NCBI RefSeq assembly: GCF_009901525.1
Contig: NZ_CP019288.1
Location: 2,385,501 to 2,449,500 of the forward strand
Direction: 5' to 3'
DNA: 64,000 bases
Source of the DNA: Kordia antarctica
Lineage (GTDB): Bacteria > Bacteroidota > Bacteroidia > Flavobacteriales > Flavobacteriaceae
In this document: in pieces, positions 1-64,000 of the stretch
Numbering within the stretch: the first letter of the stretch is position 1
Layout of the letters: each line of letters starts with the position of its first letter
The notes under the pieces: model-generated
The model's database searches: none
What the model was told of the DNA's origin: nothing
The model's input: the letters and a program-made list of their open reading frames with translations, nothing else
Program-made: the position numbers and the translations under genes

Positions 1-107
1 CTGTTGATCTCTTGCGTTTGTCCATACGACAATAAATATGGCATACTGAATAGTACAAGCCATACTAGCAAGTGAGAAAAGATTGTTATTATTTTGTTTT
101 TAGTCAT
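1..107 (-). CDS. LytS/YehU-type sensor histidine kinase, N-terminus only (partial)
   Basis: Only the first 35 codons lie in the window; the gene runs off the left edge. The peptide begins MTKNKIITIFSHLLVWLVLF and continues with a second hydrophobic stretch (SMPYLLSYG). A short basic start followed by HLLVWLVLF is typical of the first membrane helix of Bacteroidota histidine kinases of the LytS/YehU family, which pair with LytTR response regulators. The start ATG (105-107) is 6 bases past the stop of the MacB-like permease on the same strand, so it is probably the last visible gene of the efflux operon. The kinase domain itself is not visible, so the family call is an inference from the N-terminus and the context. 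Confidence 0.6.
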   Translation of the reverse strand, partial: MTKNKIITIFSHLLVWLVLFSMPYLLSYGQTQEIN

Positions 108-113
108 AACTAA

Positions 114-1334
114 TTATTCATAACGTAAAGCAATTATTGGATCTAAAGCTGATGCTTTTCTAGCTGGATACCATCCAAAAAAGATTCCTGTCACAGCACA
201 TACAGCAAATGATATTACTATTGAGTATAAGGCAACGCTTGTAGGCCAATTTAAGAATTTTTCGATAAACATGGTTGATGCGAGTCCTAAAAGTACACCT
301 AAAATTCCGCCAGTTATACTGATTAGCACGGCTTCAATTAAGAATTGCATTAAAATATCAGCTCCTTTTGCTCCAACAGCCATTCTTAAACCAATTTCTT
401 TGGTACGTTCTTTTACAGAAACATACATGATATTCATAATTCCAATACCTCCAATTAATAACGAAATACTAGCAACTGCCACTAATAATAAAGTTAACAT
501 CTCACTTGTAGAACTAAAAGTAGAAATAAGCTCTTCCATAGATTGTACACTAAAATCGTCTTTATTTGGATTAGATATTTGATGTTGAATTCTCATAATT
601 TCTGAGACTTCAGTAACAGCATTTGGCGCATCGTCTTCACTTATTGCCGAAGCCATAATTTGATTGATATAATCAATAGCCAAAATACGTTTTTGTACGG
701 TTGTATATGGTGCAATAACCACATCATCTTGGTCTTGACCAAAGGTGTTTTCTCCTTTTACTTCTAATACACCAATGACTTTAAATGGAATATTATTAAA
801 ACGAATCATCTGTCCAATAGGATCTTGCCCATCAGGAAACACATTGTCCACGACCGTTTGCCCAATAAGTGCCACTTTAGAAGCCGTTTTTACTTCGGCA
901 TCTGTAAACATACTGCCGCTTTGCAAATCAACTACTTTAATTTTGAGATAATCTGGATTTACGCCATATATACTTGATGGCCAGTTGTTAGAACCATTTA
1001 TAACTTGTCCTTTACCAGTAACCAATGGTGTTGCATAACTTAAAAAGGTGGCTTGATCTTTAACGGCTTCATAATCTTTAAGGGTAAGTGTTTGCATCTC
1101 ATCTGCACTTGCGCGAACACCACCACTTGAAGCAGATGCTGGTCTGATAGTAATTATATTAGAACCCATACTTGAAATGTTTTCGCGAATACTTTCTTTA
1201 GAGCCTTCACCAATAGCGAGCATTGCAATTACAGATGCCACACCTATAATGATGCCTAACATAGTTAGTAAAGTTCTCATTTTATTAAGAACGATGGCTT
1301 TAAAAGCGATTTTGAATAAATTTAATAGTCTCAT
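114..1334 (-). CDS. MacB-like ABC transporter permease
   Basis: A 406-residue inner-membrane permease of the MacB/FtsX class. One N-terminal helix (about residues 22-45, TMLGIIIGVASVIAMLAIGE) is followed by a large periplasmic MacB_PCD-type domain (about 50-270) and a C-terminal FtsX-type domain with three helices (about 280-400). The segment VKERTKEIGLRMAVGAK between helices is the conserved cytoplasmic coupling region. Neighbouring genes supply the ATPase, adaptor and outer-membrane channel, so this should be the inner-membrane part of a tripartite pump exporting a drug, peptide or lipid; the substrate cannot be read from sequence. It starts 3 bases after the ATPase stop, which implies co-translation. 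Confidence 0.93.
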   Translation of the reverse strand: MRLLNLFKIAFKAIVLNKMRTLLTMLGIIIGVASVIAMLAIGEGSKESIRENISSMGSNIITIRPASASSGGVRASADEMQTLTLKDYEAVKDQATFLSYATPLVTGKGQVINGSNNWPSSIYGVNPDYLKIKVVDLQSGSMFTDAEVKTASKVALIGQTVVDNVFPDGQDPIGQMIRFNNIPFKVIGVLEVKGENTFGQDQDDVVIAPYTTVQKRILAIDYINQIMASAISEDDAPNAVTEVSEIMRIQHQISNPNKDDFSVQSMEELISTFSSTSEMLTLLLVAVASISLLIGGIGIMNIMYVSVKERTKEIGLRMAVGAKGADILMQFLIEAVLISITGGILGVLLGLASTMFIEKFLNWPTSVALYSIVISFAVCAVTGIFFGWYPARKASALDPIIALRYE

Positions 1335-1336
1335 AA

Positions 1337-2083
1337 TTAATGGTTTTCTTTCGGTAATTTTGCTAACTGTTCTTCTGCCGATTGTACTTTGTGATTTTTA
1401 TAATCCTGAATTATATTTCCATCTTTTAAAACAATGGTTCTACTGCTAAACGTTGCAATATCTTGCTCGTGTGTTACGAACGTGATGGTGATGCCCTGTT
1501 TGTTCAATTCTTGAAAGAGAGACATAATTTCGTAAGAAGTTCGTGTGTCTAAGTTTCCTGTTGCTTCATCTGCAAGAATCATTACTGGATTGTTTACCAA
1601 CGATCTTGCAATAGCAACACGTTGTTGTTGTCCTCCCGAAAGTTGCGAAGGCGTATGATCCATTCTATCTCCCAAACCAACCATTTCTAATGCTTTAATG
1701 GCTCTTTTTCTTCGTTCTTCAGTAGAAACTTTACTGTTGTATAGCAATGGTAATTCTACGTTTTCAAGAGCTGAGGTTCTTGCTAGTAAATTGTAGGATT
1801 GAAAAATGAATCCAATTTTTTCGTTTCTAATGGTTGCTAATTGATTTCGGCTTAAGTCTTTTACAGATACACCATCAATTTCATAGATTCCTGATGTTGG
1901 CTGATCTAAACATCCTAAAATATTCAACATCGTACTTTTTCCAGAACCAGATGAACCCATAATGGTTACAAACTCACCTTCTTTAATGTCAAACGAAATC
2001 CCTTTTAACGCGTGAACGGTTTCATTGCCCATCGTAAACTCACGTTTTAAGTCTTCTATTTTTATAATTTCTTTGCTCATCAT
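1337..2083 (-). CDS. MacB-like ABC transporter ATP-binding protein
   Basis: A soluble ATPase of the LolD/MacB family, about 249 residues. Walker A is GSSGSGKST (about residues 43-51), the signature is LSGGQQQR, Walker B is VMILADEAT and the switch histidine lies in FVTHE. An upstream in-frame extension would add 27 residues that overlap the adaptor gene and match nothing in the family, so I place the start at the ATG ATG pair at 2078-2083, directly after the adaptor stop (2085-2087). It drives the adjacent permease; splitting MacB into separate ATPase and permease genes is common in Bacteroidota. Confidence 0.93.
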
Positions 2084-2084
2084 A

Positions 2085-3317
2085 TTATCTTTTTCTTCCA
2101 CCTCGCGTTTGTTGTGGCATAAATGGACTTTCGCTTTTATCTGTTGTTTTTGTTTCAGAAGCACTTACGCCTTCTAAACTGTACACTAATTTGTCACCTT
2201 CAGAAATACCTTCTAAAATTTGAACGTTAACACCATCACTTGCTCCCAAAGTGACTTTTTGAGATTTTATTTCTCCAGTACTACTGTAAACCCAAACAAC
2301 GCTACCATTCTCTTTATTTGTTGATGACCTATCTGTTGATCTTTCATTAGACGCTTCAACTTTTATATTTTGTTGTTCGTTATACGCTGCTAATTGTGCA
2401 GGTGTAGGTTTAAAATTAATGGCCTTTGCTTGGGCAGTTAACACACTATTTAACTCTAAGGTGTAAATTGAAATGGTTGCTGTCAATCCTGGTTTTAGTT
2501 TTAAATCTTCATTTTCCGCTTTAATAACAACTGTATATGTCACCACATTTGAAGTTACTGTTGGATCTAATCGTACTTGCGTTACAACGCCATTAAAGGT
2601 TTCGCCTATGTAAGCATCTACAGTAAACTCAACACGTTGTCCATCTTTTACTTGTCCTATATCAGCTTCGTCAACATCTGCTTCTACTTGCATTTCTTTT
2701 AAATCTTGTGCAATGGTAAATAATGTTGGCGTGCTTAAACTTGCCGCAACGGTTTGTCCTTCATCAATAGCTCTAGATAATACAACACCATCAATTGGCG
2801 AATAAATATTGGCATATCCTAAGTTGGTTCTAGCCGATTGCAAATCAGATAAACGTTGAGTTACTGTTCCTATTGCTGTTTGATAATTGAATTCTGCATC
2901 GTCAAAATCTGATTTACTAATTACTTGATTATCATACAAGGTTTTTTGTCTGTCATATATTGTTTTCATGTAATTTCTTTGACTTACCGCATTATCATAT
3001 GCAGCTTGCGCTTGCGTTTTAGAAGCGTTTAAATTTGTCTTATCCAATTCGGCAATAAGCTGACCTTCTTTTACTACGCTGTTATAGTCTACGTATATTT
3101 TTTCGACAACTCCAGATACTTGTGTACCAACTTCTACTTGTGTAATTGGTTCCATAGTTCCTGTTGCTGTAACCATTGTGGTTACGTTTGCTTTTTTAAC
3201 CGCAACTGTTTTAGCTTCTATAATAATAGCATCTTCGCCTTTTATAAAACTGTATCCTACAATAGCTATAATGACTACTATAATGCTAGTTATGATGATA
3301 TTTTTTTTAGTTTTCAT
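2085..3317 (-). CDS. MacA/HlyD-family periplasmic adaptor subunit
   Basis: A 410-residue membrane-fusion protein. An N-terminal membrane anchor (about residues 7-25) is followed by the split biotinyl-lipoyl domain (VEVGTQVSGVVEKIYVDYNS on one side, ANIYSPIDGVVLSRAIDEGQ on the other), a long alpha hairpin between them (about 90-165), then beta-barrel and membrane-proximal domains. It bridges the MacB-like permease to the TolC-like channel encoded upstream. The C-terminus carries a low-complexity Ser/Thr/Lys-rich tail ending in basic residues. Its stop abuts the ATPase start, so the genes are one transcription unit. Confidence 0.93.
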   Translation of the reverse strand: MKTKKNIIITSIIVVIIAIVGYSFIKGEDAIIIEAKTVAVKKANVTTMVTATGTMEPITQVEVGTQVSGVVEKIYVDYNSVVKEGQLIAELDKTNLNASKTQAQAAYDNAVSQRNYMKTIYDRQKTLYDNQVISKSDFDDAEFNYQTAIGTVTQRLSDLQSARTNLGYANIYSPIDGVVLSRAIDEGQTVAASLSTPTLFTIAQDLKEMQVEADVDEADIGQVKDGQRVEFTVDAYIGETFNGVVTQVRLDPTVTSNVVTYTVVIKAENEDLKLKPGLTATISIYTLELNSVLTAQAKAINFKPTPAQLAAYNEQQNIKVEASNERSTDRSSTNKENGSVVWVYSSTGEIKSQKVTLGASDGVNVQILEGISEGDKLVYSLEGVSASETKTTDKSESPFMPQQTRGGRKR

Positions 3318-3418
3318 GTAAGTATGTTTAATGTTATTTTAATGGAAACATGCTGTTTGCTATTAATCATTTTCTTAGTTGACAAGCTTTTTAGCATGTT
3401 CAATTCATGTGGTATTGA

Positions 3419-4774
3419 TTAAAGTTTGATTTCGTTTCCTTGATAGAATTGTACTAATTGATGGTATAAAATATTTAAGTATTTGGCTTGTAAATAGTTT
3501 TGTTGTGCGTTAGTGAATGTGTTTTGACTTATCACTAAATCGGTTGTACTTAAACCTCCTAATTCATACTTTTTTTGTGCTAATTTGTACGATTGCTCCG
3601 ATGCAACTTTTGAAGCTTCCGCTGCAATGACTTGCTCTTGTGCAGATACTGCATTTTGATACGCTGTTTCTACTTTTTTATAAATTTCCTTTTCAGTTGA
3701 CTGCTTTTGTATTGCTGCTTTCTCTATATTTATTCTAGCGGTTTGTACTGCCGCTTTTGTTTCGTTTCTATTAAATATTGGAATCGTTAAAGTCAAGCCC
3801 AATTTTTGATTAAAATTCACATTAAATTGATCTGAGAATGTATTATCATTGATGCTTGTATATCCAGAACCAATACTTCCTGTTAACGATAATGTTGGCA
3901 AATATCTACCTTTGGCAATAACAAGTTCATTCTCGTTTGCCGCAATGTTTAAATTGCTTGCCTGAATTTCTGGCAGAAACCCTAAAGCGTTCGTATACAC
4001 CTCAACCTTATCAAGTTCTAGATTTATGAGATCCATGTTTTCGTCAATGCTCTCAATTTCCAAATCTTCCAGTGGAGATAATTCCAATAGTTGTTTTAAT
4101 TGGATTATATATTGTTGGTACTCGTTTTTAGCTGAAATCAGATTGTATTTGTTCGTTGCTGCTTGGCTTTGCGCTTCGGTATAATCGCTCAATGCAATAG
4201 TTCCTGCATCTAAACGTGCTTTTGCTCTTAGAACTTCTTTTTCTGAAGCTGCTAAATTATTTTCCGAAATAACAATATTTTCTTTACTGTAGAGCGTTTG
4301 TAAATAGGTTTCTAAAAGATTTAAAATGATGTTGTTTTTTTCTACTTCTTCTAAAAAAATACTTTGGTCGAATCGTATTTTATTTTGTTTAATTTGATTG
4401 TTAATTTGATTCCCTTGAAACAGCGTTATAGAACTATTTATTCCAACATTTGTACTGTGTATTTGATCTGTAACGTAACTACTTGTAATAGGATCAATAG
4501 TATTTCCATTAGAAAAACTTTGTGAAGCACTCCCAAATAAATTCGGTAATCTTGACGATTTCGCTTTGCTATAATCTACTGCTGCAATGTTTGTATTTAA
4601 TGCAGCATCTTTAACCGTAATGTTATTTTCTAAAGCGTAGGTAATACAATCTTCCAACGACCAAACTTTTGGCGATGAGTTTTTGGTAGCATCTTGTGCA
4701 AACGAGAACTGCACAAATAATAAGCTTGCAATGATTAGATATAATTTCATTTTTTGAATGTTTTGATTTAACAC
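3419..4774 (-). CDS. TolC-family outer membrane efflux protein
   Basis: A 451-residue outer-membrane channel. The signal peptide is about residues 1-26 (hydrophobic core LIIASLLFVQFSF, cleavage near AQD). The mature part shows the two-fold repeat of long amphipathic helices typical of TolC: two OEP domains at about 40-225 and 255-445, rich in Ala/Gln/Asn coiled-coil segments. It is the first gene of the efflux operon, about 100 bases upstream of the adaptor, so the order is channel, adaptor, ATPase, permease, kinase. I found no convincing TAnnTTTG box in front of it. Confidence 0.93.
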   Translation of the reverse strand: MLNQNIQKMKLYLIIASLLFVQFSFAQDATKNSSPKVWSLEDCITYALENNITVKDAALNTNIAAVDYSKAKSSRLPNLFGSASQSFSNGNTIDPITSSYVTDQIHSTNVGINSSITLFQGNQINNQIKQNKIRFDQSIFLEEVEKNNIILNLLETYLQTLYSKENIVISENNLAASEKEVLRAKARLDAGTIALSDYTEAQSQAATNKYNLISAKNEYQQYIIQLKQLLELSPLEDLEIESIDENMDLINLELDKVEVYTNALGFLPEIQASNLNIAANENELVIAKGRYLPTLSLTGSIGSGYTSINDNTFSDQFNVNFNQKLGLTLTIPIFNRNETKAAVQTARINIEKAAIQKQSTEKEIYKKVETAYQNAVSAQEQVIAAEASKVASEQSYKLAQKKYELGGLSTTDLVISQNTFTNAQQNYLQAKYLNILYHQLVQFYQGNEIKL

Positions 4775-5108
4775 TTCAAAAGTGAGACAATATCCTTTCT
4801 TCCTATAAAGAAATAGACGTTTGAGACAATTGACTATACAAAAGCCATAAATTTATCGATAAGATTTTTGTAAAAGTTATAAAATAGTTGCTATATCATT
4901 ATTTCTACTAAGCTACCTTATTCGCCTAATTATTTACCCACCACAAGTATATGTACGCACATTTTGTGTAATGTACGTGTATTGTAATTTACGGAATAAT
5001 ACGCTTTTCTTGCCTCTTAAAAATTTGGAGTTTTGTAAAAGAAGTTCTAACCAAGTTTCTTATTGAAAGAAACACAATATTATTTAATCATCTTAAAAAC
5101 AAATTATT
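4775..5108. other. Divergent intergenic region between the efflux operon and the 84-residue gene
   Basis: About 330 bases separate the divergent starts. The sequence is AT-rich with no open frame worth calling. It must hold the promoters of both units, but no clear TTTG plus TAnnTTTG pair is visible for either; the nearest candidate for the plus-strand gene is around TTAAAAATTTGG (about 5017-5028), whose spacing does not fit the consensus. Confidence 0.4.
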
Positions 5109-5363
5109 ATGAGTAGATCAACTTTAATTTTGAATCCCGCAACAACAGGAAGTGCGCAAATTAACCCAAAAAAATTCCCTGCAAACATTATTCTTACGTT
5201 TAGCCCACAAGATCAAGCGCAAGCTTTTTATGGACTTAATGGAACTAAACCTTCAATTCCATTAAAGCCAGGGCAAAGTGTAGAAGTTACAGTCACAAGC
5301 AACTCTTTACAGTTAGATTATAGAATTGTAAGTGGAGAAGCAAAATTAGCTTGGGAATTATAA
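5109..5363 (+). CDS. Small hypothetical protein, 84 residues, probably beta-rich
   Basis: I do not recognise a family. The 84-residue product starts MSRSTLILNPATTGSAQINP, has no signal peptide or membrane segment, contains no Cys and alternates short hydrophobic strands with Pro/Gly/Ser turns (LKPGQSVEVTVTSNSLQLDY), which suggests a small all-beta cytoplasmic protein. The gene stands alone, has a leader of at least several tens of bases and is followed at once by a strong 11-bp terminator hairpin. A monocistronic unit with its own strong terminator suggests good expression, but that is inference. Confidence 0.75.
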   Translation: MSRSTLILNPATTGSAQINPKKFPANIILTFSPQDQAQAFYGLNGTKPSIPLKPGQSVEVTVTSNSLQLDYRIVSGEAKLAWEL

Positions 5364-5388
5364 TCTCAAACTTGAGGATAGAAAAGGT

Positions 5389-5421
5389 GCGGAGGTTTTA
5401 CCCAAAACCTCCGCTAGTTTT
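5389..5421 (+). terminator. Rho-independent terminator of the 84-residue gene
   Basis: Perfect 11-bp stem GCGGAGGTTTT (5389-5399) and AAAACCTCCGC (5404-5414) with a 4-base loop, followed by TAGTTTTTG. It lies 26 bases past the stop codon. Confidence 0.85.
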
Positions 5422-5447
5422 TGTTGTTTCTTGCGGTAGTTTTTACT

Positions 5448-5469
5448 AAAACCTAAGCAGGTTTTTTTT
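5448..5469 (+). terminator. Second terminator-like hairpin
   Basis: Stem AAAACCT (5448-5454) and AGGTTTT (5459-5465) with loop AAGC, running into a tract of eight T (5462-5469). It probably backs up the stronger hairpin 35 bases upstream. Confidence 0.6.
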
Positions 5470-5547
5470 GAGTGCTCTTTTGAGTATGAATTTTGATAAA
5501 AGTCTGTACGATTTGAAGATTAATTTATGTTCCCTAAAAAACAATTT

Positions 5548-5571
5548 TGATAGTATCATATGATACTATCA
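5548..5571. promoter_or_regulatory. Perfect 24-bp palindrome
   Basis: The half TGATAGTATCAT (5548-5559) is followed directly by its exact reverse complement (5560-5571) with no spacer. It sits between two convergent gene ends rather than in an obvious promoter. It is AT-rich, unlike the terminators nearby. It could be a protein-binding site or a weak bidirectional hairpin; no partner copy was found in the window. Confidence 0.5.
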
Positions 5572-5615
5572 GAACATATAATTATTGAAATCTTAATTCT
5601 TATATGTTTCATAAG

Positions 5616-6128
5616 TTATCGCTTCATTATTCCAATTAATTTTGTTGGATTAGTAGGTTCCTTGGTCTTATCATAACTAAATGTATCCAAACTGTAAGGA
5701 TAATCATAGTATCTAAGTTCTAAAGTGTCTGCAGAATTAAAATGAATTTTGTATTCAATTTGTCGATCATATCGGACATTCCAATTGATTGTGAGCACAT
5801 CATCCTTACAATTACACAAACCACTATCAGCAACTTCACCATATGGCGTATAATATATAATTGAATCTTTTCCAATCTCTAACCACCTACTTGACATTCC
5901 TCCGTTGAAAACATCTTTTTCCAATGCGTTTTTATGAAGTCTTGATCTTATTTTAAACTTACCAATAATCTTTTCACACAATTCAGATGATGTATAAAAC
6001 GACTTCGTATCTACACCATTATTATCTCTCCATTCGGATGATTTTTCAGCATTTACATTTAATTTGTTAGAATTTGCACAGCTAATAACTATAAATATTC
6101 CGAAAAGTAATCCACTTATTTTTTTCAT
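5616..6128 (-). CDS. Hypothetical lipoprotein
   Basis: About 170 residues. The start at 6128 (MKKISGLLFGIF) gives a standard lipoprotein signal with lipobox VISC; a start three codons earlier is possible but adds nothing. The mature protein is polar and acidic, with a pair of Cys in GLCNCKDD and aromatic strands near the C-terminus (LELRYYDYPYSLDTF). No family recognised. It is the last of four small secreted-protein genes on the minus strand, 22 bases downstream of another lipoprotein gene. Confidence 0.75.
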   Translation of the reverse strand: MKKISGLLFGIFIVISCANSNKLNVNAEKSSEWRDNNGVDTKSFYTSSELCEKIIGKFKIRSRLHKNALEKDVFNGGMSSRWLEIGKDSIIYYTPYGEVADSGLCNCKDDVLTINWNVRYDRQIEYKIHFNSADTLELRYYDYPYSLDTFSYDKTKEPTNPTKLIGIMKR

Positions 6129-6150
6129 TGTAATCATAAATTATATAGAA

Positions 6151-6759
6151 CTATTTATTTTTAAACTCAACTCTCGAAGTTGGTTCATTATTAAATTGAA
6201 CGTACTTAATAACTGTTCTTTTTTGTCCAATTTCTTCTAAAGCATCATCAAATGTAAATGTATATTCCATTTCAAATTTACAATTGCAAGAACAATGGCG
6301 ACCAAAAGGATGATAGATGATATTTAACGTAGCTTTATCAATAATTTCTGCTTCACATAAAAACGCTGAGCAACAGTTTTCTACTGCTGAGAATGTAATG
6401 CTAAAAGAATCTTCTTTAAACGTTATTTCACTAATTGTTTTATCACTATTTGCCACTTCAATACTATCATCAGAATCTTCGCATTCGTCTACTTTTATAG
6501 CTGTGAGTCTGTAACCATTTACTGTTCTTAGATATCGGAGCTTTACACTTTCATCGAATATTTGACTTCCTTTTGGCGCAATTATTTTATTTTGAATTTG
6601 GTTAGAAACTACTGTGTCTACTTGCTTTTCCTGAAGAATTATAGCTGCTTTTTTAGTGTGTTCGGGTTTTGTTTCTGTTTGATGCGTTTTTGTTTCACAA
6701 CTAAAAAGTAACATTAAAATTATCAAAACTGCACCTATTCTATTTTTAGAAAATCTCAT
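6151..6759 (-). CDS. Hypothetical Cys-rich lipoprotein
   Basis: About 202 residues. I choose the ATG at 6757-6759 (MRFSKNRIGAVLIILMLLFS followed by the lipid-modified Cys) because AAGGA lies at good spacing before it and because a longer frame would overlap the upstream gene. The mature protein has a Lys/Gln/Thr-rich linker, then an acidic segment and a cluster of Cys (ENCCSAFLCEAE, then GRHCSCNCKFEMEY), which suggests disulfides or metal binding. No family recognised; probably one unit with its neighbours. Confidence 0.75.
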   Translation of the reverse strand: MRFSKNRIGAVLIILMLLFSCETKTHQTETKPEHTKKAAIILQEKQVDTVVSNQIQNKIIAPKGSQIFDESVKLRYLRTVNGYRLTAIKVDECEDSDDSIEVANSDKTISEITFKEDSFSITFSAVENCCSAFLCEAEIIDKATLNIIYHPFGRHCSCNCKFEMEYTFTFDDALEEIGQKRTVIKYVQFNNEPTSRVEFKNK

Positions 6760-6769
6760 CATTTCCTTT

Positions 6770-7903
6770 TTAATAATACTCAATTTCAAAAGTGGTTTCT
6801 TTATGAATCATTTTTTCGCCGCCAATATAATAAGCGGATATGATGGATTTCGGATTTCCTTTTTCGTCATATAAATATTCGTATTCTACTTCTAATTTTT
6901 GAAGATTTCCTTTTTGATAGAATTGTAGATTCCCTGCTACAATATGCATTCTATGATTAGCATCAAACGTAATTTTATAAACTTCTTTTTCGTCGCCATT
7001 TTCCATAATATACGAACGAATTTTATTTTTTTCTGAATATTGAAATGTTCCAGTTTGTATACTTTCTTTAGAACCAACCACAGGAAATTCCATGTATTTC
7101 TGTTTTTCTATCGGAATGGAAGTATCGTAGTAATCATATAAATAACGTGTGTATACGGTTTGAAATTTCTCGACTAAATTATCCGCCGAATATGTATACG
7201 TAGTTTTATAAATATCAATGACTTCGCCAAATTTATCATACATTTCTTTGCTTTTAACGCGTCCGTTTTCATAGGTTATTCGTTCCAACGCTTTGTCTTC
7301 AAATTGACTTCGCCAAAGTGTGGATGATTCATCTTCATGATTGTATTCTTCTGTGAGTAAGCTTTCAAAATATTTGACAGAAATCAATCGGTTTTTTTCA
7401 TCATACGTATAAGAAACACTGTCATTATTATTATAAAAAGCAGTCAAACGATCATTTTCATACACATAATAATCATCGCCTTTTTCTTCATATTCATATC
7501 CTAAATCGTCATTCAATTCATTTTTGATGATTTTTATAGTTTTATTTTCTGCTGTTTTGACAATTGCTTTCGGAGTTTCCAAATGATTGATTTCCTGCTT
7601 AGAACTCTCCACACCAAACGAATATTCACGCTTTACCGATTTTTCAAATTCTCCTTTTGTATTGACAAACATGGTTGTTTTTTCCAATGTTATTACATCA
7701 ACACCAATTTCGTATTCTTTAAATGTGCGAATCACCTTTTTTACGTTTCCATTGTATTTAGAAGGATCAGAAATGTTTTCATTGTCCAAATACGTATAAA
7801 AAGATTTTTCTGGCGATGGAAAACTTGGCTTGGAAAATTCCTGTGCGTGTACATTCGCGAAAGCGAAACAGAAAGAAAGTAAGAGTATAGAATGGTTTTT
7901 CAT
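6770..7903 (-). CDS. Secreted hypothetical protein with YD-like (RHS-type) strand repeats
   Basis: A 377-residue protein with a signal peptide (about residues 1-20, ILLLSFCFAFANVHAQ). The body is built of short Tyr/Asp-rich strands such as VSYTYDEKNRLISVKY, TYTYSADNLVEKF and VEYEYLYDEKGNPKSI, which look like the YD/RHS-like repeats of many Bacteroidota secreted proteins of unknown function. No polymorphic-toxin C-terminus is visible, so I do not call it a toxin. It ends 11 bases before the next lipoprotein start. Confidence 0.75.
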   Translation of the reverse strand: MKNHSILLLSFCFAFANVHAQEFSKPSFPSPEKSFYTYLDNENISDPSKYNGNVKKVIRTFKEYEIGVDVITLEKTTMFVNTKGEFEKSVKREYSFGVESSKQEINHLETPKAIVKTAENKTIKIIKNELNDDLGYEYEEKGDDYYVYENDRLTAFYNNNDSVSYTYDEKNRLISVKYFESLLTEEYNHEDESSTLWRSQFEDKALERITYENGRVKSKEMYDKFGEVIDIYKTTYTYSADNLVEKFQTVYTRYLYDYYDTSIPIEKQKYMEFPVVGSKESIQTGTFQYSEKNKIRSYIMENGDEKEVYKITFDANHRMHIVAGNLQFYQKGNLQKLEVEYEYLYDEKGNPKSIISAYYIGGEKMIHKETTFEIEYY

Positions 7904-7910
7904 GTGGTGT

Positions 7911-8088
7911 TGGGTTTGTCGCTTTGCTTTTTTGTCTTTTTGTAGATTTGTTGATTTGTTTCACTTTTCAGCTGCAATTTTCATTTCGATAGCTTCGCTT
8001 GGTATTTTCAATCAAAATGTATTTTGATTTCAATAATGCTCAATGCGGCGCACTTTTCACTTTCAACTTTCAACTTTCAACTTTTTTC
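7911..8088. repeat. Low-complexity gap with a dispersed 65-bp hairpin repeat (first copy)
   Basis: This gap holds a T/G-rich tract (GTCGCTTTGCT, then TTTGTTGATTTG), then a 65-bp element (7982-8046) that matches 44342-44406 at most positions, then three tandem copies of CTTTCAA near 8057-8080. The 65-bp element has a central hairpin AATCAAAAT/ATTTTGATT and ends in AATAATGCTC. Confidence 0.7.
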
Positions 8089-8721
8089 AAAAGCAGCAGT
8101 TCTTTTAAGTTGTTCTTCCAAATTCCATTCAAAGTTAAATCTATTTTTAAGAAATTCCGCGATTGGTTCAAGTCCAATTTTGGCTCTTCTTTTGTCAATA
8201 TTTGCTGGATCAAAAACTGGCCAAACATTAAAACTTTTCGTTTCTGGATAATATTTCATTTGTCCACCATAAATTTGTAAATCGCCAGTTTCGGTGGCAA
8301 TTCTATCTACTGCTCTAGCCAAAAAACGAGGTTCTAATTTTTTGTCTTTTACTGCTTGGCGCATCATCGGAAGATATTTTATTCTAGTTTCATTTTCAGC
8401 ATGCTGAATAACGTTACATAGTGTCAAATTTCCGCGTTCGCCAATCATTTCTTTCGTTGGCCAACCATACGTATTTAAAATAGCAATTACTTTCTTTTCA
8501 TTGATATCGTGGTTTTGTTTATATACTATTTGATGCTTTATAAATTCTTCAGATTCTGCACCGTGACTTCTCATTGCTGCATCTCGCAATCGTATAGGAG
8601 TTTGTTCGGTTTCCCAAATTGTATCTAAAACTACGATGAGGTTTTTAGGAGTATCTTTTAGTTTTTCTTGACTAAAACACGAAATCGAACATAGAAAAAA
8701 GAGTATTGGTATAAATTTCAT
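8077..8721 (-). CDS. DUF6624 family protein
   Basis: A 214-residue secreted protein with a short N-terminal signal (MKFIPILFFLCSISCFSQ; the Cys could also be lipidated). The region LCNVIQHAENETRIKYLPMM, then LARAVDRIATETGDLQIYGG, is the conserved core of DUF6624, a family of unknown biochemical role common in Bacteroidota. The assignment is from memory of that core motif. Its 3' end overlaps simple CTTTCAA repeats. It is the first gene of the minus-strand series of small secreted proteins. Confidence 0.75.
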   Translation of the reverse strand: MKFIPILFFLCSISCFSQEKLKDTPKNLIVVLDTIWETEQTPIRLRDAAMRSHGAESEEFIKHQIVYKQNHDINEKKVIAILNTYGWPTKEMIGERGNLTLCNVIQHAENETRIKYLPMMRQAVKDKKLEPRFLARAVDRIATETGDLQIYGGQMKYYPETKSFNVWPVFDPANIDKRRAKIGLEPIAEFLKNRFNFEWNLEEQLKRTAAFEKS

Positions 8722-8979
8722 TTTTATAGTTTTAATCGGTTTAATCTAAATATTAATATTTGAATATACGGAATTCCTACTGTTTGTTATTTGTTTATTC
8801 GTTGTTTGTTGATTTGTTTATTCGTTGTTCGTTGTTCAATATTCGAAAATAAGCAATCGTCAATCTTCAATCGTCAATCAAAAATTCGTTTCCCTAATTC
8901 ATACGACACGTTCACTAATTGGTCATTGTGTATTTATTACTATTTGAAGTTATTTGCTTTGTAAACCAACCCAAATACG

Positions 8980-11900
8980 ATGAGAAATTTTTACGTAATC
9001 AGCATTTTTACCATTTTATGTTTTCAATTGAGTCTTGCACAACACAACTACGGAAAAGATTGGCAAAAGGTAGAAAATCTAGAGTTAAAAGGAAAATTAA
9101 CTTCTGCCAATAAAGTTGTACAACGCATTTATAAAAGAGCTGATAAAGAACAAAATACGGAACAAATTATAAAGAGTTTCATATACAGTTCAAAGTTTTC
9201 ATTACTGTTAAAGGAAGATGCAGAAAGCTTAATTTTCAATCAATTACAAAAAGAAATAGATAAACAATCGTTTCCTACGAATGCAATTTTAGAAAATATT
9301 TATGCCGATTTTCTGTCTCAATATTTAAAAAAACATCAATACAAAATTCGTTCGCGTTCGTATGTAAAAACAGCTGTTGTTGCTAACGATTATCAAATTT
9401 GGGATATACAAACGTTTTTAATTGAAATTAATCGTCACTTTCAAAATTCTATTCAACAGGAAAAAGCATTGCAACAACTTCCCGTAAAAGATTATTTGGC
9501 GTTTATGAAAGGGAAAGGAAATACGCTTCCATATAGATCAACATTATATGATATTTTAGCGCATAATATGTTGGATTTTTATAAAAACAATCTTCCACAT
9601 CACTATCAAATTCGTGATACAATTACATATTCTAAAGAATATTTTGACGTCAATGGAAGCTTTTTAAAGATTCCTTTTAAAACGACAACAGAAGAAACTT
9701 TATCAAAATTTAACACCTTACGATTGTTTCAAAATCTTGAAAAACTGCATCAAAACACTAAAGATGCATATGTTGATGTTGTATTGCAACGCCTAAAGTT
9801 TATTGCTACACATTCCGCCGAAAGTGAATCTCGAAATTGGTATGCTGAAGCATTGGTTAATTTGGCAAATAAGTGTGCAAATAATCCTAATGAAGCGTTG
9901 CTGAATTATGAAATTGCAACGGAATACATCTATCGCAGTCAAACATTTCAATTGCATAACAACAACGCAACTGTTGATATTTTTAAAACCAAAGCACAAC
10001 AACTTGCAACACGCACAATTGCGAAATATCCAAACTCTCAAGGAAGCATTAAATGTAAATTGCTTTTAAAAGAAATTGAAAAAGAGTATTTAAAATTTAC
10101 GGTGGAAGAATTTAGTGTTCCTAATAAACCAATGTTGGCAAGAGTTGAGTTGAAAAACATAGATACATTAAAACTCAAAATATATAAAACCTCAAAAGTT
10201 TTCAAACGAAATCATAAACTATACGATGCAGATTCTTTGGTAAAAATATTCGCAAAAACACATGTACCTTTTCTTGAAAAAGAATATATCCTAAAAATTC
10301 CAAAAGATTATAATGAACATACAACGGAAATTAGTATTCCAAAACTTCCACTTGGAAAATACTTGATTGTAGCTACAAATACAAAAAATGAACATGACGA
10401 AAACTATCTGTTCAAACATGTAAAAACTGTGAAAACCAATATTGCAGTTATGAAAACTGAATACATTGGGAAACAACAATATATTGTAGCTGATAGAACT
10501 TCGGGCAAACCAATTTACAAAGCAAAAATTGAAGTCTGGAACGCCAACGGAACTGTAAAACAGAAACTATTTACAAACTTAAAAGGAGAAGCAACTATTG
10601 AAAAAAGAGCAGAAGAAATTGCTCTAAATGAAATGATTACATATGAAAAAGATACGCTGGAAATTAGCGGACATTTAGATAGCAAACGTGCAGACAAAAA
10701 CGATGAAGATGATGAATATTTTGAAGCACGTGCGTTTATACTTATGGACAGAAGTATATATCGTCCTGGGCAAACCATTTATTTTAAAGGAATTGCATTG
10801 CAATACAAAAATGAAATAACTAGTGTTGTTCCAAATGTATATTTTGAAGTTTCTATATATGCTAATCGTGATGAAATAAAAACATTCAGACTTAAAACGA
10901 ATGAATTTGGTTCGTTTAACGAATCGTTTACACTTCCTAAAAATGCGCCTACTGGCGAATATTCTATTTCAATAGATGAAGATTATGAGTATGAAAAGGA
11001 TGAGAATTATAACGCTGAAGAAGACGAACATCCGTTTTGGGATTATGTTGGCTTTACTGATAGAAATACTTATTTTCAAGTAGAAGAATATAAACGTCCG
11101 CGATTTGAAGTAATCCTAAATCCGATTACTGAAAACTATAGATTTAACGATTATGTTATTATCAGCGGAAAAGCAAAAGCATTATTGGGCAGTGTTGTTT
11201 CGGAAGCAAACGTAAAATATACTATCAAACGAAAAGGATATTTAAAGGATTATACGAATAACGATCGTGAAAATTTCAATAAAACTATTGTGGTTGCAAC
11301 CGATACTACAAAAACAGATGCCAAAGGAAACTTCAAAATTTCTTTTGATGCAATTGCTGATTCAAACATAAAAAAAGAAGACTTAAATTATCATTCCTAT
11401 ACTATTGATATAGAGATAATTGATTTGAATGGCGAAACACAAACTGCCGAAAAAACAATTGATATTGGCTATGATGATTTTGAATTTCACACAATTATTC
11501 CTTCAGAACATTCCGCAGAAAAACCATTCAACATAGATATCCGAGTGTTAGATTTAAACGGTGTTCCTCTAAAAGCAACAGGGAAACTGAACATTTACAA
11601 ACGTGAAAATCCCAAACGCACTTACGTAAACCGACCTTGGAAAATGCCCGAAACATATCAAATGCAAAAAGAAGTATTTACGGAACAATTTCCACATTTT
11701 ACCTATGACAAAAACGATGAAGTGCTATCAAAAATAGAAGACAGTTTATTACTTTCTGAAACGTTTGACATCAACAAAAATAAAATAACAACCTACGATT
11801 TTAGCACTTGGGAATCTGGCACATATATTTTAGAAGCGGAGGCAACAACCGAATTTGGTGCTACAAGAGAAATCACCAAAACGTTTACTATAAAAAATAA

Positions 11901-14900
11901 AAAAGACACTTTTCTCAAAGACAACAGGATCTTCAAATATCACATTCTAAATACCGATTTTATTGAAGATGGCTTTATAGAAATAAAATTACTTTCAAGC
12001 TTTCGCGATACTCCGCTTCAAGTTTATATACATAGTTTTCACAAAACAACATTAGAATATTACACAATTACAACCTTGCGAGACGGAATGTCAATCATCA
12101 AAATTCCGATTCAAAAAAATTACGACGATCAATTTACTATACATTTTAGTTTTGTGAAATTCAATACGTTTCAGACGGATTATTACACATATAGTTTTAA
12201 AAGTAGAAAGAAATATCTAAACATTGAAACGGTAAGTTTTCGCAACAAACTCTTGCCTGGAACACCAGAAACATGGAGTTTTAAAATCACCGATTTTGAC
12301 AATAACGTGCAACCAACCGAATTACTTGCTTCTATGTACGACGAATCTCTCGATCAAATTGAAAAGCATGAATGGGACGGTTATCAATATTACTTTGGCG
12401 AAAACTATTATTCCATCCCAAATGTTGATGCGTATGAAGGTTTCAGAAGTGTAAAAACTTCAAGTTACAGTAGCTTTATTAATGTAACTAAAATTCCCAA
12501 CTTCAGAGATTATATAAAATTTGATTGGTTTGGATTCAACCTAAACAATACACAATTCAACAACAAACACTATTTAATGGCCTTGAAATATAAAAAGAAG
12601 AATGAAACACAACGGTTTGGCAATATAAGTGGCGTTGTCACTGATGATACAGGATTACCTTTGCCTGGCGCAACTGTTCTAATAAAAGGAACTGAAACTG
12701 GTGTTACTACTGATTTTGATGGTTTGTATGTTATAAAAGCAAACCCAGAAGACACATTGACATTTAGTTATGTTGGTTTCACAACTAAAAAAATTGTTGT
12801 TGGCAATTACAAAAGTATCAATGCTAAATTAGAACCTGGCAATGCATTGGAAGCAGTTGTAATTGTTGCGTATGGCGGCGCTACAACGTACGGTCCTGCA
12901 AATAATGGCGTAATTACTGTAAATGGCGAAGTTATAAGTAGAATTCCAACTGGTTCACTTGAGCAAATCCTTTCTGGAGCAGCGGCTGGCGTAAGTGTAA
13001 ATACAGGAAGTGGACAATCTGGAAGCAGTGCAACTATTATAATTAGAGGAACCGCTACTTTGCAAGGCGATGTAGAACCATTATTTGTAGTCGATGGAGT
13101 TCCTGTGAGTCGGGCAGTTTTTAGAAATCTGAATCAAGGAAATATCACATCATTGAGTGTTTTAAAAGATATTTCGGCAACTGCGTTGTATGGAGGTAGA
13201 GGCGCAAATGGCGTTGTTCTCATTACTACAAAATACGGAACTACCAAAGAAATTATTGATGGCAAAGAAGTTGTTGTAGGACTTTCAGAAGAAGATATTG
13301 AAACCGTAGAAACGCGAAAAGACTTAAAGGAAACTGCCTTTTTCTATCCAAACTTACGTACAAATTCAGAAGGAATTGTTTCGTTTACCTTTACTTCTCC
13401 AGAAGCATTAACTCGCTGGAAACTTCAACTATTTGCACATCAAAAAAATGGTGCTTTTGGCAATACTGAAAAAAATGCAGTAACACAAAAAGAACTCATG
13501 GTTGTGCCAAATATGCCACGTTTTTTACGTGAAAAAGATACGATTGTCATAGCTTCTAAAATTGTAAATATTCAAAATAAAACTACGAAAGGAATTGCTT
13601 CACTTCGGTTATTCGATGCGCAAACAATGGAATCGATTGATGCAAAAGTGCATTTGGCAGCTAAAAATAAAGCATTTACTATTGACGCAAAAGGCAATAC
13701 AAATGTATCATGGAAACTCTATATTCCTGAAGGTGTAGATGCTATTCAGTATAAAGTTATCGCTAAAGCGGGAAATTACTCAGATGGAGAAGAAAGTGCA
13801 TTGCCAGTATTGAAAAATAGTATTCTCATCACCGAAGCAAAACCGATTTGGGTAAAAGCTGGAGAAGAAAAAGAAGTAACATTTAGCAAACTTGCCAACA
13901 ACACAAGTACAAGTTTGAAACATCACAAATTGACGCTGGAATATACATCGAATCCGACTTGGAGCGCGATTCAATCATTGCCATATTTACTAGAATATCC
14001 GTATGAATGTGCCGAACAAACCTTCGCACGTTTATATGCCAATATGATTTCAGGATATATTTTGCAAAGTTCTCCCGAAATAAAAGAAGTCTTTGAATCG
14101 TGGAAAGCAAACGAACAATTAGTATCTGATTTAGAAAAAAACTCCGAATTAAAAACAATGCTACTTTCTGAAACTCCTTGGGTTCGTGATGCAGCTTCAG
14201 AAACGAAAAAGAAACAACGGTTGACACAATTATTTGACAAAAAAACAATGGAGAGTTTGCAATTGGAAATGTTGCTAAAATTAGAAGATATGCAAACTGC
14301 ATCTGGCGGATTTCCTTGGTTTTCTGGCGGAAAAGAAAATCTGTACATCACACTTCATATTTTACAAACGTATGGACATTTAGTAAAATTAGGTGCTATT
14401 TCTGATGAAGAATCAAGCGTAACAGAAATCATGAAAGATGCGTACTCGTTTGCGGATAATCGTTTCTTAATGGCATATTCCATCCAAAAAAAATCAACAA
14501 ATAAAAGCACATTCAAACAACAATTGCGCTATTTATATACGCGAAGTATGATAACAGCAAAAATGCCTATTTCTAAGGAAGTAAAAAAAGTAATGAATTT
14601 CTACTTAGATAATTTACAGAAAAAATGGGTTTTATTATCATTAGAAGAAAAAGCAATGTTGGCACTTTCGTTGGAACGAATGGGAAAACACCGAGAAGCT
14701 AAAAAAATTATGGAATCGTTGGAAGAATCTGCTGTAAAAACTACCGAATCTGGCATGTATTGGAAAGAAATTACAGAAGCGCGGTATTCCAATTCGCATG
14801 CAGTAGAAAAGCAAGCATTATTGATTGAAGCCTTTTCAGAAATTACAAAAGATGATACAATTGTGCAAGAATTACAATTATGGTTATTGCAACAAAAACA

Positions 14901-15624
14901 AACGTCGCAATGGGCAACTACGAAAGCCACGACAAAAGCGATTTATGCATTATTGTTGAATCCGACAGCATTTGTTTCTATCAAAGACAATACAGTTTTC
15001 ACTATTGGAACTAAAAAAATCAAAACTAAAAAACTAGACGAAACTGCCAAAGAAGCAGGTTCAGGTTATTTTAAGACTTCTTGGAACAAAGATGAAATTA
15101 CAAAAGATAAAGCAACGATAAAGGTTTCAAACAATAGTAAAACGGTTGGTTTTGGCGGCATTTATTGGCAGTATTTTGAAGAATTGGAAAACATTACACA
15201 AAATGATGAAGCTTCGTTACAAGTTACAAAAGAGTTATATGTAAAAGAAAAAGAAATGTTGATTCCACTTGCGAAACGTTCGTTGAAAATTGGCGATCTT
15301 ATCACAGTTCGATTAACAATTAGAAACAAAAAAGACCTCGAATTTATTCACTTAAAAGATATGCGTGCAGCTGGTTTAGAACCTGTAAATGTATTGTCTG
15401 AATATAAATGGCAAGACGGAATTGGGTATTTTGAAAGTACACGCGATGCAAGTACAAATTTCTTTTTTGATAGAGTTCCGAAAGGAGTTTTCATCTTAGA
15501 ATATGAAGTTCGCGTCAATAATATTGGAGAGTTCTCCAACGGAATTACCACGATTGAAAGTATGTATGCGCCCGAATTTAGAAGTCATACCAAAGGAATT
15601 CGGATAACAGTAGCTGCTGAGTAA
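8980..15624 (+). CDS. Giant alpha-2-macroglobulin family protein with embedded carboxypeptidase-regulatory and TonB-plug domains
   Basis: A 2214-residue envelope protein with signal peptide (about 1-20, cleavage near SLAQ). Order seen: an N-terminal helical part (about 25-370); MG-type strands including RSIYRPGQTIYFKGIALQ (about 588-605) and FQVEEYKRPRFEVIL (about 698); a CarboxypepD_reg-like domain (about 1215-1290, ISGVVTDDTGLPLPGATVLI); a SusC-type plug domain (about 1293-1417, ending NGVVLITTKYG) without any beta barrel; then the A2M core (about 1449 on), the thioester motif C1677-A-E-Q1680, the thioester helical domain (GGFPWFSGGKENLYITLHIL, about 1770) and a C-terminal receptor-binding-like domain. 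Bacterial A2Ms trap proteases through the CxEQ thioester. The plug between MG and thioester regions is the oddity; its role is unknown. Monocistronic. Confidence 0.92.
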   Translation: MRNFYVISIFTILCFQLSLAQHNYGKDWQKVENLELKGKLTSANKVVQRIYKRADKEQNTEQIIKSFIYSSKFSLLLKEDAESLIFNQLQKEIDKQSFPTNAILENIYADFLSQYLKKHQYKIRSRSYVKTAVVANDYQIWDIQTFLIEINRHFQNSIQQEKALQQLPVKDYLAFMKGKGNTLPYRSTLYDILAHNMLDFYKNNLPHHYQIRDTITYSKEYFDVNGSFLKIPFKTTTEETLSKFNTLRLFQNLEKLHQNTKDAYVDVVLQRLKFIATHSAESESRNWYAEALVNLANKCANNPNEALLNYEIATEYIYRSQTFQLHNNNATVDIFKTKAQQLATRTIAKYPNSQGSIKCKLLLKEIEKEYLKFTVEEFSVPNKPMLARVELKNIDTLKLKIYKTSKVFKRNHKLYDADSLVKIFAKTHVPFLEKEYILKIPKDYNEHTTEISIPKLPLGKYLIVATNTKNEHDENYLFKHVKTVKTNIAVMKTEYIGKQQYIVADRTSGKPIYKAKIEVWNANGTVKQKLFTNLKGEATIEKRAEEIALNEMITYEKDTLEISGHLDSKRADKNDEDDEYFEARAFILMDRSIYRPGQTIYFKGIALQYKNEITSVVPNVYFEVSIYANRDEIKTFRLKTNEFGSFNESFTLPKNAPTGEYSISIDEDYEYEKDENYNAEEDEHPFWDYVGFTDRNTYFQVEEYKRPRFEVILNPITENYRFNDYVIISGKAKALLGSVVSEANVKYTIKRKGYLKDYTNNDRENFNKTIVVATDTTKTDAKGNFKISFDAIADSNIKKEDLNYHSYTIDIEIIDLNGETQTAEKTIDIGYDDFEFHTIIPSEHSAEKPFNIDIRVLDLNGVPLKATGKLNIYKRENPKRTYVNRPWKMPETYQMQKEVFTEQFPHFTYDKNDEVLSKIEDSLLLSETFDINKNKITTYDFSTWESGTYILEAEATTEFGATREITKTFTIKNKKDTFLKDNRIFKYHILNTDFIEDGFIEIKLLSSFRDTPLQVYIHSFHKTTLEYYTITTLRDGMSIIKIPIQKNYDDQFTIHFSFVKFNTFQTDYYTYSFKSRKKYLNIETVSFRNKLLPGTPETWSFKITDFDNNVQPTELLASMYDESLDQIEKHEWDGYQYYFGENYYSIPNVDAYEGFRSVKTSSYSSFINVTKIPNFRDYIKFDWFGFNLNNTQFNNKHYLMALKYKKKNETQRFGNISGVVTDDTGLPLPGATVLIKGTETGVTTDFDGLYVIKANPEDTLTFSYVGFTTKKIVVGNYKSINAKLEPGNALEAVVIVAYGGATTYGPANNGVITVNGEVISRIPTGSLEQILSGAAAGVSVNTGSGQSGSSATIIIRGTATLQGDVEPLFVVDGVPVSRAVFRNLNQGNITSLSVLKDISATALYGGRGANGVVLITTKYGTTKEIIDGKEVVVGLSEEDIETVETRKDLKETAFFYPNLRTNSEGIVSFTFTSPEALTRWKLQLFAHQKNGAFGNTEKNAVTQKELMVVPNMPRFLREKDTIVIASKIVNIQNKTTKGIASLRLFDAQTMESIDAKVHLAAKNKAFTIDAKGNTNVSWKLYIPEGVDAIQYKVIAKAGNYSDGEESALPVLKNSILITEAKPIWVKAGEEKEVTFSKLANNTSTSLKHHKLTLEYTSNPTWSAIQSLPYLLEYPYECAEQTFARLYANMISGYILQSSPEIKEVFESWKANEQLVSDLEKNSELKTMLLSETPWVRDAASETKKKQRLTQLFDKKTMESLQLEMLLKLEDMQTASGGFPWFSGGKENLYITLHILQTYGHLVKLGAISDEESSVTEIMKDAYSFADNRFLMAYSIQKKSTNKSTFKQQLRYLYTRSMITAKMPISKEVKKVMNFYLDNLQKKWVLLSLEEKAMLALSLERMGKHREAKKIMESLEESAVKTTESGMYWKEITEARYSNSHAVEKQALLIEAFSEITKDDTIVQELQLWLLQQKQTSQWATTKATTKAIYALLLNPTAFVSIKDNTVFTIGTKKIKTKKLDETAKEAGSGYFKTSWNKDEITKDKATIKVSNNSKTVGFGGIYWQYFEELENITQNDEASLQVTKELYVKEKEMLIPLAKRSLKIGDLITVRLTIRNKKDLEFIHLKDMRAAGLEPVNVLSEYKWQDGIGYFESTRDASTNFFFDRVPKGVFILEYEVRVNNIGEFSNGITTIESMYAPEFRSHTKGIRITVAAE

Positions 15625-15688
15625 GCCAAGATTATAACTTGCCTACTAAACTATATTTACCTATTTTTGAGTATGAACACTACCGATT

Positions 15689-17467
15689 ATGAAAAAATTA
15701 CTACTCATCCTTACGTTATGTATTACTGCATCTTCCTATGCGCAAATCATTAATTTCCCAGATGCTAATTTTAAAGCTAAGTTATTAGCTGCAGAGTCTG
15801 GCAACGGAATAGCATATGGAACTAGCGGAGGTTCGTTTAAGTTAGACGCTAATGATGATGGAGAAATTGAAGTTTCTGAAGCTTTATTAGTTGGGACGCT
15901 TCATTTAAGAAGTTCGAATATTTCTGACCTAACTGGTTTAGAATCTTTTGCAAATATTCGCACATTAAATTGTGATTATAATAATTTAACAATACTTGAT
16001 TTATCAGCATTAAACAACATAGAAAAAGTAAACGCCAATAATAATAGCTTGACAAGTGTTACTATTGCTGGATCTGCAAGTTTGGAATATATCAATCTTA
16101 ATACGAATCAATTAACGAGTATATATCTTAATGGATTGCCCAATTTAGGCGCGTTGTCTATAAATGACAATCAAATTACCACTTTGGATGCGCAAGTTTT
16201 AACGGAAGCTTATCGTCTAGACTGTAAAGGAAACTTATTGACAAGTTTAGATGTTAGTAATTTATCTTCACTTATATTACTTAGATGTGATAATAACTTG
16301 CTTGAATCATTAAATATAAAAAATGGAAATTTTCGGCAAACTGGATGGAGTTTTTCCGGGAATCCTACATTAAAATATATTTGCGCCGATCCGGAACTAT
16401 TTACAATTGTAGAAAATAAAATAACTGAATACGGATATACTGATTGCTATGTAAACTCTTTGTGTTCCTATGTTTCTGGGCAAAGTTTTTATTCCATTAC
16501 TGGAGCTATTCTATTTGATGAAGAAGCTGATGGTTGTGACATGAATGACGCAGTATCTCCAAATTTAGAGTTTACACTTTATAATGGTTCAAATACAGGA
16601 ACTGCATTTTCTGATGCAACAGGAAACTATCATTTTGACATTCAAGATGGAAATTATACCGTAACACCAGTTCCAATTAATCCAACATATTTTACGATAT
16701 CTCCAGCTTCCGTAACGGTAAATTTTCCTGCTGATCCAGCTCCTAATACCCAAGATTTTTGTGTGACTCCAAACGGAGTTTATAACGATTTAGCAATAGA
16801 ATTTGGATCTTCTGGCGTTGCAGCCTTTACAAATACTTCATATCCTATAAGTGATGATTATCCTATTGCACTGGCTGATAATGATTTGTCATTTTCTTTT
16901 CGGATTTTTTATCAAAACAAAGGAACTACCACACAATCGGGAACGCTCAATTACGGATTTGATAATGCAGAAATAACAATGGTGACTACAACTCCTGTTG
17001 CTACGAATCAAACTAGCAATTCGTTATCATGGAATTTTACAGATTTGAGACCTTTTGAAACTCGCGAAATTCTAGTTGTTTTAGAGTTTACTGGTCAAGG
17101 AATGCATAATTTTTTCCATACAGCAACAGTTACACCTTCAGAAACAGAATTTACACCTTCGGATAATACAATTTCATTAACACATGAAGTTTTCTGTTGT
17201 TTATTAAGTACTCCAGAATCTTCTTTTAGTGACTATTTTACGATGTATCCAAATCCGACTAAAAACACATTAAACTTGAAACTTAAGAAGAACATTGCAA
17301 TATCATCATTTACGGTTTACAATATGTTTGGACAGAAAGTTAAAACAATCCCATACAGAAATACAGAGCTTACGTCTATTGATGTCACAGATTTGAAAAC
17401 AGGTCAATATTTTATTAGAATCGCAACCGATAAAACAGTGCTTACCGCACGTTTTATAAAGGAATGA
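15689..17467 (+). CDS. Secreted leucine-rich-repeat protein with type IX sorting domain
   Basis: A 592-residue surface or secreted protein. The signal peptide (about 1-18) is followed by a region starting NFPDANFKAKLL and at least six short LRR units of the Bacteroidota type (N.LT.LD.S.L..L), to about residue 240. Then come an SD-repeat-like domain (about 262-365, SITGAILFDEEADGCDMNDA) and a DUF11/DUF7619-like domain (about 370-505). The C-terminus (about 520-592, MYPNPTKNTLNLKL to the end) is a T9SS type A sorting signal, cleaved on export through the type IX system. It follows the A2M gene by 64 bases on the same strand and has a good own start, so co-transcription is possible but not shown. 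Confidence 0.9.
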   Translation: MKKLLLILTLCITASSYAQIINFPDANFKAKLLAAESGNGIAYGTSGGSFKLDANDDGEIEVSEALLVGTLHLRSSNISDLTGLESFANIRTLNCDYNNLTILDLSALNNIEKVNANNNSLTSVTIAGSASLEYINLNTNQLTSIYLNGLPNLGALSINDNQITTLDAQVLTEAYRLDCKGNLLTSLDVSNLSSLILLRCDNNLLESLNIKNGNFRQTGWSFSGNPTLKYICADPELFTIVENKITEYGYTDCYVNSLCSYVSGQSFYSITGAILFDEEADGCDMNDAVSPNLEFTLYNGSNTGTAFSDATGNYHFDIQDGNYTVTPVPINPTYFTISPASVTVNFPADPAPNTQDFCVTPNGVYNDLAIEFGSSGVAAFTNTSYPISDDYPIALADNDLSFSFRIFYQNKGTTTQSGTLNYGFDNAEITMVTTTPVATNQTSNSLSWNFTDLRPFETREILVVLEFTGQGMHNFFHTATVTPSETEFTPSDNTISLTHEVFCCLLSTPESSFSDYFTMYPNPTKNTLNLKLKKNIAISSFTVYNMFGQKVKTIPYRNTELTSIDVTDLKTGQYFIRIATDKTVLTARFIKE

Positions 17468-17519
17468 TGTGTTACAATTTGATGATTTTAAAATGTATTA
17501 ATTTGAAAATGCATCAACA

Positions 17520-17563
17520 CGTCAGATCGAGTGAATTTGTAAAACAAATTTGTATCGAGATCG
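17520..17563. repeat. Dispersed TCGAG hairpin repeat, copy A
   Basis: Begins CGTCAGATCGAGTGA and ends TGTATCGAGA, with a small internal stem (AATTTG/CAAATT). Related copies lie at 45570-45631, 51946-51997, 52022-52064 and 62147-62210. It sits between convergent genes. Confidence 0.65.
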
Positions 17564-17572
17564 TTTTTCAAT

Positions 17573-17604
17573 TTGAAGATTTGAAGATTTGAAGATTTGA
17601 AGAT
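17573..17604. repeat. Tandem 8-bp repeat (TTGAAGAT, four copies)
   Basis: Four head-to-tail copies of TTGAAGAT in the convergent gap before the VOC gene. Similar AT-rich simple repeats recur at other gene ends in the window. Confidence 0.8.
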
Positions 17605-17657
17605 TTTAAAATGTAATGTTTCAATCTTTCAATTCCTTCAATCTTTGAATCTTTTAA

Positions 17658-18026
17658 TTATTTCACAAACTCACCAATATGCCACAAAATCCCTGACGGA
17701 TCGTAGATAAAAAATTCATTTCCCCAATCGTTATAAGTAATTTCTGTGATACGTACGTTTTCATATTTCTGGTCTAGATGTAATTTTTTGATGGCTTCTA
17801 AATGTTGTTTTAAATCATCCACTTCCAAGAAAATCATCGTGTTTTCAATCCAATCTTTTACATATGCATCTTGCAAATAAAAGCCAAAATCGCCCAATTT
17901 AAAATAGGACATATTGTGCAAAACGGAAAGTTCTTCAAAACCCAAATCGCGATAAAAACTTCGAGAAACTTCGAAATTCTTTGCGCCAATAAAAGCTCTA
18001 ATTGATTTTATGTTATCACTTTTCAT
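17658..18026 (-). CDS. VOC family (glyoxalase/bleomycin-resistance-like) protein
   Basis: A 122-residue cytoplasmic protein with the paired beta-alpha-beta-beta-beta modules of the vicinal oxygen chelate fold: RAFIGAKNFEVSRSFYRDLG opens module 1, and MIFLEVDDLKQHLEAIKKL then NEFFIYDPSGILWHIGEF form module 2. The closing pattern DPSG.LWH(I/F)GE is the usual VOC end with a conserved Glu. The substrate is unknown; small VOC proteins range from antibiotic-binding proteins to isomerases. A possible minus-strand -7 box TAGTTTTG lies at 18132-18125, which would give a leader of about 90 bases. Confidence 0.88.
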   Translation of the reverse strand: MKSDNIKSIRAFIGAKNFEVSRSFYRDLGFEELSVLHNMSYFKLGDFGFYLQDAYVKDWIENTMIFLEVDDLKQHLEAIKKLHLDQKYENVRITEITYNDWGNEFFIYDPSGILWHIGEFVK

Positions 18027-18349
18027 AATTTATCCGAGTTTAAGTTCTTCGTTTGTTTGAATCAAAAGAAACTTCATATTTTGATTGTTTTCTAAAAATA
18101 GAAGATACAATAGTTTCCTGTAATCAAAACTACTTTTCGTATTAGTATAAGTACTTCACTATAACATGTTGCGCAGATATATATACTTTCGGGAATATTA
18201 AGATTTACTTTTTTTGTTGTGTTACTATAAGAATTGTAACTACAAATTACAATCCATCTAATCAAGTAATTTTTTATTGAAATTCAATCGATTAGATGGA
18301 TTATGGAGCATTACTTACATAGGAAAACTCCTAAATAAAAGTATGTAGA
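18027..18349. repeat. Gap with a long inverted repeat
   Basis: No gene seen. It contains inverted arms AATCCATCTAATC (18251-18263) and GATTAGATGGATT (18290-18302), 13 bp and perfect, with a smaller hairpin ATTGAA/TTCAAT in the loop. The structure lies 48 bases past the stop of the small minus-strand peptide gene and may end its transcript, although no T-tract follows. Confidence 0.6.
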
Positions 18350-18478
18350 TTACTTTATTGGACAACAGTAAACAGAAGGACAAACACATCTACTCCAATC
18401 AATACCGCCTACAATAGTACTTTGCGCTGATTTCTCTAAAATTTGTGTGCTTTCTAATTTTTTAATGAGTTCTAACAT
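18350..18478 (-). CDS. Double-glycine-leader small peptide, putative RiPP/natural-product precursor
   Basis: A 42-codon gene on the minus strand (ATG 18476-18478, stop 18350-18352). The product starts MLELIKKLESTQILEKSAQS, reaches a double-glycine site at residues 24-25 (TIVGG) and ends with the 17-residue core IDWSRCVCPSVYCCPIK, which carries four Cys (CxC and CC). A charged, Leu/Lys/Glu-rich leader, GG cleavage site and short Cys-rich core are the plan of Bacteroidota GG-leader natural-product precursors cut and exported by C39-peptidase ABC transporters. A near-consensus -7 box (TAGTTTTC, minus strand, 18522-18515) lies about 37 bases before the ATG. No modification enzyme or peptidase transporter is in the window, so it is an orphan here. 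Coding status and RiPP nature are inference. Confidence 0.6.
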   Translation of the reverse strand: MLELIKKLESTQILEKSAQSTIVGGIDWSRCVCPSVYCCPIK

Positions 18479-18727
18479 AAGTTATTTTTTAAAGTTAATA
18501 ATAATTGAATTTAAGAAAACTAGAATAAAAAGTGTTACGGTAAAACCATAATTCTCTCTAAAACAATGATTTCGCATTATTTTATTAAAAGGGAAGTTTC
18601 ACTCAATGAAAATACACGTTCACGCATTGCTCGTTTCAAAACACTTAAAGATAGTATAGTTTTGAAATCTAATCAAACAAAAAATAGATTCCTGCCTGCG
18701 CAGGAATGACAAACTAACAACTCAACT
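18479..18727. repeat. Gap with a palindromic repeat TTCCTGCCTGCGCAGGAA
   Basis: Holds the promoter region of the small peptide gene and a GC-rich palindrome at 18689-18706 (arms TTCCTGC/GCAGGAA). A second copy with changed but still paired bases is at 45669-45685. A 47-codon plus-strand frame (18566-18709) runs into this palindrome and is not called. Confidence 0.6.
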
Positions 18728-19366
18728 ATGAAATCAACTTTACTATTTTACTTATTTTTCAGCCTTTCTATTTGTTGCTTTGCACAGATGAACTCAGTAA
18801 CAGGAACTATTTATGACGAAGATAAAAATATTCTCGCTGATGCGAATGTGATTGTGAAAAACTCCAAAGAAGGCACAATTACAGACAAAAAAGGTCAGTT
18901 CACGCTTGACGTAACTCCAAAAGATACTTTAGAAATTTCTTATCTCGGATTTGAAACGAAGGAAATTGTAGTTGGTGACCAAAAAGAGATTACAATTATT
19001 CTAAAATCTGAATGGGAAAAGTTGGATGCTTCAATTATTGTTGCTGAAGATTATAATAGAACAATAAGATGTGGTTTTAGTTGGAAAGTCATTTATATAG
19101 AAGAGGAATACAATCATGTAATTATAGGTACACTCTTCCCAAATCCTTCTACAAACGGATTATTTCAGCTACAGCTGGATAAAACATATACGAATATTCA
19201 AATTGAAGTTTTCAATATGAACGGACAATTGATCCAAACCTCAACATACACGAAACTTTCAAAAATTCCACAAATTGATTTGTCAACTCAAGCAAAAGGA
19301 GTCTATTTGATTCGCACGATTGTTGATGGAGAATTGTTGGAAACTAAGAAAGCTGTGAAAGCTTAA
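18728..19366 (+). CDS. Secreted CarboxypepD_reg-like protein with type IX sorting domain
   Basis: A 212-residue secreted protein. The signal peptide (about 1-19, ending CCFAQ) is followed by a carboxypeptidase regulatory-like beta sandwich (about 22-95, VTGTIYDEDKNILADANVIV to FETKEIVVGDQKEITIIL), a short linker and a T9SS sorting tail (about 137-212, LFPNPSTNGLFQLQLDK to the end). It has no catalytic or barrel domain, so it is probably a small surface protein or binding module. The CarboxypepD_reg segment resembles the one in the giant A2M protein of this window. Confidence 0.85.
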   Translation: MKSTLLFYLFFSLSICCFAQMNSVTGTIYDEDKNILADANVIVKNSKEGTITDKKGQFTLDVTPKDTLEISYLGFETKEIVVGDQKEITIILKSEWEKLDASIIVAEDYNRTIRCGFSWKVIYIEEEYNHVIIGTLFPNPSTNGLFQLQLDKTYTNIQIEVFNMNGQLIQTSTYTKLSKIPQIDLSTQAKGVYLIRTIVDGELLETKKAVKA

Positions 19367-19507
19367 ATTATAAATGTTCACTTCGACTTTAGTTTATCTT
19401 GAGCGATAGTCGAAAGGCTCAGTGTACAAATTATAAATGTCATTTCGAGCGCAGTCGAAAAACAATCAAAAACTAAAAGCAAACAGCTAAAGACTAGAAA
19501 CTAGAAA
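19367..19507. repeat. Convergent gap with TCGAG-type and ACTAGAA repeats
   Basis: Two copies of ATTATAAATGT (near 19366 and 19430) each precede a sequence of the TTTCGAGCGnAGTCGAAA kind. Next to the peptidase E stop there is a tandem ACTAGAA repeat (three copies, about 19492-19512). Confidence 0.6.
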
Positions 19508-20194
19508 CTAGAAAATCTCCGATTTTAAGCGTTCTTCCACAACTTCGCCGTCTTTTTTATATACATAATACGAATGATTGTGTTCATCTAAAGACATAAC
19601 TTTGGCAACTTTTCCGTTTTCGAATACGATTCCTGATAAATCATCACAGGCATAACCGTCTGTTAAGATTCCTTTTTGAATGTTACTATGAAATAACGGA
19701 CGACGCGAAGCATCCGAATGGTAATGCGGACAGTTACTAAATGGTAAAAAATTGAAACCTTCGACAAAAGTCAATTTTTTAGGTCGAGAATCTGAAAATC
19801 CACCATTGAACCAACATATCGAACCTGCGCTTCCGCCAGCTAATACAATTCCTTTATCGTATGCTTTTTTGAATGTTTTATCAATTTCGTGCGCTTTTAG
19901 AAGTGTCATTAGGTTTAAGGTATTTCCGCCACCGACAATAATTGCGTCCATTTCTAACAATAGATCTTCAAATTCCCAATCTTGCGAACTAGTGCTAATC
20001 CAAACTTTCAATACATGTGGTTCAACTTCCAAATCGTGACACAACTCGTACCAATAGTTTATATACCAAAGTGCATCGCCTGTTGCGGTTGGCAAGAAGC
20101 AAATTTTCGGTTTTTTCTTTCCTGTGAGTTTGGCTGTATATTGTACAAATCCTTTATTGACTTGTCCGCCGTATGTGAATAGAGTTGGTTTCAT
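19508..20194 (-). CDS. Peptidase E-type (S51) serine peptidase
   Basis: A 228-residue cytoplasmic protein of the class-I glutamine-amidotransferase fold. The nucleophile elbow is AGGSAGS with Ser122; the early motif IIVGGGNTLNLM and the GFNFLPFSNCPHYHSD stretch with the catalytic-type His fit the S51 peptidase E family, which splits Asp-containing dipeptides, or a cyanophycinase relative. No signal peptide. A run of eight 7-bp repeats lies about 45 bases upstream of the start, inside its likely promoter region. Confidence 0.85.
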   Translation of the reverse strand: MKPTLFTYGGQVNKGFVQYTAKLTGKKKPKICFLPTATGDALWYINYWYELCHDLEVEPHVLKVWISTSSQDWEFEDLLLEMDAIIVGGGNTLNLMTLLKAHEIDKTFKKAYDKGIVLAGGSAGSICWFNGGFSDSRPKKLTFVEGFNFLPFSNCPHYHSDASRRPLFHSNIQKGILTDGYACDDLSGIVFENGKVAKVMSLDEHNHSYYVYKKDGEVVEERLKSEIF

Positions 20195-20237
20195 TGGTTT
20201 TTTTGTTGGTTTATTTTTTCGGTTGTTCGTTGATTTG

Positions 20238-20293
20238 TTATTCGTTATTCGTTATTCGTTATTCGTTATTCGTTATTCGTTATTCGTTATTCG
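20238..20293. repeat. Tandem 7-bp repeat TTATTCG, eight copies
   Basis: Eight perfect head-to-tail copies of TTATTCG followed by a partial ninth. It lies 44-100 bases upstream of the peptidase E start, where a change in copy number could shift promoter spacing. Confidence 0.9.
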
Positions 20294-20452
20294 TTATTGA
20301 AAGTTACTTTTTTAATGGAAACACTAGCGTCTTTTCGAGTGGAATTTCAGAGAAATCTGCACTTCGATAAACTCAGCAGAACTATCGAGAAATACTTTTT
20401 TATTCTAAACTTGGTGTTTGGTATTCTCAGCTTTAAAACAGAAAGATACATA

Positions 20453-22201
20453 TTATTCTTTGGAAATAGCATCTGCAAATTCTTGCAACTTTTTAATATT
20501 TGGATGTCCGTTTTCTTTTGCAATGGTAATATGATCTTCAAAATTCCAACCAATGGACTTTGCTCCTTTGGCAACTAGTTTATCTAATTCCTTTTCTGCT
20601 TCTTCACGCCATTCTGAATAATGTGTATAACGGTAAAACCAGAGTTCTGCTAATAAGTCTAATTGATCTTCTTTAGTGTATTTAAATGATTTTTCAATGT
20701 ATTCTTTCGCTGTTTTAAAATCTTTCTTTCGTAATATTAATAAGTTACCTAAGTTACCTAAGTTATTTGCATTATTTTCATCTAACGATAAAGCCATATA
20801 ATGATATTTTTCTGCTTTATCATATTTTTTTTGTGTAGTTCCTAAAAATATCGCGTAATTACCCAAAATTACAGAATCATTTTTTTTATATAAAATTGCC
20901 TCTTCGTAATATTTTTCTGCTAATTCATGATTACCTCTAACTTCAGTTAAAAAATTAGCTATGTTACCTAGAATAATTCCACTTTCTGGTGCTAACTCTT
21001 TGACTTTATTATAATACAGTTCAGCTTTGTCATAATCTTTTTTAGAATTTTTTAAAAATATTGCATAATCATTCAATAATTCCACATTATCAGGAAATCT
21101 CTCAATCGCTTCTTTAAATATATCTTCTTTTTTATCAGTATCTTCCTCATAAGCGATCTTTAACAAATATCTCTCAGCACTTGTGAAAATCTCTCTGGTT
21201 TCTTCCGAAATATCTTCCGGCTTTTCTTTTTGAAGTCTTTCTAATAATTCTCTCTTTTTTTCCTTTAAAGTTTCCACACGTTTTTTAGCCGCAATGACAA
21301 ATTGATGGTTGTCAATATCATCTAAATCTTTAAAAATTTTATAGTCCATTGCGAAATTAAAACTGTGCATGAGTTCATCAAATCCTTTTATTTCAACTAT
21401 GAAATCATTGGACGTTAATAACTTGCGTATTTTATCATTCAAATCGTCTTCATTTCGAATACACCAATAGATAGGTTTTCGATCTTTTGCATCTATTTCC
21501 GTTAAATAATCCATAAGACTTCCATCATTTCCACCGTAACCAATCACTAATAAACTAAAGTTTTTTACAATAGGCAATAATGCTTTTCCCCATTCATCTT
21601 TTAACTTCTTGGTTTGTTCCTCATCATTAAAAGGATTTAATAATAAATCTCGATGTACTTTTATAATTGTTGGTCGTTCCGTTTGTGAAGAAATAAACTG
21701 TGCCATAATTTCATGACCTGCTGTAAACGGTTTTGTAGCTGTGTACATTCTGATAGCATCTTCAATGAGATAATCAAAATTAGTAGTGATGACAAAGTTG
21801 TGTTTTTCATCAGCGAGCAATCGGGCAAGAATTACATAACCCAAACCAGGTTCTGCGCTTTCCATGATTCTTTTAAACTTATCATAGCCAACTTGATGAC
21901 AAGATTCGTATCGTTTTTTATATAGATGCGAATAAAACTCACCTACTTTTTTAGCATCAAACTTTATTGCTTTTTCCCAAGTTTTGAGTTCGTCTACTTC
22001 TAAATCATCTTGTAATTCTTGATACCATTCTTCCGATAATTCCCAACCTGTTTGAATTCCTGAGCTTTTAGATGCGCCAGCTCCAATGAGAAAGCAAAAA
22101 CGATTGTCTTCACTTTTGACTCCTTTTATGTCTTTAAAAATACGAACGAGTCGCTTTTGACTAATTTTTTTAGGTTCTTGTAATTCTTTCCTTTTTACCA
22201 T
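20453..22201 (-). CDS. SIR2-like domain protein with C-terminal TPR repeats (putative NADase, defence candidate)
   Basis: A 582-residue cytoplasmic protein. The N-terminal SIR2-like Rossmann domain (about 30-290) shows GAGAS (40-44) for NAD binding, TTNFD (139-143) with the conserved Asn/Asp, H183 in KVHRD and GYGGND (221-226). From about 340 to 550 there are repeated helical hairpins (DKAELYYNKVKELAPES, ELAEKYYEEAILYKKND, DKAEKYHYMALSLDENN) typical of TPRs. SIR2-like effectors in anti-phage systems deplete NAD after a sensor domain is triggered; a TPR sensor would fit. It stands alone with no second defence gene beside it. The NADase role is inferred from family knowledge. Confidence 0.85.
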   Translation of the reverse strand: MVKRKELQEPKKISQKRLVRIFKDIKGVKSEDNRFCFLIGAGASKSSGIQTGWELSEEWYQELQDDLEVDELKTWEKAIKFDAKKVGEFYSHLYKKRYESCHQVGYDKFKRIMESAEPGLGYVILARLLADEKHNFVITTNFDYLIEDAIRMYTATKPFTAGHEIMAQFISSQTERPTIIKVHRDLLLNPFNDEEQTKKLKDEWGKALLPIVKNFSLLVIGYGGNDGSLMDYLTEIDAKDRKPIYWCIRNEDDLNDKIRKLLTSNDFIVEIKGFDELMHSFNFAMDYKIFKDLDDIDNHQFVIAAKKRVETLKEKKRELLERLQKEKPEDISEETREIFTSAERYLLKIAYEEDTDKKEDIFKEAIERFPDNVELLNDYAIFLKNSKKDYDKAELYYNKVKELAPESGIILGNIANFLTEVRGNHELAEKYYEEAILYKKNDSVILGNYAIFLGTTQKKYDKAEKYHYMALSLDENNANNLGNLGNLLILRKKDFKTAKEYIEKSFKYTKEDQLDLLAELWFYRYTHYSEWREEAEKELDKLVAKGAKSIGWNFEDHITIAKENGHPNIKKLQEFADAISKE

Positions 22202-22330
22202 ATGCGCGACTTCGAACTAGTTTCGTTTCCTGCATAAATATAAGACAAGTATTACTAAAAACTAAACCTTTATCGCTCTAAGTACTATTATTTCGATTTA
22301 AAACATGGAAAGAAGAAAAGTAAAGCCACT

Positions 22331-22354
22331 AAAAAAGCGACTCTAAAGTCGCTT
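22331..22354 (-). terminator. Terminator of obg
   Basis: Read on the minus strand, stem AAGCGACT with loop TTAG and AGTCGCTT followed by TTTT. It lies 5 bases past the obg stop. Confidence 0.8.
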
Positions 22355-22358
22355 CGTA

Positions 22359-23357
22359 TTATTTGTTTAACATTTCCCAGAGTTTATCCTTGAGTTCCAC
22401 AATGCCTAGTTGGGCAACGGAAGAGATAAACATATACGGAATATTTAAGTCTTTATCGAGTTCTATACGCATTTCTGTCATGAGTTCTTCGTCTAACATG
22501 TCTGACTTCGAAATCGCTATGAAACGCTCTTTATCTAACAATTCAGGATTGTACTTTTTCAATTCATTGAGTAGAATATCGTATTCTTTAGAAATATCTG
22601 CACTATCTGCAGGAATTAAAAATAATAACGTTGAATTACGCTCAATATGTCTCAAGAAATAATGTCCCAAACCTTTTCCTTCGGAAGCACCTTCAATGAT
22701 TCCAGGAATATCTGCCATTACAAACGAACGGTAATCTCTGTATTCTACAATTCCTAAATTGGGTTTTAGCGTAGTAAACTCGTAATCGCCAATTTTTGGT
22801 TTTGCCGAAGTAATTACAGAAAGTAATGTTGATTTTCCAGCATTTGGAAATCCTACCAAACCAACATCTGCTAGGACTTTTAATTCTAATAAAACATCGA
22901 GTTCTTCTCCAGGAATTCCAGGTTGCGAATACCGCGGTGTTTGATTTGTAGGCGATTTGAAATGCCAGTTTCCGCGTCCGCCTTTTCCACCTTCTGCAAT
23001 AATGCGTTCCTCGCCTTGTTCCGTGATTTCGAAAACAATTTCATTTGTTAAAGTATCTCTAACCACAGTTCCCAACGGAACATCTAAGTATATGTCTTGT
23101 CCATCGGCTCCTGTACTTCTATTGCTACTTCCGTGTCCGCCGTGCAACGCTTTATGGTGTCTTTTTAGCTTAAAGTGGTAAAGTGTCCAAAGGTTTTGAT
23201 TTCCTCTTAAAATAATATGTCCGCCACGCCCGCCATCGCCGCCATCGGGTCCGCCTTTTGCGTTGTATTTTTCACGTAGTAAATGCATCGAACCTTTTCC
23301 TCCGTTTCCAGAAGTAATGTGCATTTTTACGTAGTCTACAAAATTTCCTTCAGTCAT
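22359..23357 (-). CDS. obg: Obg family GTPase (ribosome assembly)
   Basis: A 332-residue essential GTPase. The glycine-rich Obg domain (about 1-158) contains the G-G-x repeats ([19 protein letters not shown]). The G domain follows: G1 GFPNAGKST, switch [10 protein letters not shown]3 [11 protein letters not shown]4 SKSD and G5 SSV. It ends just after the G domain, as is usual in Bacteroidota, without the extra C-terminal OCT domain. It acts in 50S subunit maturation. It lies 54 bases downstream of the hpt-adk fusion on the same strand, so they are probably co-transcribed. Confidence 0.97.
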
Positions 23358-23411
23358 TGTATCCGTATTTTATAATTTGAGACGTAGTTTCTTTTATTTT
23401 GTACTTTGTAA

Positions 23412-24518
23412 TTATAGTTGATCGATTGTTGCGCTTAAACGCTCCGTAATTTCTTCAATAGAACCGGTACCATTAACACTATAAAATTTATTTTGTGCTT
23501 TGTAATAGTTGATTAATGGTGCTGTTTTTTGATTGTACTCATCAAAACGATTTCTAATTTTATCTTCATCCTGATCATCCACACGACCACTTTCTTTTCC
23601 GCGTTCTAATAAACGTTGAATTAAGATTTCGTCATTCGCTTCTAACGCAATTGTTGCCGAAATTGTCCAATCTTTGGTTGCTAAAAAGTTATCTAACGCT
23701 TCTGATTGTGCAGTTGTTCTTGGAAAACCATCAAAAATAAATCCTTTTGCTTCTGGATTTTTCTCCACTTCTGCTTGCAACATATTAATGGTTACTTCAT
23801 CAGGAACCAAATCACCTTTATCCATGTATGATTTTGCTAAAAGTCCCAATTCAGTTCCGTTTTTGATATTGTATCTAAAAACGTCTCCCGTAGAAATATG
23901 TACTAAATTGTACTTTTCCTTTAAGAAAGTTGCTTGTGTTCCTTTTCCTGCGCCAGGCTTTCCGAATAAAATTAAATTAATCATGTCGTGTGTGTGTAGT
24001 TGATAAACTTCGGGCAAGTTTCTTCCCAATTCGTCATAGTCCAATCCGTAACCTACAATGAATTCGTTGGGAATTTCCATTCCGATATAATCTATTTTGT
24101 GTTGTTTTTGATACGCTTCAGGCTTAAAAAATAACGTTCCAATTTTGAACTGTTTTACTTTTTTTGCTTTGAATATTTTATGTAGTTCTTCGAGTGTGTT
24201 TCCTGTATCTATAATATCTTCTAGTACAACAACGGTTCTTCCTTCAATGTCTTGAGATAGACCAATGAGTTCCTTGATGTTTCCGGTAGAAGAAGTTCCG
24301 TGATAGGAAGCCAATTTTATAAAGCTCATTTCGCATGGAAATGGATATGCTTTCATAAAATCGGAGAAAAACATAAAAACGCCGTTCAATATTCCAATGA
24401 AAATTGGTCGTTCACCTTTCAGATCATTTGCTATTTCTGAGGCAATTCTAGCGACAGCTTCCTGAATTTGAGCTTCAGAGATGAACTTCTTGAAATATTT
24501 ATCGTGTAATTTAATCAC
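23412..24518 (-). CDS. adk: Fused hypoxanthine phosphoribosyltransferase - adenylate kinase
   Basis: One 368-residue frame encodes two complete enzymes. Residues 1-178 are a hypoxanthine phosphoribosyltransferase (PRPP motif VVVLEDIIDTGNTL, about 95-108; purine-loop region NEFIVGYGLDYDELGRNLP). Residues 179-368 are a full adenylate kinase: P-loop GKPGAGKGT, HISTGDVFR, the AMP-binding FDGFPRT and LID-region arginines in RGKESGRVDDQDEDKIRNRF. The junction is at HTHD-MINL, where a separate adk would begin, and no stop interrupts it. Purine salvage yields IMP, and Adk balances AMP, ADP and ATP; fusion would put both in one chain. The gene is divergent from purK across 189 bases. Confidence 0.95.
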   Translation of the reverse strand: MIKLHDKYFKKFISEAQIQEAVARIASEIANDLKGERPIFIGILNGVFMFFSDFMKAYPFPCEMSFIKLASYHGTSSTGNIKELIGLSQDIEGRTVVVLEDIIDTGNTLEELHKIFKAKKVKQFKIGTLFFKPEAYQKQHKIDYIGMEIPNEFIVGYGLDYDELGRNLPEVYQLHTHDMINLILFGKPGAGKGTQATFLKEKYNLVHISTGDVFRYNIKNGTELGLLAKSYMDKGDLVPDEVTINMLQAEVEKNPEAKGFIFDGFPRTTAQSEALDNFLATKDWTISATIALEANDEILIQRLLERGKESGRVDDQDEDKIRNRFDEYNQKTAPLINYYKAQNKFYSVNGTGSIEEITERLSATIDQL

Positions 24519-24683
24519 GTTTTCTATGCGCTTTTTTTGATAAAGTTTACTTTTTTTAGTGTGTTTAAAGAAAGTAGGTTTATCCGTTGATGTCTTCTAA
24601 CTAATGATATTTTATCATTTTGAAAGATGCAAAGATACAAATTGATTTATGAATAACGTTTTACGAGTTTACTTTTACCGTTT

Positions 24684-24699
24684 TAGATTTGTACTTTTG
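24684..24699 (+). promoter_or_regulatory. Two adjacent -7 boxes before purK
   Basis: TAGATTTG (24684-24691) is followed directly by TACTTTTG (24692-24699); both match the Bacteroidota -7 consensus TAnnTTTG. A start from the second would lie near 24705, so the purK message would have a very short leader or none. Confidence 0.6.
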
Positions 24700-24707
24700 T
24701 GTAAAAG

Positions 24708-25871
24708 ATGAATTTCATGAATTATTTTTCCTCCAATTTTAAGTTAGGTATTTTAGGTGGCGGCCAACTCGGCAAGATGCTATTATATACAACTCGAAAG
24801 TTTGATATTTATACAACTGTGCTAGATCCAAGTACTGAAGCGCCTTGTAAAATAGCCTGTAACGAGTTTCATCAAGGTGATTTGATGGATTTTGATACCG
24901 TTTATAATTTTGGTAAGAATGTAGATGTACTTACGTTTGAAATAGAACATGTGAATGTGGAGGCGTTGGAAAAGCTTGAAGATGAAGGTGTAAAGGTGTA
25001 TCCGTCTGCGAAAACATTGCGAACGATTCAGAATAAAGGAATTCAAAAGATTTTTTATGCACATCATAAAATTCCAACAGCACTATTTTCAATTTATATG
25101 TCGTTGGAAGAATTGACACACGGAATTGATAATGATGTAGTTACGATTCCTTTTGTATGGAAAAGCACACAGTTTGGCTATGACGGAACTGGCGTAAAAA
25201 TTGTACGTACACTAGATGATTTGCACAGTTTGCCAAATGTGGAATGTATGTGTGAACCGTTAATTGATTTTAAGAATGAACTCGCAGTAATTGTTGCCCG
25301 AAATGTTTCTGGCGAAGTGAAAACGTATCCAGTTGTGGAAATGGAGTTTCATCCAGAAGCGAATCAGGTGGAATATGTAATTTGTCCTGCAAGAATTTCT
25401 GAGGACATTCAAGCGAAAGCGAAAAAAGTAGCATTGCAAGTCTCAGAAGCATTGCAACATGTAGGTATTTTGGCGGTAGAAATGTTTCAAACCCAAGATG
25501 ATGAAATTTTGGTGAATGAAGTTGCGCCAAGACCACATAATAGCGGACATTATAGTATTGAAGCAAGTTATACCGATCAATTTGAACAACATATTCGCGC
25601 CATTTTGAATCTTCCGTTAGGAAATACAAATAGTAAGGTTGCCGGAATTATGGTAAATTTGGTTGGTGCCGAAAATTACACAGGCGATGTTGTGTATGAA
25701 AATATTGAGAAAATCATGCAAATGGAAGGCGTAACGCCACATATTTACGGAAAGAAACAAACACGCCCTTTTCGTAAAATGGGACATGTAACTATTGTGA
25801 ATAAAGACGTCGCAAAAGCGAGAAAGATAGCAGAAGAAGTGAAACAAACAATCAACGTAATTAGCAAATAA
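24708..25871 (+). CDS. purK: 5-(carboxyamino)imidazole ribonucleotide synthase (PurK)
   Basis: A 387-residue ATP-grasp enzyme that makes N5-CAIR from AIR, bicarbonate and ATP in de novo purine synthesis. The N-terminal nucleotide-binding motif is LGILGGGQLGKML; the ATP-grasp core includes WKSTQFGYDGTGVKIV and the metal-binding VNEVAPRPHNSGHYSIEA. The start could be 24708 or the in-frame ATG at 24717; with the -7 box ending at 24699, the later ATG would leave about 12 bases of leader. purE follows after one base, so the two are translated together. Confidence 0.96.
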   Translation: MNFMNYFSSNFKLGILGGGQLGKMLLYTTRKFDIYTTVLDPSTEAPCKIACNEFHQGDLMDFDTVYNFGKNVDVLTFEIEHVNVEALEKLEDEGVKVYPSAKTLRTIQNKGIQKIFYAHHKIPTALFSIYMSLEELTHGIDNDVVTIPFVWKSTQFGYDGTGVKIVRTLDDLHSLPNVECMCEPLIDFKNELAVIVARNVSGEVKTYPVVEMEFHPEANQVEYVICPARISEDIQAKAKKVALQVSEALQHVGILAVEMFQTQDDEILVNEVAPRPHNSGHYSIEASYTDQFEQHIRAILNLPLGNTNSKVAGIMVNLVGAENYTGDVVYENIEKIMQMEGVTPHIYGKKQTRPFRKMGHVTIVNKDVAKARKIAEEVKQTINVISK

Positions 25872-25872
25872 T

Positions 25873-26358
25873 ATGGCAAAAGTGGGAATTATTATGGGAA
25901 GTACAAGCGATCTTCCTGTGATGCAAGAAGCAATTGATATTTTGAGAGGTTTTGATATTGAGATTGAAGTGGATATTGTTTCGGCTCATAGAACTCCTGA
26001 GAAGCTATTCGATTATGGAAAAAATGCACATACACGCGGAATTTCCGTAATTATTGCAGGTGCTGGCGGCGCAGCACATTTACCCGGAATGGTGGCTTCG
26101 TTGTCTCCGTTACCAGTGATTGGTGTTCCTGTGAAATCTAGAAATTCTATTGATGGTTGGGATTCTATTTTGTCTATTTTGCAAATGCCTAGCGGCGTTC
26201 CTGTAGCAACTGTGGCTTTGGATGGCGCAAAGAATGCAGGTATTTTAGCGGCGCAAATTATTGGAACTTCCGATACATGTGTATTGGATAAGATTTTGGT
26301 GTATAAAGAAGGATTGAAGCAGAAAGTTATTGAATCTTCAAAGGAGATTTTGAAATAA
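25873..26358 (+). CDS. purE: 5-(carboxyamino)imidazole ribonucleotide mutase (PurE)
   Basis: A 161-residue enzyme that converts N5-CAIR to CAIR, acting directly after PurK. The motifs GIIMGSTSDLPVM, VSAHRTPEKL and IAGAGGAAHLPGMVAS are those of class I PurE, with the catalytic His in SAHRTP. It begins one base after the purK stop and is followed by a strong terminator, closing a two-gene operon. Confidence 0.97.
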   Translation: MAKVGIIMGSTSDLPVMQEAIDILRGFDIEIEVDIVSAHRTPEKLFDYGKNAHTRGISVIIAGAGGAAHLPGMVASLSPLPVIGVPVKSRNSIDGWDSILSILQMPSGVPVATVALDGAKNAGILAAQIIGTSDTCVLDKILVYKEGLKQKVIESSKEILK

Positions 26359-26382
26359 GGAAATTAATTAATATAAAATAAC

Positions 26383-26410
26383 AAAAGCCGCTTCGAGAAG
26401 CGGCTTTTTT
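26383..26410 (+). terminator. Terminator of purKE
   Basis: Stem AAAAGCCGCTT (26383-26393) and AAGCGGCTTTT (26398-26408), 11 bp, loop CGAG, ending in TTTTTT. Confidence 0.9.
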
Positions 26411-27167
26411 ATCTTTACAAACCATTTTAAAATAAAACTAACCTACCATATTATTAATCATTTTTTACTCCAAAAATAAATCTGGACAAAGTGGTCTGTA
26501 TTGATGATTCAAATGTATTGTATTATCAGCTTTTTCAACTTTTGTATGTACTTAAAATACGTTTTCTCGTTCAAATGCACAAACTTTTCGATGAAAGGCA
26601 TTTCATATTGCTTTTAGATTATTTAAGCTTCATTCATCTGCACGAAAAAACCCTTTAAGCTTACACTCAAAGGGTTCAACATCAACCAAATCATTTTACT
26701 ACCATACTTACAGTTAATAGGGCTATTAACATTGTATCTTGCATTTATCAAGCAGGTTACATATACTGTATTATCGTTAAAAAATTATCTTTACTAAATC
26801 AACAGGACAAAACTCCTAATTTTCTAGCAGTTCGAATGAGATTAGAAAGTGTTTATAAGTGAAATCGTTGAAATGCGTTAAAAATCGTTAAAGTGCATTT
26901 TGAAGTGTTTATTTTATATTTTCTCGGTGATTATTATTTTAAAAAAATTAGGATATATAAAATGCAAACGTCTTTCGTTAAACTAGTTAGTGAATTTTTT
27001 GTGAACTATAAATCATAACGACGAAGAAATATTCTAGCTGTTGCCTTTACGAATTATTACTCAAGAGTTTAAAGCTTCGCCAAAATCCACGTTACAGTTA
27101 GTAGTTGCAAACCTAGTATTTGTAGTTTTTATAAGTTTTCATCGTTTTAATATATATACAATTTCTC
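26411..27167. other. Long gene-poor gap with a minus-strand terminator-like hairpin
   Basis: No gene of normal size is seen on either strand. On the minus strand there is a clear hairpin (AACCCTTT, 26675-26649 region, with AAAGGGTT) running into TTTTTT, as if ending a short RNA. Just upstream of it is a 17-codon frame (starting MQDTMLIALL), overlapping an 8-bp hairpin GTTAATAG/CTATTAAC (about 26713-26730). A small RNA or leader peptide is possible; no matching -7 box was found. The remainder is plain AT-rich DNA. Confidence 0.4.
26645..26678 (-). terminator. Terminator-like hairpin of an unknown short transcript
   Basis: Read on the minus strand: AACCCTTT, a loop of about 14 bases, AAAGGGTT and then TTTTTT. 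No annotated minus-strand gene lies upstream of it for 3 kb, so it either ends an unseen small RNA or is a chance structure. Confidence 0.5.
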
Positions 27168-27175
27168 TATCTTTG
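27168..27175 (+). promoter_or_regulatory. -7 box of the M3 peptidase gene
   Basis: TATCTTTG matches TAnnTTTG exactly. It predicts a message start near 27182 and a leader of about 85 bases. The -33 element is weak. Confidence 0.5.
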
Positions 27176-27268
27176 GATTTCAAAATTTAAATAAATAACA
27201 CACAAACAACTTTTTCCTTTAATTAGGAAACTTTTATTTTTGATAGAATACATTAATACACCAATAAA

Positions 27269-29302
27269 ATGACAACTTTAAATACACAATTTTCTACAAA
27301 ATATACAACAGCTCCTTTTTCTAAAATAAATGAAAATGACTTTATTCCTGCTATAAACACAGAAATAGCAAGGACTAAGGAAGAAATCAACGAAATTACT
27401 AGCAATACGAATAATCCTACCTTTAAAAATACGATTGAAGCGTTGGAATATTCTGGTCAGCAATTGGATCGTGTGACAAGTATTTTTTTTAATTTGAATT
27501 CGGCAGAAACAAACGAAACAATTCAAAAAATAGCGCAAGAAATTTCGCCAAAGTTAACAGACTTATCTAATGATATTACACTGAATAAAGATTTGTTTGA
27601 AAGAGTAAAAACGGTTTACGAAGCTAGAGAAACGCTCACTTTAACAACCGAGCAAAAAACATTGTTAGACAAGAAGTTTAAAGCTTTTTCACGCAACGGA
27701 GCTAATCTATCGGAAGATAAAAAAGAAACACTTCGAGACATTGATAAAAAGCTTTCTAAATTAGGTTTGACTTTTGGTGAGAATGTACTCGCGGAAACCA
27801 ACAAATATCAATTGCATTTAACTGATGTAAGTGACGTTGCTGGAATTCCAAATGGCGCGTTAGAAGCCGCAAAAGCAATCGCGAAAAGCGAAAACAAAGA
27901 AGGCTGGATTTTCACACTCGATTACCCAAGTTATATTCCTTTTATGAAATATGCCGACAATCGTGAATTACGCCAACAAATGGCAACTGCTTTTGGTTCA
28001 AAATGTTTTAAGAATGACGAATTAGACAATCAAGCAAATGTATTGGAAATTGCCAAATTGCGTCATCAACGCGCCAATTTACTAGGCTACAAAACACACG
28101 CACATTTTGTTTTGGAAGAACGCATGGCTGAAAGGCCTGAAAAAGTAATTTCTTTTTTGAATGAATTGTTGGAGAAAGCAAAACCTGCCGCAGAACGCGA
28201 GTTTGAACAGTTATCAAATTTTGCAAAAAAATTGGACGGAATTGATGAATTGCAAAGTTGGGACAGTTCGTATTATTCAGAAAAATTAAAACAAGAATTG
28301 TTCAACCTGGATGATGAAAAACTAAAACCCTATTTTAAACTTGAAAACGTGATTGACGGCGCATTTACAGTAGCTGACAAACTATTTGACCTACGTTTTG
28401 AGCAAGTTTTTGATATTGATACGTATCACGAAGACGTAAAGACATATGAAGTTTACGACGGACAAAATAATTTTGTAGCTGTATTTTATGCTGATTTTCA
28501 TCCGCGAAAAGGAAAACGAAATGGCGCTTGGATGACTTCTTACAAATCACAACAACGCCAAAATGGAAAGGTTGAAAGACCGCATATTTCTATTGTATGT
28601 AATTTTACGAAACCTACAGAATCGAAACCATCTTTATTAACGTTTAATGAAGTGACGACGCTTTTCCATGAATTTGGACATGCTTTGCACGGAATGTTAG
28701 CCGATACAACATATCCGAGTTTAAGCGGAACATCTGTATTTTGGGATTTTGTAGAATTGCCAAGTCAAATACTAGAAAATTGGTGTTATGAAGCAGAAGC
28801 GTTAGCAATTTTTGCAAAACATTACGAAACTGGCGAAGTAATTCCGATGGAATTTATAGAAAAAATTAAAGCTTCCGCTACGTTTTTAGAAGGAATGGCA
28901 ACCTTACGTCAATTAAGTTTTGGATTGTTAGATATGAGTTGGCACGGAATTGATCCGACAGCAATTACAGATTTAAAAACACATGAAAACGCAGCGTTTG
29001 CAAACACACGTTTGTTTCCTGAAAATCCAAAAACGGCGATGAGCACTGCTTTTTCACACATATTTCAAGGTGGATATTCTTCTGGATATTACAGTTACAA
29101 ATGGGCAGAAGTTTTAGACGCCGATGCGTTTGAATATTTTAAAGAAAACGACATTTTTAGTAAAGAAATTGCTTCAAAATTTGCGACACATGTATTATCA
29201 AAAGGTGGCACAGAACATCCAATGATTTTATACAAACGTTTCCGTGGAGAAGCTCCAAAACCAGATGCATTGTTGAAACGTGCGGGTTTGCTGGTTGAAT
29301 AG
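27269..29302 (+). CDS. dcp: M3 family metallopeptidase (peptidyl-dipeptidase Dcp-like)
   Basis: A 677-residue peptidase of the thimet oligopeptidase family. The zinc site is H467-E-F-G-H in LFHEFGHALHGML, followed at the usual distance by ENWCYEAEAL carrying the third ligand Glu. The C-terminal SGYYSYKWAEVLDADAF region with its substrate-binding tyrosines is typical of Dcp. There is no signal peptide, so it probably works in the cytoplasm, removing dipeptides from oligopeptide C-termini. The gene is monocistronic and a hairpin follows its stop. Confidence 0.95.
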   Translation: MTTLNTQFSTKYTTAPFSKINENDFIPAINTEIARTKEEINEITSNTNNPTFKNTIEALEYSGQQLDRVTSIFFNLNSAETNETIQKIAQEISPKLTDLSNDITLNKDLFERVKTVYEARETLTLTTEQKTLLDKKFKAFSRNGANLSEDKKETLRDIDKKLSKLGLTFGENVLAETNKYQLHLTDVSDVAGIPNGALEAAKAIAKSENKEGWIFTLDYPSYIPFMKYADNRELRQQMATAFGSKCFKNDELDNQANVLEIAKLRHQRANLLGYKTHAHFVLEERMAERPEKVISFLNELLEKAKPAAEREFEQLSNFAKKLDGIDELQSWDSSYYSEKLKQELFNLDDEKLKPYFKLENVIDGAFTVADKLFDLRFEQVFDIDTYHEDVKTYEVYDGQNNFVAVFYADFHPRKGKRNGAWMTSYKSQQRQNGKVERPHISIVCNFTKPTESKPSLLTFNEVTTLFHEFGHALHGMLADTTYPSLSGTSVFWDFVELPSQILENWCYEAEALAIFAKHYETGEVIPMEFIEKIKASATFLEGMATLRQLSFGLLDMSWHGIDPTAITDLKTHENAAFANTRLFPENPKTAMSTAFSHIFQGGYSSGYYSYKWAEVLDADAFEYFKENDIFSKEIASKFATHVLSKGGTEHPMILYKRFRGEAPKPDALLKRAGLLVE

Positions 29303-29445
29303 AGGCATTAGTTTTTTGGAAATTAGGGATTAGTAGCTGTTAATATGTCGCTTTGCTCCTATTATTTTGTGGATTTGTTTTTTTGTTATCCGTGATTTTG
29401 TTATTTGTTCACTAAACTTATAAACCTTTAAACTTAATTACTAAA

Positions 29446-29487
29446 AAAATCATTTCAGTTGTATATAAATACGATTGAAATGATTTT
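29446..29487. terminator. Bidirectional-looking hairpin after dcp
   Basis: Perfect 12-bp arms AAAATCATTTCA (29446-29457) and TGAAATGATTTT (29476-29487), with an inner GTAT/ATAC pair in the loop. It lies about 145 bases after the dcp stop; a T/G-rich tract (GTCGCTTTGCT) fills the space between. Confidence 0.55.
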
Positions 29488-29541
29488 CTGTTTCTACTCA
29501 CATTTAATCGTTTAATTTTTAATCTTTCAATTAAATAAAAA

Positions 29542-29587
29542 TAAACTTTCAAAAATTATTGAAAGTTTAAAAATTATTATATATTTG
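29542..29587 (+). promoter_or_regulatory. Palindromic operator overlapping the gbsR-like promoter
   Basis: Perfect inverted arms TAAACTTTCAA (29542-29552) and TTGAAAGTTTA (29559-29569), spacer 6. The right arm provides the TTG of a -33 element, 18 bases before the -7 box TATATTTG (29580-29587). The ATG at 29592 follows within 5 bases, so the message is leaderless or nearly so. The position suggests that the encoded regulator represses itself. Confidence 0.7.
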
Positions 29588-29591
29588 CCCT

Positions 29592-30095
29592 ATGAATTAC
29601 ACAGAAGCAAAAGATAAGTTTATACAAACCTGGGGATCATTAGGAACTTTGTGGGGAATTAATAAAGCAATGGCACAAATTCACGCGTTACTTTTAATTT
29701 CTCCTGAACCATTATCAATGGAAGATGTGATGGAAGAATTACACATTTCAAGAGGTAACACAAGTATGAACTTACGACAACTTATTGATTGGGGAATTGT
29801 ATATAAAACATCAAAAGCTGGCGAACGAAAAGAGTACTTCACCTCAGAGAAAGACGTACATGAGCTCACAAAACAGATTGCACGCGAACGTAGCAGAAGA
29901 GAAATACAACCAACGCTAAAAATACTAAAAGAAGTAAGTAGTATTGAACAAGATGGTTCGGAAAAAACAAAAGAACTCATTAAGCAAACAAAAGCACTTC
30001 ACGAATTGGCAGAAACCGCAGATTCTATTATGAATCGACTCGTGAATCAAGAGTCTAATTGGATAACAAAAACATTCATGAAACTCTTAAAATAA
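29592..30095 (+). CDS. GbsR/MarR family transcriptional regulator
   Basis: A 167-residue DNA-binding protein. The N-terminal winged helix-turn-helix (about 25-90: LLISPEPLSMEDVMEELHIS, GNTSMNLRQLIDWGIVYK, wing GERKEYFTS) matches the GbsR-like group of MarR regulators; a helical C-terminal part (about 95-167) should form the dimer. It is preceded by a perfect palindrome, and the right half of that palindrome recurs in front of the next gene, so it probably controls both itself and the adjoining operon. The ligand is unknown; GbsR of Bacillus senses choline, but that cannot be carried over. Confidence 0.88.
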   Translation: MNYTEAKDKFIQTWGSLGTLWGINKAMAQIHALLLISPEPLSMEDVMEELHISRGNTSMNLRQLIDWGIVYKTSKAGERKEYFTSEKDVHELTKQIARERSRREIQPTLKILKEVSSIEQDGSEKTKELIKQTKALHELAETADSIMNRLVNQESNWITKTFMKLLK

Positions 30096-30137
30096 ACCAA
30101 CAAAGGAATTCATTTTCCTTTTATTTTTAATCAAATG

Positions 30138-30160
30138 TTTCAATGTTTATTGAAAGTTTA
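30138..30160 (+). promoter_or_regulatory. Second operator-like site before the membrane-protein operon
   Basis: TTTCAA (30138-30143) and TTGAAAGTTTA (30150-30160) repeat the half-sites of the regulator's own promoter; an 18-base stretch beginning TTATTGAAAGTTTAAAAA is identical at both places. A weak -7 box (TAGTTATG) lies close before the ATG at 30176. Confidence 0.6.
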
Positions 30161-30175
30161 AAAAATACAATAGTT

Positions 30176-30529
30176 ATGAAATTTATTTACTACACCAACA
30201 ACATTATTTACTATCTCACTTTAGTGCTTTATCTAACTATTATTTATGGCATGTTTATGCAAGTATTTCTTGGAGGAATTCAAGTAATTCTATTCTTTGT
30301 TTTACTATTTAATTATGATAAGTTTTCTGAAAGAATAAAACAACATCTTTCTACTTATGGAATACTCAGCACGCTATTCCTTTTGTTGTTTTTCGGTTTG
30401 CTAAATTATACCGATACTATTTTATCAAATTCAATATTCTTCTCTATTGGTCTATATATAGTTATTCCTATGAGTCTTGGAACATATTTCACTTACATAG
30501 TTTATCAACTTAAACAGAAAGTATCATGA
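30176..30529 (+). CDS. Small four-helix membrane protein
   Basis: About 117 residues with roughly four hydrophobic helices (ITYYLTLVLYLTIIYG-like first helix, then VILFFVLLF, LFLLLFFGLLNY and IGLYIVIPMSLG). I start it at MKFIYYTN (30176), because the earlier in-frame ATG at 30143 falls inside the operator-like repeat. No family recognised. Its stop overlaps the next start by 4 bases (ATGA), so it is the first gene of a translationally coupled operon. Confidence 0.7.
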   Translation: MKFIYYTNNIIYYLTLVLYLTIIYGMFMQVFLGGIQVILFFVLLFNYDKFSERIKQHLSTYGILSTLFLLLFFGLLNYTDTILSNSIFFSIGLYIVIPMSLGTYFTYIVYQLKQKVS

Positions 30530-31413
30530 AAAATCCTTGTCTTCTCACCTATTTAAATAAAGAAATGCAAATGCCTTCTACTAAAGAACAAATAATTGAT
30601 TTTTATAATGAAGCTACTGAAGATTACAGTTTTTGGAGTAAAGATTTAAACATGCATTTTGGGTATTTTGTGCCTTTTAAAACCTGTGTATTTACACGTG
30701 ATTCTATGTTAAACAGAATGAATGATGAGGTTTTTAAACGTTTAAATGTGTTTGATCAGAAAAAACATATTATAGATTTAGGTTGCGGAATGGGCGCATC
30801 AATTCGTCGCGGAATTTCAAACTATCCAAAATTGGCAATAACTGGTGTCACAATTTCTCCCTTTCAGGTAGAAAAAGGAAATGAATTATTGAATTCAGAA
30901 CGCGGCACAATTCTCAATAGAGATTACAAAAATACTTCTTTTGACAAAAATTCTTTTGATGGCGCAATGGCAATAGAAAGTTTATGTCATTCAGGTTGTA
31001 GCACGGAAGCTTTAGCAGAAACGTATCGAATTTTAAAACCAGGCTCTACATTTGTCATTGCAGATGCATTCACAAAAAAAGATGTCGGCGAAATGAATCC
31101 GTTAGCAAAATATACATATAAAGGTTTATGTGAATCGTGGAGTTTGGAAAGTTTAGGAAACATAAATCGTGTTAAAGCTGATTTAGAAAAACTAGGTTTT
31201 AAAGATATCAAAGTGAAAAATATTTGGTACAGAGTTGCGCCTTCAGTTTTGCATGTTCCGTTTACAATTTCGAGTTTCATCTTAAAGAAATTATTCAAAA
31301 AAGAAACCTTAAAACCCGAAAGTATCAAAAATTTAAAAGGTTCGTTCTTCGCTTTATTATCAAGCTTGAGCTTAACAAACTTTGGATATTATATTATTAC
31401 GGCTAAGAAATAA
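30526..31413 (+). CDS. SAM-dependent methyltransferase (class I, Methyltransf_11/25 type)
   Basis: A 295-residue protein. The SAM-binding motif I is HIIDLGCGMGASIRRG (about 82-97), motif II lies in AITGVTISPFQVEKG and the post-motif DGAMAIESLCHSG is like that of sterol and tocopherol C-methyltransferases, with the C-terminal part GYYIITAKK. The N-terminal helix EQIIDFYNEATEDYSFWS also fits this group, which acts on lipid-like small molecules. The substrate is unknown. An internal ATG (residue 14, MQMPSTKEQ) could be the real start, but the ATGA overlap with the upstream gene favours the first. Confidence 0.85.
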   Translation: MKNPCLLTYLNKEMQMPSTKEQIIDFYNEATEDYSFWSKDLNMHFGYFVPFKTCVFTRDSMLNRMNDEVFKRLNVFDQKKHIIDLGCGMGASIRRGISNYPKLAITGVTISPFQVEKGNELLNSERGTILNRDYKNTSFDKNSFDGAMAIESLCHSGCSTEALAETYRILKPGSTFVIADAFTKKDVGEMNPLAKYTYKGLCESWSLESLGNINRVKADLEKLGFKDIKVKNIWYRVAPSVLHVPFTISSFILKKLFKKETLKPESIKNLKGSFFALLSSLSLTNFGYYIITAKK

Positions 31414-31448
31414 AGTTTAATTAAAAAAAGATTCCACTTTCGTGGGAA

Positions 31449-32369
31449 ATGAATATGAAAAAAATGATAATTGCAGGCGGAAGCGGTTTTTTAGGAAACG
31501 CTTTAATTGAATATTTTCTTCCGAAGAATTATGAAATTATTGTACTCTCAAGAAGCAACAAAGAAACAGGAAATGATGCATTACGTTACGTACTTTGGGA
31601 CGCGAAAACGTTGGGCATTTGGATTACCGAATTGGAAGGTGCTGCTGTTTTGATCAATCTTACAGGGAAATCTGTAGATTGTAGATACAATGAGAAAAAC
31701 AAAGCTGAAATTTTAAACTCCAGAGTAACTTCTACGGAAGTGTTAGGCAAAGCGATTCAAGCATGTGCAGTTCCGCCAAAAGTTTGGATGAACTCATCTA
31801 CGGCAACGATTTACGAGCATTCACTAACTGAAAAAATGACCGAAACTAATGGAATTATTGGAGATGATTTTTCTATGAATGTGGCTAAATCGTGGGAAAA
31901 AGCATTTCAAAATTGCAAAACTCCAAAAACAATCAAAATTGCATTGCGAACTTCTATTGTATTAGGAAAAAATGGTGGCGCGTTTATTCCGTTGAAAAAC
32001 TTGGCAAAAGTTGGTTTAGGCGGAATGCAAGGAAACGGAACCCAAAAAGTAAGTTGGATTCATGAATATGATTTTTGCCGCGCTGTTGAGTTTTTATTAG
32101 AAGAAAACCACACAGGAACGTTTAATGTAACTTCACCAAATCCGCTACCAAACAAGGAATTTATGAAGACTTTACGGAAGGTTTTAAAAGTTTCTATCGG
32201 AATAATACAGCCAAAATGGTTATTACGATTCGGTGCAAAAATTATTGGTACAGAAGCAGAACTTATTCTAAAAAGCAGGTTTGTAATTCCAGAGAAATTA
32301 AAAGTTGCTGGCTTTCAATTTCAATATCCAACGGTGGAAAAAGCGATGCAGGAAATTATAAATCGATAA
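31449..32369 (+). CDS. TIGR01777-type NAD(P)-dependent epimerase (SDR39U1 family)
   Basis: A 306-residue extended short-chain dehydrogenase. The Rossmann motif GGSGFLGNALIEYF is near the N-terminus; NLTGKSVDCRYNEKNKAEILNSRV and the later GGMQGNGTQKVSWIHEYDFCRAVEFLL are hallmarks of the YfcH/SulA-like SDR39U1 family. The C-terminal DUF1731-like part (about 250-306) is present. The start could be MNMKK or the MKK two codons later. It is in the methyltransferase operon, 35 bases downstream. Confidence 0.92.
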   Translation: MNMKKMIIAGGSGFLGNALIEYFLPKNYEIIVLSRSNKETGNDALRYVLWDAKTLGIWITELEGAAVLINLTGKSVDCRYNEKNKAEILNSRVTSTEVLGKAIQACAVPPKVWMNSSTATIYEHSLTEKMTETNGIIGDDFSMNVAKSWEKAFQNCKTPKTIKIALRTSIVLGKNGGAFIPLKNLAKVGLGGMQGNGTQKVSWIHEYDFCRAVEFLLEENHTGTFNVTSPNPLPNKEFMKTLRKVLKVSIGIIQPKWLLRFGAKIIGTEAELILKSRFVIPEKLKVAGFQFQYPTVEKAMQEIINR

Positions 32370-32379
32370 CGAAAACAAT

Positions 32380-32991
32380 ATGACCAAAATGAAATTAATT
32401 CTAACTATCTTCCTTATTGGAACGCTGTATTCTTTTGCTCAAACCAACGTGTTAGATCAGGATTATTATTTTGTAGTTAAAGAAAAAACAATACAATTTA
32501 AACAAAAAAAGGATTCTTTATTTATTACAAACTGTAGTGAAATTGGAAAATGTGATTCATTACCAAAATTCAGTTATCTGATTCTAAGAGATTCTCTTGT
32601 GAATGATACTACAAAAGTGGTTTTTGTGAAAGGTCAAAAATACAAACACAGAAACTTGGAAGTCCACGAAAAAGAAATCACATTTATTAGTTATGAAAAC
32701 GGGAGAAAAGCAATTAAGGAAACTTATATTAAACGCAAAAAAGAAAAAACCCAATTTCCAATCTTATATCCTACATCCGAATTAGCGTTATTAAAACCAA
32801 TTTCTGAAATTAGCGTAGCTGAATCAAAAGAAATCATACTAGAATTTAAAAAATACATAACATCTCTTGATAAAAACGAACTTGACATTGATGATTATAA
32901 AATTTGGGAGAAATTTAATGATTTAGTAATTCAAAAAGGATATACTCCTATTGATGCTGAACGCGAAGTTGGTCTAAAATTTCAAAAATAA
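32380..32991 (+). CDS. Secreted hypothetical protein
   Basis: A 203-residue protein with a signal peptide (MKLILTIFLIGTLYSFAQ; the preceding MTK may be untranslated, which would put the start at 32389). The mature part is Lys/Glu-rich with strands (YYFVVKEKTIQFKQKKDSLF) and two Cys (TNCSEIGKCDS). No family recognised. Only 5-10 bases separate it from its neighbours, so it belongs to the operon. Confidence 0.75.
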   Translation: MTKMKLILTIFLIGTLYSFAQTNVLDQDYYFVVKEKTIQFKQKKDSLFITNCSEIGKCDSLPKFSYLILRDSLVNDTTKVVFVKGQKYKHRNLEVHEKEITFISYENGRKAIKETYIKRKKEKTQFPILYPTSELALLKPISEISVAESKEIILEFKKYITSLDKNELDIDDYKIWEKFNDLVIQKGYTPIDAEREVGLKFQK

Positions 32992-32996
32992 ACAAC

Positions 32997-33707
32997 ATGA
33001 GTTTTTTAACTGCCGAATGGCGAAAATTAGTTTTTATAAATTATACAGTTGATCCAAAATTGTTAGAAAAGTATGTCCCGAAAGGAACATTATTAGATAG
33101 TTACCACGGAAAATGTTTTGTCAGCGTCATTGGATTTATGTTTAAAGACACAAAAGTTTTAGGTTGCAAAATGCCTTCATTACATACGTTTGAAGAAGTG
33201 AACTTACGTTTTTACGTCAAGCGAAAAGAAAATGATATTTGGAAAAGAGGCGCAGTTTTTATCCAAGAAATTGTACCGAAACGATTGTTGAGTTTTGTAG
33301 CAAATACAATCTATCATGAACATTATATCACGCGTCCAATGTCGCATATTTGGAATATTACACCAGAAAATATAGCCGTTTCATATACTTGGATGAATGA
33401 ACAGAAAGAACAATCGATTGCTGTAAAAGCAAAAAATAATCCTGTGTCGTTTCCTGAAAATTCGGAAATCGAATTCATCTCAGAACACTATTTTGGGTAC
33501 ACAAAATACAATGATTCCAAAACATTTGAATATGAAGTTACGCATCCAAAATGGTTATATTACAACGTAGATGAGTATACTTTAAACTTAGATTTTGAGT
33601 TGAATTATGGAAAGAAGTTTGCACATTTAACCAAACAAAAACCAGATTCGGTATTTTTAATGGAAGGTTCAAAAATTACGGTGGAGCCGAAAAAGTCAAT
33701 CAAATGA
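32997..33707 (+). CDS. YqjF family protein (DUF2071)
   Basis: A 236-residue soluble protein. FLTAEWRKLVFINYTVDPKL at the start, EVNLRFYVKRK and the RGAVFIQEIVPKR segment are characteristic of the DUF2071/YqjF (acetoacetate decarboxylase-like fold) family. Function unknown. Its last codons overlap the following SRPBCC gene by 4 bases (ATGA), a clear sign of coupled translation. Confidence 0.88.
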   Translation: MSFLTAEWRKLVFINYTVDPKLLEKYVPKGTLLDSYHGKCFVSVIGFMFKDTKVLGCKMPSLHTFEEVNLRFYVKRKENDIWKRGAVFIQEIVPKRLLSFVANTIYHEHYITRPMSHIWNITPENIAVSYTWMNEQKEQSIAVKAKNNPVSFPENSEIEFISEHYFGYTKYNDSKTFEYEVTHPKWLYYNVDEYTLNLDFELNYGKKFAHLTKQKPDSVFLMEGSKITVEPKKSIK

Positions 33708-34156
33708 CCACAATCAATCTAAAAACAATCATAAAAGCACCAATTCTCACGGTTTTTGATATTTCCAGAGATATTTCTGAGCATGAAGCTTCAACTAGCA
33801 ATACACGCGAAAAAGCAATTGCTGGGAAAACTTCAGGGAAAATCAACTTAGGAGAAACGGTTACTTGGCGCGCAAAACATTTTGGATTCTATCTGAAACA
33901 TACAAGTCTAATTTCAGCATTTGAGTCGCCAACCTATTTTGCAGATGAAATGACAAAAGGCGTTTTTAAAAGTTTGCATCACGAACATATTTTTAATGAA
34001 GTAGATGGAGTTACGGAAATGATTGATATTTTTAAATATGAAGTTCCGTATGGAATTTTCGGAAAGCTTTTTAACTACTTTATTTTGAAGTCTTACATGA
34101 CAAAATTCTTAATAGAACGAAATCACCACATTCTACAAAGAGCGGAATTATTATAG
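33704..34156 (+). CDS. SRPBCC family ligand-binding protein
   Basis: A 150-residue protein of the START-like SRPBCC fold: an opening strand with TIIKAPILTVFDISRDISEH, a middle NLGETVTWRAKHFGFYLKHT, then FKSLHHEHIFNEVDGVTEMIDIFKYEVPYGIFG. These proteins bind hydrophobic ligands. Its place after a methyltransferase, an epimerase and a DUF2071 protein suggests a shared small-molecule or lipid pathway; that is inference. It is the last gene of the operon. Confidence 0.85.
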   Translation: MTTINLKTIIKAPILTVFDISRDISEHEASTSNTREKAIAGKTSGKINLGETVTWRAKHFGFYLKHTSLISAFESPTYFADEMTKGVFKSLHHEHIFNEVDGVTEMIDIFKYEVPYGIFGKLFNYFILKSYMTKFLIERNHHILQRAELL

Positions 34157-34216
34157 TTAATACTTTGAAAGATTTTTCTAACCACGTAATTATTTTTTAT
34201 TTCAATAATTATCGTT

Positions 34217-34224
34217 TAAATTTG
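34217..34224 (+). promoter_or_regulatory. -7 box of the sigma-factor gene
   Basis: TAAATTTG fits TAnnTTTG exactly, 19 bases before the ATG at 34244. Confidence 0.55.
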
Positions 34225-34243
34225 GAAAAATAATTGCCCTCAA

Positions 34244-34798
34244 ATGCCAAACCATCAACTAGATCCTAATAAATGGATTAAACTCTATGCAGATTATCTT
34301 TTCAATTATACAATTGTTAGGGTAAAGGATAGAGAGACTGCGGAAGACTTAGTGCAAGAAACGTTTTTTGCAGGATTAAAGTCAATGGCAAATTTTAAAG
34401 GAGAAGCTTCTGAACGTACGTGGTTAATTTCTATTTTGAAACGTAAAATAATTGATCATTATCGAAAAATAAATTCTAAAAAAGGGAAAGCCGAAGTTCG
34501 AATTACTTACAATTCTGACACAGAATCCGAAGGAGATTGGTTAGAAGAGCGCGTTGCTGACAATTATGATAAAAATGCTGAAGATTTAATGCAAAATGAA
34601 GAACTCGGACTCGCTATTGAAGATTGTATTGACAAACTTCCTGAAAAGCAAGCGACGATTTTTAAAATGAAAACTATTTTAGGATACGACACAGAAACCA
34701 TTTGTAATGAACTAAATATTACTGCGTCTAATCTTTGGGTTATTATTCACAGAGCACGAACTGCACTCTCTGGATGTCTCGAAAAGAATTGGTATTAA
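34244..34798 (+). CDS. ECF-type sigma-70 family RNA polymerase sigma factor
   Basis: A 184-residue sigma factor. Region 2 (about 10-80) has VKDRETAEDLVQETFFAGL and FKGEASERTWLISILKRKIIDHYR; region 4 (about 128-180) has LPEKQATIFKMKTILGYDTETICNELNI and the HTH end NLWVIIHRARTAL. Region 3 is lacking, as in ECF sigma factors. It is followed 10 bases later by a small protein that looks like a decayed zinc-finger anti-sigma factor. Confidence 0.92.
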   Translation: MPNHQLDPNKWIKLYADYLFNYTIVRVKDRETAEDLVQETFFAGLKSMANFKGEASERTWLISILKRKIIDHYRKINSKKGKAEVRITYNSDTESEGDWLEERVADNYDKNAEDLMQNEELGLAIEDCIDKLPEKQATIFKMKTILGYDTETICNELNITASNLWVIIHRARTALSGCLEKNWY

Positions 34799-34808
34799 AA
34801 TAAAGTAA

Positions 34809-35063
34809 ATGAGTACAAAAAATAAATTTTTCATTTCCTGTGAGGAAGCAAAACACATTTGTGACAAGTCGCAATATGGGGAAGCTAGTTTTTGGGAAAG
34901 AGTAAAACTAAGCATACGATTATCTTGGTGTCGCATCACAAGAGCATATTCTGGCAGCAATGTAAAGTTGACTAAACTTATAAAAGAGTCTAAAATTGAA
35001 GCGATTGAAAAAGATAGAAAAGAAGAAATGCAACGGAAGCTACAAGAAGAAATGAGCAAATAG
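34809..35063 (+). CDS. Small protein related to zinc-finger anti-sigma factors, ligands degenerate
   Basis: An 84-residue protein starting MSTKNKFFISCEEAKHICDK. The layout, a Cys-containing N-terminal turn followed by a helix and the SWCRITRAYS segment where the family usually has H-x3-C-x2-C, matches the small zinc-binding anti-sigma partners encoded after ECF sigma genes in flavobacteria. Here the His and one Cys of that pattern are absent, so zinc binding is doubtful. The C-terminus is a charged helix. Database relatives next to gcvP are sometimes called glycine dehydrogenase; nothing in this sequence supports that. Its 3' end overlaps the convergent gene by 24 bases. Confidence 0.7.
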   Translation: MSTKNKFFISCEEAKHICDKSQYGEASFWERVKLSIRLSWCRITRAYSGSNVKLTKLIKESKIEAIEKDRKEEMQRKLQEEMSK

Positions 35064-35870
35064 AAGCATTAAAAACCATACAATCGGAATACTTTCAACC
35101 CAAAAAGATGTAAAGTATCTCGATTTTTTTATGCCCGATTTCCAAATAACAAACGCTAACACAAAACTCAATCCGAGCGTGATAAAGAATTCTTCATTGA
35201 GCGCATTTTGAATCAAATAGTCCAATCCTGTAAAGAGTAAAATCCAAACATATGCTAGTTGTTTTGTTTTAGAAACTCCAATGCGTTGCGGCAAAGTCCC
35301 TAACGCTTCTGCGTCATAAGACAAATCACTTATTTCAAAAGGAATCATCAAAATCAACACTAAAACAAAACGTTGTAAACAAGTCAATACAACTGTTGTT
35401 TCTGCTATGGGCACATCGGCATTTACAATTGGCAATACTACGGTAACGCCTGCCCAACATAAAGCCACAATAATGATCTTTAATCCCGCAAGTGTTCTAA
35501 AATTTTTTCTATTTGGCAAAAAAGGAATGATATATAAAGAAGATAACACACTAAATCCAACAGCAAACAACAAGGTTTTTAGTTGCATTTGAAACGCGTA
35601 AAAAACAGCCAATACAAAACATAAAAAACTAAACAGTTGAATACCTTTCATGTATTTTGTTTTCACAAAAAAATATTGCTTTGCCGAACTGCCATATTTT
35701 ATAAAATTATACGTCACAATTGTCCCGTAAAATGAAAAATACAAAACAGCTTCATCATATGGTAACTCAAACAATATCAAGGTAATATACGTTAGCGCAT
35801 ACACACTCAATCCAATATGAATACTGCTATCTAAATAAAAATTGAAAAGTTTCTTTAAAACATTCATCAC
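35040..35870 (-). CDS. UbiA-like polytopic membrane protein
   Basis: A 276-residue protein with about eight hydrophobic helices. The spacing of helices and the segment IPFEISDLSYDAEALGTLPQRIG (about 178-200), with an Asp-x3-Asp pattern followed by LPxRIG, recall the second Asp-rich loop of UbiA prenyltransferases. The first loop (TYNFIKYGSSAKQ) lacks the usual NDxxD, so activity as a classic prenyltransferase is uncertain. The start may be the first or second of two ATGs (35868-35870 or 35865-35867). Confidence 0.65.
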   Translation of the reverse strand: MMNVLKKLFNFYLDSSIHIGLSVYALTYITLILFELPYDEAVLYFSFYGTIVTYNFIKYGSSAKQYFFVKTKYMKGIQLFSFLCFVLAVFYAFQMQLKTLLFAVGFSVLSSLYIIPFLPNRKNFRTLAGLKIIIVALCWAGVTVVLPIVNADVPIAETTVVLTCLQRFVLVLILMIPFEISDLSYDAEALGTLPQRIGVSKTKQLAYVWILLFTGLDYLIQNALNEEFFITLGLSFVLAFVIWKSGIKKSRYFTSFWVESIPIVWFLMLLFAHFFL

Positions 35871-35966
35871 ACAAAAATAGCGAAACTGTTCATAACCTCT
35901 CTTTTTGGTTAAAAACTTTCCATATTCACATGTTTATGAAAGCATAAAGAAGTAATTTTTTAATCG

Positions 35967-35974
35967 TACTTTTG
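35967..35974 (+). promoter_or_regulatory. -7 box upstream of the gcvP leader
   Basis: TACTTTTG matches TAnnTTTG. It would start the gcvP message near 35981, giving a leader of about 200 bases that contains a complete inverted-repeat element. Confidence 0.55.
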
Positions 35975-35991
35975 CATGCTATAAACACAAC

Positions 35992-36151
35992 GAACTCGTT
36001 TAAGCTTTTTAGATGTAAGCGAAAATTAGAAATTTTTAGTTATGTTGAAAGCTTTTTTGAGTTGCATAGCATAGCTACGGAAAGAAAAAAAGATAAAAAC
36101 AGGGCTAAAAAGAGCAATTTTTTAGCAAATTAAAAAAGCTTAAACGAGTTC
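35992..36151. repeat. 160-bp element with 19-bp perfect terminal inverted repeats, in the gcvP leader
   Basis: The arms are GAACTCGTTTAAGCTTTTT (35992-36010) and its exact reverse complement (36133-36151). Between them lie about 122 bases with further pairing possibilities (AAATTAGAAATTTTTAG; GCTTTTTTGAG with a later AAAAAAAG). The whole unit is in the space between a -7 box and the gcvP ATG (36179). It is either a small non-autonomous mobile element or a structured leader. It has no recognisable glycine-riboswitch core and no open frame. Confidence 0.65.
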
Positions 36152-36178
36152 AACCATAAAAAGACAAAATTATAGCCG

Positions 36179-39025
36179 ATGAAAACTGATTCTTTTTCAT
36201 TAAGACACAACGGAACACGTATAAAAAATGTTCCACACATGTTGCAAACCATCGGAGTTGATTCATTAGAACAACTTATTAATGAAACTATTCCAGATGA
36301 CATTCGTTTAAAACATCCGCTTGCACTTCCGCCAGGATTGCCAGAAAACGAATTTTTATCGCACATGCAACATTTAGCAGGTCACAATAAAATATTTAAA
36401 ACATATATCGGATTGGGTTATCACGAACCTGTAACGCCAGCCGTAATACAACGTAATATTTTTGAAAATCCAGGTTGGTATACAGCATATACGCCATACC
36501 AAGCAGAAATTGCACAAGGAAGATTGGAAGCGTTGTTAAATTTTCAAACCCTAGTTACGCAACTTACAGGAATGGAACTTGCAAATGCTTCTTTACTAGA
36601 TGAAAGTACAGCTGCTGCGGAAGCTATGGGAATGTTATTTGCTGTTCGATCAAGAGATCAAAAAAAGAACGATGTTGTAAAATTCTTCGTATCTGAAGAA
36701 GTATTACCACAAACAATTTCGCTACTAAAAACGAGAGCAATTCCTATTGGAATTGAATTGGTTTTTGGAAATCATGAGGAATTTGATTTCTCAACAGAGT
36801 ATTTTGGGGCTTTATTACAATATCCAGGGAAACACGGACAAATCTTTGATTACCGTGCTTTCACAGAAAAAGCAAACGCAAACGAAATAAAAGTTGCCGT
36901 TGCTGCGGATATTTTAAGTTTAGTAGTATTAGAATCGCCAGGAAATTTTGGTGTTGATGTTGTGGTTGGAACTACGCAACGTTTCGGAATTCCATTAGGA
37001 TATGGAGGTCCACACGCAGGATTTTTTGCAACAAAAGAAGAACACAAAAGATATATTCCAGGTCGTATTATTGGAGTAACGAAAGATACCGACGGAAATC
37101 GTGCATTGCGTATGGCATTACAAACGCGCGAGCAACACATTAAAAGAGACAAAGCAACTTCAAACATTTGTACAGCGCAAGTATTGTTGGCTGTCATGGC
37201 AGGAATGTACGCTGTATATCACGGTCCAAATGGATTGAAATATATTGCGAATAAAGTACATTCAAAAGCAGTTAATCTAGCAAATACACTTGAAAAACTA
37301 GGTTTTGAACAAACAAATTCAGCATTTTTTGATACAATTGTTGTCAAAGCTGACGCTGAAAAAGTTAGAGAAATTGCAGAACAAAACGAAGTCAATTTTT
37401 TATACATTGATGAAGAAACCGTTGGAATTTCTATCAATGAAGCAACAACTGCTGGCGACATCACTGATATCGTATTTATTTTTGCTTCCGCTATCGAAGA
37501 AGGCATCATTCAAATTGAAAACACAAACGCTTCAAAATTATTATCTTCTGTAAAGAGAAAAACTACGTTCTTAGAAGAAGCAGTATTTAACAGCTATCAT
37601 TCGGAAACGGAAATGATGCGTTACATCAAAAAATTAGAGCGTAAAGATTTATCACTAAACCATTCGATGATTGCGCTAGGTTCGTGTACGATGAAGTTGA
37701 ACGCTGCCGCAGAAATGTTATCGTTAAGTTCAGCTCAATGGAATAACATTCATCCGTTTGTTCCTGTAGATCAGGCAGAAGGTTACCAAATTCTATTACA
37801 TGAATTAGAACATCAACTTAATGTAATTACAGGATTCGCAGGAACTTCATTGCAACCGAATTCTGGAGCGCAAGGAGAATTTGCAGGATTAATGGTGATT
37901 AGAGCATTTCATGAATCAAATGGTGATACAAATAGAAACATCTGTTTAATTCCGGCTTCTGCCCACGGAACAAATCCGGCAAGTGCAGTAATGGCAGGAA
38001 TGAAAGTTGTCGTTACCAAAACTACAAAAGATGGGAATATTGATGTCGCCGATTTACGCGAAAAAGCATTGGCTCACAAAGAAAATCTAGCGGCGTTAAT
38101 GGTAACATATCCATCAACGCACGGAGTTTTTGAATCATCTATTACAGAAATTACAAAAATTATCCACGATAACGGCGGACAAGTTTATATGGATGGAGCC
38201 AATATGAATGCACAAGTTGGATTGACAAATCCTGCTACAATTGGTGCAGATGTTTGTCACTTAAACTTACACAAAACGTTTGCCATTCCACATGGTGGTG
38301 GTGGACCTGGCGTTGGACCAATTTGTGTTGCAGCACATTTAGTTTCGTTCTTACCAAGCAATCCAGTGATAAAAACTGGAGGAGAAAAAGCCATTACAGC
38401 AATTTCTTCTGCGCCTTGGGGAAGTGCTTTGGTTTGTTTAATTTCTTATGGATATATTGCAATGTTAGGTTCTAGAGGTTTAACGGAAGCTACGGAGTAT
38501 GCTATTTTAAATGCAAATTATATCAAAGCAAGATTGGAAGGTAAATTCAATATTTTATATGCTGGAGAACGCGGACGTTGTGCACACGAAATGATTATTG
38601 ATTGCAGACCATTTAAACAACATGGAATCGAAGTCACTGACATTGCAAAACGTTTGATGGATTACGGTTTTCACGCGCCAACAGTTTCGTTTCCAGTTGC
38701 AGGAACCATTATGATTGAACCTACAGAAAGTGAAAGTTTAGCCGAATTAGACACTTTTTGTGATGCATTAGTAGCCATTCACGGAGAAATCTTGGAAGCT
38801 GATGCAAACGATATAAATAACGTATTAAAAAATGCGCCACATACATTAGGAATGCTAACCGTAGAAGAATGGAACTTTCCATATTCACGACAAAAAGCAG
38901 GATTTCCATTGCCCTATATTTTAGAAAATAAATTCTGGCCATCAGTTCGTAGAGTTGATGATGCGTATGGAGATCGAAACCTTATTTGTACATGTGCGCC
39001 AATTGAAGCTTACGAAGAAGCATAA
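36179..39025 (+). CDS. gcvP: Glycine dehydrogenase (aminomethyl-transferring), GcvP
   Basis: A 948-residue P-protein of the glycine cleavage system, full-length alpha2-type with both the N-terminal (about 1-440) and C-terminal (about 450-948) PLP-fold halves. The active lysine is K699 in LNLHKTFAIPHGGGGPG. It decarboxylates glycine and passes the aminomethyl group to the H-protein lipoate. The partners gcvT and gcvH are not in the window. The gene is monocistronic, ending in a strong terminator, and is preceded by an unusual inverted-repeat leader. Confidence 0.98.
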   Translation: MKTDSFSLRHNGTRIKNVPHMLQTIGVDSLEQLINETIPDDIRLKHPLALPPGLPENEFLSHMQHLAGHNKIFKTYIGLGYHEPVTPAVIQRNIFENPGWYTAYTPYQAEIAQGRLEALLNFQTLVTQLTGMELANASLLDESTAAAEAMGMLFAVRSRDQKKNDVVKFFVSEEVLPQTISLLKTRAIPIGIELVFGNHEEFDFSTEYFGALLQYPGKHGQIFDYRAFTEKANANEIKVAVAADILSLVVLESPGNFGVDVVVGTTQRFGIPLGYGGPHAGFFATKEEHKRYIPGRIIGVTKDTDGNRALRMALQTREQHIKRDKATSNICTAQVLLAVMAGMYAVYHGPNGLKYIANKVHSKAVNLANTLEKLGFEQTNSAFFDTIVVKADAEKVREIAEQNEVNFLYIDEETVGISINEATTAGDITDIVFIFASAIEEGIIQIENTNASKLLSSVKRKTTFLEEAVFNSYHSETEMMRYIKKLERKDLSLNHSMIALGSCTMKLNAAAEMLSLSSAQWNNIHPFVPVDQAEGYQILLHELEHQLNVITGFAGTSLQPNSGAQGEFAGLMVIRAFHESNGDTNRNICLIPASAHGTNPASAVMAGMKVVVTKTTKDGNIDVADLREKALAHKENLAALMVTYPSTHGVFESSITEITKIIHDNGGQVYMDGANMNAQVGLTNPATIGADVCHLNLHKTFAIPHGGGGPGVGPICVAAHLVSFLPSNPVIKTGGEKAITAISSAPWGSALVCLISYGYIAMLGSRGLTEATEYAILNANYIKARLEGKFNILYAGERGRCAHEMIIDCRPFKQHGIEVTDIAKRLMDYGFHAPTVSFPVAGTIMIEPTESESLAELDTFCDALVAIHGEILEADANDINNVLKNAPHTLGMLTVEEWNFPYSRQKAGFPLPYILENKFWPSVRRVDDAYGDRNLICTCAPIEAYEEA

Positions 39026-39034
39026 AACAAATTT

Positions 39035-39066
39035 ATGGAGCGTTCAAAAAAACGCTCCATTTTTTA
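39035..39066 (+). terminator. Terminator of gcvP
   Basis: Stem ATGGAGCGTT (39035-39044) and AACGCTCCAT (39051-39060), followed by TTTTTT. Confidence 0.9.
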
Positions 39067-39248
39067 AATATTCACTATTCATGTTTAAATAATTATCAGT
39101 TATTAAGGTTTTAATTTGAATAATCATCAAAACTTTAACAATTGAATGCATTATCCGTAAAAATTATAATTTCCGCTTCTTATCTCAAATAATCAATCTT
39201 TATAATGATTAATTTAGTTGTCTTAAATCTAACAAAACTGTTATTGGT

Positions 39249-40307
39249 ATGAATGTCAAAATAACTGGGACAGGATGCTATATTCCCTCTAATGTTGAAA
39301 CCAACAAAGATTTCCTCGAACACGAATTTCTAAATAATGATGGAACTCCTTTTAAGCAGCAAACAAATATTATTATAAAAAAATTCAAGTCTATCACAGG
39401 AATTGGCGAACGCAGATATGCAGAAGCGCAACACAGTTCTTCTGATTTAGCTTTTTTTGCTGCTGAAAAAGCAATAGCTGATGCCAAGATTGATCCTGAA
39501 GAATTGGATTATATCATCTTCGCACAGAATTTTGGTGATATAAAAAAAGGCGCTATTCAAAGTGATGCCGTGCCGAGTTTGGCTAGTAGAGTAAAGCATA
39601 GTTTACGTATCAAAAATCCGAAATGTGTAGCCTATGACGTTGTCTTTGGTTGTCCAGGTTGGGTTGAAGGTACCATACAAGCATATGCGTTTATTAAAGC
39701 CGGAATTGCTAAAAAATGTTTAGTCATTGGCTCGGAAACGCTCTCTAGAGTTATTGACAAACACGATAGAGATTCCATGATTTATTCCGATGGCGCTGGC
39801 GCAACTGTTATGGAAACTACGGATGAAGATTGCGGTATTATTTCGCACGAAAGTGCAACGCATTCTTATGACGAAGCGCATTATTTATTCTTTGGAAAAT
39901 CAAATAATCTTGCTTTAACGGAAGACACACGTTATATTAAAATGTTCGGTCGTAAAATATACGAGTTTGCATTGACACATGTGCCATCTGCTATGAAAGC
40001 ATGTTTGGATAAAAGCGGGATTCCTATTGAAAGTTTGAAGAAGATTTTTATTCATCAAGCGAATGAAAAAATGGACGAAGCCATTGTAGAACGTTTTTAC
40101 TTATTGTACGATAAAGAAGTTCCTAAAGACATTATGCCAATGACGATTCACGATTTAGGAAACAGTTCTGTTGCTACAATTCCAACGTTATTAGATTCGG
40201 TTATCAAAGGAAAAATAAAAGATCAAGAAATCCACAAAGGAGATATTATTATGTTTGCTAGTGTTGGCGCAGGAATGAACATCAACGCAATTTTGTATAA
40301 ATATTAA
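39249..40307 (+). CDS. Ketoacyl-ACP synthase III (FabH-like)
   Basis: A 352-residue thiolase-fold condensing enzyme. The catalytic triad is visible: C135 in VFGCPGWVEG, H269 in IFIHQANEKM and N305 in DLGNSSVATIP. It carries an insert after residue 30 (NNDGTPFKQQTNIIIKKFKS) relative to E. coli FabH, typical of the second KAS III type of Bacteroidota, which may serve branched-chain or secondary-lipid synthesis rather than housekeeping initiation. The next gene, proC, begins 2 bases after its stop. Confidence 0.93.
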   Translation: MNVKITGTGCYIPSNVETNKDFLEHEFLNNDGTPFKQQTNIIIKKFKSITGIGERRYAEAQHSSSDLAFFAAEKAIADAKIDPEELDYIIFAQNFGDIKKGAIQSDAVPSLASRVKHSLRIKNPKCVAYDVVFGCPGWVEGTIQAYAFIKAGIAKKCLVIGSETLSRVIDKHDRDSMIYSDGAGATVMETTDEDCGIISHESATHSYDEAHYLFFGKSNNLALTEDTRYIKMFGRKIYEFALTHVPSAMKACLDKSGIPIESLKKIFIHQANEKMDEAIVERFYLLYDKEVPKDIMPMTIHDLGNSSVATIPTLLDSVIKGKIKDQEIHKGDIIMFASVGAGMNINAILYKY

Positions 40308-40309
40308 AC

Positions 40310-41104
40310 ATGAATCAAGATACGATTGCAATTATTGGTGGCGGAAATTTAGGGAGATCTATTGCGCAAGGATTAATAAAAAATCAGTTTAATCCTGAGC
40401 AAATTTATGTAACACGTACTAAAGTTGCCCTTTTGGACGATTTGAAAGCGCAGCATATCAAAACAACTTCTAACAATATTGAAGCGGTAAAAAACGCTAA
40501 AATCTTAATTTTTGCACTAAAACCATATCGTATTGAAGCTGTTTTAAAAGAACTCACTTCACATATTACACCTGAACATTTGGTAATTTCTGTGATTAGT
40601 GATTTTTCTTTGGAACAGTTTTCCAATTGCTTAACTCCAAATATTCAAATTGTTCGTGCCATGCCAAATACGGCGGCGGCAATTGGCGAATCAATGACAT
40701 GTTTGGCTTCTAAAAATGCTTCCGCAGAAAATATATCAAAAACCAAACTTATTTTTGAAGCACTTGGTGAAACTATTGAGATTGACGAAAATTTAATGGA
40801 CGCAGCAACGGTTTTAGGCGCATGCGGAATTGCATATGCATTGCGCTTTATCAGAGCAATGATTCAAGGTGGAATTGAAATTGGATTTGATGCAAAAACT
40901 GCAACAAAAATTGCATCGCAAACTGTTAAAGGTGCAAGCGAATTGTTACTCCAAAACGGAAATCATCCTGAAGAAGAAATTGACAAAGTAACTACGCCAA
41001 AAGGTTGCACAATTGCAGGATTGAATGAAATGGAACACCAAGGATTTAGTTCTTCCCTTATTAAAGGAATTAAAACTTCTATTGAAACTATTCAGAAAGA
41101 TTAG
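40310..41104 (+). CDS. proC: Pyrroline-5-carboxylate reductase (ProC)
   Basis: A 264-residue NADPH-dependent enzyme, last step of proline synthesis. The N-terminal Rossmann motif is AIIGGGNLGRSIAQGL; the conserved middle RAMPNTAAAIGESMTCL and the C-terminal dimer region TVKGASELLLQNGNHPEEEIDKVTTPKGCTIAGLNEME are all present. It is close behind the KAS III gene, so it is probably co-transcribed, although the pathways differ. Confidence 0.97.
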   Translation: MNQDTIAIIGGGNLGRSIAQGLIKNQFNPEQIYVTRTKVALLDDLKAQHIKTTSNNIEAVKNAKILIFALKPYRIEAVLKELTSHITPEHLVISVISDFSLEQFSNCLTPNIQIVRAMPNTAAAIGESMTCLASKNASAENISKTKLIFEALGETIEIDENLMDAATVLGACGIAYALRFIRAMIQGGIEIGFDAKTATKIASQTVKGASELLLQNGNHPEEEIDKVTTPKGCTIAGLNEMEHQGFSSSLIKGIKTSIETIQKD

Positions 41105-41226
41105 CTTTTATAACACTTCGTTATTAGATTTATTTCGTTTACTCAAATGAATAAATTTCTTAACTCATACACTGCAAGATTCAGTCAGAATGAAAAAGGA
41201 TTCCTATTTTTACAAAAAATAATACA

Positions 41227-41691
41227 ATGAAACTAAGCCTATTCAAAGAGTTTAAAGAGTTCGCAATTAAAGGAAATATGATTGATATTGCGATTGGAGT
41301 CATTATAGGTTCTGCATTCAATAAAGTTATTGATGTATTGGTAAAAGAAGTTTTTCTTCCACCGCTTTCGCTGTTGACTGATGGAATTAATTGGGCAAAT
41401 AAGAAAATAATTTTAAGAGAAGCTGTTACAACAAATGGCGTTATAAAACCCGAAGAAATTGCTATTGGTTACGGAAAGCTATTTGAAGTATTAGTTGATT
41501 TCTTTATTATAGGTTTTACCGTTTTTTTAGTCGTAAAGCTTATGAATTCGATTCGTAACAAAGCGGAAGATCCTAAAAACGCAACAGTTACAACTCCTAA
41601 GAATATCGAATTATTAAATCGTATGACGGAACTTTTAGAGAAACAAGTGGAAATTGCTGAAAGGAATACTCCTAGTGATTCGAAAGTATAA
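41227..41691 (+). CDS. mscL: Large-conductance mechanosensitive channel (MscL)
   Basis: A 154-residue inner-membrane channel. The N-terminal amphipathic helix (MKLSLFKEFKEFAIKGN) and TM1 (MIDIAIGVIIGSAFNKVIDVLVKEVFLPPL) with its pore-lining Gly residues are typical; TM2 (FFIIGFTVFLVVKLMNSI) and a cytoplasmic C-terminal helix follow. The periplasmic loop is longer than in E. coli. It opens under membrane tension to relieve hypo-osmotic shock. Confidence 0.96.
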   Translation: MKLSLFKEFKEFAIKGNMIDIAIGVIIGSAFNKVIDVLVKEVFLPPLSLLTDGINWANKKIILREAVTTNGVIKPEEIAIGYGKLFEVLVDFFIIGFTVFLVVKLMNSIRNKAEDPKNATVTTPKNIELLNRMTELLEKQVEIAERNTPSDSKV

Positions 41692-41817
41692 AATAACCTG
41701 AGTTCAATCTAATGTAATACGTAACATACTCTGAAAAATCGCAAGATTTCTCCAAAATTCGTTTTCTTTCACTAATTTAGGGCTTGCCAACGCAGGCTTT
41801 AACCTAAAGAATGATCC

Positions 41818-42753
41818 ATGAAAACTCTTTTTAAACTCATATGTATCTCATTCTTACTGGTTTCTTGTTCGTCAAATGACAATGAGATTGAGATTGATAA
41901 CATTCCAACATATCCTACATTTGGTGCTGAAATTGAAGTAACTATTAATGGTTTATCGTTTGATGCAATGGAACCATTTGTGTCTTCTGATGGAAATTAT
42001 TTATTTTTTAATAATTTGAATGATGGCATCAACACAAAACTTTATTATGCGACTAAAGTGAATGATTCCACGTTTAATTATGTGGGAGAATTATCAGGAA
42101 CAAATCAAGCAACTTCGCCACATTTAGACGCCGTTGCTGATATGGACAGTAGCGGAAATTTTTACTGGACATCTACCAGAAATTACCCAACTGAATTGAA
42201 TAATCTTTTTCACGGAACTTTTAATGCAGGAACTGTTAGCAATATTGAAAGAGTTCAAGGAGATTTTAATATGAACATTCCAGGTTGGCTTGTCATGGAT
42301 CATGGAATAAGTTTGGATGGACAATTTTTATACTTCATTAATACACGATTTGATGGTACAAATTGTCCAGGTCCATGTGAAACGACGTTAGGAATTGCTC
42401 AGAAAGTCAATGCTTCAACATTTAACACACTTCCAAATTCGCCGTCAATCTTGCAAAATATCAACGATGCAACGTATATTTATTATGCGCCATGTATAAG
42501 TAGTGACAATCTAGAATTGTATTACACACGGTATTTAAAAGGACCAATTACTCCAAATACTCTTTTTGAAATATGTGTTGCTGTTAGAAGTGATGCGACT
42601 TCAGAATTTTCAGTTCCACGCGTTTTATTTTCAGAAACTATTGCAAACTTGGTTGAAGCTCCAACGCTGACTTTGGATAAAAATATTATGTATTATCATC
42701 AAAAAAACGCCAATTCTCATATAATAAAGATGAGATATAGAACTTCTCTATAA
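41818..42753 (+). CDS. Lipoprotein with PD40/WD40-like beta-propeller repeats
   Basis: A 311-residue lipoprotein (signal LFKLICISFLLVSCSS, Cys after VS). The mature domain holds repeated strands of the type EPFVSSDGNYLFFNN, DHGISLDGQFLYFINT and APCISSDNLELYYTRY, which are the S-x-D-G-x-x-L-Y/F-F motif of PD40 (TolB-like) propellers. The role is probably binding at the cell surface or in the periplasm; no enzyme residues are recognised. Confidence 0.82.
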   Translation: MKTLFKLICISFLLVSCSSNDNEIEIDNIPTYPTFGAEIEVTINGLSFDAMEPFVSSDGNYLFFNNLNDGINTKLYYATKVNDSTFNYVGELSGTNQATSPHLDAVADMDSSGNFYWTSTRNYPTELNNLFHGTFNAGTVSNIERVQGDFNMNIPGWLVMDHGISLDGQFLYFINTRFDGTNCPGPCETTLGIAQKVNASTFNTLPNSPSILQNINDATYIYYAPCISSDNLELYYTRYLKGPITPNTLFEICVAVRSDATSEFSVPRVLFSETIANLVEAPTLTLDKNIMYYHQKNANSHIIKMRYRTSL

Positions 42754-42773
42754 AACAGGCATTGAAATTCTTT

Positions 42774-44270
42774 CTACTTCACTCCTATTCTTTTGGAAAT
42801 CCAATCGTTTACGTAAGGAATCATACGAAGTTTATAAATCACAAAACCATTAAATAACATACAGGTTCCGACTTTTAGAATGATGTCTAAAATCACATAA
42901 TTTGTTGTTGGAATCATATTCAGCAAACTCACACTTCCTAAAAACGCACCTAATAATAAAATGTGCTTTATGGTAAATGGTTGAATTTTATATTTTGAAT
43001 AGATAAAAATCAGCTTTACGCTATTATACAACGTCATAGAAATCAACGTTGCATACGCTGCGCCTTCAATTCCTAAGTTTAGATACTTGATGAAGTAAAT
43101 GTTTAAAGACACATTTAGCACGACTAAAACAGCAATCGCAACCATATTGAACCGATAATATTTTGAGTATAATAATATGTGCGAATTGAATGATGTACTC
43201 ATATCAATTACAACATTGAAACTCAGAATTAAAATGATCGGAATGGTATCGAGTAGGTTTTCTTGTGTTGGCAGTATTGAAAATAAATCATCAACACCTA
43301 AAAAGATACAACACAATAAAAATCCGCCAATAGCGAATAATAATTTAGAAACTTCTTGGTACTTTTTTCCGAGCGAAACAATATCATCTTTCGCAATGTA
43401 TTCTGTGATAATTGGACTGTAAATTGTATATAAACCAATTGCAGGAATTGCTAATGTTGCTGCTAAAACTACGCCAATACTGTACGTTCCGTTTGCTGTC
43501 ATTGCATTGACTTCTATCAAATTTGGCACCATGATTCCGTCAATCTTAAACGCCAACAACGAACCTAAAATGCTGAAAAAAGCAAAAACACTATACTTTA
43601 TATATTCTTTCCGAAAGGAGCGATCAAACACTTTTTTATGATTAAAATTGAAGTTGATTTTCGCTACTTTTTTCACATATAAAAGCGCGATAAAGAGTAA
43701 AATTACAAAGCAAATTACATAGATAATTTTTCCAGTTTCAACTGTAATGATTCCGCCTAATAAGAGCAAAAATATGATTGGGAAAAATATTTTGATCGAA
43801 AAACGCTCCAATACTGTCGGAATCGCTATTCTTTTATAGTTCGATGCTTGTCGCTTGCTCAAATCCATCATCGCGAAAGCAAAACCAACAATTATAGAAT
43901 ATCCGATATAATCAAAGGCTTGAAAATCTGAAAGTACGCTTGATAATGAATTTGCCAACAACAAAAATATGATGGAAAATAGTATGCTATTTACAATAAC
44001 AATGAGCAATGTGGAAGAGAAAAAGATGTTTCGTTTTTCTTCGGAATCTTTGAAACGCGGAAAATAATTGACTAACGATTGCGAAGTTCCAAATACAAAA
44101 AACGCCATGAGAATTTGTGCGCCATCAAATATATACCGCATGATTCCTAAAAATTCTTTATTATTTGGATAGATAAAAAGTGTAGACACAATTCCAATAG
44201 CCGCACCAATGTAATTGATAATGCTGAATTTGAGCGTTTGCGACGATACTTCTTTCTGGTGTTTTTCCAA
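42774..44270 (-). CDS. Polysaccharide flippase (MATE/MVF-type, Wzx-like)
   Basis: A 498-residue polytopic membrane protein with about 12-14 helices. The first half resembles the Polysacc_synt family (FSIINYIGAAIGIVSTLFIYPN, then FDGAQILMAFFVFGTSQSLVNYFPRF), and the second half has the VVLNVSLNIYFIKYLNLGIEGAAYATLISM signature of O-antigen and lipid-linked oligosaccharide flippases. It should move an undecaprenyl-linked glycan across the inner membrane. No glycan gene is adjacent here; the nearest (GDP-mannose synthesis) is 5 kb away. Confidence 0.92.
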   Translation of the reverse strand: MEKHQKEVSSQTLKFSIINYIGAAIGIVSTLFIYPNNKEFLGIMRYIFDGAQILMAFFVFGTSQSLVNYFPRFKDSEEKRNIFFSSTLLIVIVNSILFSIIFLLLANSLSSVLSDFQAFDYIGYSIIVGFAFAMMDLSKRQASNYKRIAIPTVLERFSIKIFFPIIFLLLLGGIITVETGKIIYVICFVILLFIALLYVKKVAKINFNFNHKKVFDRSFRKEYIKYSVFAFFSILGSLLAFKIDGIMVPNLIEVNAMTANGTYSIGVVLAATLAIPAIGLYTIYSPIITEYIAKDDIVSLGKKYQEVSKLLFAIGGFLLCCIFLGVDDLFSILPTQENLLDTIPIILILSFNVVIDMSTSFNSHILLYSKYYRFNMVAIAVLVVLNVSLNIYFIKYLNLGIEGAAYATLISMTLYNSVKLIFIYSKYKIQPFTIKHILLLGAFLGSVSLLNMIPTTNYVILDIILKVGTCMLFNGFVIYKLRMIPYVNDWISKRIGVK

Positions 44271-44614
44271 TCGAATAGATTCTAATAGTCACAAATTTAC
44301 ATAAATGTATGTATTGTTTGGGGAATTGAGGGAAAGTTTTGCATCTCGATAGCTATGCTAGGTATCTTCAATCAAAATATATTTTGATTTTAATAATGCT
44401 CGATGTGACAGGTTTTGGGTTTTAGTCGCTTTGCTCCTTTGTTTTTTTGTTTGTTCGTTAATTTGTTGATTCGTTATTTGATATATAAAATATTCAAAAT
44501 CTAACAATCTAACAATCTAATATTTCTAAGAAGTCTAGAAATCTAACATGTCTAAGAAACAAAAAAACGGAAGCCATTTGACTTCCGTTTTTCATATATC
44601 TAAAAATAAGCTAC
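44271..44614. repeat. Gap with the second copy of the 65-bp hairpin repeat and simple repeats
   Basis: The 65-bp element at 44342-44406 matches 7982-8046 (same hairpin AATCAAAAT/ATTTTGATT). It is followed by a T/G-rich GTCGCTTTGCT tract and by short CTAACAAT/TCTAAGAA repeats. No gene. Confidence 0.7.
44563..44592 (-). terminator. Terminator of the thioredoxin gene
   Basis: Arms AAAAACGGAAG (44563-44573) and CTTCCGTTTTT (44582-44592), 8-base loop. On the minus strand the stem runs into a T-tract, 22 bases past the thioredoxin stop. Confidence 0.85.
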
Positions 44615-45382
44615 TTACAACTTATCAATAATATTTTCAATTAATTCTGTGGTTGAAGCATAACTTAAACCTTCGCTTTTCGCGATTTCAATTGCTTCTT
44701 TTGCTTTCTTTAAAGCTTTCGTGTAATTTCCTGTTTTGTATAACAAAGCCGCGTGTGTATCTACATTATAATATGTAGCTCCCAACTCCACAGAACGTTC
44801 TACAACTTTGATTGCTTTTAATAAATCGCTTACGTCGTTGTGTGTTTTATACGTATGCCACGCGAGTGAATTTAATTTCGTAGAAGAATTCCAAATTTTA
44901 TCTAAAGTAGCTTGACTAAATTCGTCTGAATCACCGTGTTTGTCAGTTGCATCATAAAATTCCGATTCTGTCTCAGTGCTTGAAATCACAGTTTCTTCCA
45001 CTTCTTCTTCACCATCCATGTATTTTTCAATCAAACCTGCCATTTTGGATTTGCTCATTGCGCCTTCAATCTGTTCTAAGTTTGAACTATTGTAAATAAA
45101 CAAATACGTTGGCATTGCAGAAACTCCCAAAGCATCATCTACTTGATTCTTATCAACATCAATTTTATAAAAATCAACGCGATCTTTATACTTTGCTTCC
45201 AACTCTTTTATAATTGGATCCATGCGTTTGCAAGGTCCGCACCAAGTTGCATAAAAGTCTAAAACAATCAACCGATCGTTATTTGTGAGTAACTTAGACT
45301 CAGCGTTTTCGTCTGTCAACTCAGTTTGCGCAAAGGAGGGAAAAGCAATACAAAGCATCAAAATCAGCAATACTTTTTTCAT
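44615..45382 (-). CDS. Secreted thioredoxin-fold protein
   Basis: A 255-residue exported protein. The signal peptide (about 1-18, ILMLCIAFPSFAQ) is followed by a thioredoxin domain with active site WCGPC in FYATWCGPCKRMDPI (about 44-59) and cis-Pro region VSAMPTYLFI. After about residue 130 comes an acidic linker and a helical C-terminal domain (about 155-255) with TPR-like helices. It probably acts as a periplasmic disulfide reductase or folding helper. Confidence 0.9.
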   Translation of the reverse strand: MKKVLLILMLCIAFPSFAQTELTDENAESKLLTNNDRLIVLDFYATWCGPCKRMDPIIKELEAKYKDRVDFYKIDVDKNQVDDALGVSAMPTYLFIYNSSNLEQIEGAMSKSKMAGLIEKYMDGEEEVEETVISSTETESEFYDATDKHGDSDEFSQATLDKIWNSSTKLNSLAWHTYKTHNDVSDLLKAIKVVERSVELGATYYNVDTHAALLYKTGNYTKALKKAKEAIEIAKSEGLSYASTTELIENIIDKL

Positions 45383-45695
45383 AATGGTATGATTTAATTA
45401 GAAGTTAAATTTAGTAAAAAATATGCAACACTTTTCATTATTTCTCTCAAACCATTGATTTGAGTGGTTTTTCTGATGTGAAACAATGAAAAAGCATACT
45501 TTAATAAACTTCGCAGTTCTATTGAAAACTAATTCGAAACGAATAGAATACTTAGAGTTTTAAAGTACTTCTCGATACATTTTTTTGTGATTTTGACTTT
45601 GTCAAATAACAAAAAATCACTCGAAGTGACGTTGGTAAAAAAGTCTAATAATCTAGTAATCCAAGAGATTCCCGCCTACGCGGAAATAAGTCTAA
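45383..45695. repeat. Gap with a TCGAG hairpin repeat (copy B) and a GC-rich palindrome
   Basis: Copy B of the dispersed element is at 45570-45631 (from TCTCGATAC to TCACTCGAAGTGACG, with an inner TTGTC-type hairpin). The palindrome TTCCCGCCTACGCGGAA is at 45669-45685 and matches 18689-18706 with paired base changes. No gene. Confidence 0.65.
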
Positions 45696-46214
45696 CTAGT
45701 CTAGAATCTCAAACGAAAACGACGTATTCATCTTTAGCGAATTGTCAATTATTAATATTGTTCGTTTTATAATTACAAATGCGCTGTCTTTTTTTATATG
45801 TTTTGAATTGATGAATGTTGTATATAAAATTTTCTGTTTGTAAATGCTATCATTCACTTTTTTAAGATTTCCTTTAAACTCAATGTATTTAATTTCAATG
45901 CTTTGGATAGAATCTGAAAGTAAAACATTGAATTTAGTAGAAGTTGCTAATTGTTCCTTGATTGCTTCTTGAAACTCAGGATGTGTATTGATTAATACCA
46001 GCGATTCATAATTTGCGCGCAATTTTTCTTCAATTTCAGTATTGAAATCGATAAAAGAAACATCTCCGCTTTTAAAATCAGCATCATCAACTAAACCATC
46101 TTTATCGATTTCGATTTCTTCACTTTTTACAGCAGTATCTTCTTTTTTTGAAACATTATTGCTGCACGAAAAACACAAAAGGAAACCTACGATATATACA
46201 ATTTTCATCTTCAT
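45696..46214 (-). CDS. Hypothetical lipoprotein
   Basis: A 172-residue lipoprotein (signal IVYIVGFLLCFSC; Cys then SNN). The N-terminal mature segment is very acidic (EEIEIDKDGLVDDADFK), followed by a mixed alpha/beta part. A similar acidic patch (DDYDGVDDKDFK) occurs at the same place in the DUF4349 lipoprotein encoded divergently 1 kb away. The start overlaps the upstream stop (ATGA, 46211-46214), so the two minus-strand genes are coupled. Confidence 0.75.
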   Translation of the reverse strand: MKMKIVYIVGFLLCFSCSNNVSKKEDTAVKSEEIEIDKDGLVDDADFKSGDVSFIDFNTEIEEKLRANYESLVLINTHPEFQEAIKEQLATSTKFNVLLSDSIQSIEIKYIEFKGNLKKVNDSIYKQKILYTTFINSKHIKKDSAFVIIKRTILIIDNSLKMNTSFSFEILD

Positions 46215-47125
46215 TGAATCATAAATTTAAGTTTCACAATCTTGTTATTTTCATATACTTTGTCCAAAATTTGCATCTTTTTTAAACTGCTTGTCGGAAT
46301 CGTTAATAGATTAATGAATTCCTTTTTTGTATATATTTCTATGCCAATATTCTTTTTAAACGCTCTGTAAATTTGTGCGTTATCCGCGATGAGTTCCTGC
46401 AATTGTTCTCGCCTTTTTTTCCAATCTTTTGTATTTCCGTTGGCGTAATACAACAACATTAACGCATAATCATCCGTTTGTAATTGAACCGTTTTATGAT
46501 GATTGGAATTGATATGTCGCACAATTGTATCTGTTTTATGATACGGCGATTTTACAACGAATTTCAATTCACTTTCAGAAGTCGCATACGAGAAACAACC
46601 CAAACTATCCGTTTTAAAATACAGCGGCGATTCTTCCGTACGCAAAACGATAATGTCTAACGAAATATTTCGAATGGAAGCACGTTGGTCAGCATCTATG
46701 AAACAAAACGAAAAGGTATTTTCTTTTGGATAGATACTGTATAATCCGAGTAAAATCAGCGGAAGCGATATAAAAAACCACATTAGTTTTCGAGACGGTT
46801 TTACTGTTTTAGCTTCAATTTCAATTTCAACTTCAATTTCAGCCTGTTTCTGTTTAAAATCATTCCAATTGTCATAACCAACATAAACGCTTAGTAAATT
46901 GAGCATGTCTACGCGTGGCAACTTTTCAGTATCATTTTTAATATACGTGTAAAACCATTTTTCGCTAATACTGTCGTTGGTTTTACTGCGTACATCTTCT
47001 TGAAAATCTGTAATTGTAGTTCCTTTCCAATCAGAAATATCACTAGAAGCCGCATGCGAAGCCAAAAAAGTGGTTGCAATTTGCTGTTTCAAGCGTGAAA
47101 AATAATATGTTTTTTCTGTGTTCAA
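46211..47125 (-). CDS. Hypothetical protein with a single membrane helix
   Basis: A 304-residue protein of unrecognised family. Residues 1-90 are polar and predicted cytoplasmic (KNDTEKLPRVDMLNLLSVYVGYDNWNDF, common in Bacteroidota proteins), a Glu-rich segment (EIEVEIEIEAK) follows, then one membrane helix (about 113-128, LMWFFISLPLILLGLY) and a C-terminal domain outside (about 135-304) with a beta-rich start (CFIDADQRASIRNISLDIIV). It may be a sensor or anchor. It is translated with the lipoprotein downstream and is divergent from a DUF4349 gene. Confidence 0.75.
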   Translation of the reverse strand: MNTEKTYYFSRLKQQIATTFLASHAASSDISDWKGTTITDFQEDVRSKTNDSISEKWFYTYIKNDTEKLPRVDMLNLLSVYVGYDNWNDFKQKQAEIEVEIEIEAKTVKPSRKLMWFFISLPLILLGLYSIYPKENTFSFCFIDADQRASIRNISLDIIVLRTEESPLYFKTDSLGCFSYATSESELKFVVKSPYHKTDTIVRHINSNHHKTVQLQTDDYALMLLYYANGNTKDWKKRREQLQELIADNAQIYRAFKKNIGIEIYTKKEFINLLTIPTSSLKKMQILDKVYENNKIVKLKFMIQ

Positions 47126-47160
47126 TTAAAAGTAAAATTCAGATAATCAGCGGTTTGTAT

Positions 47161-47180
47161 TTTGTAAATTAATTTACAAA
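47161..47180. promoter_or_regulatory. 20-bp perfect palindrome in a divergent promoter
   Basis: TTTGTAAATTAATTTACAAA is fully palindromic. A further half-site TTTACAAAG follows at about 47195-47203. It lies between the divergent genes at 47125 (minus) and 47259 (plus), 42 bases before the plus-strand -7 box. Confidence 0.7.
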
Positions 47181-47222
47181 GTCGTTACAAGCTATTTACA
47201 AAGCTTCACAACAAAACTCCAA

Positions 47223-47230
47223 TATGTTTG
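47223..47230 (+). promoter_or_regulatory. -7 box of the DUF4349 gene
   Basis: TATGTTTG matches TAnnTTTG, about 28 bases before the ATG at 47259. Confidence 0.55.
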
Positions 47231-47258
47231 TATTCTTAATCCTTAAAAATATAAAATT

Positions 47259-48161
47259 ATGAATGCAATCACACTAAAACGAAACGTAAAATCTTATTTA
47301 TTATTGGTTCTCTTTTTGATTTCGATGTCATGTAATACAAGTGCAGATTATAAAAATGAAGCCATTGCGCTAGAAAATGTTGACCTAAGAGATGATTATG
47401 ATGGCGTAGATGACAAAGATTTCAAAGTTGAAACTGATGAAAGTAAAGGCTTAATTGACACACAGACCAATCAATTGAGAATATCAAATATTCCGAAAGA
47501 TTTGAAAATTATTAAAACGGCAAGTACAAAGTATAAGGTAAAGAATATTGAAAAAGCGTTGTCAGAAATTAAAGAAGTCATGTATCTCAATGGCGGTTAT
47601 ATTTCGGAGCTGCGTTATGATAAGAATTATCAAGAAAAACAAAATAGATTTACTATAAAAATTCCTAAAGAAAACTTTGATATCATGTTAGATGGAATTC
47701 AAAAGTTTGCCGAAGAAACCGATTTTGTAACTATTTCTACAACTGATGTTACCGAAAAGTATATGGATGCACAAACGCGTTTGCAAACACGATTGGAAGT
47801 TAAAGAACGTTTGGAAACGGTTTTGCGCAAAAATGCACGAACTATTAAAGATATTTTGGCAACAGAAAATGAATTGCGCGTGATTCAGGAAGAGATTGAA
47901 GCAGCACAAGGAAAGATAAAATACATGAGTAGTAGAGTTGCTTATAGCACAATTCAGGTAGAAATTTATGAAACGATTACCTTTAAAGAAGCACCAATTA
48001 GCTACGAAAAAGGATTTGGATCGAAAGCAAAAGAAGGTTTGTTAGCAGGTTGGAATTTTATTCAAAACATAGCAATTGCGTTTATTTATATTTGGCCAAT
48101 TTTAGTACTTTTAATTATTGGATTTGTTTTTTATAGAAGATGGAGAACGAGTAAGAAGTAA
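47259..48161 (+). CDS. DUF4349 domain lipoprotein
   Basis: A 300-residue envelope protein. The signal is SYLLLVLFLISMSC with a lipobox Cys at about residue 25, then an acidic stretch (NVDLRDDYDGVDDKDFKVE), the DUF4349 domain (about 80-260) with KIIKTASTKYKVKNIEKALSE and RFTIKIPKENFDIMLDGI, a coiled-coil (TRLEVKERLETVLRKN to VIQEEIEAAQGKIKYM) and a C-terminal membrane helix (about 272-292, AFIYIWPILVLLIIGFVFY) ending in RRWRTSKK. The exact role of DUF4349 proteins is unknown; some sit beside transporters or regulators of the envelope. Confidence 0.9.
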   Translation: MNAITLKRNVKSYLLLVLFLISMSCNTSADYKNEAIALENVDLRDDYDGVDDKDFKVETDESKGLIDTQTNQLRISNIPKDLKIIKTASTKYKVKNIEKALSEIKEVMYLNGGYISELRYDKNYQEKQNRFTIKIPKENFDIMLDGIQKFAEETDFVTISTTDVTEKYMDAQTRLQTRLEVKERLETVLRKNARTIKDILATENELRVIQEEIEAAQGKIKYMSSRVAYSTIQVEIYETITFKEAPISYEKGFGSKAKEGLLAGWNFIQNIAIAFIYIWPILVLLIIGFVFYRRWRTSKK

Positions 48162-48172
48162 GTTTCCTTTGA

Positions 48173-48259
48173 ATACGTCATTACGAACGATAGTGAAGTA
48201 ATCTGCTTATTAAGAAACAGATTGCCACAAGTTTTTTCAAAACTTTCGCAATGACGTAT
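48173..48259. repeat. Large palindromic repeat of the CGTCATT...AATGACG type
   Basis: Outer arms ATACGTCATT (48173-48182) and AATGACGTAT (48250-48259) are perfect; CGAA/TTCG and AATCTG/CAGATT pair further in. Sequences of this pattern are widespread extragenic repeats in many bacteria. It lies between two plus-strand genes. Confidence 0.7.
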
Positions 48260-48327
48260 CAAAATAATTCGCAACTCACCGTAGCAAAAAACTTTTAATC
48301 TTTCAATTTCAAATAAAAACAAATTCC

Positions 48328-48335
48328 TATTTTTG
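48328..48335 (+). promoter_or_regulatory. -7 box directly before the SprT-like gene
   Basis: TATTTTTG fits TAnnTTTG and ends 5 bases before the GTG start, so the message is probably leaderless. Confidence 0.55.
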
Positions 48336-48339
48336 GTGC

Positions 48340-48939
48340 GTGAAAGAAATTTTATCTAAATATATTCCTGAACGTGCCGTAGATGTAACTTTTGAATTAA
48401 TTATGAAGCATCATGTGCATTTGAAAATTGTGAATCAACGTGTAACACGACATGGCGATTACCGCAGAATGCCCGACGGAACACATATGATTACAGTAAA
48501 TGCAAGCGAAAATAAGTATCGCTTTTTTGTAACACTTATTCACGAAATTGCACATTTAGTAGCTTTTGAAGAGTTTGGGCGACAGATAAAACCACACGGA
48601 ATTGAGTGGAAACGAACCTTTCAACAATTGATGTTGCCGTTTATAAATCCGCAAATATTTCCAACTCGATTGTTGCCAATTGTAGCCAATCATTTTAGAA
48701 ACCCGAAAGCAAGTAGTGATACAGACGCAAAATTCGCGTTAGCACTGAAACAATACGATCCAGAAAATGATAAAAATTATGTGTTCGAAATTCCGCAAGG
48801 AAGTACATTCCGAATGCATAATGGAAAAATTTTTAAACGCGGAAATAAACGTGTAAAACGCTATGAATGTGTTGAAGTTGCTACAGGACGCGTGTATTTA
48901 TTTAATCCAAATGCGGAAGTTGAGTTGTTGCGGAGTTAA
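48340..48939 (+). CDS. SprT-like zinc metalloprotease-domain protein
   Basis: A 199-residue protein. The zinc motif is H68-E-I-A-H72 in VTLIHEIAHLVAFEEFG, followed by HGIEWKRTFQQLM with the third His, as in SprT/SPRTN-type metalloproteases. The C-terminal part (about 145-190, YVFEIPQGSTFRMHNGKIFKRG) is a small beta domain. The start is a GTG (48340-48342), immediately after a -7 box; no in-frame ATG lies upstream. Confidence 0.88.
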   Translation: MKEILSKYIPERAVDVTFELIMKHHVHLKIVNQRVTRHGDYRRMPDGTHMITVNASENKYRFFVTLIHEIAHLVAFEEFGRQIKPHGIEWKRTFQQLMLPFINPQIFPTRLLPIVANHFRNPKASSDTDAKFALALKQYDPENDKNYVFEIPQGSTFRMHNGKIFKRGNKRVKRYECVEVATGRVYLFNPNAEVELLRS

Positions 48940-49320
48940 TAATATTAGTTTGCTAAAATGTGATCAGAGTTTAGAAATAAATTATTAGTTTAAAACATAA
49001 TTTTCAAATTCTGATTTTCATTTTCTTTGCTCGCACAAAAGATACTGAATCAAGTTCAGTACAGGCACCAACAAAAGAAAGTGCGCTTTTTCCAGAGGTA
49101 TTTTTAGTTTTCTCTGCGGAAAACTAAAACCGCATCTATTTTTCTAAATTTTTTCCAAGGCTTCAAAAATTCTTAACGAAAAATAACTGCTATACTGCGG
49201 AAAAAGAATCAAAAATTTAGAATTATTATTTCAGTTTGAGTTAAAAAGAACGACTTTTTTTACTTTTTTCGGCAATCTGTAGTATCTTGCTTTACTAAAC
49301 AAAATACTTCCCAACGAATA
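48940..49320. other. Gap between sprT-like gene and mannose-1-phosphate guanylyltransferase gene
   Basis: Mostly filled by the 190-bp dispersed repeat. The remaining 115 bases before the next start contain a weak promoter-like GTAGTATCTTGC (about 49280) but no gene. Confidence 0.5.
49012..49204. repeat. Dispersed ~190-bp structured repeat, copy 1
   Basis: This unit matches 56701-56888 over most of its length, including TTTGCTCGCAC, AAGTGCGCTTT, TTCCAGAGGTATTTTTAG, AAACTAAAACCGCAT, AATTCTTAACGAAAAAT and CTGCTATACTGCGGAAAA. A stem TTTTAGTTTTC/GAAAACTAAAA is in the middle. This copy carries an extra segment after CGCACAAAA containing CTGAATCAAGTTCAG. No open frame. Confidence 0.85.
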
Positions 49321-50406
49321 ATGAGTAGAATGAACAAGAATTATTACGCAATTCTAATGGCTGGCGGCGTTGGCTCGCGATTTTGGCCTGTAAGTACTTC
49401 CAATTTTCCCAAACAGTTTCATGACATGTTGGGAACTGGCGAAACCTTAATTCAAAAAACATTTAGTAGACTTTCTAAATTAATTCCAAAAGAAAATATT
49501 TACATTCTTACCAATGAAAAATATAATGATTTAGTCTTAGAACAATTGCCCGATGTTACGCAACAACAAGTCCTTTTGGAACCTGAAATGCGAAATACCG
49601 CGCCGTGTATTTTATATGCTTCATTAAAGATTCAGAAGGAAAACCCAAATGGTGTTATGGTGGTTGCGCCAAGCGATCATTGGATTGAAGATGAAACTGC
49701 TTTTATAGCTAATTTGCAAACGTGTTTTGATAAATGTCAAAAAGAAAGTGTGTTGATGACATTGGGAATTACACCAACATTTGCAAATACTGGATATGGG
49801 TATATCAACTTTGAAGCGAATGAAAGTGCTATTAAAAAAGTAAAGAAATTCACGGAAAAGCCTGATTATGAAACAGCTAAAACGTTTCTGAAAAGCGGGA
49901 ATTACTTGTGGAATGCAGGAATTTTTATTTGGAGTGTGCACTCAATCATTACTGCATTTCAAAACTTTCAACCAAAATTATATGAACTTTTTGATGAAGG
50001 TTTATCGGTGTATAATACAGATTTTGAAGACGATTTTATTCGTGATAATTACGGTCGAGCCGAAAACATCTCTATCGATTACGCCATTATGGAATATGCA
50101 AAACATGTATACGTATTGCCTGCCACTTTTGATTGGAACGATTTAGGAACTTGGGGAAGTTTGTATGATAAACTCGATAAAGAATCAGCTGGAAATGCAA
50201 TTGTAAATGCACAAACTGTTTTACAGGATGCAAGTGGAAATATGATCAGAACAGCTGACAAAAAAGTAGTCGTTATTGACGGATTGCATGATTATATTGT
50301 TGTAGATAAAGAAGATGTATTGCTAATTTATCCAAAGACAAAAGAGCAAGATATTAAGAAAGTATTACAGAAAGTCAAAGACAAATTTGGCGAAAATTAC
50401 GGATAA
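49321..50406 (+). CDS. Mannose-1-phosphate guanylyltransferase
   Basis: A 361-residue nucleotidyltransferase that makes GDP-mannose. The N-terminal signature is ILMAGGVGSRFWPVSTSNFPKQF; VVAPSDHWIED with the metal-binding Asp, GYGYINFEA and KKFTEKPDYETAKTFL are all typical. It lacks the phosphomannose-isomerase domain of the long ManC form. The start at MSRMNKN could be three codons later (49330). The DUF389 gene begins 5 bases after its stop. GDP-mannose feeds surface glycans. Confidence 0.95.
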   Translation: MSRMNKNYYAILMAGGVGSRFWPVSTSNFPKQFHDMLGTGETLIQKTFSRLSKLIPKENIYILTNEKYNDLVLEQLPDVTQQQVLLEPEMRNTAPCILYASLKIQKENPNGVMVVAPSDHWIEDETAFIANLQTCFDKCQKESVLMTLGITPTFANTGYGYINFEANESAIKKVKKFTEKPDYETAKTFLKSGNYLWNAGIFIWSVHSIITAFQNFQPKLYELFDEGLSVYNTDFEDDFIRDNYGRAENISIDYAIMEYAKHVYVLPATFDWNDLGTWGSLYDKLDKESAGNAIVNAQTVLQDASGNMIRTADKKVVVIDGLHDYIVVDKEDVLLIYPKTKEQDIKKVLQKVKDKFGENYG

Positions 50407-50411
50407 AGCTT

Positions 50412-51899
50412 ATGAGTTCAAAAGAAGAAAATAAGTTCGATTTTTCGGAAGAAGAAAATAAACCTAAAGAAAAAGCAGCAGAAACTACGCCGCCAACAGA
50501 TGCAAAAGGTTTGTGGCAAGGACTCAAAACGTTCTTGTATGAATTATTAGATATTCAACATGATGTTGACAAAGATCAAACCATAGAAGATATTAAAAAG
50601 GATATTCCTTTTAAAGGCGCAACTGCTTGGATTTTAGTATGTTCTATATTTATAGCTTCGGTAGGATTGAACGCAAATTCTATTCCTGTTATTATTGGAG
50701 CCATGTTAATTTCGCCACTTATGGGACCAATTTTAGGAGTTGGAATGGCGATTGCTATTAATGATATTTATACCTTACGTAAATCCTTGGTCAATTTTGG
50801 TGTCATGGTCGTTTTAAGTGTATTAACTGCTTTTTTATTCTTTAAATTTTTTCCATTACAAATAGATTCTTCAGAATTACTATCGCGAACAAAACCAGAT
50901 ATTCGTGATGTATTGATTGCCTTTTTTGGTGGTTTGGCATTAATTATAGCGCGAACAAAAAAAGGAACGATTGCTTCTGTAATTTTTGGAGTTGCGATTG
51001 CCACAGCTTTAATGCCGCCATTATGCACCGTAGGTTTCGGATTAGCAAAAGGTGGCTCAAAAGGATTGTTGTATGCAGGTGGCGCGATGTATTTATTCAT
51101 CATTAACACCATTTTCATTGGCTTGGCGACTTTCTTAGTCTTGAAGTTATTGCGCTTCCCGATGTTGAAATATGCGAATTCTACAAAGCGTAAACGAATT
51201 TCACAAGCAGCTTCGTTAGTTGCATTAGCAGTAATGATTCCTGCAGTTTGGACATTTTGGGATGTGTTGCAAGAAAGTAATATACAACGTGATTATAACT
51301 TGTTCATTCAAAAAGTAGAAGCGAATCCAGCATTATGGTATCAAAAAGAAGTGAAAGACGATGATAAAAAAACCATCAACTTATATTTTAATGGTGAAGT
51401 TTCGAAAGATATTACAGCAGAATATGAAAATACATTAAAAAGTTATGATCATATTGGAGCTTATAAACTGAAAATCAACGGTTTTGAAACCCGAAGTGTA
51501 GATGAAATTTCAAAATCACTTGACAGAGCGTATACTGATTTAGATAATAGTAGAAATATTGTTGATGGCTTGCAAAAACAAATTGCCGAGCTAAAACGAG
51601 AAGTAACCGACCTTAATGGTCAATTAGAATCGAAAGCTTCCTTAGAGAATGAAAATTATGTAGCGTTTAGTAAAGTAGCGAAAACTGCAAAAATTAAATA
51701 TACAGATTTACGTCAGTTTGGATTCGCAAAAATGTTGAATTCAAAAGATTTTATCCGAATCGATACAATGCCTGTGGCAGCTGTAAAATGGAATCCGAAA
51801 TTATCAGATAGTGTACAAACCATTCGCGAAAGCGAATTAAATACTTGGTTGCGTAAAGAATTGAACCTTGATACGTTGATTATTGAGCGGATTAAATAG
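50412..51899 (+). CDS. DUF389 family membrane protein
   Basis: A 495-residue membrane protein. After an acidic N-terminus (about 1-60) comes the DUF389 block (about 75-285) with WILVCSIFIASVGLNANSIPVIIGAMLISPLMGPILG and six or so helices. The C-terminal half is soluble (about 300-495) with a coiled-coil segment (SKSLDRAYTDLDNSRNIVDG to VTDLNGQLESKASLE), an OmpA-like-looking extension. The function of DUF389 is unknown; the tail suggests an extracytoplasmic partner. Confidence 0.92.
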   Translation: MSSKEENKFDFSEEENKPKEKAAETTPPTDAKGLWQGLKTFLYELLDIQHDVDKDQTIEDIKKDIPFKGATAWILVCSIFIASVGLNANSIPVIIGAMLISPLMGPILGVGMAIAINDIYTLRKSLVNFGVMVVLSVLTAFLFFKFFPLQIDSSELLSRTKPDIRDVLIAFFGGLALIIARTKKGTIASVIFGVAIATALMPPLCTVGFGLAKGGSKGLLYAGGAMYLFIINTIFIGLATFLVLKLLRFPMLKYANSTKRKRISQAASLVALAVMIPAVWTFWDVLQESNIQRDYNLFIQKVEANPALWYQKEVKDDDKKTINLYFNGEVSKDITAEYENTLKSYDHIGAYKLKINGFETRSVDEISKSLDRAYTDLDNSRNIVDGLQKQIAELKREVTDLNGQLESKASLENENYVAFSKVAKTAKIKYTDLRQFGFAKMLNSKDFIRIDTMPVAAVKWNPKLSDSVQTIRESELNTWLRKELNLDTLIIERIK

Positions 51900-52405
51900 A
51901 GGTCGAAAAATAATAAATTAACCTGTTGTGCATTTTGATAAAATTCGTCAATTCGAGTGAATTTTACGATTGAAAATGAGTAAAATTTGTATCGAGATAG
52001 AATTTTTCACACTAAACTGGTTCTCGATACGATTTTTCATGCCTCAAAATCACTCGAACTGACGCTTCATTATACTTTTGAATTTAAAATGCACAACGGG
52101 TTATATATTACAAAGCGAACTTTCGGGTTCGCTTTTTTTTGTAAGCAATAAAGTGTTTAAAAAATATTAGCGTCTGATAAAATCTTTACATTCTTTTGAA
52201 AACCTAGCTTTGAAAGAGTTTTTAATACATTTTGATAAATTACCCATGCTTAAGTTAATTTCCAATAGTAAGAAATTTTTTTCGCAAGAATAAAAATATA
52301 TAATTATGAATACTGTTTTTCAGTCAGTTACTAACTTGTCTTTATTCTATGATCTAACAGCGTAGCGGTCTTTTGTCTTTAGTCGGACAACAGTGTTTAA
52401 AAAGT
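51900..52405. repeat. Gap with nested inverted repeats and a terminator
   Basis: Outer arms AACCTGTTGTGCATTTT (51920-51936) and AAAATGCACAACGGGTT (52086-52102) pair over 17 positions (one G-T). Inside is a tail-to-tail pair of the TCGAG element: CGTCAATTCGAGTGA (51946-51960) with TCACTCGAACTGACG (52050-52064), and TATCGAGA (51990-51997) with TCTCGATA. After the structure comes a separate terminator. The rest, to the ABC gene, is featureless AT-rich DNA. Confidence 0.75.
52112..52140 (+). terminator. Terminator of the DUF389 operon
   Basis: Stem AAAGCGAAC (52112-52120) and GTTCGCTTT (52127-52135), ending in an unbroken T-tract of eight. Confidence 0.85.
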
Positions 52406-53176
52406 TTACCCTTCCAATTCTTTCAAATATACTTCTCTTATTTTTTTGAATAAATCGGAAGAGTAGACAAAATCCGTAACTGCTTTGTTTTCAGTTACAA
52501 AAATTTCTTTATTAGTGCCTTCCCAAGCCTTGACACCATTTTGCAAGAAAAGAATCTTTTCACCAATTTCCATTACAGAATTCATATCGTGTGTGTTGAT
52601 TACCGTTGTAATATTGTATTCGTCAGTAATTTCTTGGATTAAATTATCAATGACGATGGCAGTTTTTGGATCCAATCCAGAATTGGGTTCATCACAAAAT
52701 AAATACTTCGGATTCATCACAATTGCTCTGGCAATGGCAACACGTTTTTGCATTCCTCCAGAAGCTTCCGCAGGATATTTATGATGTGCATCTACTAAAT
52801 TGACACGATTCAATACAAAATCGACACGATCTTGCATTTCGCTTTTTGATTTATTGGAAAACATGCGCATCGGAAACATTACATTTTCAGAAATGGTCAT
52901 AGAATCAAACAAAGCACTTCCTTGAAAAACCATTCCGATTTCAGTTCGCAAGTCGCGTTTTTCTTCATCAGATAAGTCTTTATAGTTTTTTCCATCAAAA
53001 AGAATATCGCCTTCTTCTGGTGTAAATAAACCTATGAGCGATTTTAAAAACACTGTTTTTCCTGAACCACTTTGACCGATAATCAAGTTGGTTTTTCCTT
53101 TCTCAAACGTTGTTGAAATTCCTTTTAAAATTTCAACACCATCAAAAGATTTTCGTATGTTTTTTACTTCGATCAT
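52406..53176 (-). CDS. MlaF-like ABC transporter ATPase
   Basis: A 256-residue ATPase of the Mla/Mkl family. Walker A GQSGSGKT, the ASGGMQKRVAIARAI signature, Walker B YLFCDEPNSGLDP and NTHD are clear; the GMQKR variant signature is typical of MlaF. A longer frame exists, but I start at MIEVKNIRK (ATG 53174-53176), which overlaps the permease stop in ATGA. With the permease it should move lipids between the outer and inner membranes or a related substrate. Confidence 0.94.
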   Translation of the reverse strand: MIEVKNIRKSFDGVEILKGISTTFEKGKTNLIIGQSGSGKTVFLKSLIGLFTPEEGDILFDGKNYKDLSDEEKRDLRTEIGMVFQGSALFDSMTISENVMFPMRMFSNKSKSEMQDRVDFVLNRVNLVDAHHKYPAEASGGMQKRVAIARAIVMNPKYLFCDEPNSGLDPKTAIVIDNLIQEITDEYNITTVINTHDMNSVMEIGEKILFLQNGVKAWEGTNKEIFVTENKAVTDFVYSSDLFKKIREVYLKELEG

Positions 53177-53913
53177 TTGGTTAGTAATAATTGCGTGATG
53201 ATGTAATTTATCAAAATAATAGCAACACTCGTCCAAACGAACGACGTTGTACTTGCTTTTCCAACTTCCAATGCGCCACCTTTCATATAATATCCGTAAA
53301 AGGAAGGAATGGTTGCTAATACAAACGCGAATAAGAACGTTTTAATAAAAGCATAGGTAATATGGAATGGAATAAATTCGATCTGTAATCCTTCAATAAA
53401 ATCAGCACTCGTTGAAAAACCTCCATAAATAGATGCTAACCAACCGCCAAGAATTCCTAAAAACATCGCTATTGTAATTACAAATGGATACAAGGATAAG
53501 GCAACAATTTTAGGGAAAACTAAATAGTTGAGTGAATTTACACCCATAACTTCCAACGCGTCAATTTGTTCTGTAACGCGCATCGTTCCTATACTAGACG
53601 TAATGAATGAACCTACTTTTCCTGCCATAATAATGGAAATAAACGTAGGCGCAAATTCTAAAATTACAGACTGTCGTGTGGCAAAACCAACAAGGTATTT
53701 CGGAATCAAAGGATTGTTAATGTTTAAGGCAGTTTGAATGGCAACAACACCACCTACGAAAAAGGATATAAAACATACAATTCCCATGGAACCAATGATT
53801 AAATCATCAATCTCTTTAAAAATAAGATTTCTTAGCATTGACCATTTGGTCATTTTGCTAAATACGCTTTTCAACATCAAAAAATAGCGTCCTATATTTT
53901 CTAGGTAAATCAT
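53173..53913 (-). CDS. MlaE-like ABC transporter permease
   Basis: A 246-residue permease of the MlaE/YrbE family with about five helices. The motifs TALNINNPLIPKYLVGFATRQS and FAPTFISIIMAGKVGSFITSSIGTMRVTEQIDALEVMGVN contain the conserved EQIDAL segment. It is translated with the ATPase downstream. The substrate-binding MCE protein is not in the window; it would be expected elsewhere. Confidence 0.94.
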   Translation of the reverse strand: MIYLENIGRYFLMLKSVFSKMTKWSMLRNLIFKEIDDLIIGSMGIVCFISFFVGGVVAIQTALNINNPLIPKYLVGFATRQSVILEFAPTFISIIMAGKVGSFITSSIGTMRVTEQIDALEVMGVNSLNYLVFPKIVALSLYPFVITIAMFLGILGGWLASIYGGFSTSADFIEGLQIEFIPFHITYAFIKTFLFAFVLATIPSFYGYYMKGGALEVGKASTTSFVWTSVAIILINYIITQLLLTK

Positions 53914-54074
53914 GGGTTAAAAATACATCATTCGGGTAACCTAATAAAATAATTTACGGATTTAATGTTTAGTTAAATGGTATTTGATATAAAACAATTA
54001 TTTTTGAACTGATTTTGTATTTTCTAAGAAATAGAAAAGTCAAGTGGAGTTTAATAATACAAGTACGTCTCAAC

Positions 54075-55754
54075 ATGAAAAAAGTTATCTTTTTTAGCAT
54101 CCTATCTTTCGCTTTTATACAATGTGTATCTGTAAAGCAAAACATAAAAACTACCTCAAAAACTGCTGATTTAACTACTGAAAATACGACATCACCAAAA
54201 TTAGTGATTGGTATTGTAGTTGATCAGATGCGCTATGATTATTTAACACAGTTTGACGCTAAATATAGTGAAGGTGGATTTAAACGCATGCTAAATGGTG
54301 GTTATAATTGCAAGAACAATCACTATAATTATATACCAACGTATACCGGACCTGGTCATGCTTCCGTATACACAGGAACAACGCCAGAAAATCATGGAAT
54401 TATAGGAAATAATTGGTATGATAAGTTTATAAAAGATGAAGTGTATTGTACTTCAGATGAAAATTATACTTCTGTTGGTGTTGAAGGAAAGTATGAAGGG
54501 AAAATGTCGCCACACAGAATGCTAACGACAACGATCACAGATCAATTGCGTTTGGCAACACAACAACGCGGAAAAGTAATTGGAATTGCAATTAAGGATA
54601 GAGGTGCTATTTTGCCCGCTGGTCATGCCGCAAATGGTGCATATTGGTTTTATGGAAAAGATAAAGGAAACTGGATTACAAGTACATATTACCTAAATAC
54701 ATTGCCAACTTGGGTACAAGAATTTAATGCTGCTGATGAAGCTGAAAAATATATGAAACCTTGGAATACGTTGTATGATATTAGTACATATACAGAAAGT
54801 GGTCCTGATGGAAACATTTTTGAAGGAACATTTAGAGGAAAAAAGAATTCACTTTTCCCTTATGATTTGCCAGCGTTAAAAGATAAGAATGGCGGATTTG
54901 ATATTTTGAAAGCAACTGCTTATGGAAACAGCTTAACAACTGATTTTGCTATCGCAGCTATTAAAGGAGAACAATTAGGACAAGATACTGATACCGATTT
55001 CTTAGCCGTAAGTTACTCAAGTACAGATTATGTTGGACATACATTTGGAGTAAATTCTAAAGAAATTCAAGATACCTATATTCGTTTGGATAAAGATATT
55101 GAGCGTTTGTTTGCTGCATTAGATGAGCAAGTTGGAAAAGGAAATTATACTATTTTCTTAACCGCAGATCACGCGGCAGTTCATGTGCCAACGTATTTGC
55201 AAAGCATGAAGATTCCGGCTGGATATTTCAAGACTTCAGAATTAGAAGATTATTTAATTGATTTCTTAAACACAACCTACGGAAGTAAAGAATTGATTGA
55301 AGAAATTTCTAATAACCAAATCTTTTTAAATCATACAGAAATAAAACGTTTAAACCTTTCAGCAACAGCTATTGAAAATGGATTGAAACAAAAATTGTTA
55401 GCGTATGATAAAGTTGCAAAAGTGTATACACGTACAACCTTGACAAGTAGTGAATTTACTACTGGAATTGCAGCGGCATTGCAAAAAGGATTCAGTCAAA
55501 AACGTTCGGGAGATGTTTGTTATGTATTAGATATTGCCACCATTTCGTACGGACGCACAGGTTCAACACATGGTTCTGGATTTAATTATGATACACACGT
55601 TCCGTTGTTATTCTATGGAAATGGAATTCAGCAAGGCGCAACTTTAGCTCGAACAGAAATTACAGATATTGCACCAACAATTGCAGCGTTATTACAAATT
55701 TCGTTTCCAAATGCAGCGACGGGAAATCCAATACAAGCTGTATTAAAAAATTAA
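54075..55754 (+). CDS. PafA-like alkaline phosphatase (type I phosphodiesterase superfamily)
   Basis: A 559-residue lipoprotein phosphatase. I start at MKKVIFF (54075), which gives a signal peptide with lipobox Cys (SFAFIQC); an earlier ATG would add 20 residues before it. The catalytic Thr is in IPTYTGPGHASVYTG; metal ligands are in VVDQMRYDYL, SYSSTDYVGHTFG, TADHAAVHVP and GSTHGSGFNYDTHVPLLFYG. This is the layout of flavobacterial PafA, a calcium-independent phosphate-scavenging enzyme of periplasm or outer membrane. It stands alone. Confidence 0.92.
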   Translation: MKKVIFFSILSFAFIQCVSVKQNIKTTSKTADLTTENTTSPKLVIGIVVDQMRYDYLTQFDAKYSEGGFKRMLNGGYNCKNNHYNYIPTYTGPGHASVYTGTTPENHGIIGNNWYDKFIKDEVYCTSDENYTSVGVEGKYEGKMSPHRMLTTTITDQLRLATQQRGKVIGIAIKDRGAILPAGHAANGAYWFYGKDKGNWITSTYYLNTLPTWVQEFNAADEAEKYMKPWNTLYDISTYTESGPDGNIFEGTFRGKKNSLFPYDLPALKDKNGGFDILKATAYGNSLTTDFAIAAIKGEQLGQDTDTDFLAVSYSSTDYVGHTFGVNSKEIQDTYIRLDKDIERLFAALDEQVGKGNYTIFLTADHAAVHVPTYLQSMKIPAGYFKTSELEDYLIDFLNTTYGSKELIEEISNNQIFLNHTEIKRLNLSATAIENGLKQKLLAYDKVAKVYTRTTLTSSEFTTGIAAALQKGFSQKRSGDVCYVLDIATISYGRTGSTHGSGFNYDTHVPLLFYGNGIQQGATLARTEITDIAPTIAALLQISFPNAATGNPIQAVLKN

Positions 55755-55757
55755 CTT

Positions 55758-56504
55758 TTAAGTCGTTCCTTTATAGGATTCAAACATAGAAAGTACTTTT
55801 TTTCTATTTCGAACAGAAATTAGGATTTCAGCATCGTTACTCATGCGAACAGCTCCGTTAATCGTAACACCTTTCACATGTTTAGCGTTGACCAATACCG
55901 ATCGGTGTACTCTGAAAAAAGAATCATCTTCGATAAAACTTTCAATTCGTTTCAGATTTTTAGCGGAGAGAAATTGATCACCTTGAACAGTGTGAACAAA
56001 CGTGTAACTTCCGGAAGCTTCACAATATAAAATGTCTGAAATTTTTATAGGAACATACTCTTTGTTTATAATGATCGTAAGAACCTGATTTTTGGCTTTG
56101 ATTTGATTTTTAAATGCCTGATACTTTTTTATATCAAAAGCAGAACGCTTCAAAACATACATATCTAGCACTTTTTTTATCTCGTCTTCTTGTATCGGTT
56201 TGTTAAGGTAATAGAACGCAAAATAGTCCATTGCGCGTTCCTTGTAATCTAAAAAACCTGTGGTAAAAATCACCTCAAATGTCATGTTTCCTTTCAAACG
56301 ATCTAATACATCAAAACCACTTCCGTCAAGTAATTCTATGTCCATAAACAAAATATCTGGCGTTTCGGCCTCTATCATCTTTACAGCATCGTCAACGTTT
56401 GTTGCCCAACCAAGAATGGTAATATTTGGATGATTTCGTTTTAAAATAGATTGTAAATATTCCATAGAAGATTTTTCATCTTCAATGATAATTGCGTTAA
56501 TCAT
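55758..56504 (-). CDS. LytTR family two-component response regulator
   Basis: A 248-residue regulator. The receiver domain (about 1-120) has the phospho-acceptor D55 in DILFMDIELLDGSGFD and AIIIEDEKSS for the acidic pocket; the LytTR DNA-binding domain (about 145-245) has ILYCEASGSYTFVHTVQGD and FFRVHRSVLVNAKHVKGV. I start at MINAII (ATG 56502-56504); an upstream extension of 32 residues has a non-receiver composition. No kinase gene is next to it in the window. Confidence 0.92.
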   Translation of the reverse strand: MINAIIIEDEKSSMEYLQSILKRNHPNITILGWATNVDDAVKMIEAETPDILFMDIELLDGSGFDVLDRLKGNMTFEVIFTTGFLDYKERAMDYFAFYYLNKPIQEDEIKKVLDMYVLKRSAFDIKKYQAFKNQIKAKNQVLTIIINKEYVPIKISDILYCEASGSYTFVHTVQGDQFLSAKNLKRIESFIEDDSFFRVHRSVLVNAKHVKGVTINGAVRMSNDAEILISVRNRKKVLSMFESYKGTT

Positions 56505-56925
56505 GTATTTTCTTTTTGCGTGATTGGGGTTTTTTGAAAGGTAATAATGACAGCAAAATACGGTTATTTTATGAAAGAATGTAGTTTTTTGTAAAAACAA
56601 GCAGTACTACCTGCTAATTTTCGTACTATTTAACGTTAGTTCGATATAAGTTTACTCAAATGAAATTTTGAACATATTTTCAAAATAAGTGCTAAGTATT
56701 TGATTTTCATTTTTTTTATTTTCGTTTTCTTTGCTCGCACAAAGAAAACGAAACAAAAGAAAGTGCGCTTTTCCAGAGGTATTTTTAGTTTTTCTTTTAG
56801 GGAAAAACTAAAACCGCATGAATTTTTCTAAATTTTCTCCAAGGATTCGAAAATTCTTAACGAAAAATCCCTGCTATACTGCGGAAAAGACAAAAAACAC
56901 TCTGAAATTTTATGTCGAACTCATG
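56505..56925. other. Gap holding the second 190-bp repeat copy
   Basis: About 190 of its 421 bases are the dispersed repeat (56701-56888). The remaining parts are AT-rich, with no gene. Confidence 0.5.
56701..56888. repeat. Dispersed ~190-bp structured repeat, copy 2
   Basis: Matches 49012-49204. It has a perfect 10-bp hairpin GTTTTCTTTG/CAAAGAAAAC at its start and a central stem TAGTTTTTC/GAAAAACTA, one pair longer on each side than in copy 1, so the stem is kept while the sequence changes. No open frame. Confidence 0.85.
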
Positions 56926-57792
56926 CTATTTAATGAAGAAGAACTGTTTTAATTTATTCAGCATTTGCGTTCGTCTGTACGTGCGAATGAAATCTGCTTG
57001 CGCAGGAGTTACCATTTTAGGTATTTTTGATTTCTTTGCAGCGAAAAAACCGTTCATATATCCTATGAAAACGGAGAAACTTTTCTTTTTGAGTGCAATT
57101 TTGAAAGATGAAATTAATGAAATCCAAAATCCATAACCTAATTTATAGAAAACTTCGCCATGTTTGTTATGAACTTGTTGTTTGTAAGCGTTTCCAGTAG
57201 GTTTTAAATGTTTTACGTGGAGTGCTTTATCAACATGAACTTTCCAGTTATAAAAACGAGCTAAAAGTACATCTGCCGTGTCCCAACCTAATGATTTTTG
57301 CAAGCCGCCAATTTGTTCAAAACATGCTTTTCGATAGGCTTTAAAAGGTCCGCGCACATGATTTTTATCAGCAATGGTTTCATAAATCCAAGTGCCGTTT
57401 TTCTCAATATACGCCAAACCGCCAGCTACACCAATGGTGGAATCATCTTTAAAATGACCACAAATTATTTCGAAATAAGTGTTGGGTAAAATGATATCTG
57501 CGTCCAATTTTACGATGATATCAAAATCAGCATCAAGTGTTTCAAAACCTTTGTAAAACGCGTTGATTACTTTGCTTCCTGGCAAATGTTCGTCTGTCGA
57601 ATTTGTATTTACTTTCGTGATAAACGCATGCTGATTTGTAAACTCGTCAATAATACGTTCTGTTGCATCGGAAGAGTTATCATTGACAACCACCACTTTT
57701 TTTGGAAGCAACGTTTGTTGCACAATAGAAGTGAGCGTTTGCTGAATAAACGCTTCTTCATTGTGTGCAGGAATGACCATGTAATAGTTCAT
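56926..57792 (-). CDS. Glycosyltransferase family 2
   Basis: A 288-residue GT-A fold enzyme: YYMVIPAHNEEAFIQQTL at the start, VVNDNSSDATERI and the DxD region IIVKLDADIILPNTY. The central DKNHVRGPFKAYRKACFEQIGGLQ and GWDTADVLLARFY are typical of the Bacteroidota family used for lipid or surface glycans. The end AQADFIRTYRRTQMLNKLKQF is a basic tail. It is translated with the methyltransferase upstream (3-base gap). Confidence 0.92.
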   Translation of the reverse strand: MNYYMVIPAHNEEAFIQQTLTSIVQQTLLPKKVVVVNDNSSDATERIIDEFTNQHAFITKVNTNSTDEHLPGSKVINAFYKGFETLDADFDIIVKLDADIILPNTYFEIICGHFKDDSTIGVAGGLAYIEKNGTWIYETIADKNHVRGPFKAYRKACFEQIGGLQKSLGWDTADVLLARFYNWKVHVDKALHVKHLKPTGNAYKQQVHNKHGEVFYKLGYGFWISLISSFKIALKKKSFSVFIGYMNGFFAAKKSKIPKMVTPAQADFIRTYRRTQMLNKLKQFFFIK

Positions 57793-57795
57793 AAA

Positions 57796-58323
57796 TTATG
57801 GGTTGCGTTCTGCATATACAGCGTAATAACGTGGAATTAAATGTCGCAACAACGGACGTGGCGCAATTGATGGAAGCGCAGGATTTGCCCACTTTTTAGT
57901 TTTTTTGATTTCCCAACCTGATTTTTCAAGAAGCCAATCAAATTGCCAATCTTCAAACTCATTATAAAGTCTATCTCGCTGATTATTTTTACGTCTGTAC
58001 ACACTAGCAAACCACAAACGCAAGGGAACTGTGAGCACTATTTTTTTCGCTTTTATTTCTTTTAATATGTTAAAAGGTGCGACTGAGTATTCAAAAACTT
58101 CAAAAGCAGTGACTACTTCTGCATCACTATTTTGCACGGAAGAGAAATCTTCATCTAAATCTTCGCCTTTTGTATTTTCAACAGTGTACCCTTCTTTTTT
58201 CATGATTTCAGAAAAAGGATTTGGTTCGCCTAAGTCTAAAATTTTTGAATTGTCAGGAATGACTTCTTTCAAAAACTCGAGTCTATAACGATCACGTTTA
58301 TTTGGATACAATTTACTGTTCAT
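57796..58323 (-). CDS. Class I SAM-dependent methyltransferase (short)
   Basis: A 175-residue protein. Motif I is ILDLGEPNPFSEIM (about 28-41); EVVTAFEVFEYSVAPFNILKEI and KIVLTVPLRLWFAS follow, as in Methyltransf_23-like proteins. It is short relative to common methyltransferases. It shares a transcription unit with the GT2 gene; it may modify a glycan or lipid. Substrate unknown. Confidence 0.82.
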   Translation of the reverse strand: MNSKLYPNKRDRYRLEFLKEVIPDNSKILDLGEPNPFSEIMKKEGYTVENTKGEDLDEDFSSVQNSDAEVVTAFEVFEYSVAPFNILKEIKAKKIVLTVPLRLWFASVYRRKNNQRDRLYNEFEDWQFDWLLEKSGWEIKKTKKWANPALPSIAPRPLLRHLIPRYYAVYAERNP

Positions 58324-58947
58324 GTACTGAAAATGTTGCTTACTACAAATATATGTAAAAGATTCGTTAGATTGCCTGCATTGAGCGAAGTCGAAATGTT
58401 AGATTGTTAGATTGCCTGCATTGAGCGAAGTCGAAATGTTGGGTTTTGGGCAATCGAAACTCATTTGAAACATTAAACGAATAGTTTTTCCCCTCGATGA
58501 ACTATTTTGAAGTATCATATTCACATTCAAAAATGTTAAGTTAACGCTTATTTGCGATGTTTTAAAGATTATAACCCTTGAAAGACTATTTATGAGCGTA
58601 ACAAAACTCCTTCGAAGCATTAATTTAATACTTTCAACCCATACCGAATGCCTTCGAAGCTATAAATTATCGAATATTTACTATAACTTAAGACTTGAAA
58701 CTCGCACATAACTATTTATAAACGTCACTGAAATACTTCGAAGTGTTATTTTACTTCTTTGAAAGGTTCTTTTGTGGGGTATATGCCTTAACGGAAGTCG
58801 TAAATCCTGTAGTGTAATGGGTAAAATGGTAAGAAATTGGGTGGATTACGGGAAACCTCATTGTGTATGTGTGAGTTTTGTTTTACTTTTAGCTGTAAAT
58901 TAAAGAGATAACTTTATCTGATACTAGTTATTACAAATTCAACATCC
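58324..58947. repeat. Gap with direct and inverted repeats before the NACHT gene
   Basis: Two 35-bp direct repeats (GTTAGATTGCCTGCATTGAG and so on) at 58366-58400 and 58406-58440 contain the CATTGAGCGAAGTCGAAATG element also found at 62311-62330. Further on, three TTCGAA sites (about 58612, 58653, 58737) sit in imperfect repeats of about 65 bases with ACTATTTAT and CTTCGAAG in common. No gene; a minus-strand frame of 73 codons crosses the repeats and is not called. Confidence 0.65.
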
Positions 58948-60690
58948 ATGAATACAGCAGAAATTAGTGAAATTTTCAAAAAACCATTAGATAAATTATT
59001 TGGGCTAATTGGAGATGAGTTAACACAAACCTTTTCGAATAGATTACTTGAATACCAAGTTGAAGAATATAAAAGAAATTATTGGTCTAAAACTATTCTA
59101 CATCGCTCAACACCAAAGCCTTTGCGTGAATTTTATGAACCGCTCTATATCTGTAAACCTAATAGCTCAAAACGAATCCCTACAAACTCTACAACTAACT
59201 TATTTAAGAATAGAAATTATATTACATTAATTGGAAATGCAGGCAGTGGAAAAAGTACAATGATTAAGTACTTATTTACAAACTGTTTTGAAGAAAAATA
59301 CAAAATTCCAATAAAGATAGAATTGCGCTACCTTAACGAGTACGATGGAAGATTAAATGATTATATATTTAATGAGATTTTTCAATTTCAAAAGTTAGGG
59401 TTTTCAAATACTATTATTGATCGGATGCTATGTGTTGGACAATTCATTTTTTTTCTAGATGGATACGATGAAATTAGTTCTAAAATCAAAGAAAAGACTA
59501 CAAAAGATATTGACTCCTTTGTAACAAAGTATCCGAAAAATAATTATGTTTTAACATCGAGACCTCATACCCATATTGAAACATTACCTTTATTTGAGAA
59601 CTACATGGTTTCCGAATTGCAGGAAGATGAAATTGCTTCTTTTGTAAAAAAACAAATACCAGTTCAAGAAAATGAATTAACAGAAAAAATTATTGAAACA
59701 ATAAGTAAACGTGAAAATGAATCATATCAAGCATATCTAAGTAATCCACTTTTATTATCGATGTTTATTCTTACATTTCAATCATACTCTGATATTCCAC
59801 AAAAGAGAAGTGACTTTTATGATCAAGTATTTGACACCTTATATTCCCTTCACGATAGTGTATCGAAACTTGCATTCGTTAGAGAAAAAATATGTGGATT
59901 ATCAAAAGAGCAATTTGAAGAAGTCCTCCAACTATTTTCTTTTTTATCTTTTTTTGAAGAAAAATTTATTTTTCCAAATAACTATATTACAAATAAGCTG
60001 GAGTTTATAAAATCAAAAAAAAATAATTTAAAATTTGATAACTCAAAAATTATAACCGACTTACAAGTTGCAATTGGAATTCTAAATAGAGAAGGTGTAG
60101 ATTATACCTTTCCACATCGTTCATTGCAAGAGTATTTTGCAGCTACTTACATTTCTAAACTAGACGATAAAAACAAGAAAAATGTATACAAAAAAATAGT
60201 TTCTGGTATAGTAAATAAAAAAAATGTATTCAATAGATCTAGTCGTGAGCATTTCTATATTCTTTTAGCTGAGATTGATGAAAAAAAAGTCATTCAGTAT
60301 GCTATATTACCATTTATAAATTCTTTCGATACAATAGAATATTTGGAAACACTAAATTATGATTTGATAATATCGGATTTTGTTAAAATAAAAGCCGTTT
60401 ATTATGCCTTCAATTATATATTAAATTCAGCCGAACTTATGATTCTGGATAAAAAAATGAATAAAAAATTTCATGCGAAAAGACAAAGTCACATGGTAAA
60501 GTTTGGAGAATTATCTGAGAAAGATGATGAAATACTCGGTGAAGAAATCAGAAAGGATATAGCTAAGAATCACTTGAAACCATTCCTAAAAACATTCATT
60601 CCTACAATGAAAAATCAAGGAGAAAAACTTGCTAATTACTTGACTCAAGAACAAAACAGTGATTCTGAAATAATAGGAATGATTAAATAG
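58948..60690 (+). CDS. NACHT domain STAND NTPase (putative antiviral protein)
   Basis: A 580-residue protein. The N-terminal region (about 1-75) is helical and polar; the NACHT domain follows with Walker A GNAGSGKST (96-104), Walker B FIFFLDGYDEIS (about 167-178), TSRPH sensor (about 204-208) and a winged-helix-like part (about 290-400) with FPHRSLQEYFAA. A C-terminal helical domain (about 400-580) ends in LTQEQNSDSEI. The layout fits bacterial NACHT proteins, some with a short NACHT-associated C-terminal domain, several of which protect against phage. No recognisable effector domain is fused. It opens an accessory block with a ParDE pair. Codons are plain AT-rich. Confidence 0.87.
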   Translation: MNTAEISEIFKKPLDKLFGLIGDELTQTFSNRLLEYQVEEYKRNYWSKTILHRSTPKPLREFYEPLYICKPNSSKRIPTNSTTNLFKNRNYITLIGNAGSGKSTMIKYLFTNCFEEKYKIPIKIELRYLNEYDGRLNDYIFNEIFQFQKLGFSNTIIDRMLCVGQFIFFLDGYDEISSKIKEKTTKDIDSFVTKYPKNNYVLTSRPHTHIETLPLFENYMVSELQEDEIASFVKKQIPVQENELTEKIIETISKRENESYQAYLSNPLLLSMFILTFQSYSDIPQKRSDFYDQVFDTLYSLHDSVSKLAFVREKICGLSKEQFEEVLQLFSFLSFFEEKFIFPNNYITNKLEFIKSKKNNLKFDNSKIITDLQVAIGILNREGVDYTFPHRSLQEYFAATYISKLDDKNKKNVYKKIVSGIVNKKNVFNRSSREHFYILLAEIDEKKVIQYAILPFINSFDTIEYLETLNYDLIISDFVKIKAVYYAFNYILNSAELMILDKKMNKKFHAKRQSHMVKFGELSEKDDEILGEEIRKDIAKNHLKPFLKTFIPTMKNQGEKLANYLTQEQNSDSEIIGMIK

Positions 60691-60732
60691 TGTTAGTTAA
60701 TATTTTTAAATTAATATTAAGCATTTGAAAAA

Positions 60733-60791
60733 ACCCTAAGGCATACTACTAAAAACCTGCAACACCTTCCCGTTTCAGAATCCATTTCACA
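60733..60791 (-). pseudogene. Decayed copy of the 3' end of the SDR gene
   Basis: Read on the minus strand, AACGGGAAGGTGTTGCAGG and the following bases match the end of the SDR gene (61410-61450) at about 34 of 39 positions and would encode NGKVLQVFSSMP then a stop, compared with NGKILQVSSSTP then a stop in the intact gene. Further upstream a stop codon breaks the frame and similarity fades. The ParDE genes lie between this remnant and the intact end. Confidence 0.7.
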
Positions 60792-60809
60792 AAAGTAAAA
60801 TATTTGTAA

Positions 60810-60841
60810 TTTGTCTGAGTTACCAAGATTTGGTATATTTG
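60810..60841 (+). promoter_or_regulatory. Promoter of the ParDE-type operon
   Basis: TTTG (60810-60813), 20-base spacer, TATATTTG (60834-60841): a complete -33/-7 pair of the Bacteroidota consensus. It predicts a start near 60848 and fixes the antitoxin ATG at 60860 rather than an earlier frame start. Confidence 0.75.
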
Positions 60842-60859
60842 AGTAAACTTATAATCAAA

Positions 60860-61102
60860 ATGGGGAAAAACACATCAATATCATTGGGAAATCATTTTGA
60901 AGAATTTATTAACGATGAATTGAAATCTGGACGTTATAGCTCAGTCAGCGAAGTTATTCGGTCTGCTTTACGATTATTAGAAAGTGAAGAAAAGAAAGAA
61001 AGAGAGCTTATCAAAGCTCTTGAAATTGGTGAGCAAAGCGGATTCGTTGACGACTTTGATCCAACAGAAAACTTGAAAAATTTACATCGCCAATACTTAT
61101 GA
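60860..61102 (+). CDS. ParD-type antitoxin
   Basis: An 80-residue protein. The N-terminal ribbon-helix-helix (MGKNTSISLGNHFEEFINDE, then RYSSVSEVIRSALRLLE) is the DNA-binding dimer of CopG/ParD antitoxins; the C-terminal part (LIKALEIGEQSGFVDDFDPTENL) wraps the toxin. The start is set by the promoter box that ends at 60841. The last codon overlaps the toxin start (ATGA), as usual for these modules. Confidence 0.92.
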   Translation: MGKNTSISLGNHFEEFINDELKSGRYSSVSEVIRSALRLLESEEKKERELIKALEIGEQSGFVDDFDPTENLKNLHRQYL

Positions 61103-61398
61103 ACAACAACTACCGAATAAGTAAACAAGCAATTAATGATTTGAATGCTATTTGGATGCACACTTTACATAAATGGTCAAAAAAGCAAGCAGATAGATAT
61201 TACAGCTTAATCATCGAAGAGATTACATTTATTGCTGATAATTTTTCCATTGGGAAATCTGCAACACAAACCCGAAAAAATTACCGTGTAACCAAAGTTA
61301 AATCACATCTCATCTTTTATAAGAAAACTGACGATGACATTGTTGAAATTGTTAGAGTTCTACATCAAAGAATGGACATTAAAAAACGATTGAAATAA
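61099..61398 (+). CDS. RelE/ParE family toxin
   Basis: A 99-residue toxin. RISKQAINDLNAIWMHTLHKWS at the start, ADRYYSLIIEEITFIADN, then SATQTRKNYRVTKVKSHLIFYKKTDDDIVEIVRVLHQRMDI show the ParE fold with the conserved YR and late H/R residues. ParE toxins poison gyrase; the related RelE toxins cut mRNA, so the target is uncertain. It is translated with the antitoxin and stops 11 bases before the convergent SDR gene end. Confidence 0.92.
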   Translation: MNNNYRISKQAINDLNAIWMHTLHKWSKKQADRYYSLIIEEITFIADNFSIGKSATQTRKNYRVTKVKSHLIFYKKTDDDIVEIVRVLHQRMDIKKRLK

Positions 61399-61409
61399 CA
61401 GCTACAACT

Positions 61410-62090
61410 CTAAGGCGTACTACTAGAAACCTGCAAAATCTTCCCATTATAAAAGGTATTCCCATTCAACGAAAAATCATAAATATATTGCGCCATTTCT
61501 AAGGCTGTTAATGGTGCTTCATACCCTGGAAAAGCTTCTGCTAGCATTTCGGTTTGTACTGCGCCTAAAGCTAATACATTAAACGCGATTCCTGCGTCTT
61601 TGTGTTCCTCGGCTAGCAATTCTACCAACGTAATTACAGCGCCTTTAGACGAACTGTATGCCGCTAATCCTGGGAATTTCATGCTTCCTTGAATTCCGCC
61701 CATTGAACTAATCGTTACTACGTGACTTCCTTGTTTCATATACGGAATCAACACTCTGCTCAATTCGGCAACACCAAACACATTTACTTTATAAATCCAC
61801 TCGAAATCTTCCATCGTAGTTTCTGCAAAAGGTTTGTTGAGTAACGCGCCTGCATTGTGAATCACCACATCCACTTGTTCCCAGTTTTCTTCTACAAACT
61901 CCGTTACTTTTGCATAATCTTCTGGCTTGCTTAAATCGAACGCAAGTGACGTTATATTTTCAAAAGTTAGGTTTGAAATTGGCTTTTCATTTCTAGAAAG
62001 TGCCAACACATTATACCCTGCATTTGCAAATAGATGTACCATTTCAAAACCGATTCCTCTACTTGTTCCTGTAATGATGATGTTTTTCAT
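61410..62090 (-). CDS. Short-chain dehydrogenase/reductase
   Basis: A 226-residue SDR. The cofactor motif is TGTSRGIGFEM, HNAGALLNKPF carries the NAG element, SSMGG the catalytic Ser and AYSSSKGAV the Tyr-x3-Lys pair, so it should be active. The end (VSSSTP) is mirrored in a decayed copy 650 bases away, on the other side of the ParDE genes. Substrate unknown. Confidence 0.93.
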   Translation of the reverse strand: MKNIIITGTSRGIGFEMVHLFANAGYNVLALSRNEKPISNLTFENITSLAFDLSKPEDYAKVTEFVEENWEQVDVVIHNAGALLNKPFAETTMEDFEWIYKVNVFGVAELSRVLIPYMKQGSHVVTISSMGGIQGSMKFPGLAAYSSSKGAVITLVELLAEEHKDAGIAFNVLALGAVQTEMLAEAFPGYEAPLTALEMAQYIYDFSLNGNTFYNGKILQVSSSTP

Positions 62091-62419
62091 CTTATATATA
62101 TTTTGTTTAATTCGTTAGTGAATTAAAATTTTAGATTAGAAGTTATTCTCGATACAATTTTTTGTCAATTTCGACTGCGTCAATTTGACAAAAAATCACT
62201 CGAATTGACGGCTTCTAGAATATAAATTACATTTTAATAACACTCTGTGTAACACAATTGCAATTGATAATTTCTGAGTTTCATCTTCAAATTGACAAAT
62301 CTTCAAATCACATTTCGACTCTGCTCAATGTTCTTTACTAAAAAAAACAAAAATCAGTTACAAAACGCCATCTTCAAATTACCAAATTGACAAATCAACA
62401 AATCAACAAATCAACAAAT
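62091..62419. repeat. Gap with TCGAG element (copy E), CATTTCGAC element and AAATCAAC repeats
   Basis: Copy E is at 62147-62210 (TCTCGATAC to TCACTCGAATTGACG, with inner TTGTC/GACAA pairing). CATTTCGACTCTGCTCAATG at 62311-62330 is the reverse complement type of the 58378 and 58418 elements. About 3.5 tandem copies of AAATCAAC end at the M28 gene stop (62392-62419). Confidence 0.7.
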
Positions 62420-63370
62420 TTATTCAGTATCCGCATTCAATCTAATCTCCTTAGTTTCTGCATTTACAGCTTTTTTAACCGCTGGAAGAAACGTATTTAC
62501 AAATTTCGCCATATGATTGAAATCCATTGCATCCGATTCGTCTCCTACTTTATGATAATGATCAAAGTTTGTGAAATCAAACGTTGAAAATGATTGACAA
62601 GGCACATTAAATTCTTTGAAAAATGCATAGTTATCCGATCGCATAAACAATCTGTATTCGCCTGCTTTTGGCAAGAATCCTGCAATCTTCTTTCCTGCGT
62701 ATTCGTTCATTTTCTCCGCCAAATTTGACTTATCAAATCCTGTTACATATGCTGTGTAATCTTTACCTACCAAAGGAACGCCAACCATTTCATAATTCAA
62801 CATTAAATACAAATCTATATTTTTCGCTTTTAAAGTTTCTGCTAAGTGTTTTGAACCTAACAAGCCTTTTTCTTCCGCAGAGAATAACGTAAATAAGATG
62901 CTTCTTTTGTTACTTTTAGTTTTCGCGAAGTATTTTGCCATCGTCAAAACGGTTCCAACGCCAGCCGCATTATCATTTGCTCCGTTTGCAATACTATCGT
63001 TTCCTACTGGTTTGGCAAATCCGATGTGATCGTAATGCGCGCCAATAATGACAAATTCATTTTTTAACTTCGGATCAGTTCCTTCAATATATCCAATCAC
63101 ATTGAACGCATTTTTTCCTTGTACCGTAAAACTATCGCGATAGCTATCAAAATAAGGCTTCACGTTATTTTCCTTAAAGTAATTTTCAATATACGTCGCC
63201 GCTTTATCAATTCCGTCGCTTCCTGTATCTCTTCCTAGTAATTCGTCAGAAGCTAAATACGTGACAATATCGTCTACTTCTTGTGCTTGGATTACAATTT
63301 CTTTTGTTCCGCAAGAAGTTATAAATAAAGACACGAGGCAGATTCCAAGGATATTTTTTAAATGTTTCAT
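62420..63370 (-). CDS. M28 family metallopeptidase, lipoprotein
   Basis: A 316-residue lipoprotein (signal GICLVSLFITSC, then GTK). Di-zinc ligands are visible in IIGAHYDHIG (His, Asp), GANDNAAGVG (Asp), FSAEEKGLLGS (Glu-Glu) and LNYEMVG; a late ligand His lies in TNFDHYHKVGDESDAMDF. It is an aminopeptidase of the periplasm or outer membrane. It lies downstream of the E2 gene on the same strand, but a large terminator-like structure separates them. Confidence 0.93.
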   Translation of the reverse strand: MKHLKNILGICLVSLFITSCGTKEIVIQAQEVDDIVTYLASDELLGRDTGSDGIDKAATYIENYFKENNVKPYFDSYRDSFTVQGKNAFNVIGYIEGTDPKLKNEFVIIGAHYDHIGFAKPVGNDSIANGANDNAAGVGTVLTMAKYFAKTKSNKRSILFTLFSAEEKGLLGSKHLAETLKAKNIDLYLMLNYEMVGVPLVGKDYTAYVTGFDKSNLAEKMNEYAGKKIAGFLPKAGEYRLFMRSDNYAFFKEFNVPCQSFSTFDFTNFDHYHKVGDESDAMDFNHMAKFVNTFLPAVKKAVNAETKEIRLNADTE

Positions 63371-63410
63371 AGATTTATTTTTTTGATTGATGATGAGTTG
63401 AAACCAAAAA

Positions 63411-63540
63411 AGGTTGTCTGAAAAATATTAGAAAGCGTCATTCTGAACTTGATTCAGAACCTCATCATCTTGATTTTCAATGATTATGGGAAACCGAATC
63501 AAGTTCGGTTTGACGAAATTTTCAACTTTTTAGACAACCT
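63411..63540 (-). terminator. Terminator-like stem with a repeat inserted in its loop
   Basis: On the minus strand the outer arms are AGGTTGTCT (63540-63532) and AGACAACCT (63419-63411), the latter running into TTTTTT. Between them is a 110-base palindromic repeat with GCGTCATTCTGAAC and GGTTTGACG type ends and CTTGATTC/GAATCAAG-like pairing. It lies 21 bases past the E2 stop and is probably its terminator. Confidence 0.6.
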
Positions 63541-63560
63541 CTTGATATTGTAATATATGT

Positions 63561-64000
63561 TTATGCTAACATGGTCACAGGATTTTCTATATACTGTTTT
63601 ACAGTTTGCAGAAATTGTGCGCCTGTTGCGCCGTCCACAGTTCTGTGATCGCACGCTAATGTTACTTTCATTGTGTTTCCTACGACAATTTCACCGTTTT
63701 TCACTACTGGTTTTTCTACAATAGTTCCAATTGATAAAATGGCTGAGTTTGGCTGATTTATGATCGAAGTGAATTCCAAGATTCCAAACATTCCTAAGTT
63801 CGAAATCGTAAATGTACTTCCGTCCATTTCTGCCGGAGAAATCTTTTTGCTTCTCGCTTTTCCTGCTAAATCTCGCACTTGACTTCCAATAGTTGTTAAA
63901 CTCATTTGGTCTGCAAATTTCAATACAGGCACTAACAATCCTTCGTCAACTGCCACTGCGACACCTACGTGAATGTGTTTGTTATATGTTGTTGTTGCGT
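63561..64000 (-). CDS. Dihydrolipoamide acetyltransferase (pyruvate dehydrogenase E2), C-terminal part
   Basis: The frame is open to the right edge of the window; only the last 146 residues are present. They start ATTTYNKHIHVGVAVAVDEG and include GSTFTISNLGMFGILEFTSI, ACDHRTVDGATGAQFL with the catalytic His and Asp, and the end ENPVTMLA. This is the catalytic (2-oxoacid dehydrogenase acyltransferase) domain; wording of the core fits the pyruvate-type E2 better than the 2-oxoglutarate-type. The lipoyl and peripheral-subunit domains are outside the window. Confidence 0.93.
   Translation of the reverse strand, partial: ATTTYNKHIHVGVAVAVDEGLLVPVLKFADQMSLTTIGSQVRDLAGKARSKKISPAEMDGSTFTISNLGMFGILEFTSIINQPNSAILSIGTIVEKPVVKNGEIVVGNTMKVTLACDHRTVDGATGAQFLQTVKQYIENPVTMLA

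Follow-up and report, generated by a model that had tools for sequence, protein, structure and literature searches.

To what kind of gene does a 42-codon minus-strand frame belong that was annotated as an orphan double-glycine-leader peptide with a four-Cys core, in a 64,000-nucleotide stretch of Kordia antarctica DNA (hereafter the window)? The first-pass annotation took it for a RiPP or bacteriocin-like precursor that acts with enzymes coded elsewhere or as a free secreted peptide. We lean towards the reading that the gene is a member of a dispersed, largely co-regulated family, and that its product would be a secreted disulfide-bonded peptide, likely a bacteriocin-like effector.

The precursor gene and its family

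The frame translates as described, giving MLELIKKLESTQILEKSAQSTIVGGIDWSRCVCPSVYCCPIK, with the 25-residue leader MLELIKKLESTQILEKSAQSTIVGG ending in GG (positions 24-25) and the 17-residue core IDWSRCVCPSVYCCPIK, which contains four Cys (Table 1). Since the open frame is 43 aa long, the start of the precursor gene is hardly ambiguous. A profile built from 32 paralogs of the same genome, from which the precursor itself was excluded, was searched against the 277 ATG-initiated ORFs of 25-150 aa in the window. The precursor was matched with an E-value of 1.5e-11, while the next-best ORF reached 0.27 and the best match among 257 ORFs of the reversed window was 2.0; the best of 2000 residue shuffles scored 12.2 bits, compared with 38.8 bits for the real precursor. 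A chance ORF was thus ruled out by the held-out profile and its controls. Since the leader by itself scored 25.9 bits and the core by itself 3.5 bits, the family membership of the precursor rests on its leader.

Table 1 Positions of the features discussed (window coordinates unless a locus is named)
Feature	Position	Strand	Basis or remark
Precursor gene, stop included	18350..18478	minus	held-out profile, E 1.5e-11
Leader, codons 1-25	18404..18478	minus	family alignment
Core IDWSRCVCPSVYCCPIK	18353..18403	minus	cut expected after Gly25 from the family pattern
Promoter -7 box candidate TAAATTC	18507..18513	minus	family register, +22 to +28 after the palindrome
Palindromic operator candidate TTATGGTTTTACCGTAA	18535..18551	minus	1 mismatch to TTACGGTnnnACCGTAA; 56 nt before ATG
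Inverted repeat, 13-bp arms, possible mRNA 3' hairpin	18251..18302	unassigned	letters and folding
Gene and control region, matches below 20 nt only in the G001 and G005 intergenic regions	18117..18595		boundaries approximate
DUF805b elements	L044: 1185-1220, 1442-1477, 1808-1843	own genome	Rfam

The description of the peptide as an orphan did not hold. When the precursor sequence was used as a query, six other places in its own genome (5.50 Mb in one contig, where the window spans 2385501-2449500) were matched with E-values of 0.003-1.05, and all six encode GG peptides whose tails are rich in Cys. A profile built from eight peptides then gave 37 own-genome matches at E<=10, of which 33, the precursor among them, were kept as the alignment A3 after four rows (three weak, one of another leader type) had been dropped. 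The A3 profile itself found 35 own-genome matches at E<=0.001. The 33 members lie at about 27 places by hand count, with genes up to 5 kb apart merged, and the 11 Kordia genomes hold 11-37 family matches each at E<=0.001, 281 in total.

Homologs with conserved GG and Cys, the test proposed together with the original description, were found. M1, K16, Q19, G24 and one Cys are invariant in the 33 kept members, and G25 and a second Cys are nearly so; the leaders are conserved, and the cores are hypervariable and rich in Cys. A single genome thereby carries many precursors of one leader type with variable cores. The leader of the precursor has I-4 and L-12, and its position -7 is the invariant Gln of the family.

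The precursor matched no Pfam or NCBIfam model, and it has no relatives in the plasmid collection searched. Among the 33 members, weak matches alone were noticed with the models searched: TIGR04149 with 3 of the 33 (best 5.5e-4), the ComC leader model with two (best 0.0083) and NF047798 leader_Chryseo with four (best E 0.095). No solved structure matched the family profile at E<=1, and no paper on the Kordia peptide family or on the C39-like/VKOR fusion described below was noticed among the literature matches listed. The leader type adjoins MKKKNLKSL-like GG peptides at own-genome positions 1271644-1272703, 4893325-4894430 and 783051-783742.

Genomic place and control elements

The neighbour gene at 17658-18026, which we take to belong to a glyoxalase-like family and which gave no match in a Pfam scan, was found in 5 of 10 congeners. 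In all five, its copy lies close to an apparent counterpart of the T9SS-tailed neighbour at 18728, the domain scan having been run on the window's copy alone. None of these five congeners, in which the corresponding interval could be found, carries a family peptide there, and in three of them a different gene of 126 aa occupies the interval. The intergenic length is 701 bases here versus 128 in congener G005 and 171 in congener G001. The stretch of about 480 bases that holds the gene and its control region has only short matches in these two intergenic regions (Table 1), and one short congener flanking segment matches both of its sides.

No ortholog of the precursor gene was seen at the same place among the congeners compared, and the gene has so far been seen in one species. 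The congener leaders most similar to that of the precursor (aligned identity 56% and 51%, in genomes G006 and G008) lie at another place and precede other cores; the codon differences from the precursor leader, counted between these non-orthologous places, were 7 synonymous and 9 nonsynonymous in one case and 5 and 12 in the other. This lineage-specific placing fits a gain of the gene together with its control region in the Kordia antarctica lineage, while loss of the gene in other Kordia lineages may be the alternative. Elsewhere in the window, a short repeat around CTGCCTGCGCAGGAATG (18681-18713) has matches elsewhere in the genome, which make up 33 of the 43 DNA-search matches listed. The minus strand also encodes a SIR2-like and TPR protein of 582 aa at 20453-22201, possibly a defence gene, and a LytTR response regulator at 55758-56504.

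Upstream of the family genes, a control site recurs. The palindrome TTACGGTnnnACCGTAA, with up to three mismatches, lies 51-58 nt ahead of the ATG in 16 of 31 own-genome upstreams (31 of the 33 members), compared with a rate of 0.5% in shuffled upstreams, the palindrome having been derived from the same upstreams, along with k-mers, on which it was counted. The other 15 upstreams have no clear operator. Across the genome, TTACGGnnnnnCCGTAA was found at 40 sites when no more than one mismatch was allowed, versus 15 for the backward pattern, and a GG peptide ORF begins 51-58 nt after the site in 19 of 39 examined, or in 21 with two looser cases. By reading, nine of the 19 have the family leader type and ten the MKKKNLKSL-like type, which was not used in deriving the palindrome; one of the latter peptides follows a palindrome at 4893712. 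Four of the 11 perfect sites precede no GG peptide, three of these lying in similar intergenic elements. These three elements (L193, L194 and L197) each combine a perfect palindrome with a further TTACGG...CCGTAA pair, and do not stand before GG peptides. Two further palindrome matches, each with two mismatches, are present in the window.

In 28 family upstreams that were selected by the palindrome and anchored on it, T+22 (27 of 28), A+23 (26 of 28), T+26 (26 of 28) and T+27 (28 of 28) are conserved, which points to a promoter box at fixed spacing from the palindrome. With this spacing, the palindrome would lie near -43, as expected for an activator beside polymerase. The near-consensus -7 box that had been noted before the precursor is partly borne out by TAAATTC in the family register, but the exact TAnnTTTG was not seen in the 160 nt upstream; TAGTTTTC, which is out of the family register, would fit the box that was meant. 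As a family promoter, the exact TAnnTTTG was rejected, since it occurred in 15 of 151 upstreams versus 22 in one shuffle, and in 0 of 31 in the own genome.

The 13-bp inverted repeat reported downstream is present, with arms at 18251-18263 and 18290-18302. Folding of 18240-18360 on the minus strand gave -30.3 kcal/mol (z -4.70), and no U-run follows the repeat on that strand. A dispersed repeat was considered and dropped, with no other copy among the 43 matches listed (40 of 159 candidates scored).

The intact frame, the four Cys, the palindrome with its single mismatch and the promoter box in register all argue against a decaying or silent family copy that is no longer made or exported. This reading, which we regard as very unlikely, could draw on E3 and S10 in the leader, at positions where K and G prevail in the family, on a core that is among the shortest of the family, and on the lack of an ortholog in the congeners.

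That the genes share a control site speaks for a common cue, as would suit a pheromone-like signalling peptide instead of an antagonist, and the ComC matches of two members point the same way. However, the presence of about 33 hypervariable cores in a single genome and the lineage-specific placing fit a diversified arsenal better, and neither a histidine kinase nor an evident peptide receptor was found among the eight window proteins scanned, six of which are the nearest neighbours. A signalling role therefore appears improbable to us, and an antagonistic one is kept as the preferred reading.

Outside Kordia, the upstreams of family peptides often carry AGACACAAACTGTGAGTGTCTnTAAATGTTCACAG, which is able to form an H-type pseudoknot. 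In 26 sequences selected by GTGTC, 93.3% of the cells pair, compared with at most 54.5% in slid versions, and both-side changes are found in six of the six pairs of helix 2 and in one of the six pairs of helix 1. Of five measures compared with 500 shuffles, three were reached by none, one by 6 and one by 13, the structure having been derived from the same 26 sequences on which it was scored. At E<=0.1, the pseudoknot model gave 64 rows, or 46 distinct places after merging of overlaps. Of the 58 non-Kordia loci, 45 contain such a place; the 40 Kordia sources and the window gave no match. The element lies at about -64 to -20 before family ATGs (L084, L096, L098, L104, L111, L115 and others; further loci are L117, L120, L127 and L145), and Rfam gave no match to it at E<=0.5 in 13 non-Kordia loci.

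In the own genome, Rfam found the known cis-regulatory RNA element DUF805b before three tandem family genes at about 685 kb, two hits exceeding the gathering score and one falling short of it (Table 1), and a similar pattern also precedes peptides in L157 and L153. Two palindrome-bearing own-genome sources (L001 and L028) gave no Rfam hit at E<=0.5. Judged from sequence, both the pseudoknot and the DUF805b-type elements may act as DNA instead of RNA.

Exporters, the C39-like/VKOR/thioredoxin fusion and the core cysteines

As the first-pass annotation had stated, no maturation gene was found in the window: there was no hit for Peptidase_C39 (E<=0.001), the fusion (E<=1e-10) or the exporters (E<=1e-100), and lanthionine and radical-SAM enzymes were judged from a reading of the ORF list. 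The C39-ABC transporters and radical-SAM or LanB-like enzymes that it proposed to look for are present elsewhere in the genome. Three Peptidase_C39 hits were obtained, two of which are full ABC exporters with a C39 domain. One of them, at 3.73 Mb, is accompanied by LanB-like genes and an HlyD protein, and the other, at 2.73 Mb, adjoins a radical-SAM peptide-maturase-like gene. The exporter at 3.73 Mb is found in all 11 Kordia genomes (93-98% in 10 of 10 congeners). Neither exporter adjoins the precursor gene, none of 18 C39-ABC loci has a family peptide within 1.5 kb, and no palindrome with up to three mismatches occurs in the two C39-ABC regions. A link of the family to a C39 ABC exporter may be drawn by pattern only, and any choice between the exporters would be a guess.

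The third hit is a 519-aa fusion at 2785546-2787102, preceded at about 170 bases by a family peptide gene, with C39-like, VKOR and thioredoxin-type domains. In Pfam, VKOR and Peptidase_C39 scored above the cut-off and Thioredoxin_4 just below it, and the PDB sequence matches were VKOR-like and DsbA-like chains. The catalytic columns of the C39-like domain contain no Cys or His in any of the 10 fusions aligned to the two exporters. Six redox Cys (C186, C195, C263, C266, C379 and C382) occur in every one of the 42 fusions compared, and no Cys column before residue 186 is common to 30% or more of them; this alignment covers 42 of 45 loci, the three without a parsed frame having been left out here and restored for the linkage count below. 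Two adjacent hydropathic segments (134-171) lie ahead of the VKOR loop. Enzymes in which VKOR is followed by a thioredoxin-type domain, with Cys pairs, are known to form disulfides. The Kordia fusion has the same domain order and conserved Cys pairs, but differs in its extra N-terminal C39-like domain, which lacks the protease residues, and in being linked to GG peptides.

This linkage was counted in 45 loci sampled from 69 fusion matches. A family peptide (E<=0.01, within about 1.5 kb) was present in 37 of the 45 fusion loci, at one of which (L112) the peptide is itself in the profile, versus 1 of 37 control loci (0/5, 1/14 and 0/18 by set); the remaining eight fusion loci have no family peptide nearby. 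Fifteen site loci that had been picked for lacking a GG peptide (0/15) were excluded from the control sum. Across 299 Flavobacteriaceae genomes, leader and fusion occur together in 32, the leader without the fusion in 5, the fusion without the leader in 8 and neither in 254, a co-occurrence on which the Fisher test treats genomes as independent. The fusion is found in all 11 Kordia genomes (75-86% in 10 of 10 congeners). A second own-genome fusion (L188, 1906834-1908354) and those of L184, L185 and L187 are 27-29% identical to the first and adjoin a similar partner peptide containing GGAKICSGG.

Cys makes up 14% of the cores and 0.2% of the leaders in 153 family peptides from the fetched loci, one of 154 ORFs having been left out for want of a GG by rule. 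The number of Cys is even in 126 of these cores and odd in 27. It is also even in 27 of 33 own-genome cores and in 50 of 63 cores after removal of those 40% or more alike; none of these counts consists of independent draws, and in a few members the GG was assigned by rule.

The association of family and fusion, together with these Cys numbers, speaks against a RiPP in which lanthionine or radical-SAM enzymes encoded in the genome would cross-link Cys with Ser/Thr or with carbon. We consider such a product unlikely, and the precursor itself matches none of the families among the lanthipeptide and radical-SAM precursor models (NF038153, TIGR04149). In its favour are the LanB-like genes beside the C39-ABC exporter and HlyD protein at 3.73 Mb, the radical-SAM gene beside that at 2.73 Mb, the weak TIGR04149 matches of three members and the two Ser of the precursor core IDWSRCVCPSVYCCPIK. 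The palindrome also precedes leaders of the MKKKNLKSL type, and one of the two of these tested matches lant_leader_L1a below the cut-off. For the disulfide reading, which we prefer, the fusion is probably the folding enzyme of the family, its association with the peptides being observed and its reaction presumed. Of the RiPP or bacteriocin-like precursor first proposed, the double-glycine-leader form and the machinery elsewhere in the genome hold, while the orphan status does not, and the enzyme with the strongest link to the family is of a disulfide-forming type, not a cross-linking RiPP enzyme.

Proposed mechanism and comparison with known systems

From these observations we infer how the gene may be regulated and expressed, how its product would be processed and bonded, and what target and activity it might have. 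A putative regulator, its sign of action likewise presumed, would bind TTACGGTnnnACCGTAA just upstream of the promoter and switch the scattered precursor genes together. The common leader would direct the peptide to a C39 peptidase ABC exporter, which would cut after GG and export the core, as the leader pattern and the presence of exporters suggest. In the membrane fusion, the C39-like domain without protease residues probably binds the leader, and the VKOR and thioredoxin domains would oxidise the core Cys, here to two disulfides. The mature 17-mer would be released, most likely as a bacteriocin-like antagonist of neighbours, and the variable core would set its target range, a suggestion that draws on likeness to tested peptides and on hypervariability.

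For Kordia and other Flavobacteriaceae, we tentatively propose, at slightly less than even chances, a 'disulfide analogue of the prochlorosin system', in which the C39-like/VKOR-thioredoxin fusion would read a common leader and install disulfides. Scattered, fast-evolving cores would be tied together by the operator in Kordia or by the pseudoknot RNA in other genera, and each new core would arrive as a one-gene cassette that brings its own control element. If this is true, the 281 matches in 11 Kordia genomes amount to an extensive set of small secreted peptides that seems to have escaped curation, and the one candidate folding enzyme would read their leaders through a disabled protease domain. 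Leader-guided disulfide formation would become testable, the combination of control site, leader and Cys core could serve as a search pattern for such peptides, and many short disulfide-rich peptides would be available to activity screens.

Like the GG peptides of C39 exporters, the precursor has a leader ending in GG with conserved positions, with Gln, not Leu, at -7; Leu-7 is the leader residue named in the LahT150 study (PMC6363468). NF047798 leader_Chryseo, a 'bacteriocin-like protein' model, shows its weak leader likeness in 4 of the 33 members and not in the precursor. A lantibiotic cluster in Kordia algicida is listed in PMC3091789. Prochlorosins (PMC6363468) resemble the Kordia family in that a single genome encodes up to 30 precursors with variable products and one promiscuous enzyme, but they have Nif11-type leaders and lanthionine chemistry by enzymes of the ProcM group. 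For the Kordia family, the disulfides are a prediction and the single enzyme a hypothesis, so that the likeness is one of design only.

The bacteroidetocins, proposed as class IIf (PMC6671954), are the nearest tested analogue. They share with the present system a GG leader, four Cys, a C39-type ABC transporter, a thiol oxidoreductase, the deletion of which attenuates bacteroidetocin activity, and the lack of an obvious immunity gene. With four Cys and predicted disulfides, the precursor compares with a class IIf criterion of two or more disulfide-bonded Cys. However, the bacteroidetocins are encoded (PMC6671954) in a compact four-gene region with a five-TM protein, whereas no C39, fusion or exporter hit lies in the window, and their leader of 15-16 aa and mature peptide of 42-48 aa differ from the 25 aa and 17 aa found here. 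The precursor is not classed as a bacteroidetocin, because the region, the leader length and the mature size differ. Unlike the bacteroidetocins, the Kordia system has dozens of precursor genes scattered over the genome, many of them behind a recurring candidate operator, and includes the C39-like/VKOR/thioredoxin fusion.
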